This document shows positions 1-32,479 of a stretch of DNA of 32,479 nucleotides, one piece after another. The DNA comes from a virus. Both the position numbers and the translations under genes were made by a program. Within the stretch, counting starts at the first letter, position 1. Every line of letters begins with the position of its first letter. The stretch is from positions 1 through 32,479 of IMG/VR virus record IMGVR_UViG_3300030118_001545; one strand, written 5' to 3'. Below the pieces are notes generated by a model. The model did no database searches and was not told the origin of the DNA. It was given only the letters and a program-made list of their open reading frames with translations.

Positions 1-2277
1 AACAAATATACAAGTGCTAAGCAAAGATTTAATGATTTAAAATTATATGCTAGAGGTGAGCAGTCTGTACAAAAATATAAAGATGAGTTATCTATAAATG
101 GTGATTTATCTTATCTTAACTTAGACTGGAGACCAGTGCCTATTATACCTAAGTTTGTAGATATAGTTGTAAACGGTATATCAGATAGATCTTATGAGTT
201 AAAAGCTTATTCACAAGATCCTATTGCAGCGGCAAAAAGAACTAAATATATTGAGGATATTGTAAAAGATATGGAAAACAAGGAGTTTTATACTGACGCA
301 GAAGCTCAGTTAAACGTTCCTATGTTTAAATCTGAAAACTTAAGTCCTGATCAGTTGCCAGAAAATAACGAAGAGTTATCGTTACACATGCAATTAAATT
401 ACAAACAAAGTGTTGAAATAGCAGAAGAAGAAGCTATAAACAATTTATTTGACTTAAATGACTACGACTTAATAAAGAAAAGATTAGATTATGATTTAAC
501 AGTATTAGGTATAGCTTGTGTTAAAAATTATTTTAATGTATCAGATGGTGTTAAGCTTAAATATGTTGATCCTTGCGATATAGTTTATTCTTATACTGAC
601 TCACCTTATTTTGATGATTTATATTATATTGGTGAAGTTGAAAGAATATCTGTTTCTGATTTAGCTAAAAGATTTCCAAACTTAACAAACGAAGATTTAA
701 AAGAGTTAGAAAACAACACTGCAGGTGATTTTTATGGAACAAAAAGAACTGATGACAACTTTGTTTACTTATTAAACTTTGAGTATAAAACATACGCTAA
801 ACAAGTATATAAAATAAAAAAAGGTTCTAGTGGTAACGATAAAGCTTTAGAAAAAGATGATACTTTTAATCCACCAAAAGATGATAGATCAAGGTTTAAA
901 AAATTAGACAGGTCTATAGAAGTTTTATATTGCGGTGCTAAAGTTATAGGTTATGATAAAATGTTAGACTGGGGTATGGCAGAAAATATGACAAGGCCAA
1001 AAGCTGATTTAACAAAAGTTAAAATGTCTTATCAAATATGCGCTCCAAGATTATATAAAGGTAGACCTGAGTCTCTAGTTAGTAGAATGACTAGTTTCGC
1101 TGACATGATACAAATAACACATTTAAAGCTTCAACAAGTTTTATCAAGATTAGTACCAGATGGTGTTTATATGGATGCTGATGGTATTGCTGAAATAGAT
1201 TTAGGCAATGGTACAAACTATAATCCACAAGAAGCATTAAACATGTACTTCCAAACTGGTAGTGTTATCGGTAGATCAATGACACAAGATGGTGACTTTA
1301 ACCAAGGTAAAGTTCCAATACAAGAATTAAGATCTAGTGGTGGTAATCAAAAAATAGCTAGTTTAATACAAACCTATAATTACTACATGCAAATGATGCG
1401 TGATGTAACTGGATTAAACGAAGCAAGAGATGGTAGTATGCCTGATAGTAATTCTTTAGTAGGTATACAAAAAATGGCAGCTGCAAATAGTAATACAGCC
1501 ACAAGACATATATTACAAGCTGGTTTATATTTAACTTTAAAAACAGCTGAGTGTTTATCACTTAGAATATCTGATGTGTTAGAGTATTCAAATACAAAAC
1601 AACAGTTTTTAAATACATTAGGTAAATTCAATGTAGCTACTTTAACAGAAGTTAGTGAGTTACATATGCATGACTTTGGTATATATTTAGATTTAATGCC
1701 AGATGAAGAAGAAAAACAATTGTTAGAAAACAATATACAAATGGCAATACAAAAAGATCAAATAAATCTTGAAGATGCTATTGATATACGTGAAGTTAAA
1801 AACTTAAAGTTAGCTAATCAACTTTTAAAACTTAGAAGAAAGAAAAAACAAGAGCTTGATAGACAGATGCAAATGCAAAATATACAAGCTCAAACAGAGT
1901 CTAATACTAAAGCTGCTGAGGCTGCTGCAGCTGCAGACATGCAAAAGCAACAAGCACTTGCTCAAACTAAAACTCAAATAGCACAAGCTCAAAGTCAATT
2001 TGATATTGCTAAAATGGAAAGAGAAGCTGCTATTAAAAAAGAGTTAATGGAATTTGAATTTAACCTAAACATGAGGTTAAAAACACAAGAAATGCAAGTG
2101 ATTAAGAGTAGAGAGGATAATAAAGAAGATCGTAAAGACAAAAGAACACAAATGCAAGCTAGTCAACAAAGTGAGTTGATAGAGCAGCGAAAAGGAAACA
2201 CTGGCCCAAAAAACTTTGAGTCTAAAGGTTTTGATAACCTAGACGGCTTTGGTTTAGAACAATTTGAGCCAAGGTAA
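1..2277 (+). CDS. Portal protein (5' end outside window)
   Basis: Forms the dodecameric DNA gate at one vertex of the head. The frame is open from base 1, so the gene starts upstream; the GTG at 136 is internal, because the preceding codons encode a conserved portal-like run (LNLDWRPVPIIPKFVDIVVNG, bases 112-174). At least 758 codons are present. A second conserved block, roughly bases 1384-1515 (MQMMRDVTGLNEARDG, then Met/Ala/Asn-rich), is typical of crAss-like and marine podoviral portals. The C-terminal ~130 residues are Gln/Lys/Ala-rich, probably coiled coil, matching the helical barrel/crown region that projects into the head. It lies first in the head operon, 27 bases before the scaffold gene. 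Family assignment rests on recognised motifs and gene order, not on a search. Confidence 0.85.
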   Translation, partial: NKYTSAKQRFNDLKLYARGEQSVQKYKDELSINGDLSYLNLDWRPVPIIPKFVDIVVNGISDRSYELKAYSQDPIAAAKRTKYIEDIVKDMENKEFYTDAEAQLNVPMFKSENLSPDQLPENNEELSLHMQLNYKQSVEIAEEEAINNLFDLNDYDLIKKRLDYDLTVLGIACVKNYFNVSDGVKLKYVDPCDIVYSYTDSPYFDDLYYIGEVERISVSDLAKRFPNLTNEDLKELENNTAGDFYGTKRTDDNFVYLLNFEYKTYAKQVYKIKKGSSGNDKALEKDDTFNPPKDDRSRFKKLDRSIEVLYCGAKVIGYDKMLDWGMAENMTRPKADLTKVKMSYQICAPRLYKGRPESLVSRMTSFADMIQITHLKLQQVLSRLVPDGVYMDADGIAEIDLGNGTNYNPQEALNMYFQTGSVIGRSMTQDGDFNQGKVPIQELRSSGGNQKIASLIQTYNYYMQMMRDVTGLNEARDGSMPDSNSLVGIQKMAAANSNTATRHILQAGLYLTLKTAECLSLRISDVLEYSNTKQQFLNTLGKFNVATLTEVSELHMHDFGIYLDLMPDEEEKQLLENNIQMAIQKDQINLEDAIDIREVKNLKLANQLLKLRRKKKQELDRQMQMQNIQAQTESNTKAAEAAAAADMQKQQALAQTKTQIAQAQSQFDIAKMEREAAIKKELMEFEFNLNMRLKTQEMQVIKSREDNKEDRKDKRTQMQASQQSELIEQRKGNTGPKNFESKGFDNLDGFGLEQFEPR

Positions 2278-2278
2278 T

Positions 2279-2310
2279 TTTTAACTATTTAATTATATTA
2301 TATTATGGAA
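2279..2310 (+). repeat. Leader direct repeat, copy 1 (before scaffold gene)
   Basis: Bases 2279-2303 (TTTTAACTATTTAATTATAT followed by TATAT) are identical to 5005-5029. After one differing base, both copies continue into ATGGAA, the start of a gene. The two proteins are otherwise unrelated, so shared ancestry of the coding regions does not explain the match. It could be a late promoter, a 5' UTR translation signal, or both. It does not show the usual flavobacterial -7 TAnnTTTG. Confidence 0.8.
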
Positions 2311-3480
2311 GAAAAAGAAAACGTAGTTGAAGAAACTACACAAGATACAGTTGAAGAAACTGTTGATAAGGTTGAGGAACCTAAAAAAGAAGAAAAACCT
2401 AAAACTCCTCTTAACGAAGACGGAGATTATAAAGTAGATTTGTCTAACATTAAAACACAAGAAAATGCCATACGGGAAAACGAAAAGCAAGATGACGAAA
2501 AAAGTAGTCAAGAAAAGCAAGAAAAAAATGAAGAAAAGCAAGAAGTAATTCTTGAAGACGTAACAGATGAAGAACCAAAACCTGTAAAAGAAGAAGAAGA
2601 GGTTGAGGTTGAAGAACCTGTGCAAAAAGAACAAACTCCAGGAATGGAACTACCAGAGAACGTTGAAAAACTCGTGCAGTTTATGAACGAGACCGGTGGA
2701 ACGATTGAGGACTACGTCAAACTCAATACGGATTATTCAAATTTTGATGATAATAACTTATTAAGAGAATATTATCAAAAAACAAAACCTCATTTAACTT
2801 TAGAAGAAATATCTTTTTTAATGGAAGATAATTTTTCGTTTGATGAAGAAATAGATGAGGCACGTGACGTAAAACGTAAAAAGCTTGCTTATAAAGAAGC
2901 GGTTGCAGAAGCTAAACAGCATCTGGAAGGTTTGAAAGGTAAATATTACGAAGAACTTAAGTTAGGTTCTAAGTTAACTAGAGAACAACAGAAAGCTATT
3001 GACTTTTTTAATCGTTATAATAAAGAGCAAGAACAAGCAAACGAACTACAACAACAAGCTAAACAAATATTTAACAAGCAGACTGATAAAGTTTTTAATG
3101 AAGACTTCAAAGGTTTTGATTTTAAAGTTGGAGACAAGAAATATCGCTACAATGTTAAAGACGTGCAAGGTGTTAAGGAAGATCAAAGTGAATTTGTTAA
3201 ATGGTTATCTCCTTTTATAAATGAAGAGAAAAACGTGTTAATAAACGCTAGTGATTACCATAAAACACTATTTGCAGGTAAAAACGCAGACGCTATTGCA
3301 ACACATTTTTATGAGCAAGGTAAAGCAGACGCTATTAAGGATATGACTAGTAAAGCCAAAAATATTAATATGGATGCTAGAAAAACTGATACTGGTGTTG
3401 TTGATACTGGAGGTATAAAAGTCAGAGCAATTAGCGGTGACGATAGTTCTAAGCTTAAATTTAAACTTAAAAATTATTAA
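2305..3480 (+). CDS. Putative capsid scaffolding/assembly protein
   Basis: A 391-aa protein directly between portal and major capsid genes, the normal place for a scaffold. Residues 1-115 are extremely rich in Glu, Lys and Asp with almost no hydrophobic residues, so this part is probably disordered. A conserved-looking block follows (about residues 110-180, including ETGGTIEDYVKLN and FLMEDNF), then long helical, Gln/Lys-rich sequence. Acidic, helical composition is typical of phage scaffolds, and I recognise the central block from equivalent proteins of marine and crAss-like phages. Bases 2671-2730 use GC-ending codons (CTC, GTG, ACC, GTC) rare in the neighbouring genes. The ATG is preceded by an A/T leader without Shine-Dalgarno sequence. 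A structural rather than scaffold role remains possible. Confidence 0.65.
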   Translation: MEEKENVVEETTQDTVEETVDKVEEPKKEEKPKTPLNEDGDYKVDLSNIKTQENAIRENEKQDDEKSSQEKQEKNEEKQEVILEDVTDEEPKPVKEEEEVEVEEPVQKEQTPGMELPENVEKLVQFMNETGGTIEDYVKLNTDYSNFDDNNLLREYYQKTKPHLTLEEISFLMEDNFSFDEEIDEARDVKRKKLAYKEAVAEAKQHLEGLKGKYYEELKLGSKLTREQQKAIDFFNRYNKEQEQANELQQQAKQIFNKQTDKVFNEDFKGFDFKVGDKKYRYNVKDVQGVKEDQSEFVKWLSPFINEEKNVLINASDYHKTLFAGKNADAIATHFYEQGKADAIKDMTSKAKNINMDARKTDTGVVDTGGIKVRAISGDDSSKLKFKLKNY

Positions 3481-3503
3481 TTAAACTTTAAACATTAAAT
3501 AAA

Positions 3504-4961
3504 ATGAGTGCAGTAACATTTTCAGGGCCAGGTGCAGCGGGATTAGTCTCGCCGGCTCAAAGTAAAGTAACGCTTGATAGCGCTTACTTAGACATCCGTA
3601 ATAGCGGATGGGCACAACAGTACCTGCCTGACCTATACGAAGCTGAAATTGAAAGATATGGAGACAGATCTATCAGTGGATTCTTATCAATGGTCGGTGC
3701 AGAAATGCCTATGACTTCTGATCAAGTAATTTGGTCTGAGCAAGGTAGATTACATTTAGCTTACCACGGAACAGTTAACACAACTACAGGTGAGGTTTCA
3801 GATCCTAAAGACATTGACAATGCTGGTGGTTCTAACATCGCGATGAGCGTAAGAGTAGGACAAACTGTAGTATGTCAAGTAACAGACGGAGCTGTTTCTC
3901 GTGTATTCAAGGGACAGATTACTGATGCTCCTGCTAACGGTGCAACTTGTACTATCAAACCTTATGAAGTAGCTAACATTAGCAACTTTGCAAGTATAAG
4001 TGGTACGGCAAAACCTATCAAGTTCTTCGTTTATGGTTCTGATTTCCAAAAAGGAAAACCAGGCATGGGCGGCGGAGTTGAAGCTGAATTTAAATCTTTT
4101 TCAAACAAACCAATGATTATTAAAGATGAGTTCCAAATTAATGGATCTGATGCTGGTGCAATTGGTTGGGTTGAAGTTTCTGGTGAAGCTGGACAATCAG
4201 GTTACTTATGGTACCTAAAGTCTTCAGGTGATACAGAAAAAAGATTTGAAGATTACTTAGAGATGACAATGATGGAAGCTGTTGAAAAAGACAGTACTTC
4301 TGCAGTAACAGGAACTGGATCACAAGGTTTATTTGCTGCTTTAGAAGAAAGAGGTCTTATTGGAAACACAGGAATGTTTGATGGTGGTGCTGGTTCAAAC
4401 CCACTAGTAAATGACGATCTTGAAGATTTCGATATTCTTTTAGCAGAACTAGATAAGCAAGGTGGTATTCAAGAGAACATGCTGTTCTTAAACAGAGAAG
4501 CTGCTTTAGCTGTAGATGATCTATTAGCTGGTGTAAATTCACACTATTCTGGTGGTGTAAACTACGGTGTATTTAACAACTCTGAGGATATGGCGTTAAA
4601 CTTAGGTTTCAACGGTTTTAGAAGAGCGTCTTATGACTTCTATAAAACTGACTGGAAATATCTAAATAACAAGTCAACTAGATTCTTAGTAAACGATGGT
4701 GCTACTGTTGGTAAAATCGAAGGTATGTTAGTTCCAGCTGGAACAACTACTGTTTATGATGAAAACATGGGTAGAAACATTAGACGTCCTTTCTTACACG
4801 TAAGATATAGAGCGTCTCAAGTAGATGATAGAAGAATGAAAAAATGGACAACTGGATCTGTAGGTGCTGCGACATCTGATCTTGATGCTATGAAAGTACA
4901 TTATCTATCTGAAAGATGTATCGTTGCTCAAGGAGCTAATAACTTCGTGTTATTCAGATAA
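3504..4961 (+). CDS. Major capsid protein
   Basis: A 485-aa protein expected to form the head shell, presumably with the HK97 fold as in other tailed phages; the fold itself is not visible from sequence. Its N-terminal part contains DRSISGFLSMVGAEMPM and QVIWSEQGRLHLAYHG, which I recognise from capsid proteins of marine phages with this gene order. The C-terminus, around RRPFLHVRYRASQVDDRR, also looks capsid-like. No separate prohead protease is seen next to it. Codon choice differs from its neighbours: C-ending codons such as ATC, TTC, AAC and GAC are frequent, as expected for the most highly translated gene. A hairpin terminator immediately downstream probably sets its transcript apart. The start is ATG at 3504 after AAATAAA, without Shine-Dalgarno sequence. 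Confidence 0.85.
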   Translation: MSAVTFSGPGAAGLVSPAQSKVTLDSAYLDIRNSGWAQQYLPDLYEAEIERYGDRSISGFLSMVGAEMPMTSDQVIWSEQGRLHLAYHGTVNTTTGEVSDPKDIDNAGGSNIAMSVRVGQTVVCQVTDGAVSRVFKGQITDAPANGATCTIKPYEVANISNFASISGTAKPIKFFVYGSDFQKGKPGMGGGVEAEFKSFSNKPMIIKDEFQINGSDAGAIGWVEVSGEAGQSGYLWYLKSSGDTEKRFEDYLEMTMMEAVEKDSTSAVTGTGSQGLFAALEERGLIGNTGMFDGGAGSNPLVNDDLEDFDILLAELDKQGGIQENMLFLNREAALAVDDLLAGVNSHYSGGVNYGVFNNSEDMALNLGFNGFRRASYDFYKTDWKYLNNKSTRFLVNDGATVGKIEGMLVPAGTTTVYDENMGRNIRRPFLHVRYRASQVDDRRMKKWTTGSVGAATSDLDAMKVHYLSERCIVAQGANNFVLFR

Positions 4962-4977
4962 TCAATTTTTTAAAGAG

Positions 4978-5008
4978 TTAGGCGCTTCGGCGCCTAGCCC
5001 TTTATTTT
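4978..5008 (+). terminator. Intrinsic terminator after major capsid gene
   Basis: A 7-bp GC-rich stem, TAGGCGC (4979-4985) pairing with GCGCCTA (4990-4996), closes a TTCG tetraloop (4986-4989). A T-rich stretch follows (5001-5008). It begins 17 bases after the capsid stop codon and is exceptionally GC-rich for this genome. T7 also has its main late terminator right after its capsid gene; the parallel is positional. The T-tract is interrupted, so termination may be partial. Confidence 0.8.
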
Positions 5009-5036
5009 AACTATTTAATTATATTATATCATGGAA
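5005..5036 (+). repeat. Leader direct repeat, copy 2 (after capsid terminator)
   Basis: This is the second copy of the 25-base leader seen at 2279-2303, again running into ATGGAA. It lies directly behind the capsid terminator, so a new transcript starting here would restore expression of the downstream head and tail genes. That placement favours promoter or ribosome-recruiting function, but the sequence does not distinguish the two. Confidence 0.8.
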
Positions 5037-5777
5037 AATAAAACAAAAAAATCTCCTAAATGGGAGGTAAAAGATAGGATGTATGAACTTACTGGAAAAA
5101 ACAGGCCTATCATAAGAATAATGAAAAGAAAAAACCTTTATTGGTTTGATGAGGAAAAAGGCTATCAACGAGAAATGGCTTACGCTGTTAATCAAAACAC
5201 ACCTTTTGTAGATGAGTTTAAAGGAAGGGTAAGACCTGGACATATTATATTTAGAGACGGTATTTTATTTGTTGAAAAAGAAAATACAATTTTACAACAA
5301 CTGTTGTCTATATATCACCCAGATAAAGATTTGGTTTATAGAGAAATAGACAATGAAGTTGATGCAGAAGCTGATTTAGATATATTTGAACTAGAAATAG
5401 ATGCTTTAAATGCGGCTGCAGAGATGGAAGTTGAACAAATGGAAGCTATAATGCGTGCAGAGATCGGTTCTAGGGTTAATAAGATGAAATCTAAGGAGCT
5501 TAGAAGAGATACTTTGATATTTGCTAGAGAAAATCCAGAATTATTCTTAAAACTAGCTAATGATGAAGATGTTAGTCTTAGAAATTTAGGTATAAAAGCT
5601 GTTGAAGCTAATATATTACAATTATCTTCAGATAATAGAACATTTACAGCTGGTAAAGAAAAAAGAAAACTATTTGAAGTACCTTTTGATGAACACCCTT
5701 ACACTGCTTTAGCCGCTTGGTTTAAAACAGATGAAGGATTAAAAGTGTTAAAATCAGTAGAGAAAAAATTAAAATAA
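5031..5777 (+). CDS. Conserved head-operon protein, unknown function
   Basis: A 248-aa soluble protein with no signal peptide or membrane segment. Residues 1-95 look like a compact domain (WFDEEKGYQREMAYAVNQNT, then GHIIFRDGILFVEKEN). Residues 110-190 are acidic and helical (DLDIFELEIDALNAAAEMEV), and the end contains PYTALAAWFKTDEG. I recognise this pattern as a conserved hypothetical of marine phages that sits just after the capsid gene. Position suggests a head-associated role such as decoration, completion or packaging, but no motif proves it. It is flanked by hairpins on both sides (4978-5008 and 5784-5824), which suggests separate transcript control. Confidence 0.6.
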   Translation: MENKTKKSPKWEVKDRMYELTGKNRPIIRIMKRKNLYWFDEEKGYQREMAYAVNQNTPFVDEFKGRVRPGHIIFRDGILFVEKENTILQQLLSIYHPDKDLVYREIDNEVDAEADLDIFELEIDALNAAAEMEVEQMEAIMRAEIGSRVNKMKSKELRRDTLIFARENPELFLKLANDEDVSLRNLGIKAVEANILQLSSDNRTFTAGKEKRKLFEVPFDEHPYTALAAWFKTDEGLKVLKSVEKKLK

Positions 5778-5783
5778 AATCAT

Positions 5784-5824
5784 TTTATAGGGTGGTCATC
5801 TCTATAAGGTGACCACTTTATAAA
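5784..5824 (+). terminator. Long hairpin between head and connector genes
   Basis: Bases 5784-5798 and 5810-5824 form a 15-bp stem including two G-T wobble pairs around an 11-base loop. The core GTGGTCA/TGACCAC is fully paired. The hairpin fills nearly the whole 59-base gap and ends 12 bases before the ATG at 5837. No clean T-tract follows (the sequence continues AAATAAAAAG), so it may be an attenuator, mRNA-stability or RNase-processing element instead of a strong terminator. Confidence 0.6.
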
Positions 5825-5836
5825 TAAAAAGAAATT

Positions 5837-6583
5837 ATGATAAACGTAAACACAGTATATAAATCAGTTTTATCAATACTAAACAAAGAGCAAAGAGGTT
5901 TTTTAACACCTGATGAATTTAATAAACTAGCTAAACAAGCTCAGTTAAATTTACTAGAGGTAGCTTTTGCAGAGTACAATAGATTTTTATCAGCGGATAA
6001 TCTTGGTAGAATAAACGCTGGATATGCTGATTTACCAGAAAAAACTAAAGAAAAAATAGAAGCATTTTATGCAACGTCTACTTTGTCTGGCCCACCTTAT
6101 TCGTTACCTAGCAATGTGTTTAAGTTGATAGAAGTAAATATGCTAAACAAAACACTTTCACTAGAAGAAATAGATAAAAATGAACTTTCATATATATTAT
6201 CTTCACCTTTAACAAAACCATCAAAAGACTTTCCTGTATATTACAAAACAACAACAGCTACTACAGGTGCTACAACTATAATAGTAGAGCCAAGTACTAC
6301 AGACACTATAACTGTAGATTATATTAGAATACCTACAGAACCTAGATTTGGATATACAGTAAACTCAACATATGGAACAAACGTGTATGATCCTACTGTT
6401 TTTGACGCTAGTACACACGGAGGAACAACACAAGGATCAACAAATTTTGAATTACATCCATCAGAAGAGTCTATGCTTATTATGGCAATTTTAGCTCAAG
6501 CTGGTATTGTAATAAAATCACAAGATATATCATCATACACTGCTAGAGCCATGCAAGGAATAGCAGCACTTAAAGCACAATAA
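5837..6583 (+). CDS. Head-tail connector / ring protein
   Basis: A 248-aa protein whose start, MINVNTVYKSVLSILNKEQR followed by GFLTPDEFNKLAKQAQ, matches the N-terminus I know from ring/adaptor proteins of crAss-like and related marine podoviruses. Such proteins stack under the portal to join head and tail. The middle (residues about 130-205) is Thr-rich beta sequence and the end is helical. It lies 2 bases upstream of the next connector gene, so the two are probably co-translated. Assignment rests on the N-terminal motif and position. Confidence 0.7.
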   Translation: MINVNTVYKSVLSILNKEQRGFLTPDEFNKLAKQAQLNLLEVAFAEYNRFLSADNLGRINAGYADLPEKTKEKIEAFYATSTLSGPPYSLPSNVFKLIEVNMLNKTLSLEEIDKNELSYILSSPLTKPSKDFPVYYKTTTATTGATTIIVEPSTTDTITVDYIRIPTEPRFGYTVNSTYGTNVYDPTVFDASTHGGTTQGSTNFELHPSEESMLIMAILAQAGIVIKSQDISSYTARAMQGIAALKAQ

Positions 6584-6585
6584 AT

Positions 6586-7788
6586 ATGTCATTACTAAAC
6601 GCAACACCTTTAAATTATTATAAAAGTAAGTACCAATGGGATGGTTCTGAAGGGGCTACACATAACTATAACCAAAATGGACTAAACTTTAGTATAAACA
6701 ATGCTATTTTTACAATAGCATCTAGTTTTCCGTATACACCTAACTCAATAAACGATTTTACTATAAATATAAACGGTGAAGCTCAAGTACAAAGTAATTA
6801 TACTTATGCTGTTGTAAATGGCGTAGCTACTATAACTTTTAACAGTATAACATCTGGTTTTTCAACTACAGCTTTAACAAATGCTAGTGGTATACCTAAT
6901 AACGCTGTAATAGATTTAATACTTAACAATCAGGTTTTAGGTGACTATAGATACATATCACTAAAAGATATAGTTGGAAACTTTATGATAGGTTATGTTG
7001 GTGATGGTAAACTAGTAAACACAGCAAAAAGATCTGAGGTTTTGTTTCAAGCAAAAAGATGTATACAAGAGTTTGCTTACGATATATCAAGGGTAGAAAA
7101 AATACAAGAAATAGAGTTACCACCTAGCTTAAGTATACCTATGCCACAAGATTACGTAAACTATGTTAGATTATCTTGGGTAGACACCGCTGGTATAGAG
7201 CATATAATATATCCTTCAAGAGATACATCAATACCAACTCAAGCTATATTGCAGGACTCTGATTATGATTATTTATACGATGTTAACGAGAACTTATTAG
7301 TTGGTAGTGCTTTAACAAACGAAAGATTTAGAGAGTTTGATGCTAACAATTTATCAGGAACTTTAGAGTCAAATGATTATTTTTATCACACAAACTACCA
7401 CACTGAAAGAATAGGTAATATTGGTCAAAGATTTGGTGGTAATCCTGAAAACATGCAAGAAAACGGTTTATTTATAATAGACGAAGCAAATGGTAAAATA
7501 TCTTTTAGTAGCAATTTAAAAGATAAATTAATTACATTTAAATACATTTCAGATGGTTTAGCTACTGACAATGAAATGAAAATACATAAATTTGCAGAAG
7601 ACGCTATGTATCAAAGTATTTTATTTAATTTATTAAGCACTAGAATAGGTGTTCCAGAGTTTATAATTAATAGATATAGAAGATCAAGAAGAGCTGCAAT
7701 GCGTAATGCTAAAATTAGATTATCTAATTTAAAAGTAGGAGAACTTACACAAGTAATGAGAGGTAAGTCTAAACATATAAAACACTAA
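6586..7788 (+). CDS. Tail tubular / ring protein (connector)
   Basis: A 400-aa protein expected to form a ring between the portal complex and the nozzle, analogous in place to T7 gp11. An N-terminal insert of about 120 residues is Asn/Ser/Thr-rich beta sequence. Residues about 145-215 carry VLFQAKRCIQEFAYDISRVE and LPPSLSIPMPQDYVNYVRLS. The C-terminus has FIINRYRRSRRAAMRNAKIR followed by a basic tail, which I recognise from tail tubular proteins of crAss-like phages. ATG follows the previous stop codon by 2 bases; the next gene starts 4 bases after its end. Confidence 0.75.
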   Translation: MSLLNATPLNYYKSKYQWDGSEGATHNYNQNGLNFSINNAIFTIASSFPYTPNSINDFTININGEAQVQSNYTYAVVNGVATITFNSITSGFSTTALTNASGIPNNAVIDLILNNQVLGDYRYISLKDIVGNFMIGYVGDGKLVNTAKRSEVLFQAKRCIQEFAYDISRVEKIQEIELPPSLSIPMPQDYVNYVRLSWVDTAGIEHIIYPSRDTSIPTQAILQDSDYDYLYDVNENLLVGSALTNERFREFDANNLSGTLESNDYFYHTNYHTERIGNIGQRFGGNPENMQENGLFIIDEANGKISFSSNLKDKLITFKYISDGLATDNEMKIHKFAEDAMYQSILFNLLSTRIGVPEFIINRYRRSRRAAMRNAKIRLSNLKVGELTQVMRGKSKHIKH

Positions 7789-7792
7789 TTAA

Positions 7793-10700
7793 ATGGCGGA
7801 ACTTAAAAATATGTTTGTCAAGGGTAAAATGAATTTAGACCTTGATGAAAGACTCATACCAAAAGGTGAATATAGAAAAGCACAAAATGTACTTATAACA
7901 AACAGTGAAGACTCTGATGTTGGAGCTATTGAAAATGTTAGAGGCAATGAGCTTATTGGTGATGCTTCTTTAAATCTAGGTAGTGGCGTAGAAGATACAG
8001 GTGTTTGTATAGGTTCTCATGTTGATGTTGCTAAAGAAAGAATATTTTGGTTTATAACAAATTTTACATCTTCTCAACCCGAGTCTGGAATAAATGATAT
8101 TGATAGAGCTGAGACTGGTTCAGATGAAAACTGTAGAATAATTATGAGAGAAAAAACCGGAACTATTCATGTTTTAGTAGACGGTGTTTTTTTAAATCTT
8201 ACAACTACTCATCATATAACAGGTGTTAATGTTATAGGGAATTTTTTATATTGGACAGATAATTATAATCAACCTAGATATATAGACGTTGAATTAGCTA
8301 AAACTGATCCAAACTACTACAACTGTGAAGAAAAAATATCTGTAGCAAAAGTTGCTCCTTTTTTACCTCCGTTTTTGCATAAATCAAACGAAGCATCGTC
8401 AGATGCTAATAAAGGTGATACATATACTTTAGTAACAACCGATCCTAACTCTAATACTCAGCACACAAAGTCTGAGTATATGGAAGAAAAGTTTATTAGA
8501 TTCGCTTATAGATATAAATATAATGATAATACATATTCTATTATATCACCGTTTACACAAAGCGTATTTAAACCTTTAAGTAATGGTGAGCTAAAGTTTG
8601 GTTCACAAGCAAAAACAGGTGGTAATAGTGCGCCTGGTCAACTTGCTTTTGAACCTGTAGTAAGTAGTAGTGTACAATATGTATATACTCATAACACTGT
8701 TCCTATAATGCAAAACGCTTATGACAAGGTTGTAATGCGTATACCAATACCAACCTGTAGTGATAATGGAATTATTTCAGAACATAATACAGCTGCTAAT
8801 CAAATAAGTAGCAACTCTTATCCTAATCTTTTAAAAATAGATAGTATTGAAATATTATTAAGAGAAGCTGGTACTAATTCTATACAAATAGTTGACACTT
8901 TAGATTTAGTAAATACAACAGGTTTAAATTTTGGAAGATATAAGCAAAAAAGAGCTCTTGGTGGAGGTCATTATTATAGACAAACTGTAGAGTACACTTA
9001 TTTAGCTAGAGATCCATTTAAGGTTCTACCAGAAAAACAATTAATAAGAGTTGGTGACAATGCTCCTGTAAGGGCAAAAGCTCAAGAAATTGTAGGTAGT
9101 AGACTTGTTTATGGAAATGTAACTTTAGGTTATGATTTACCTAGAGATGAAGACAATAAAAAAGGAATTAAGTTTTTTGTAACAAGTGGTCCTAAAAGTG
9201 AAAACGAGCAAACATACACAGCTGACTCTATTGGTCATTATTTTCACAACCACGAGCAATACAAATTTCACAATATAAAACAAAGAAGAACTTATCAAGT
9301 AGGTATAGTTTTAGTTGATAGATACGGTAGAACTTCACCGGTAATACCTTCTACATACAAAACAGATAACTTAGGTGATACACATACAGTTGATGCAGTT
9401 ACAGCTGATTTAAAAAGTAGTTTTACTGACGCTAATGGAGATACTCATTACAGTTGGAGTGACACTGGTATTGCTTATGGTCAGGCTTTATCAGTAGAGT
9501 TTCCAGACTCTAGAATAGTAGAAAGTAAAAAAACTTTTGATAAAGACTTAAAACCAAATGGTTGGTATTCTTGGAGAATAGTTGTAAAGCAAGTTGAACA
9601 AGATTATTACAACGTGTATACCCAACATCCAATGGTTAACTGGAGTAGTAATGATGCTACAACTACTTTTGGAGATGCTGGTAGTATGACAGGTTATAGA
9701 GATCAACATATAAAAGGTAGATTTACTACAAGTAACGATTCAAGAAGTTGGTTTTCTTTAACAAACGACAATATAAATAAAGTCCCTAGATCTATTAAAA
9801 ACTTTAATGATGATGGTAGAGATTTTGGAGTAGACAGAGATGGTTTTGGTAGACTAGTTACAAACACAAACGAAGGCTTGACTGGTTCTGAGGTTAAGTT
9901 ATATCCAAAAGTTGTACAAGTATCTAATGGCACTACAGGAATAGCAAACAATCATTTTGATTCTGTAATGGGTGATCCTGATCAAGATTATATAAACGTT
10001 TTAAGTATTGGTTCTGCTATTGATCAAGGATTATCAAGTTTGTCTAATGCAAAAAAAGACGATGGTAACAATAATCCAAACAGCGTTCAAGATTCTAGTT
10101 TTGAAGATAGACCTAGACCTTATAGTTTTTTAGCTGATAATCACAAAAATCCTTTAGTAGCTGAAATACCTAATTTATATAATGAACCTGTTGCGGTTCA
10201 AGGTGAGTTTCAAGTTTCTTCAATAGGAACAAACAGTGCTAATCCACCTACAGCAACTACAGCGGCAGACAACGAAAATATAAATGATGCTATTAGAACA
10301 ACAAATAATAATTTTGCTAATATGCCTTTTGGTTATCCAAACGGTAAAGACAAAGGTTTAACTGTTTTTGAAACAAAGCCGTTTGAGTCAAATATAGATA
10401 TATATTATGAAACATCTAGTTGCGGTTTAGTTAGAGATTTAAATGAACATTGTGACTTTGCAAACGCAGGGCCTACAAATATACAAATAACACCTACTTT
10501 TCAAGAAACAAGTTTTACAGCTGGTTTAGCAGCTAATATATTAGAAGAAGCTAAGTTTTCATCTACAGCTGGTCAAAATCATGCGCAAATTGGTGCTTTA
10601 ACAGCTACACCTGACGATCCAAACAGTCAAGGTATAACAATAACAAATTTTGAAATACTTGCTTGTAGTAATGGTTTTAACGATGGTAATGATTTAGGTA

Positions 10701-11857
10701 AGTTTTCTATAGCTTTTGAAGATGATAAATCTTTTATTAAAATATCTACTAGACAAGCAACTCAAACAGATGCTCATAATTTTAACTTATCAACAGGTGG
10801 TACTGTGCTTAGGTTAGATTATAAAAATATTAGAAACTTTACAGCAACTTCAACTAACTTTGTTGATGCTGCAGGGAATTTACCATCAGCTTTTGATACA
10901 GATGGTTTTTATAGAGTTATTCATTATCTTGGTCAACACAGTAGTGCTAACAACAACGAAATGATAAGACAGTGTATTGTTGTTCAAGTTGTAAATAATC
11001 AGGTAACAAACTTTTTTGGTTCTAACTTAAGTAATGTGCCTACTAACATAAATCAACAGTTTATGTTAAAAACAAATGATTTATTTGCTTTTCAAAATAA
11101 CAACTCAAGAGACGTGTTTACTCTAACGTTAAGAGCTATACAAAGTAATCAAGTAACTGGTAATGAAAATATAACAGTTACTATAATAAATTCAAAACCA
11201 ACAGCAAATAACCACCCTAGCATATTAATACCTAGCACAACACAACCAGGCCCGGGTGGTGGTAAAAACTTAGCAACACTAACAGCTGTTAATGGCTCTG
11301 CAGATCCGCTTAATAACACTTTTGGATTAACAAGTACTTTAGGTGGAACAAACGCTAGTTCTTTTGAGCTAAACCAAAACGGTTTTGCTCCAGGTAACTT
11401 TCTTTTAGGTGCTAGTAGTACTTTTAATTTTGCCGCTTTATTTGGTACTCCTAGTAACGGTGTTTACCCTAATTCACCTTCAATAGCATGGCAAGTAGAA
11501 GACAACGGTGGTTTAAACTCACTTTTAGATGGTAGTATAGCAACAGGTATAAGTTTTATAGGTGTTCAAGTTATAAACATACAAGGTTACCATGATTCAA
11601 TAAGTGGAGCTAACGCTTGTACAGGAGTTCAAACACAAACTTTAACTAGTTACGCTGTTACAAAAGGAACTGCTACTCAAATGTACACATCAGCGGGTGG
11701 TTTACAAATAGGCAACAAAGTTTACACTAATAATAATTTAACACAAACTCCTGGCGCTGGTTTTATAGCGATAGCAGTTGGAACAGGTCATAAGTCCTAT
11801 CCAATAGATGCTTCAGGAGCAATAACAGGCGCGGGAACTACGTGCGTAATAGTATAA
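7793..11857 (+). CDS. Tail nozzle/muzzle protein, N-terminal part
   Basis: A 1354-aa tail protein. It opens with NMFVKGKMNLDLDERLIPKG then EYRKAQNVLITNSEDSDVGA, the hallmark start of the large nozzle ('stabilization') proteins of crAss-like and marine podoviruses, placed like T7 gp12 at the tail tip. Residues 1-620 are the nozzle-type body. Residues about 880-1270 are beta-rich, Asn/Thr-rich modules that may be Ig- or cadherin-like (for example around WQVEDNGGLNS). The last ~80 residues form a separate-looking Gly/Thr-rich domain ending TTCVIV. In relatives as I recall them, the sequence continues into the region encoded here by the next gene, so the nozzle appears split. The next ATG lies 2 bases after this stop codon in another frame. 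Confidence 0.75.
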   Translation: MAELKNMFVKGKMNLDLDERLIPKGEYRKAQNVLITNSEDSDVGAIENVRGNELIGDASLNLGSGVEDTGVCIGSHVDVAKERIFWFITNFTSSQPESGINDIDRAETGSDENCRIIMREKTGTIHVLVDGVFLNLTTTHHITGVNVIGNFLYWTDNYNQPRYIDVELAKTDPNYYNCEEKISVAKVAPFLPPFLHKSNEASSDANKGDTYTLVTTDPNSNTQHTKSEYMEEKFIRFAYRYKYNDNTYSIISPFTQSVFKPLSNGELKFGSQAKTGGNSAPGQLAFEPVVSSSVQYVYTHNTVPIMQNAYDKVVMRIPIPTCSDNGIISEHNTAANQISSNSYPNLLKIDSIEILLREAGTNSIQIVDTLDLVNTTGLNFGRYKQKRALGGGHYYRQTVEYTYLARDPFKVLPEKQLIRVGDNAPVRAKAQEIVGSRLVYGNVTLGYDLPRDEDNKKGIKFFVTSGPKSENEQTYTADSIGHYFHNHEQYKFHNIKQRRTYQVGIVLVDRYGRTSPVIPSTYKTDNLGDTHTVDAVTADLKSSFTDANGDTHYSWSDTGIAYGQALSVEFPDSRIVESKKTFDKDLKPNGWYSWRIVVKQVEQDYYNVYTQHPMVNWSSNDATTTFGDAGSMTGYRDQHIKGRFTTSNDSRSWFSLTNDNINKVPRSIKNFNDDGRDFGVDRDGFGRLVTNTNEGLTGSEVKLYPKVVQVSNGTTGIANNHFDSVMGDPDQDYINVLSIGSAIDQGLSSLSNAKKDDGNNNPNSVQDSSFEDRPRPYSFLADNHKNPLVAEIPNLYNEPVAVQGEFQVSSIGTNSANPPTATTAADNENINDAIRTTNNNFANMPFGYPNGKDKGLTVFETKPFESNIDIYYETSSCGLVRDLNEHCDFANAGPTNIQITPTFQETSFTAGLAANILEEAKFSSTAGQNHAQIGALTATPDDPNSQGITITNFEILACSNGFNDGNDLGKFSIAFEDDKSFIKISTRQATQTDAHNFNLSTGGTVLRLDYKNIRNFTATSTNFVDAAGNLPSAFDTDGFYRVIHYLGQHSSANNNEMIRQCIVVQVVNNQVTNFFGSNLSNVPTNINQQFMLKTNDLFAFQNNNSRDVFTLTLRAIQSNQVTGNENITVTIINSKPTANNHPSILIPSTTQPGPGGGKNLATLTAVNGSADPLNNTFGLTSTLGGTNASSFELNQNGFAPGNFLLGASSTFNFAALFGTPSNGVYPNSPSIAWQVEDNGGLNSLLDGSIATGISFIGVQVINIQGYHDSISGANACTGVQTQTLTSYAVTKGTATQMYTSAGGLQIGNKVYTNNNLTQTPGAGFIAIAVGTGHKSYPIDASGAITGAGTTCVIV

Positions 11858-11859
11858 AT

Positions 11860-13209
11860 ATGGGAGCAATATTAGAAATATCTTACTTTAACTCTATAGT
11901 TTTATCAGGTGGTAGAACTCACGGCACACCAACTACAGAAACAACTGGTGTGTATCATATAGAAGAGTCTAGAATAAAAGGTGAGTTTAACGGTAGGCAA
12001 ATGGATTATGGTGTTAAAGCGCATATTACAGATGAAGAGTATGGTTCAAAGGTTAGAGAAAACGCTATGACATACTCTGGTATATTTAACTCCAGAACAA
12101 GTGTTAATGAATTAAATCAGTTTCCTAGTGGAGAAGATATAACTAGAGCCGTTGATATTGCTGAAGGTAGTATACAAAAACTACACGCAGAAGATACTAA
12201 TTTAAATATATTTCAAGAAAACAAAGTAAATAGGGCTTTAATTGACAAAGACGCTATATTTACAGCTGAAGGACAACCGTTAACAGCATCAGGAAAAATT
12301 GTTATAGGTCAAATAACTCCTTATTCTGGTGAATATGGTATAGGCACTAATCCTGAAAGCTTTGCTGTTTATGGTAACAGAAAATACTTTGCAGATAAAA
12401 GAAGAGGAGCTATATTAAGATTATCAAGAGACGGCTTAACACCTATATCAGATGCTGGTATGAAAGACTGGTTTAAAGATAACCTAAAAGTATGTGATAC
12501 TATATATGGGGCTTATGACGAGCAAAAAGGCACTTATTGTATAACTCTTGAAACCAACGACGTTGTTAATAGACCTATAAAAAACGGTATGGTATCAGTA
12601 ACTCCACTTGGAGCTGATGCTGACATAAAAGATTATGCTACACTTTGTTATTCTGAAAGAGTAAAAGGTTGGACTTCTTTTTACACATATAGAGTTAGAC
12701 ATGGTTTAAGCATGAATAATGATTTTTACACTTTTACAGGTAACGACTTATGGTTACAGCATAGCGAAGATGTGGCTAGAGGTAGTTTTTACAATATATT
12801 ATATCCATCTGATGTTGATTTTGTATTTAATGACCAGCCTCAAACAGTTAAAACGTTTTTAACTATAAACTACGAAGGTACTACTGGTTGGTCTATGAAA
12901 AACTTTGAAACAGGTGGAAATACTATAAGTGGTTATAATACATACAATGATATGAATACTTGTTTTGAAGTTCCCAGCGAAGGAACTCAACTAGGAGGTC
13001 AAACAATAGGTTTTGTTAAAAAAGAAGGTTTTTATTTTAGTGAATTAAAAAATAAAGCTTTAGACTTTTTTCAAGATAACTCACACTTCAACACAACAGG
13101 TGTTAAAGGTTATTTTGCTGATATTAAAATGAGGTATTATAATACATCAGAAACATCATCAACAAGTAAAGCAGAATTATTTTCTGTAAACAGTGAAGTA
13201 ATAGTTTAA
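11860..13209 (+). CDS. Tail nozzle protein, C-terminal part (separate gene)
   Basis: A 449-aa protein counted from ATG 11860. A GTG at 11842 would add six residues but overlaps the previous gene; the ATG after TAAAT fits the genome's start pattern better. It contains LNQFPSGEDITRAVDIAEGS, NPESFAVYGNRKYFADKRRG and LSRDGLTPISDAGMKDWF, blocks I recognise from the C-terminal half of single-chain nozzle proteins. The repeated beta pattern is consistent with a propeller-like domain. It most likely assembles with the product of the preceding gene into one nozzle. It has no signal peptide. The product could also be an independent tail-tip protein. Confidence 0.7.
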   Translation: MGAILEISYFNSIVLSGGRTHGTPTTETTGVYHIEESRIKGEFNGRQMDYGVKAHITDEEYGSKVRENAMTYSGIFNSRTSVNELNQFPSGEDITRAVDIAEGSIQKLHAEDTNLNIFQENKVNRALIDKDAIFTAEGQPLTASGKIVIGQITPYSGEYGIGTNPESFAVYGNRKYFADKRRGAILRLSRDGLTPISDAGMKDWFKDNLKVCDTIYGAYDEQKGTYCITLETNDVVNRPIKNGMVSVTPLGADADIKDYATLCYSERVKGWTSFYTYRVRHGLSMNNDFYTFTGNDLWLQHSEDVARGSFYNILYPSDVDFVFNDQPQTVKTFLTINYEGTTGWSMKNFETGGNTISGYNTYNDMNTCFEVPSEGTQLGGQTIGFVKKEGFYFSELKNKALDFFQDNSHFNTTGVKGYFADIKMRYYNTSETSSTSKAELFSVNSEVIV

Positions 13210-13213
13210 TTAT

Positions 13214-13669
13214 ATGAAATTACAAAATAAAGTTGATTACAGAAACAATGTAATGCAACTAGAAGAAAAATTTAAAAACACTGAAGGCGCTTTAGTAGGT
13301 GAAGAGCTAGATAAGTACAACCCTTTAAAACATACGTTTTGTGAAGGTTTTTATTTAAGAGAAGTAAGTTCGCCTGCTGGTCAATTTTTAATTTCAAAAA
13401 TACACAAATTTGATCACCCTTATTTTTTAATGGAAGGTGAATGTTGTGTTTTAACAGAAGAAGGACCAATAAGAATAAAAGCACCTTATTATAGTATAAC
13501 AAAAGCAGGTACTAAAAGAATTGTGTACACTAACACTAGTGTTAAATGGGTTACAGTACACGCTACAAAAAACACTGATTTAGAAAAAATCGAAGAAGAA
13601 ATTATAGCAAAAGATTTTAACGATCCTGCTATAGATATAAAAATTTTAAAACAATTAAAAAACAAATAA
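13214..13669 (+). CDS. Cupin-like phage protein
   Basis: A 151-aa protein with a predicted small beta-barrel: residues about 55-115 include HKFDHPYFLMEGECCVLTEE, then RIKAPYYSITKAGTKRIVY and KWVTVHATK. This spacing of His, Gly-Glu and a late His resembles the cupin double-stranded beta-helix, with potential metal ligands. N- and C-terminal parts are helical and charged. Similar proteins are common in tail regions of marine phages, with no established function that I know of. It starts 4 bases after the nozzle gene and ends 1 base before the next gene, so it belongs to the tail/ejection operon. Enzyme activity is not implied. Confidence 0.6.
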   Translation: MKLQNKVDYRNNVMQLEEKFKNTEGALVGEELDKYNPLKHTFCEGFYLREVSSPAGQFLISKIHKFDHPYFLMEGECCVLTEEGPIRIKAPYYSITKAGTKRIVYTNTSVKWVTVHATKNTDLEKIEEEIIAKDFNDPAIDIKILKQLKNK

Positions 13670-13670
13670 T

Positions 13671-14351
13671 ATGGCATGGATAGCAGTAGGTATTGGCGTC
13701 GCAAGTTTAGCATCATCGGCGTATAGTGCCCATAAGTCAAATCAACAAGCTAAAAGATCTGGTAGAAGAGCTAGTAGGCTTGAGGGTAAAATGGATGATT
13801 TAGAAGCTAACAGACAAGAGGTTATAAACCCGTTTAGCGGTATGAGAAACCTGTCTGATATGGTAAGTAATCCATTTGCTAATTTACAAGTAGCAACAGA
13901 AGCAGCTGAGTTTCAAGCTGAAGAAGCTGATATAGCTTTAGCCAACATGGTAGATACACTACAAGCTACTGGTCAAGGTGCTGGTGGTGCTACTGCTTTA
14001 GCACAAGCTGCTTTAAGAAGTAAAAGAGGTATATCTGCAGATATAGCAAAACAAGAGGCTGAAAACGAAATGGCTAGAGCTACTGGTGAAGCAAACGCTC
14101 AAACCATGAGGTTTAACGAAGCTAGACGTATGCAAGCTATGACTGCACAAGGTAGACAATACATGTTTGAAACTCAAGAAAACAGAGATATTGCTCAACT
14201 AGATAGACTTGCTGGCTTAATAACTGGGGCCAGATCTAATGAGAATAAAGCAAGAGGACAAAGCTCGTCAATAATAGGAAGTGCTTTACCAAATGCTCTT
14301 ATGGCTGGACTTGGAGCTCATAATGCAATGAACCCAACTGGCCCAGCTTAA
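13671..14351 (+). CDS. Putative internal virion (ejection) protein, T7 gp14-like by position
   Basis: A 226-aa protein. The N-terminus (AWIAVGIGVASLASSAYSAH) is a weak hydrophobic, small-residue helix, followed by a Lys/Arg stretch and long Ala/Gln/Glu-rich helices. The central GGATALAQAALRSKRGISAD and the later MTAQGRQYMFETQENRDIAQ are recognisable in a family found next to nozzle genes in crAss-like and flavobacterial phages. First of three consecutive genes matching the T7 gp14-gp15-gp16 layout, it would be ejected with DNA and enter the host envelope. Function is inferred from order and composition. Confidence 0.55.
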   Translation: MAWIAVGIGVASLASSAYSAHKSNQQAKRSGRRASRLEGKMDDLEANRQEVINPFSGMRNLSDMVSNPFANLQVATEAAEFQAEEADIALANMVDTLQATGQGAGGATALAQAALRSKRGISADIAKQEAENEMARATGEANAQTMRFNEARRMQAMTAQGRQYMFETQENRDIAQLDRLAGLITGARSNENKARGQSSSIIGSALPNALMAGLGAHNAMNPTGPA

Positions 14352-14364
14352 ATAAAATAATAAT

Positions 14365-16311
14365 ATGGCAACAAAAACAGGAATACCAAGAGTAGGTGTA
14401 GAACAATACAATACAAATATAAAATCACCTGGAATTAATAAGCATACTACTTATACTAAAGGAGAAGTAGCAGAAATAACTGATTACGCTAAAGTTAACA
14501 GGGATATACAAAAATCTATAGCAAATATGGGTGAGGAGCTAGGAGAGTTTGTTGCTGCTGAAAGAGAAAGAAAAACTCTTGATCCAGATGTAGCTGCAGA
14601 ATTAGGACTAGATCCTGAAAGTACATATAGTAGGGGTGATTTTATAGCTAATCAAATGAAAGAAAATCCAGACATGACTCGTAAAGAAGCTAGACAAGCC
14701 TGGAGAAGAGCTAAAAAAGGTTCACAACCTGCTGATGTTGATGATACTAGTATAGAAGAGAAAAAACAAATAGTTAATGAAGTTGCTGATGAAATAGGTG
14801 AAAAATCTGATAACGCGTTTACAAATGCCGCTGAAGATATATTAGGTGGTAGAAACTTTAATCAGCTAAATAGAAGACAAAAGATTTTAGCTAAAAAACA
14901 ATTAGGAAAGTTGGCTCAAACAAAGCAAAGTATGGCTACACTTATGACAGAGTGGGCTGGTGCAGATCCTAATGATATTTCTTGGAAGAAATATGGTTCA
15001 CACCCAGACGTTGCTGATTTTATGCAATATATAATAAGTGGCGATGGTGCTGAAAAAGACGGCTTACCTTATACTTTTAGTAGTGAAAACGGTGGTACTA
15101 TATTATATGGTGATAATAAAAAACTTTTAATGAGAGATTTAGAAGCTGGTAAACATATTTATGCTACAGCTGATAACAAACAATTAAAAGAAGATGTAGC
15201 TGAAACAACTAAAAACAATGTTGCTATTTTATTAAAAGCTGAAGATAAAATTATTAAATCGTTAAACGACCAAAGCACTAAACCAACTGATGAGGCTTAC
15301 GAATATAATAGAGAGCAAAATATTAGAGATATGGTAAGGGCTGAATACAACCAAGGTATGTATGAAGATGTCTGGAACGCTGAGATGAGAAACCGCTTTG
15401 AAAATGGTAGATACGTAAACTACAACCCTGAAAAACATCAACAACTTGTTGAAGATTATTTATACGAACAGTATAATGAAAAAATGGGTGAACAAAGTCC
15501 TTTATTAACACGTGATATGGAAGATGTTAGTAATATTCAAGTTGATCCCGTTAAAGGTGGTAAAGTTAGAATAGGAAGTAGTAGTGGTGGTTATAAAGAC
15601 GTAGACGCTGCTTTATTTGATAGAATAAATCAAAATATTCTACCTGCATTTAAAAATATGTTACAAGACCCTAACACTGAACCTTATGGAAAAAATAACC
15701 CACTACCAAAAATAGAAAGACCAGAGTATGAAGCTATGTTTAAAGATGCTGAAAAAACAACTGGAACTGCAAAAAATAAAAAATTAAATGCTGCTATTGA
15801 AGCTGATAGAGGTGGTTTACAAAGAGGTCATAATAGATTAAACAATGCTGTTGAAAGGTTTAACGCAGCTGATGGTAATATAAACGATCCTTCGTTAAGC
15901 GCTGGAGATAGAGATATGATAAAAGCTTATATTGAGTATGAAGATGGTTTTGATGAAAACTTTGATTTAAACAACATATTTGACAAGGCATCAAAAGTAA
16001 AAAATGTTAATTTCGATAGATCTGATAAAATAATAAGTTTAGATTTAGATGGTGAAAGACAAACATTTGATTTAAAAAATCCTACTGAGTTTGAAGAGTT
16101 TGCTGCTTTAGTAATAAAAAGAACTGGTGATGACTCTACTGACGGAACGTTTATATTAAAACAATTATTATTTAAAGATGGTGCTCAGTTTAAATCGTAT
16201 AAAAGACCTTTAACAATTTTTGACAAAGAAGAAAAAAATCCTAATGAGTTAAAAGGTTCTGGAATGAAGGACGATGAAACTATTCAAGGTTCAATGAACC
16301 CTAACGAATAA
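14365..16311 (+). CDS. Putative internal virion protein, T7 gp15-like by position
   Basis: A 648-aa, highly charged, mostly helical protein without signal peptide or membrane segment. I see no catalytic motif. The N-terminal 40 residues are Gly/Thr-rich; coiled-coil-like stretches include residues 45-70 and 95-125; the C-terminus is acidic with several Asp/Asn-rich turns. It is sandwiched between the 226-aa and 2297-aa genes with gaps of only 13 and 11 bases, so it is probably a core/cargo protein packaged and ejected with them. An alternative is a tail-associated structural protein. Confidence 0.5.
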   Translation: MATKTGIPRVGVEQYNTNIKSPGINKHTTYTKGEVAEITDYAKVNRDIQKSIANMGEELGEFVAAERERKTLDPDVAAELGLDPESTYSRGDFIANQMKENPDMTRKEARQAWRRAKKGSQPADVDDTSIEEKKQIVNEVADEIGEKSDNAFTNAAEDILGGRNFNQLNRRQKILAKKQLGKLAQTKQSMATLMTEWAGADPNDISWKKYGSHPDVADFMQYIISGDGAEKDGLPYTFSSENGGTILYGDNKKLLMRDLEAGKHIYATADNKQLKEDVAETTKNNVAILLKAEDKIIKSLNDQSTKPTDEAYEYNREQNIRDMVRAEYNQGMYEDVWNAEMRNRFENGRYVNYNPEKHQQLVEDYLYEQYNEKMGEQSPLLTRDMEDVSNIQVDPVKGGKVRIGSSSGGYKDVDAALFDRINQNILPAFKNMLQDPNTEPYGKNNPLPKIERPEYEAMFKDAEKTTGTAKNKKLNAAIEADRGGLQRGHNRLNNAVERFNAADGNINDPSLSAGDRDMIKAYIEYEDGFDENFDLNNIFDKASKVKNVNFDRSDKIISLDLDGERQTFDLKNPTEFEEFAALVIKRTGDDSTDGTFILKQLLFKDGAQFKSYKRPLTIFDKEEKNPNELKGSGMKDDETIQGSMNPNE

Positions 16312-16322
16312 AAATAAAATAT

Positions 16323-19300
16323 ATGTACGAAGTAAATGGCTACACGTATTCTTTAGAAGAAATAAAAGAAGCCGCTGAAGCAAGTGGTTTAGGTCTTCAA
16401 GAGTATATTATTAAAAATGGTATGACTACTACTGAAGAAGCTGAAGTTAAAAGAAACAACAGAGGCAAGATCAATGGTTTTCAAAAAATAATAAACAGTG
16501 TTGGAGATTATTTTTTAGGTAAAGATGGTGACATGGAAACGTCTTGGAATAATGGTAAGATCTTAGCTGAAGCTTACGATGGTATAAACGATGTTTTTGA
16601 ACTAGATACAGACGATCCTAATTACTCTTTAACACCAGAACAAGCTGAAGCATTTTATAATTCTTTAAAGTCAAGAGAAAACTTAGAAGAAGTTAAGTCT
16701 ATGAACGACTGGAACACTACGTTTGACAAAGTTGTTGAAGATGACAGGGCTTTAGTAAAAGCTGGTAAAGCTGATGACTGGGGAGAAGTTGGTAGAAACG
16801 TTGTTGCAGGTATTTATGCTACTGTTAAACATGGACCTGGCGCTTTGTTAGGAGTTTTAGCACAGTCACTTAGACAAGGTATGGACGATGATATAATTAC
16901 AAAAGCTGGTGTTGCTGCAACTGGTGCTGCTGGTACTGTTGCTGCAGCTGGTCAAGCTGGTCCACAAGCTTTAATACCAGAAGAATTAGTTACTGTACCT
17001 ACGGCTTTTTTATCTACAGCGTGGGGTACTATGAGTTATGAGTCAGAGGTTATAAATACTTTTGCTGATTTAATAAGAGAAGAACTTGGGCCAGATCCTT
17101 CATTAGAAGATATACATGAGATATTTGAAGATCCTGAAAAAATACAAAAACTTAAAAATAAATCTAGAGCAAGAGGTGGTACTATAGCAGCTTTTGAAAC
17201 TCTTGGTTTTAAAGGTGCTAGTAAAGCAGCTAATGCAGTAGCAAAAACAACTAGAAGAGCTGGCGCAAGTAAAGTAACTAGTGTGGTTGCTGGAGGTACA
17301 GCGTCTGGTGCCACTGAAGTTCCTTTTAGTATGGCTGGTGAATACTTTGGTCAAAAAGCAGCTGGTCAAAAAACAGATTTAAAAGAAGTTATGTTAGAAG
17401 GTTTAGCTGGTTTAGGTACAGCGCCTGCTAGCGCGGCAACTGGTATTGGATCAGCATTAGTAAAACCTGGAACTTATTTAAATAAAGGTAAGAAAACAAC
17501 TAGGGAGGATATACAAGATTTTATAAATACAGCTGATGATGCTGATGTTGTTTTATCACAGTTTGATATAAAAGACGACGCTGATCTTGCTAACCAATAT
17601 CGTGAAAGAAAAAGAAAAGCTTTTATAGCACAAGATGTAGACGCTAGAATTACAGATCAAGCAGATATAGACGCTGTTGTTGATCTTGAAATACAACTAC
17701 AAGATTTAGGTGAAGCTAAAACGTATAGTGCTAAAGAAAAAGTAAAAGATATTAAAGCTCAAATAAATGAGATAAGAGATAAATATGCTAAAACAGGTAG
17801 ATTATCTGATAAAGCTAGACAAAGAAAAGAAAGTAGAGCACAAGTTGTAGAAGGTTTAGCAGATCAAGACTTTGTTGCTGAAATGCAGTTTGCTAAAAAA
17901 CATAGTGCTTTATACGGTCTAGAATTAAACGATGCTTTAACTAGAGATGAAATACGAGAAAAGTATGGTGACGAAGCTGCAGATAGTAATGGTTTTATTA
18001 TAGATAATCAAATAATAATAAACAAAGAAGTTGCTAAAACAACAGGCATTGACGGTAGAAATACAGCTAATCACGAGTTGTTGCATGGTATAATAAAAGC
18101 AAGTAAAGCAAATATAGATCAAAAACTAGTAAATGATTTTTTAAATTTTATAGGAGAAGAAAATAGAGCGGCTGTTGAACAACGTATAAATGAAAACTAC
18201 GATGCTCAATATATGATAGATAATCCAGATGAATATTTTACTATATTTTCAGATGCTATTGAAAACGGTTCGGTAAAATTTGATGAAAACATTTTTACAA
18301 AAGTTGGAGATATTGTAAGAAGATTATTTCAAGATTTAGGTTTAAGAAAAGTTGATTTTGAGTCAGCTGAAGGTGTTTATAATTTTTTAAGAGACTACAA
18401 TAGAAGCATACATAAAGGCGCTTTATCAAGAGGTATAAAGAGAGACACTAAAGGTGACGGCTCTGTTGAAGCTGCTAAGTTTTCTTTATCTAACAAAGTT
18501 GAAGATAGAAAAATAAATACAGATTTTAAATCTAGACTAGATCAGTTTACTGGACCAGCTGAACAAAGAAAATATACAAGCGATGCTGAGTTTAAAAAAT
18601 CAAATGATTTTGCAAATGCTGCTTTAGCTCTAGAAGAAGATCCAGCTGTACTTAAAAAAATAGAAAAAGAGTTTTTAAGATATAATGTAACTCCTACAGC
18701 TCAAAACATAACAGACGCTTCAAGAATATTATCAGATAAATTTATGACTACTTTTAATGTAGAAAAAAATAGTTTATTTGGTTGGGCTATGGGTAAAACA
18801 CCTGTATTAACAAAAGCTGTAAATACTGTTATAGAAAAAGAAACTAGTAGACCTGACGCTGGTGCCTCTTCAATAGATCAAACATTTGGTGAAGATCAAA
18901 GAGGTTTTGACATAGCTGACGACACAGATATTAATGATGTTATACAGAATAATATTGATGGTGAAAAATTAAGACCAAGATCAAAAGTCGGGCAAAAAAC
19001 TATGTTAAATGGTGAAAAGCTATTTGATGACGACTTAGTAAAACAAATGAAAGCAAAAGCTTTAGAGGTTTTAGGTAAAGACTACGATATAACTAGTGAT
19101 GAATTTATAAAGTTTGTTACAGATGAATTTAACACAACTATAAGGCCGGTATTACAAAAGAAAATAGGTAACGAAGCAGCTTATAGAAAATTTATAGAAG
19201 AAAACCACGAAACAGATGGTGATCCTTTTCAAGAAGGTAATATACCTTTAGCTGACATCGTTCAAATGGAAAAGATGGAAGATAATAAAGTATTTACTGA

Positions 19301-22300
19301 AGAAATACAAAGAAACTTAAAACCAAAAGCAGTTGATGCCGCGGTTAAAGCTAACAAGTTACCAAAAGGAACTAACAGATTATCTGGGCCTACTCTTTAT
19401 AAATACGGTAAACCAACAGTAGATGATAAAGTAAACTTTATATATGGAGTTACAGGATCAAAAAGAGGAACTAGAAAAGACAGAACATTTTTAAATTTAG
19501 GTTTAAGAGCAATGTTTGATATGCTTGTAACACAAGCAACCGCAACAAACGTGCCACAAAAACAAGTTACTAAATTAGCCGCGAAAGTAAATGTACCTCA
19601 AAATATTAAGTTTAGTAAATCTGTTAATAAACAAATACAAGAGTACGGTGCTAGAACTAGAGCTCGTAATGAGTTTCAAATAATAGATGGTAAAAAGCTA
19701 TCTAAAGCTGATCCTGCTGTAAAAAATAAAGTAAAAAAAGAAATAATACCTTCTCTTAAAAAATTATCAAAAGAAGCAAGAGTGTTAATGCTTTACACTA
19801 TGCAGGGTACTGGTAAAGATAAAATTGACGGTACGCTTGGTAGATCTGGTATGATATTTCCAAACAAAGGAGAAGCTATGGCTGCTTTAGGTATTACGCA
19901 AGAAGATATTAACAATGTTGATATTAAAGACGCTCAAAACTATGCTGGTAAATCTGTATTAAGTACAAGTAAACTACCTATAGATTTAATTAAAAATCTT
20001 TTAACAGACAAAAATTTACATAAAACTATAGCTAAAGAAAACTTAGCCAAAGAAACTAAGTTAAAACAAATAGTAACAGAACTTGCTCAATTAGCTGCTA
20101 AAAATCCTGATATAGCTGCTGGATTAAATCATATAATAGGTTTACAGTCAGATTATCAAGGACATTTTATTAGAAAGCTTGTAACGTTTCAGTCTTTTAC
20201 AGATCCTAAGTTATTAGGTAAAGGAATACACGATGAGCATTACTCTAAATCATTAAGAACAACTAGGTTTGTACAGTCTATAATAGATAAAGCTGCGGTT
20301 GAAGGTGATACTTATTTAAATCAAGAAATAAACGATGATTTAGAAAATTTAGTACAAGGCCAAGCAAGAGGTATTGTGTCTAAAATAGAAGGTAATAGGT
20401 TTGATGAGAAAAAAGGTATAGGTGAACAAAACCATATAGCTCAAACTCCTTTTGAAGAAGTTTATAAAAAAGTACAAAATCCTAAAAAACATTATATACT
20501 TCCATATACTAGATTAAACCCTACTAGTGAAGTAAAAACATTACAAGAGATAGCTGACAACGATTTTAAAAGAGTTAAAAACTTTAAATATCCTAATCAG
20601 TTAGTAAAACTAAGTAAAAGTAGTAATTCAGATAAAATATTAAATGATTTAAACAACTACGATAAAGCTCTACGTAATGCTAGAAACTTAAAAGCACCTA
20701 AAAAAGGTATTAGTGTATTTGACTTTGATGACACGTTAGCTACAACAAAAAGCAAAATTATTGTTACTATGGCTGATGGTAAAGTAAAAGAAATAACACC
20801 GGCTGAATTTGCAAAACTACATAGTAAGTTAGAAAGTGAAGGAGCAACGTTTGACTTTAGTCAATTTAACGAAGTTATAGATGGTAAACCAGGACCTTTA
20901 GCTGCTAAGCTTAAAAAAGCAATAGACAAGTTTGGTAACAAAGATGTGTTTGTTTTAACAGCTAGGCCAGCTGCTTCAGAGCAAGCTATATATGAGTTTT
21001 TAAAAGGTATAGGTTTAGAAATACCTTTAGCAAATATAACAGGTTTAGAAAACGGCACGCCTCAAGCAAAAGCAAGTTGGGTTGTTGATAAAGCCGCGCA
21101 AGGTTATAATGACTTTTATTTTACTGACGATGCTTATAAAAATGTAAAAGCAGTACAAGATGCTCTTGAGGTATTAGATGTTAAATCTAAATCAAGAGTT
21201 GCATATGTTGATAGAGTTTCAAAATTAGATAAAGACTTTAACGATATACTAGAAGCTAAAACGGGTATTGCTGCAGAAAAAGAATATAGTCCAGCTAAAG
21301 CTCAAGTAGTTGGTGCTAAAAAAGGTAAATTTAAATTCTTTATACCACCATCGGCAGAAGACTTTGTAGGTTTGTTATATCCTACGTTATCTAAAGGTAA
21401 ACTTGGTGATAACCAAATGGCTTGGTATAAAAAGAACTTACTAGATCCTTTTGCAAGAGCTAATGCAAACATATCAAGAGAGCGTATAGCTTTAATGAAC
21501 GATTATAAAGCTTTAAAAAGTCAACTAAACATTGTTCCTAAAAACTTAAAAAAGACAATACCTGGTGATACGTATACTAGAGAACAAGCTGTTAGAGTTT
21601 ATATATGGAATAAACAAGGTATGACTATTCCAGGTTTAAGTAAAGCAGATTTAAAAGATTTAGTTGATTATGTTAACAGTGACGCTGCTTTAAAAACATT
21701 TGGTGATCAGTTGATAAATATAAATAAAGATGATGGTTATGCCGCTCCTAATTCTGGTTGGCTAGCAGGAACAACTACAACAGATTTGTTACAAAACATT
21801 GGAACAACAAAAAGAGCTAAACATTTGTCTGAGTGGCAACAAAATGTAGATATTATATTTTCTGAAAAGAATTTAAATAAAATGGAAGCTGCGTTTGGTA
21901 AAGCACATAGAATAGCTTTAGAAGGTATATTAAAACGTATGAAAACTGGTAGAAACAGAAGTTTCCAAACAGATTCATTAACAGGTAAAGTTACAGACTG
22001 GTTAACAAATAGTATTGGTACTATTATGTTCTTCAACACAAGATCAGCATTACTACAAACAATATCAGCTGTTAACTTTATTAATTTTAAAGACAATAAT
22101 ATATTTAAAGCTGGTAAAGCATATGCTAATCAAAAACAATATTGGTCAGACTTTATGACTTTAATGAACTCAGACTTTTTAGTTGATAGACGTAGAGGAT
22201 TAAGAATAAACGTAAATGAAGCTGATATAGCTAATATGGCACAAGAAAGTGGACCAAGAGGTGTTATAAGTAAAATGCTTGAAATAGGATTTTTACCAAC

Positions 22301-23216
22301 ACAAATAGCTGATAGTTTTGCTATTGCAAGTGGTGGTGCTACAATGTATAGAAATAGAATTAATACATATAAAAAACAAGGTCTTAGTCAAAAAGAAGCT
22401 GAAAACAAAGCTTTTTTAGATTTTAGAGAAATAGCTGAAGAAGCACAACAGTCTAGTAGACCTGATAGAATATCTGCTCAACAAGCAGGACCATTAGGTA
22501 GAATAATACTAGCATTTGGTAATACACCTATGCAGTATGCTAGATTAATTAAAAAAGCAGCTTCTGATCTTAAAAACAGAAGAGGTGACTGGAAAACAAA
22601 TGTTTCTAAAATAATATACTACGGCGCTGTACAAAATTTAATATTCAATGCTTTACAGCAAGCTATATTTGCTATAGCATTTGGTGAATCAGATGAAGAT
22701 AAAGAAGAAAAGAAATATTTAAGTATAGCTAATGGTATGGCAGACTCATTATTAAGAGGTGTTGGTATTGCGGGTGCTTTTGTATCTGTTGGTAAAAATG
22801 CTATAATAAGAATAATGAATGAGTCAGAAAAACCTAATCCTAAGTATGAAAAAATAGGTTATGAGTTAACTAGAATATCACCACCAATATCTTCAAAGTT
22901 ATCAAGATTAAATCAAGCTGCTAGATCTTTACAGTGGGATAAAGAAGAAATGATGCAAAAAGGCTTTGCATATGATAATCCAGCTTGGTTAGCAGGAGCA
23001 AATGTTACTTCTGCTATAACAAACGTGCCTGTCGATAGATTAGTTAAGAAAACAACTAATGTAATCGATGCTACTAGCCAAGATCTTGAAATGTGGGAAA
23101 GACTAGCTTTATTAGGTGGTTGGCAAAAATGGGAGTTAGATATGACTGATGATAGAAAATCTAAAAAATCAAAATCTAATAAAACAAAAGACGGTAAAGT
23201 TAAAAGGAACTTTTAA
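16323..23216 (+). CDS. Giant multidomain ejection protein: zincin protease plus HAD phosphatase
   Basis: A 2297-aa protein, probably injected with the genome (T7 gp16 position). Residues 1-45 form a small motif common at the start of phage giant proteins. Residues about 155-390 are Gly/Ala-rich and membrane-active in character. A zinc-protease site HELLH lies at 584-588, with E637 in DEYFTIFSD as plausible third ligand. A full HAD-hydrolase set follows: DFDDT at 1467-1471, VFVLTARP near 1540-1547, a downstream Lys in the QAKASWVVDK segment, and DFYFTDD at 1597-1603. Residues 1660-2297 are a long helical C-terminal region containing AFGNTPMQYARLIKKA (about 2064) and hydrophobic helices near 2095-2160. 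This layout resembles 'polyvalent' phage proteins that travel with DNA and act early in the host. The protease and phosphatase substrates are unknown. The frame is intact throughout. Confidence 0.75.
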   Translation: MYEVNGYTYSLEEIKEAAEASGLGLQEYIIKNGMTTTEEAEVKRNNRGKINGFQKIINSVGDYFLGKDGDMETSWNNGKILAEAYDGINDVFELDTDDPNYSLTPEQAEAFYNSLKSRENLEEVKSMNDWNTTFDKVVEDDRALVKAGKADDWGEVGRNVVAGIYATVKHGPGALLGVLAQSLRQGMDDDIITKAGVAATGAAGTVAAAGQAGPQALIPEELVTVPTAFLSTAWGTMSYESEVINTFADLIREELGPDPSLEDIHEIFEDPEKIQKLKNKSRARGGTIAAFETLGFKGASKAANAVAKTTRRAGASKVTSVVAGGTASGATEVPFSMAGEYFGQKAAGQKTDLKEVMLEGLAGLGTAPASAATGIGSALVKPGTYLNKGKKTTREDIQDFINTADDADVVLSQFDIKDDADLANQYRERKRKAFIAQDVDARITDQADIDAVVDLEIQLQDLGEAKTYSAKEKVKDIKAQINEIRDKYAKTGRLSDKARQRKESRAQVVEGLADQDFVAEMQFAKKHSALYGLELNDALTRDEIREKYGDEAADSNGFIIDNQIIINKEVAKTTGIDGRNTANHELLHGIIKASKANIDQKLVNDFLNFIGEENRAAVEQRINENYDAQYMIDNPDEYFTIFSDAIENGSVKFDENIFTKVGDIVRRLFQDLGLRKVDFESAEGVYNFLRDYNRSIHKGALSRGIKRDTKGDGSVEAAKFSLSNKVEDRKINTDFKSRLDQFTGPAEQRKYTSDAEFKKSNDFANAALALEEDPAVLKKIEKEFLRYNVTPTAQNITDASRILSDKFMTTFNVEKNSLFGWAMGKTPVLTKAVNTVIEKETSRPDAGASSIDQTFGEDQRGFDIADDTDINDVIQNNIDGEKLRPRSKVGQKTMLNGEKLFDDDLVKQMKAKALEVLGKDYDITSDEFIKFVTDEFNTTIRPVLQKKIGNEAAYRKFIEENHETDGDPFQEGNIPLADIVQMEKMEDNKVFTEEIQRNLKPKAVDAAVKANKLPKGTNRLSGPTLYKYGKPTVDDKVNFIYGVTGSKRGTRKDRTFLNLGLRAMFDMLVTQATATNVPQKQVTKLAAKVNVPQNIKFSKSVNKQIQEYGARTRARNEFQIIDGKKLSKADPAVKNKVKKEIIPSLKKLSKEARVLMLYTMQGTGKDKIDGTLGRSGMIFPNKGEAMAALGITQEDINNVDIKDAQNYAGKSVLSTSKLPIDLIKNLLTDKNLHKTIAKENLAKETKLKQIVTELAQLAAKNPDIAAGLNHIIGLQSDYQGHFIRKLVTFQSFTDPKLLGKGIHDEHYSKSLRTTRFVQSIIDKAAVEGDTYLNQEINDDLENLVQGQARGIVSKIEGNRFDEKKGIGEQNHIAQTPFEEVYKKVQNPKKHYILPYTRLNPTSEVKTLQEIADNDFKRVKNFKYPNQLVKLSKSSNSDKILNDLNNYDKALRNARNLKAPKKGISVFDFDDTLATTKSKIIVTMADGKVKEITPAEFAKLHSKLESEGATFDFSQFNEVIDGKPGPLAAKLKKAIDKFGNKDVFVLTARPAASEQAIYEFLKGIGLEIPLANITGLENGTPQAKASWVVDKAAQGYNDFYFTDDAYKNVKAVQDALEVLDVKSKSRVAYVDRVSKLDKDFNDILEAKTGIAAEKEYSPAKAQVVGAKKGKFKFFIPPSAEDFVGLLYPTLSKGKLGDNQMAWYKKNLLDPFARANANISRERIALMNDYKALKSQLNIVPKNLKKTIPGDTYTREQAVRVYIWNKQGMTIPGLSKADLKDLVDYVNSDAALKTFGDQLININKDDGYAAPNSGWLAGTTTTDLLQNIGTTKRAKHLSEWQQNVDIIFSEKNLNKMEAAFGKAHRIALEGILKRMKTGRNRSFQTDSLTGKVTDWLTNSIGTIMFFNTRSALLQTISAVNFINFKDNNIFKAGKAYANQKQYWSDFMTLMNSDFLVDRRRGLRINVNEADIANMAQESGPRGVISKMLEIGFLPTQIADSFAIASGGATMYRNRINTYKKQGLSQKEAENKAFLDFREIAEEAQQSSRPDRISAQQAGPLGRIILAFGNTPMQYARLIKKAASDLKNRRGDWKTNVSKIIYYGAVQNLIFNALQQAIFAIAFGESDEDKEEKKYLSIANGMADSLLRGVGIAGAFVSVGKNAIIRIMNESEKPNPKYEKIGYELTRISPPISSKLSRLNQAARSLQWDKEEMMQKGFAYDNPAWLAGANVTSAITNVPVDRLVKKTTNVIDATSQDLEMWERLALLGGWQKWELDMTDDRKSKKSKSNKTKDGKVKRNF

Positions 23217-23266
23217 AACATTAAAATAAACTAAAAACAAGTAATACTAAATAAAACAAGTGAATT

Positions 23267-24463
23267 ATGAGACAATTGCTAATTATAGTATTTTTACTAT
23301 CAAATATCACAGTTTTCGCTCAAGAAAACAAAAAGAACTTATTTAAATCAATTTATGAAGATTTTTTTAAATATAGTACTTTTTACATAGCTGGTGATAT
23401 AGAAAATCCAAAAGAAGAAGTTAAAGATTATTTTGTAAGAACAAACCCAGATGGTGGTTTATATGATATACCTGTTGTAGTAGACGGAACAGACTACTAT
23501 GATTTTGACTATAGATATGGTTTTGGTGTACGTAAACTAGCTAGGTTTGATTACGAATTTAAAGGTAAACATTATTATGATGGCACTGAGAGCAGTGTAG
23601 GTTTAGCTGCTACTAATTCACCTGTAAAAGGTTTTGAATATTTATTTCACTGGGAAAAAGAAAGAGAAAGAGATGAAATGTTTGACAACCACAGATACTT
23701 TTTGAAACATAGTGGTAAATATCATGTTGTTAAAATAGAGAGTAGAAAACAAGGTAAGGTTGATTTTAATTATAAATCAGCTGAATTAAAAGCTAAACTA
23801 CCTATTGGTAATAAGTTTAGTATATCTGCAGGCGCAATATATCGTACACATGAAAGACCTTATGGATATAATCCTATTGAAATATGGTTAAATGAAACTC
23901 AAATAATTAATGGTGAAGAATATCCTGTTAATTATTGGTATGAATTAGGTTTCTTATATGGTTATGATGATATATATTATTCACAGCAAGATGAGTTTGG
24001 TAACGAAACATATGACTGGTATTGGATAGATCCAGAAGGTAATATTGTTGCTGATAGCGATCTTGAGTTTCGTGATGGTGTTTTTGCAGACCTTATGAAC
24101 CGATATAATAATGAAATATTTGAAAACATAGATGCTTTTGGTGTTGTTTCACCAGTGGTCGGTTTTGACTTTTATCATTATAAAAATAATTTTTGGCTGC
24201 ATGCTTATGGTAACTATTTATTACCGTATCACAAGTATGTGCAGGGTGATGAAGACTTTAGTTATTTAAATAGAAATAACTGGGGTAAAGGTGGACTAAG
24301 ACAAGACTCTGAGCCAGAGCAGTGGGAAGATTATCAAGCAGGTGTTGTGTTTGGCTGGAAGCTAAGTAAATCAATAGGCTTGTTTGTAGAGGGTGAATAT
24401 ACTAAATTCTGGGATAGTAAAATCTATAACAGTTCTGTTGGATTAAATATAACACTAAGATAA
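23267..24463 (+). CDS. Exported outer-membrane beta-barrel-like protein
   Basis: A 398-aa protein with a clear signal peptide (RQLLIIVFLLSNITVFAQ, cleavage expected near residue 19-20) of the Bacteroidetes type. The mature part is dense in Tyr, Trp, Phe and Gly with alternating hydrophobic residues, the pattern of amphipathic beta strands, and ends YNSSVGLNITLR, like a barrel's last strand. Examples are WEKERERDEMFDNHRYFLKH and GFDFYHYKNNFWLHAYGNY. I recognise similar proteins in marine phage genomes but know no tested role. It could alter the infected cell's outer membrane (superinfection exclusion, release) or be a virion component despite the signal peptide. A 50-base A/T-rich gap precedes it, with no clear promoter. 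The next gene's ATG overlaps the final base of its stop codon. Confidence 0.6.
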   Translation: MRQLLIIVFLLSNITVFAQENKKNLFKSIYEDFFKYSTFYIAGDIENPKEEVKDYFVRTNPDGGLYDIPVVVDGTDYYDFDYRYGFGVRKLARFDYEFKGKHYYDGTESSVGLAATNSPVKGFEYLFHWEKERERDEMFDNHRYFLKHSGKYHVVKIESRKQGKVDFNYKSAELKAKLPIGNKFSISAGAIYRTHERPYGYNPIEIWLNETQIINGEEYPVNYWYELGFLYGYDDIYYSQQDEFGNETYDWYWIDPEGNIVADSDLEFRDGVFADLMNRYNNEIFENIDAFGVVSPVVGFDFYHYKNNFWLHAYGNYLLPYHKYVQGDEDFSYLNRNNWGKGGLRQDSEPEQWEDYQAGVVFGWKLSKSIGLFVEGEYTKFWDSKIYNSSVGLNITLR

Positions 24464-24747
24464 TGGCAAAGCAATTAGGAGAAGATACTAAAGTAACATT
24501 AGACCTAAAAACAATAGGTATGATTGTAGGTTTTACAATAACATTAGCAAGCATGTACTTTGTAATGCAGGCAGATATAGCTAAAGCTATGGAGTTACCA
24601 GCACCTGTAATCGATAGAGTTGAATATGATTTAAAGGACGAATTAATACGTCAGACAATTATGGACACGCAAGATGATGTAGAAGAGATAAAAGAAACTA
24701 TTGATAAGATAGATCAAAGACTATACGAAATACAAAAAAATAGATAA
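24463..24747 (+). CDS. Single-TM coiled-coil protein (possible holin/spanin-type)
   Basis: A 94-aa protein. One membrane segment lies at about residues 18-37 (IGMIVGFTITLASMYFVMQA). A charged heptad-like C-terminus follows (about 55-92), including MDTQDDVEEIKETIDKIDQR. A short cytoplasmic N-terminus with a periplasmic coiled coil would fit an inner-membrane spanin or a pinholin-like protein, but neither is proven. It shares one base with the stop codon of the outer-membrane gene before it and with the start of the next gene, so all three are translationally coupled. Confidence 0.6.
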   Translation: MAKQLGEDTKVTLDLKTIGMIVGFTITLASMYFVMQADIAKAMELPAPVIDRVEYDLKDELIRQTIMDTQDDVEEIKETIDKIDQRLYEIQKNR

Positions 24748-25160
24748 TGAAAAATATTCTAATTTTAATTTTAATACCATTTTTATCAATTGCACAAGTA
24801 GACGTACCAGAAGAATACTGGATAGACGATACTAATTTTGAAGAAAAAATAAATATAAAAGAAGCTTTTGGTGATGATAACAATAAACCTGTTGTTGTAG
24901 AGTTTTGGGCTAAGTTTAATGAAGTAAATTGTTTTGCTGATTGGGATAAAATAGAAAATGCTATTTACTATAGAGTTAATATAGCTGATGCTCCTAGTGC
25001 TAAGAAAAAATACAAAGTTCGTATGGCACCAACTATTATAATATATAAAGATGGTTTTAAAGAAGAGGTTTTTAAAGCAGGTTTAGATTTAACATTACCA
25101 GCTGATCTAAACGATATTCAAAAAGCAATAAACGAAGTTAATAACGCAAGTAAATTTTAA
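24747..25160 (+). CDS. Exported thioredoxin-fold protein lacking the CxxC site
   Basis: A 137-aa protein with a signal peptide (KNILILILIPFLSIAQ). The mature region follows the thioredoxin plan: a central strand VVVEFWAKFNEVNCF, where the usual WCxxC is replaced by a segment with a single Cys, and a later MAPTIIIYKDG that keeps the cis-proline loop. Without the paired cysteines it should not act as a dithiol oxidoreductase; a binding or chaperone role in the periplasm is more likely. It is coupled to the one-TM gene before it (shared A). The next small basic gene starts 3 bases after it ends. I recognise the type from marine phages, without known function. Confidence 0.65.
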   Translation: MKNILILILIPFLSIAQVDVPEEYWIDDTNFEEKINIKEAFGDDNNKPVVVEFWAKFNEVNCFADWDKIENAIYYRVNIADAPSAKKKYKVRMAPTIIIYKDGFKEEVFKAGLDLTLPADLNDIQKAINEVNNASKF

Positions 25161-25163
25161 ATT

Positions 25164-25304
25164 ATGGCAAAGGGTAAAAAAGATGCATGTTATCACAAGG
25201 TAAAAAGTAGAGTAAAAGTTTGGCCGAGCGCTTATGCTTCTGGTCAATTAGTACAGTGTAGAAAAAGAGGTGCTAAAAACTGGGGTGTAGGTAAAAAGAA
25301 GTAA
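25164..25304 (+). CDS. Tiny basic protein A (46 aa)
   Basis: ATG 25164 gives 46 residues with 14 Lys/Arg and one acidic residue. It contains two Cys and a motif HKVKSRVKVWPSAYASGQLV, which I know as a recurrent signature in viruses of marine microbes. Function is not established. It could bind DNA or RNA or be packaged in the virion. It shares one base with the following start (TAATG). Confidence 0.7.
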   Translation: MAKGKKDACYHKVKSRVKVWPSAYASGQLVQCRKRGAKNWGVGKKK

Positions 25305-25477
25305 TGGCTAAAGCTTATAGAGGAGTTTTAAAAGCTCGTATAAATAAACTATATGGTGGTGATGTTACTTGTGGTAAAGTTAAAAAGCTTAAATCACGTA
25401 GAGAAGCAACTAAAAGAGATGTTCAGTTAGCTAATTGGTTTATTAATATGCAAAATTGTGGTCATGGTAAAAAGTAA
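25304..25477 (+). CDS. Tiny basic protein B (57 aa)
   Basis: 57 residues, rich in Lys/Arg, with two Cys (DVTCGKVKKL and QNCGHGKK) and a helical centre (REATKRDVQLANWFINMQ). I do not recognise the family. It starts on the last base of gene A's stop codon, and gene C begins inside its final codons, so expression is likely coupled in both directions. A zinc-binding role for the Cys/His residues is only a possibility. Confidence 0.6.
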   Translation: MAKAYRGVLKARINKLYGGDVTCGKVKKLKSRREATKRDVQLANWFINMQNCGHGKK

Positions 25478-25571
25478 AAAGAAAAAAGGTAGATGCTGGC
25501 CTGGTTATGCACCTGTAAAAGGTAAAAAACCATACTCACCAGGTAGCTGTAAAAAAATAAAGAAAAGATAA
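25464..25571 (+). CDS. Tiny basic protein C (35 aa), overlaps gene B
   Basis: 35 residues: 14 Lys/Arg, no acidic residue, two Cys. The core GRCWPGYAPVKGKKPYSPGS resembles a short Cys-Trp-Pro-Gly motif that recurs in marine phage peptides. Its ATG lies 14 bases inside gene B in another frame, and its stop codon shares a base with the next start. Conservation of the core and the TAATG junction argue that it is real despite its size. Confidence 0.6.
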   Translation: MVKSKKKKGRCWPGYAPVKGKKPYSPGSCKKIKKR

Positions 25572-25834
25572 TGCCTAAGAAAAAAAGTAAAGTAAAAGGT
25601 GGTGGAACTAGAAAAGTTTGTTTACCCGCAGCTAAAGTTCGTAGCATGTCTAAATCTGAACGTGCTAAAGTAGTTAGAGCTAAACGTAAAGCTGCTAAAG
25701 GTGGTGGATATAGAAGATCTAGTAAGTCAAATGTAAAAGGTGCTCGTAAAAAAGGAGCAACACTACGTGATTGGTTTAAAAAAGAAAACTGGGTACAGGT
25801 AGGTAACCCTAGTAAAAAATGTGGAGATAAATAA
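25571..25834 (+). CDS. Small basic protein D (87 aa)
   Basis: 87 residues, roughly a third Lys/Arg. In order: a Lys/Gly N-terminus, RKVCLPAAKVRSMSKSERAK (about 15-34), a Gly/Ser/Arg linker, then GATLRDWFKKENWVQVG and a terminal KKCGDK with Cys. I recognise this combination as a conserved small protein of marine viruses, with no known function. The basic linker with a short C-terminal fold suggests nucleic-acid binding. It is coupled to gene C by TAATG; the next ATG is 1 base after its stop codon. Confidence 0.7.
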   Translation: MPKKKSKVKGGGTRKVCLPAAKVRSMSKSERAKVVRAKRKAAKGGGYRRSSKSNVKGARKKGATLRDWFKKENWVQVGNPSKKCGDK

Positions 25835-25835
25835 T

Positions 25836-26009
25836 ATGAAATCAAGAGGTTTAGGAGACAGCGTACATAAATTTACAAAAGCAACTGGTATCAAACGAGT
25901 AGTTGATACTGTATCTAAAGGTTTAAATATACCTTGTGGATGTGAAGGTAGAAGACAAGCTTTAAATAATTTAGTACCTTATAACAAACAATTTAAATTA
26001 AGAAAATAA
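25836..26009 (+). CDS. Small protein E (57 aa) with CGC motif
   Basis: 57 residues from ATG 25836; a GTG start at 25821 would overlap gene D and is less likely. Sequence: a basic N-terminus, SVHKFTKATGIKRVVDTVSK helix, then IPCGCEGRRQALNNLVPYN. The CxC followed by Arg/Lys and Leu-Asn before a Pro-Tyr resembles a recurrent hypothetical protein in Bacteroidetes and marine phages. Function unknown. Stop and next start overlap (TAATG). Confidence 0.65.
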   Translation: MKSRGLGDSVHKFTKATGIKRVVDTVSKGLNIPCGCEGRRQALNNLVPYNKQFKLRK

Positions 26010-26122
26010 TGGGATATGCAAGTGCTGCTCAACGTAAAGCAGTTTGGGCAAGTAAAAAAGACGGTGGTAAAGGTAATCCTAACCGTAAAAAGAAAAGAAA
26101 AGTTAAACGTAAAAAGAAATAA
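26009..26122 (+). CDS. Tiny basic protein F (37 aa)
   Basis: 37 residues, 16 of them Lys/Arg, one acidic. N-terminal GYASAAQRKAVWASKKDGGK is a recognisable short phage motif (Ser-x-Ala-Gln-Arg-Lys-Ala). The last 15 residues are nearly all Lys/Arg. No Cys. Such a tail binds nucleic acid non-specifically. It starts within the stop codon of gene E, and gene G begins 2 bases after its own stop codon. Confidence 0.65.
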   Translation: MGYASAAQRKAVWASKKDGGKGNPNRKKKRKVKRKKK

Positions 26123-26124
26123 CT

Positions 26125-26244
26125 ATGCCAGGAAAACACAAGAAGCTTACAGCTAAACAAATGAAAATAGCTAAAATGGCTCCACCTTATAATAAAATAA
26201 CAGGTGCAGATTTTAAAGCATTAAAAAAGAAAAAGAAGTACTAA
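26125..26244 (+). CDS. Tiny basic protein G (39 aa)
   Basis: 39 residues: a basic helix (KHKKLTAKQMKIAKMAPP), a short loop, then a C-terminal Lys run. The 'KQMKIAKMAPPYNKITGADF' pattern is common in small phage proteins of unknown role. It has one acidic residue and no Cys. Coupled to the next gene through TAATG. Confidence 0.65.
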   Translation: MPGKHKKLTAKQMKIAKMAPPYNKITGADFKALKKKKKY

Positions 26245-26495
26245 TGGCTGAACCAAGAAGAACTACTAAAGGTAAAGGTCGTAATTTTAGAACTGTAAAA
26301 GAAGGTGCTGGTATGACTAAAAAAGGAGTAGCAGCATACAGGCGTAAAAACCCAGGCAGTAAACTAAAAACAGCCGTTACTGGTAAGGTAAAACCTGGTA
26401 GCAAAGCTGCTAAGCGTAGAAAGTCGTTTTGTGCAAGATCAAAACACTGGAAAGGTGAAAGAGGTAAAGCTGCTAGACGTAGATGGAAATGTTAA
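26244..26495 (+). CDS. Small basic protein H (83 aa), 'GMTKKGVAAYRRKNPGSKL' family
   Basis: 83 residues with 30 Lys/Arg and only three acidic. The core GMTKKGVAAYRRKNPGSKL (about 23-41), then RKSFCARSKHW and the ending ARRRWKC are a signature I know from very many marine phages and some algal viruses; I believe it corresponds to a DUF6321-type family but cannot verify the number here. Its function is not established. The composition suggests nucleic-acid binding. It closes the tightly coupled run of small genes. Confidence 0.75.
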   Translation: MAEPRRTTKGKGRNFRTVKEGAGMTKKGVAAYRRKNPGSKLKTAVTGKVKPGSKAAKRRKSFCARSKHWKGERGKAARRRWKC

Positions 26496-26509
26496 TTAAA
26501 ATTATCAAA

Positions 26510-26566
26510 ATGAAAAATAAAAAGAACGCTTGCCCGTTTTGTGGCGGTTATTGTGGTCTTTGTTAG
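26510..26566 (+). CDS. 18-aa Cys-rich peptide (possible)
   Basis: ATG 26510, preceded by AATTATCAAA, encodes KNKKNACPFCGGYCGLC then TAG. The C-x2-C-x3-C-x2-C arrangement could bind zinc or a metal cluster. It is very short and uses TAG where neighbours use TAA. Its G/C-rich Cys codons stand out in an otherwise A/T-rich gap (26496-26603), which supports a real peptide. No family recognised. Confidence 0.45.
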   Translation: MKNKKNACPFCGGYCGLC

Positions 26567-26603
26567 TCTACAATAAATAATACTAATTTAAAAAATATTA
26601 AAC

Positions 26604-26969
26604 ATGTTTAAAGATAAAGAATTAAGAGGTTACATAGGTGCTGCTACAGTGTTTTTACTTGTAATGGGACTTTTATTATTTCTGGCATTTTTTGAAATAC
26701 CAGACACAAACAACGATATATTCAAGGTAATAGTCGGTATGTTAGTTGGTTCACTTTCTGTTGTTATTTATACTTTTATAGGTAAAAATCCAGAAGAAGT
26801 TGAAGCACTTAAAGCTAAAAATGAAGCTTTAGAAGACAAAGTATCAGCTATGGTAATTGAAAAAGATAAATTAGAAGCATTATTAAGAGATCTTCAAAAC
26901 GAGATTATAGAAAATTTATCTATAGCTGGTGGTAAGTTTGAGTTTAAAAACAATGGAAAAGTTAAGTAA
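26604..26969 (+). CDS. Two-TM coiled-coil protein, holin-like
   Basis: 121 residues: membrane segments at about 10-31 (IGAATVFLLVMGLLLFLAFF) and 40-60 (VIVGMLVGSLSVVIYTFIG), then a long coiled coil (64-105, KNPEEVEALKAKNEALEDKV onward) and a basic end. Size, two TM helices and a position just before a cell-wall peptidase fit a class II holin or a membrane-anchored lysis regulator. The coiled coil is longer than in most holins. Its 3' end overlaps the peptidase start by 17 bases. Confidence 0.6.
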   Translation: MFKDKELRGYIGAATVFLLVMGLLLFLAFFEIPDTNNDIFKVIVGMLVGSLSVVIYTFIGKNPEEVEALKAKNEALEDKVSAMVIEKDKLEALLRDLQNEIIENLSIAGGKFEFKNNGKVK

Positions 26970-27388
26970 ACACGTAAGTTACCGTGAAGGTGTGTATAGC
27001 AGAACAGCACAAAGACTTGGATTAAAAAATGATCCGTCTGATGTTCATTTAGCTAACATGAGGCTTATATCAGAAAAAGTATTTGAACCTCTTAGAGAGT
27101 TTGTAGGAGGTCCTATAAAGATAAATTCGTTTTATCGGTGGATCGTCAAAATCACAACATTGTCACGGACAAGCAATTGATATTGATGACACTTTTGGAC
27201 ATGCTACTAACGCTGTTATGTATAATTGGATTAAAGAGAATTTAAACTTTGATCAAATGATATGGGAGTTTGGCGATGATAATAATCCTAATTGGGTGCA
27301 TGTTAGCTATGTGTCACCTGAAGAAAATAGAAACAGATGCTTAAAAGCATATAAAGAAAATGGTAAGACTAAATACATGGTAATATGA
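26953..27388 (+). pseudogene. M15-type peptidoglycan peptidase (endolysin), frame-broken
   Basis: The 5' part (ATG 26953, frame 1) encodes 62 expected residues ending INSFYR, then runs into unrelated sequence and a stop codon at 27180. The 3' part continues in frame 2 from about 27137 with GGSSKSQHCHGQAIDIDD, the SxHxxGxAxD zinc motif of VanY/M15 peptidases, and later NPNWVHVSY, the third-ligand region, ending TGA 27388. In intact relatives about eight residues (roughly S..LN.AI) join FYR to GGSS; these are absent. The damage therefore looks like a ~26-base deletion rather than a simple one-base slip. All metal ligands lie after the break, so the short product should be inactive. It could also be an assembly error in a metagenomic genome. 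Confidence 0.7.
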
Positions 27389-27525
27389 AAAAAGAAAAAT
27401 TAAACTTTAAACCTCACAAAATGTATTGTAAAGATGGTAGTGTAAAAGATGCTACAACATATAATTTACATTTAAAATATAAGAAAATGGGTTGTGGACA
27501 TAGCCCTAAGAAAAATAAAAAATAA
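27385..27525 (+). CDS. Small basic protein I (46 aa)
   Basis: 46 residues starting in ATGA overlap with the peptidase stop codon. Sequence features: KPHKMYCKDGSVKDATTYNL, then YKKMGCGHSPKK with a Lys-rich end. The 'PHKMY..G..V..A.T...HL' pattern resembles a widespread small phage protein without known function. Two Cys and three His could bind metal. It is separated from the main cluster of small genes by the lysis genes. Confidence 0.65.
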   Translation: MKKEKLNFKPHKMYCKDGSVKDATTYNLHLKYKKMGCGHSPKKNKK

Positions 27526-27536
27526 AAACAACTAAA

Positions 27537-30500
27537 ATGCCTAGAATACATACAATAACAACAGACACCGTACTTTCAGATAATGATATGTTATTGGGAA
27601 CTGACGGAGCTAATGGTGCTAATAATGCAACAAAAAACTTTAGCTTTGGTGTTTTCAAAAATTACATAACAAGTAATGTCACATTTACAGGAGACACATT
27701 TATAAGTGGCGGTAACCTTACACTTGATAATAATTATTACCTAAAAGGAAAGCTTACTAACGGTACAGCTATAGATTTAATAGGTGTAAAGAACAACAAC
27801 TTAGTAACAATATCAGATGACGCTCAAGAAACACACATTGGACCAATTGGTGGTAATACAAACTTTCAAGTAAATGGTGCACTTGTTTTAACAGGAGCCG
27901 CTGTTTTAAATGGAGCTATGACAGTAGCTGGAAATACTACTTTAGGTAATGCTTTGACAGATACGGTTACAGTTGCTGGTGATGCTACTTTTAATCGCGA
28001 TGTAACTATTACTCGTAACCTAACAGTAAACGGTACAATTAATCTAGGCGATGCTGATACTGATAGTGTTGTTTTTGGAGCAGATGTAGACTCGCATATA
28101 TTACCAGATGACGACAAAACATTTGACTTAGGTAGTTCATCTAAACAATGGAGAGAGCTTTATGCAAAAGGCGCTAGCTTTGAAGCAGATATTAATGTTG
28201 GTGGTATTTCTAATTTAAAAGCTGTAAACGTAGGTGTTAATGGTGATGGTCATGTAGTTAAGTTTTTTGGTGATACGTCTGGTAGAAAAATTGATTTTGA
28301 TCCAACTGGTAATGCAAGCCTAAACTTTACTGATACTACTATGGCTAAGTTTGGTGATTCAGGTGATCTTCAAATATATCACAATGGTACAGCAAACTAC
28401 ATTGACAGTAATGGTGGTCAAATGTTTTTAAGAGCATCTGTATCAGATGGTAAAATGTTTTTTATGGGTGATGATGGTAACGGTGGTTATGCAGAATACT
28501 TTTATTTAGATGGTGCTGCTGCTGTTTACGATAGTAACCAAGGTCAAGCTGTTTCTGTAGAAACTAGATTTCCACCAGATTCAAAAGCAACTTTTGGTAT
28601 TACTGGTTCAATGCAAACAAGTTTATGGAATAGTAATGCTGGAGACTTCTTTATGTCAGAAACAGGTGGTGGTAACATGAACTTCCATACTGATGGTACT
28701 CATATATTATTTGGTAAAAGAGGAGCTGGTGCAACTCATCAAGCACCTTTAACTGGCGCTGAAACAATGGCTAAGTTTATTGCTGATGGTGCTGTAGAGC
28801 TCTACCACGATAATGCTAAAAAATTAGAAACAACAGCAACTGGTATAACAGTTACTGGTAGTATAGCTGGTGCATTAAACACAATTGGTGGAACACTTCA
28901 TGATCCAACGTTTACAGGAACAGTTACTTCAAACGCTAACTTAATAGTTTTAGCTGGTCAAGATACTGCTGCTCAAATAGAGTTAAAAGCAGATGCTGGA
29001 GATAATAACGATGATCATTGGAAACTTTCAGCTGAACCTAATGCTACATTTAAAATATTAACAAGAGATGGTGGTACTTATAGTTCTGCTGTAGATTTTG
29101 TTTCTAGTAATAAAAACGCATACTTTAAAGGAGATATTAGTGTTCTTGATAATAAAAAGCTTTTAGTTGGTAGTGGAGAAGATTTACAAATATTTCACGA
29201 TGGTAGTGATTCATATGTTTCAGACACAGGCGATGGTAATTTATACTTAAAAGGTGGTAACCAAGTTAGAATAGTTGGTGATACTGCTAACTCAGATGAA
29301 ATATGGGCAGTGTTTGGTCAAGATGCTGCAGAGCTTTGGTTTAACGGTAATAAAAAGCTTGAAACAACTAGCTTTGGTGTACAAACAACTGGTAGTTTAA
29401 ATATTCATGGAGCTTATCAGTTTCCTATAACTGATGGAACAAATGGTCAGGTTTTAAAAACAAATGGTAATGGAACTTTATCTTTTGCAGACGATATTGG
29501 AGCATTGTTAGGTATTCAAGAGGGTGGTGAATTTACAAACTCTTTAATTGTAGGTCATGCTACAACAGGTACGTTAACATCTGCTCTAGGTAATACAGGT
29601 GTTGGTGTTGGTGTTATAAATGCTATAACAACAGGTGATCACAATGCTGCTTTAGGGCATGATGCTCTTGGAGCTTTAACAACAGGTGGTTCAAACGTTG
29701 CTATAGGTAAACAAGCTTTATTTAGCTCTGTTGTTGATAGTAATAACGTTGCAATTGGTAAAGATGCTTTATATAGTTTAACAAACTCTAACGTAGCAAG
29801 TCCAGTTTCTGGTGAAGCACAAAATAACGTTGCTATAGGTTGGCAAGCTGGTAATGGTATTACAACTGGTACTAACAATATTGTTATAGGTTACAATGCT
29901 GATGCATCTAGTGCTACAGCAAACAACGAGATAACAATAGGTAACACTAGTCACACTTTACTTAGAATACCTGGTTTAGGAACAACAAATGACAACGTAT
30001 TAAAATATAGCTCAGCCGCTGGAGGTTGGGTAGCTGGTACAAGTCCTTCTGCTTCTGGAGTTCCATTTAAATTAGGTGGAAATGGTTTTGGTGGAACAAC
30101 TAATCCTTCTTTATTAATTGGTCACGATGTAACAGGTGATCTTTCAAGCAACACTAGTTCAGATGGCTTTGCAAACGTTGGAGTTGGTCACGGAGCTTTA
30201 GAAGATATTACAGAAGGTGTTCACAACTCTGTAGTTGGTTTTGATGCTGGAGCTAAATTAACAGTTGGTGATAGCAATACGTTTATGGGTGCTTATGCTG
30301 GTAACCAAATAGTAGAAATGAAGTACAATGTACTAATAGGTGGCGAAGCAGGTCGTTTTATTGATACAGGTGATGCTACTAACCCTAGCACAAATGTTAA
30401 TTCTCATAACGTAGGTATAGGTTATCACGCATTAAAAGGTAGTTCTTCACAACGAATAACAGGTACTAATAACGTTGCTATTGGATCAGGCGCAATGGAT

Positions 30501-31211
30501 TCACCTACAACAGCAACTGGAAACGTTGCTATTGGTAAAGATGCTGGTGAAAACCTATATGACGGAGACTTCAATGTTATGATAGGTTATCAATCAGGTG
30601 ATGGTGGTGGAGGTGAAGGAAATCAAAACACTTTAGTTGGTGCTAATACAGATCTTACTTCTTCTGGCGCTTCAGGAAACGTATTGATAGGTTACAGTAT
30701 TACTACTAGTAATAGCAACTATACTCAAATAGGTAACAATAACACTCAGCAAGCAATAATAAAAGGACTTAAAAGAGAGGTTTCTAGTTTTGAAGAAAAT
30801 GGTCAAGCTCAAAGAAATCATATACATGTTCTTGATGCAACTGGCGATTTAACAGTAACTCTTCCTGATAGTGGTTCAGATTCAAGTCTTATAGGTATGT
30901 CATTTACTTTTGTAACAAAAACAGCACCTTCTACTGGTAACGTTCATAAAATTAAATGTAATGATACTAACAACGAAAGTATATTTGGTAGTATCTTAGC
31001 AACAAAAGCTAGTAGTGCTGGTTCTGATTTTATGCAAACAGATGATGCTACAATAGCTGATGGTAGAAGCGCTATAAACCTTAATGGTACTACACAAGGT
31101 GGTAGAGAAGGAACTCATATAACACTTACTTGTATTGCTGCTGACACTTGGCTTGTTGAAGGTACTATGAGATACAGTGGAACATTTGCTAGCTCATTCT
31201 CTAATAGCTAA
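27537..31211 (+). CDS. Tail fibre with YadA-head-like repeats
   Basis: A 1224-aa protein likely to recognise the host surface. The N-terminus (PRIHTITTDTVLSDNDMLLG) is typical of fibres of marine phages and should attach to the tail. Residues 60-220 are short beta repeats. Two LQIYHNGTANYIDSNG-like repeats sit near residues 275 and 550. Two blocks of left-handed beta-roll repeats (NVAIG..A, GIGYHAL, NVLIGG) lie at about 690-810 and 875-1080, as in trimeric autotransporter (YadA) heads. The last ~145 residues form a different beta domain (VTLPDSGSDSSLIGMSFTFV). No S74-type peptidase chaperone dyad is evident. It starts 11 bases after the preceding small gene and is the last gene of the operon. 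Confidence 0.8.
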   Translation: MPRIHTITTDTVLSDNDMLLGTDGANGANNATKNFSFGVFKNYITSNVTFTGDTFISGGNLTLDNNYYLKGKLTNGTAIDLIGVKNNNLVTISDDAQETHIGPIGGNTNFQVNGALVLTGAAVLNGAMTVAGNTTLGNALTDTVTVAGDATFNRDVTITRNLTVNGTINLGDADTDSVVFGADVDSHILPDDDKTFDLGSSSKQWRELYAKGASFEADINVGGISNLKAVNVGVNGDGHVVKFFGDTSGRKIDFDPTGNASLNFTDTTMAKFGDSGDLQIYHNGTANYIDSNGGQMFLRASVSDGKMFFMGDDGNGGYAEYFYLDGAAAVYDSNQGQAVSVETRFPPDSKATFGITGSMQTSLWNSNAGDFFMSETGGGNMNFHTDGTHILFGKRGAGATHQAPLTGAETMAKFIADGAVELYHDNAKKLETTATGITVTGSIAGALNTIGGTLHDPTFTGTVTSNANLIVLAGQDTAAQIELKADAGDNNDDHWKLSAEPNATFKILTRDGGTYSSAVDFVSSNKNAYFKGDISVLDNKKLLVGSGEDLQIFHDGSDSYVSDTGDGNLYLKGGNQVRIVGDTANSDEIWAVFGQDAAELWFNGNKKLETTSFGVQTTGSLNIHGAYQFPITDGTNGQVLKTNGNGTLSFADDIGALLGIQEGGEFTNSLIVGHATTGTLTSALGNTGVGVGVINAITTGDHNAALGHDALGALTTGGSNVAIGKQALFSSVVDSNNVAIGKDALYSLTNSNVASPVSGEAQNNVAIGWQAGNGITTGTNNIVIGYNADASSATANNEITIGNTSHTLLRIPGLGTTNDNVLKYSSAAGGWVAGTSPSASGVPFKLGGNGFGGTTNPSLLIGHDVTGDLSSNTSSDGFANVGVGHGALEDITEGVHNSVVGFDAGAKLTVGDSNTFMGAYAGNQIVEMKYNVLIGGEAGRFIDTGDATNPSTNVNSHNVGIGYHALKGSSSQRITGTNNVAIGSGAMDSPTTATGNVAIGKDAGENLYDGDFNVMIGYQSGDGGGGEGNQNTLVGANTDLTSSGASGNVLIGYSITTSNSNYTQIGNNNTQQAIIKGLKREVSSFEENGQAQRNHIHVLDATGDLTVTLPDSGSDSSLIGMSFTFVTKTAPSTGNVHKIKCNDTNNESIFGSILATKASSAGSDFMQTDDATIADGRSAINLNGTTQGGREGTHITLTCIAADTWLVEGTMRYSGTFASSFSNS

Positions 31212-31228
31212 AAACGGTTAAAAAAAAA

Positions 31229-31253
31229 GGGGATCGAAAGATCCCCAATTTTT
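31229..31253. terminator. Bidirectional terminator between convergent genes
   Basis: Perfect 7-bp stem GGGGATC (31229-31235) and GATCCCC (31240-31246) with a GAAA loop. It is followed by AATTTTT on the + strand and preceded by a run of nine A residues (31220-31228), which reads as T-run on the - strand. It therefore ends both the late operon and the reductase transcript. Confidence 0.9.
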
Positions 31254-31267
31254 ACAAACTAACTAAA

Positions 31268-32479
31268 CTAACCGTCGCAGCTTAAACACTGCTCATTCAT
31301 AGCGTTTTCAGCTATGTCACCTCTGAGGACCGATTCGGTCCTCATGTAGTATAAGGTCTTTATTCCTTTTTTCCAAGCCTCTAAATGTATTTTATTAATC
31401 CACTTAGGTTCTGCTTGTGAAGGAAAAGCCAAGTTCAAACTAACAGACTGATCTATGTACTGTTGACGTATACCCGCCTGATTAACTAGTTCTAGTTGAT
31501 TTATTTCCTTAAAAGTTTTATAAACCTCTTTCATAGGTATTTTATGCTCACCGACTGTAATTTTGTCAAAAGCTTTTATACCTTGTACAGAACCACCATC
31601 TTTCAATATCTGGCTCCATATTTTTTCTGTATTTAAATTATTCTTTTTTAATTCATCGACCAGCGTAGGGTTCTTACGTATGAACGTGCCTTTAGCAGAC
31701 TGGTCTGTAAAAACGTTAGCAGCCCATGGTTCAATTCCAGGACTAATATTCCCAGATAACTTACTATTACTAACAGTAGGAGCAATAGCTCTGAGATGTG
31801 TGTTCCTAAATCCAGTACCAACGCACCAAAGCGGTTCGCCGAACGTTTCAGCCAATGCCATACTTGCTCTTTCTGATTCGATTTTAATTTGTGAGAATAT
31901 TCTTCTTGTTTCATATTGTGCTAATAATCCCTCGAAAGGTAAACCTTTTTGTTGTAAATAAGTATGCCAACCTAATACTCCTAATCCTAATGCTCTACCT
32001 TTTTCTGCAGATCTTACAGAGTTTTCAAAACCTTTTCTATATTTAGCTTTTTGTATAAACTCTTCTAGTACTCCATCTAAAAACCATATACTGTCATATA
32101 TTAAGTTAGAATTTTTCCACTCTTTATATTTAGCTAGGTTTAAACTAGATAAACAACATACAAAGCTATGGTTCTCATCTGTATGTAATACTATCTCACT
32201 ACATATATTAGTCATAAATACTTTTAAAGCATTGTCTTTGTATGCAGCAGGATTATTCTTGTTAACATTACCTTTAAACATTATATAAGGCTCACCTGTA
32301 GCTTTACGCTTTTGTAACAGTTTACCCCATTTACGTCTTGCAACTTTATCACCAGCCATAAGCTTACGCATAAACTTATCACCAATAATTGTGCATTGAT
32401 GCATGTTTAATGATTGTCTATTAACATCACCTTTAGGTTCTCTTATTTCCAACCAGTCTTCCCAGTCTTTGTGTTCTAT
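31268..32479 (-). CDS. nrdA: Class I ribonucleotide reductase, alpha subunit (C-terminal part)
   Basis: Reduces ribonucleotides to deoxyribonucleotides for phage DNA synthesis, with a beta subunit not in this window. The frame is open to the window edge (at least 403 residues; a TTG at 32452 is internal). Seen motifs: TNICSEI (catalytic Cys at 32201-32203 and Glu), CCLSSLNL (second active-site Cys), GLGVLGWHTYL, the IAPT...SNSKLSGNISPGIEP loop, TLYYMR with the paired radical-transfer tyrosines (31346-31351), and a C-terminal QCLSCDG with the shuttle CxxC. The N-terminal ATP-cone region would lie outside. The gene converges on the late operon and probably belongs to an oppositely oriented DNA-metabolism module. 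A 9-bp inverted repeat lies within the coding sequence at 31324-31344. Confidence 0.92.
   Translation of the reverse strand: MEHKDWEDWLEIREPKGDVNRQSLNMHQCTIIGDKFMRKLMAGDKVARRKWGKLLQKRKATGEPYIMFKGNVNKNNPAAYKDNALKVFMTNICSEIVLHTDENHSFVCCLSSLNLAKYKEWKNSNLIYDSIWFLDGVLEEFIQKAKYRKGFENSVRSAEKGRALGLGVLGWHTYLQQKGLPFEGLLAQYETRRIFSQIKIESERASMALAETFGEPLWCVGTGFRNTHLRAIAPTVSNSKLSGNISPGIEPWAANVFTDQSAKGTFIRKNPTLVDELKKNNLNTEKIWSQILKDGGSVQGIKAFDKITVGEHKIPMKEVYKTFKEINQLELVNQAGIRQQYIDQSVSLNLAFPSQAEPKWINKIHLEAWKKGIKTLYYMRTESVLRGDIAENAMNEQCLSCDG
31324..31344 (-). other. Perfect hairpin inside nrdA coding sequence
   Basis: On the - strand TGAGGACCG, loop AAT, CGGTCCTCA: nine perfect pairs, six of them G-C, in an otherwise A/T-rich genome. 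It begins within the ATG codon that follows the paired-tyrosine codons and uses codons (GTC, CTC, ACC, TCG) rare nearby. Function unknown. Confidence 0.6.

Follow-up and report, generated by a model that had tools for sequence, protein, structure and literature searches.

Small basic genes clustered in a probable flavobacterial phage include separate counterparts of modules in a cyanophage polyprotein

Introduction

The internal proteins IPI–IPIII and the core protein gp67 of bacteriophage T4 are small proteins that reach the head interior through the prohead core and mature by cleavage after (L/I)-X-E (PMC9026906, PMC9958956). The T4 protease gp21 cleaves after L/I-X-E, and its giant-phage relatives likewise cleave after Glu (PMC9026906). 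T4-like cyanophages encode a long polypeptide, gp114 (PHROG 727, 3477, and 10346; T4-GC119 in S-SM1), of 271–900 aa with acidic linkers. The C-terminal module of this polypeptide belongs to DUF6321, a family of unknown function in Pfam that was not mentioned in the open-licence papers searched. DUF5872, another Pfam family relevant here, has been noted in an algal giant virus as well (PMC12085832). Individual motifs of this kind were already known to be widespread, and two are listed in Pfam as DUFs.

Here we analyzed a 32,479-nt stretch of viral DNA (IMG/VR record IMGVR_UViG_3300030118_001545; hereafter, the window), for which a preliminary description had reported a run of tiny basic genes and proposed a single shared job for them. 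The window genes are likened to the T4 internal proteins by role only, with no sequence relationship claimed, and the N-terminal targeting peptide of the T4 proteins was not recognized in the window genes. Sequence relationship was found with the gp114 family: homologues of window genes A and H were detected in nearly all members, those of D in many, and those of C in a few.

Results

Organization, charge, and selection of the gene cluster

The run comprises genes A to H, followed by peptide I (Table 1). The reported arrangement of eight tiny basic genes that overlap or abut was confirmed from the open reading frames, charges, dN/dS values, homologues, and co-occurrence, and the Lys/Arg counts given earlier (16 of 37 residues in F and 30 of 83 in H) were exact. 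The spacing between each start and the previous end was 0, −13, 0, +2, 0, +3, and 0, comprising four TAATG junctions, one 14-nt overlap (C over the end of B), and two gaps of 1–2 nt. Exactly two Cys residues were present in six of the eight proteins. The net charge of A–H ranged from +17 to +41 per 100 aa and that of the other window genes checked from −7.4 to +0.7, except for a ninth basic gene outside the reported span (+24) and peptide I (+17). Peptide I was less basic than A–H and is probably a separate gene.

Table 1. Features of the window in and around the cluster of small basic genes
Feature	Position	Strand	Product	Characteristics
Outer-membrane-like gene	23267–24463		398 aa	family unknown; N-terminal signal-like sequence
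Thioredoxin-fold gene	24747–25160			signal-peptide-like N-terminus; single Cys in place of CxxC
Gene A	25164–25304	+	46 aa	core DACYxKVK...VWPSAYASGxLVxCRKxGAxNWG; two Cys
Gene B	25304–25477	+	57 aa	basic module; two Cys
Gene C	25464–25571	+	35 aa (ATG start)	core CWxGYxxxxG...GSC; two Cys; alternative GTG start at 25458 gives 37 aa
Gene D	25571–25834	+	87 aa	D1 (KVCLPAAKxRSMSKSER...KRKAA), then D2 (LRDWFxKENWVQVG...CG)
Gene E	25836–26009	+	57 aa	core CGCxxRQxxLNxxxPY; two Cys
Gene F	26009–26122	+	37 aa	16 Lys/Arg; no Cys; AQRKAVWA(S/H)...DGGKG
Gene G	26125–26244	+	39 aa	no Cys; KKLTxKQMKIAxMAPPxNKITGADF
Gene H	26244–26495	+	83 aa	Pfam DUF6321; both Cys and final W-x-C invariant
Peptide I	26510–26566	+	18 aa	MKNKKNACPFCGGYCGLC; four Cys (CPFCGGYCGLC)
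M15-type endolysin	26953–27388			frame broken near 27140
Endolysin, C-terminal half	27218–27388			separate ORF
Ninth basic gene	27385–27525	+	46 aa	two Cys; outside reported span

Median dN/dS values against homologues were 0.34 (A), 0.14 (B), 0.09 (C), 0.23 (D), 0.15 (E), 0.19 (F), 0.15 (G), and 0.13 (H). All eight genes are under purifying selection. Values near 1 had been named beforehand as an argument against real coupled genes; with medians of 0.09–0.34, A–H are real coding genes.

Host and neighboring genes

Among the best matches, the nearest named phages for the MCP were flavobacterial and related podophages (Maribacter phage Panino, Flavobacterium elemo phages, and Cellulophaga phages; 41–47% identity), and the nearest cellular-bin contigs for H were from Flavobacteriaceae. 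Based on these relatives, the window phage probably infects Bacteroidota and is likely a flavobacterial podophage. The cultured Flavobacterium phage elemoF carries small basic Cys-bearing peptides (L545:8185–8433 and near 34417), one of which ends in KNFHARHKC...CTKLW; the A–H profiles gave no match to them.

The outer-membrane-like protein upstream of the cluster, whose beta-barrel appearance was judged by eye only, was found in 174 IMG/VR stretches and is unusual for a phage. The thioredoxin-fold protein scored 28.3 bits in Pfam (cut-off, 23.5), and in 70 of 80 loci its gene was conserved next to the outer-membrane-like one. Downstream, the endolysin that is interrupted in the window was encoded in relatives by one uninterrupted frame of about 131–154 codons (56 of 56 checked), and the break is either a sequencing error or a real lesion.

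Members of the peptide I family have 17–19 residues and end in CP(F/I/L)CGG(Y/V)CG(L/I/N)C, with the four Cys residues kept in all 22 distinct segments. Dozens of related loci carried such a peptide, though not at a constant position (e.g., L093:4413–4466, L100:8637–8690, and L082:12062–12118), often just before the outer-membrane-like gene. Peptide I is possibly among the smallest conserved phage genes and may be a free-standing metal knuckle.

Co-occurrence and shuffled order of the modules

Homologues of A–H were gathered from IMG/VR by several scans and profile searches. Each family was matched in 41–212 of the 318 related loci searched, and peptide I in 31; the gene E module was additionally found in the spring podovirus MW202828. 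The families are widespread, recurring across hundreds of contigs from viruses, as had been said of the individual motifs in marine viruses.

In 46 of the 80 H-anchored loci, another module was encoded on the same strand no more than 3 kb away; none had one on the opposite strand. As a control, MCP-anchored loci were inspected, and the small number with a module nearby (3 of 80) led us to reject the idea that modules always lie beside the capsid gene. A further 80 loci were collected via the upstream outer-membrane-like gene and were thus independent of the tiny genes. The same families were found there between the outer-membrane-like gene, the thioredoxin-like gene, and the endolysin, and beyond, with presence and order varying by phage; the family of the ninth basic gene accompanied the set in 12 of these loci. 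In genome-bin contigs, where H loci were found by a single-protein search, a second module was counted by hand in 27 of 46, and adjacent A-D-H genes were frequent.

These data bear out the co-occurrence anticipated in the preliminary description, but not the same order, which was shuffled: for example, L082, the nearest relative, had A-D-C-E-F-G-H, whereas L147 and its kin had H-E-A-C-F-D and L091 and its kin had A-B-D. Conserved gene order was rejected, as only some pairs hold their order; A preceded D by 36 to 1, and the pairs D/H, C/H, and A/E flipped.

Modules A, C, D, and H in one cyanophage polypeptide

The modules were also found fused. Combinations in the phage's own relatives were B-D, F-A, C-D, C-B, C-H, D-H, and C-D-H, with B joined to D or C in L257, L318, and L095 and F placed ahead of A in L101, L104, L306, and L002. 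T4-like cyanophages combine A, C, D, and H as modules in the single polypeptide gp114, whose gene lies between those for TerS and TerL. Profile scores in the polyproteins were 53–61 bits for A, 31–38 bits for H, and 15–21 bits for D (three proteins), and C scored 36 bits in one protein (ACG-2014f) and a weaker 10–12 bits in three more; maxima of the shuffled controls were 7.8–8.7 bits (7.8 for C). All four modules were recognized at profile level in the ACG-2014f protein. In Syn9 gp114, A and H were found at profile level; C matched weakly, and a segment resembling D was seen by eye only. The 87 distinct polyproteins included architectures of A then H (54), D-A-H (16), A-C-H (2), and D-A-C-H (1). 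Thus, A, C, D, and H are homologous to parts of one polypeptide at scores above the shuffled controls, and are separate genes in the window instead of one reading frame.

Unlike the window, the gp114 family joins its modules in one chain with acidic linkers and co-encodes a gp21 protease, and B, E, F, and G gave no match in cyanophage polyproteins. The two parts of D were arranged as D2-D1 in all 15 polyproteins that scored for both, whereas gene D has D1-D2, which indicates that D is circularly permuted between the window phage and the cyanophages. The relative order of A- and C-like segments differed between P-SSM2 and Syn9, implying that shuffling also occurs within the polyprotein. A single job for the tiny basic genes, as originally suggested from their clustering, is strongly supported by the union of A, C, D, and H in one cyanophage polypeptide and by the fusions of A, B, C, D, F, and H in other combinations in relatives.

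Junctions between modules and prohead proteases

The residue before module H was Glu in 76 of the 79 polyproteins in which the start of H could be placed (59 of 61 distinct 12-mers), compared with an upstream background Glu frequency of 6.3%. The context was mostly (V/L/I/H/T)-x-E, with P3 often His or Thr, not the strict Leu/Ile of T4. Junctions before A were similar (arrow, junction), such as IEE↓GKKDACY or LQE↓VKDKPGKGSGKKDACY, and those before C read LDE↓KCW or FQE↓KCW. In sequence, these cyanophage junctions look like T4 prohead-protease sites. The junction Glu lies outside module H, because the same AAWTRKEG-type module, standing alone in contig L534, has SPFLK-T ahead of it instead.

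Protease family S77 was found in all seven named fused-form cyanophages and in 11 of 13 fused-form contigs, and in none of five named separate-form phages. Ancestry confounds this correlation, since gp21 is present in T4-like phages anyway. Searches for S77, validated on cyanophages, and for S78, positive in four control genomes, gave no match in 49 window-type records, a set that included fragments.

In flavophage-type relatives, modules were often led and joined by SP(F/L/M/A)xK; SP was ten times commoner in linkers (2.17 per 100 aa) than in large ORFs (0.22). A reading of this motif as a known prohead-protease site was unsupported, given the S77 and S78 results; the motif may mark cutting or sorting, or may be only a flexible joint. 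Some long flavophage-type proteins (L257:5008–6249, L101:11847–12920, and L124:12547–13560) string basic modules with other domains, with SP(L/M/F/N) motifs in the linkers between segments. An apparent PAP2 phosphatase-like segment was seen by eye between modules in L257, and HCxSxMMHSGGW segments were seen in L101 and L124.

Conserved cores and paired cysteines

Gene H is a member of DUF6321 (PF19846; 42.1 bits; cut-off, 28.5). Gene A aligned to positions 5–38 of the 116 positions of DUF5872 (PF19197), and its score of 19.8 bits was below the gathering score of 27.5, so it is not a member. In A, PSAYA was invariant (Pro, Ser, Ala, and Tyr), and in H, two Cys, a Trp, and several Gly, Leu, and Arg residues were invariant. 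Given these invariant positions, the modules have the character of small folded domains rather than of bare charge; the low-complexity Arg/Lys sequence without a conserved core that is expected of a protamine-like protein was not seen. AlphaFold2 gave helical models of moderate confidence (pLDDT 81 for H and 76 for A), that of A being a helical hairpin. Neither a PDB sequence search with the A and H profiles nor a PDB fold search with the AlphaFold2 models returned a match.

Exactly two Cys residues were present in 34 of 34 distinct segments of C, 79 of 79 of E, and 165 of 173 of H. Segments of A had two in 92 of 115 cases and none in 17 (two or none, 109 of 115), and those of B had two or none in 46 of 47. 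This retention of Cys in pairs, mostly lost as pairs, suggests disulfides or shared metal sites. D was the exception, in that 36 of 153 segments had one Cys, which may reflect alignments that stop short of the last Cys.

Module-bearing proteins in cyanophage virions

Two cyanophage proteins bearing the modules are linked to virions. S-CREM2 ORF137 (108049–109521), the C-terminus of which matched module H at 69 bits, was detected in CsCl-purified particles by four unique peptides (4.1% coverage; PMC10665884, Table 3). S-SCSM1 gp029, with modules D, A, and H, is tagged "virion protein" in its record. This tag very probably reflects mass spectrometry, because the record holds about 47 such tags by our own count and 45 virion proteins were identified by that method (PMC9602691). 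The authors of both proteomes cautioned about possible co-purified proteins (PMC10665884, PMC9602691). Counting against a virion location, the S-SM1 homologue is annotated "hypothetical", though S-SM1 had a virion proteome. For phages that encode the modules as separate genes, such as the cultured HTVC010P, HTVC028P, and S-TIP28, our search found no virion proteome. In Syn9, S-SM1, and S-CREM2, the gene is positioned between gp16 and gp17.

Discussion

The explanation that we favor, with modest confidence, is that A–H form a mosaic assortment of small basic cargo proteins carried inside the head of the virion. The virion location of the window proteins is inferred from the homologues in cyanophage virions and their DNA binding from basic charge; cleavage in the cyanophages and ejection are likewise inferred. 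Each gene would encode a module that is autonomous. The T4-like cyanophages would make D, A, C, and H as one precursor that enters the prohead, where a gp21-type prohead protease probably cleaves it behind the Glu of each module junction to yield separate basic peptides. In the window phage, the modules would already be separate ("pre-cut") and translationally coupled, with separate start codons replacing the protease, and would be synthesized late and taken into the head. The modules most likely accompany the packaged DNA inside the particle, offsetting part of its charge, and are probably ejected with it. The complete set carries +129 charges; arithmetically, at the 360 copies each known for T4 internal proteins (PMC9026906), it would offset approximately one-third of the phosphates of a 70-kb genome, a size taken from near relatives of 68–69 kb. 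Such an offset is physically reasonable.

The preliminary description had listed a protamine-like DNA-condensing set packaged in the head among its candidates. Packaging in the head is favored because S-CREM2 ORF137 and S-SCSM1 gp029 are linked by mass spectrometry to purified virions, and the protamine-like part, that is, bare charge, is doubtful given the conserved Trp, Tyr, Pro, Gly, and Cys positions.

The same conservation of uncharged residues is compatible with a different, less probable role, in which the proteins are packaged like T4 IPI or Alt as injected host-takeover or anti-defence effectors; each would act on its own host target, and any compaction of DNA would be a by-product. 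Ejection is known for the T4 internal proteins, one of which, IPI, blocks a restriction enzyme (PMC9026906). Presence, absence, and order are mosaic in relatives, as an arms race predicts, and the PAP2-like segment of L257 would fit as well. However, conservation of the modules across phages of Synechococcus, Prochlorococcus, Pelagibacter, and flavobacteria is broad for target-specific inhibitors, and all modules are uniformly basic.

Somewhat less likely again are unpackaged intracellular proteins that bind RNA or ribosomes for host takeover. Their composition resembles that of small ribosomal proteins, and the cyanophage virion detections could be carry-over of abundant proteins; against this, module-bearing proteins appeared in two independent virion proteomes, the cyanophage gene sits within the packaging and neck block, and the junctions are prohead-protease-like. 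It is improbable that the proteins are structural stabilizers of the capsid, neck, or tail with the Cys pairs as disulfides in the particle: pairing in segments of A, B, C, E, and H and the gp16–gp17 position would suit such a part, but an essential structural component would hardly be expected to vary in content and order, the charge points to a nucleic-acid partner, and the single Cys in segments of D does not fit. Membrane-active lysis peptides, proposed earlier from proximity to the endolysin, are very improbable and found no support. In the window, A–H do sit alongside the endolysin and a gene that is putatively holin-like, but they lack hydrophobic segments, have conserved Gly, Pro, and Cys motifs, and elsewhere lie between terminase genes (cyanophages) or near capsid genes (phage HTVC023P).

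Returning to virion cargo, a broader proposal, which we hold more tentatively, is that small cargo modules form an exchangeable kit common to unrelated marine phages, each lineage having its own processing or sorting tag at the junctions. These tags would be (V/L/I/H/T)xE↓(G/A/S/D) in T4-like cyanophages, SP(F/L/M/A)xK in flavophage-type phages, and separate start codons in the window phage. In the open-licence papers searched, we found no prior statement of the motifs as interchangeable modules of one virion protein, nor of a junction rule resembling that of prohead proteases.

The motifs are very common in marine viruses, yet all database families involved are of unknown function. Through the fusions, several of these families are tied to one protein, which mass spectrometry in turn links to virions. 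A sizable part of viral "dark matter" can therefore be tested as cargo of the particle. Exact cut sites are predicted in the cultured cyanophages Syn9, S-SM1, and P-SSM2, and delivery by polyprotein or by operon offers a natural comparison linked to the presence of the prohead protease. If the kit proposal is true, the same cargo would be delivered by a polyprotein in some phages and by an operon in others.
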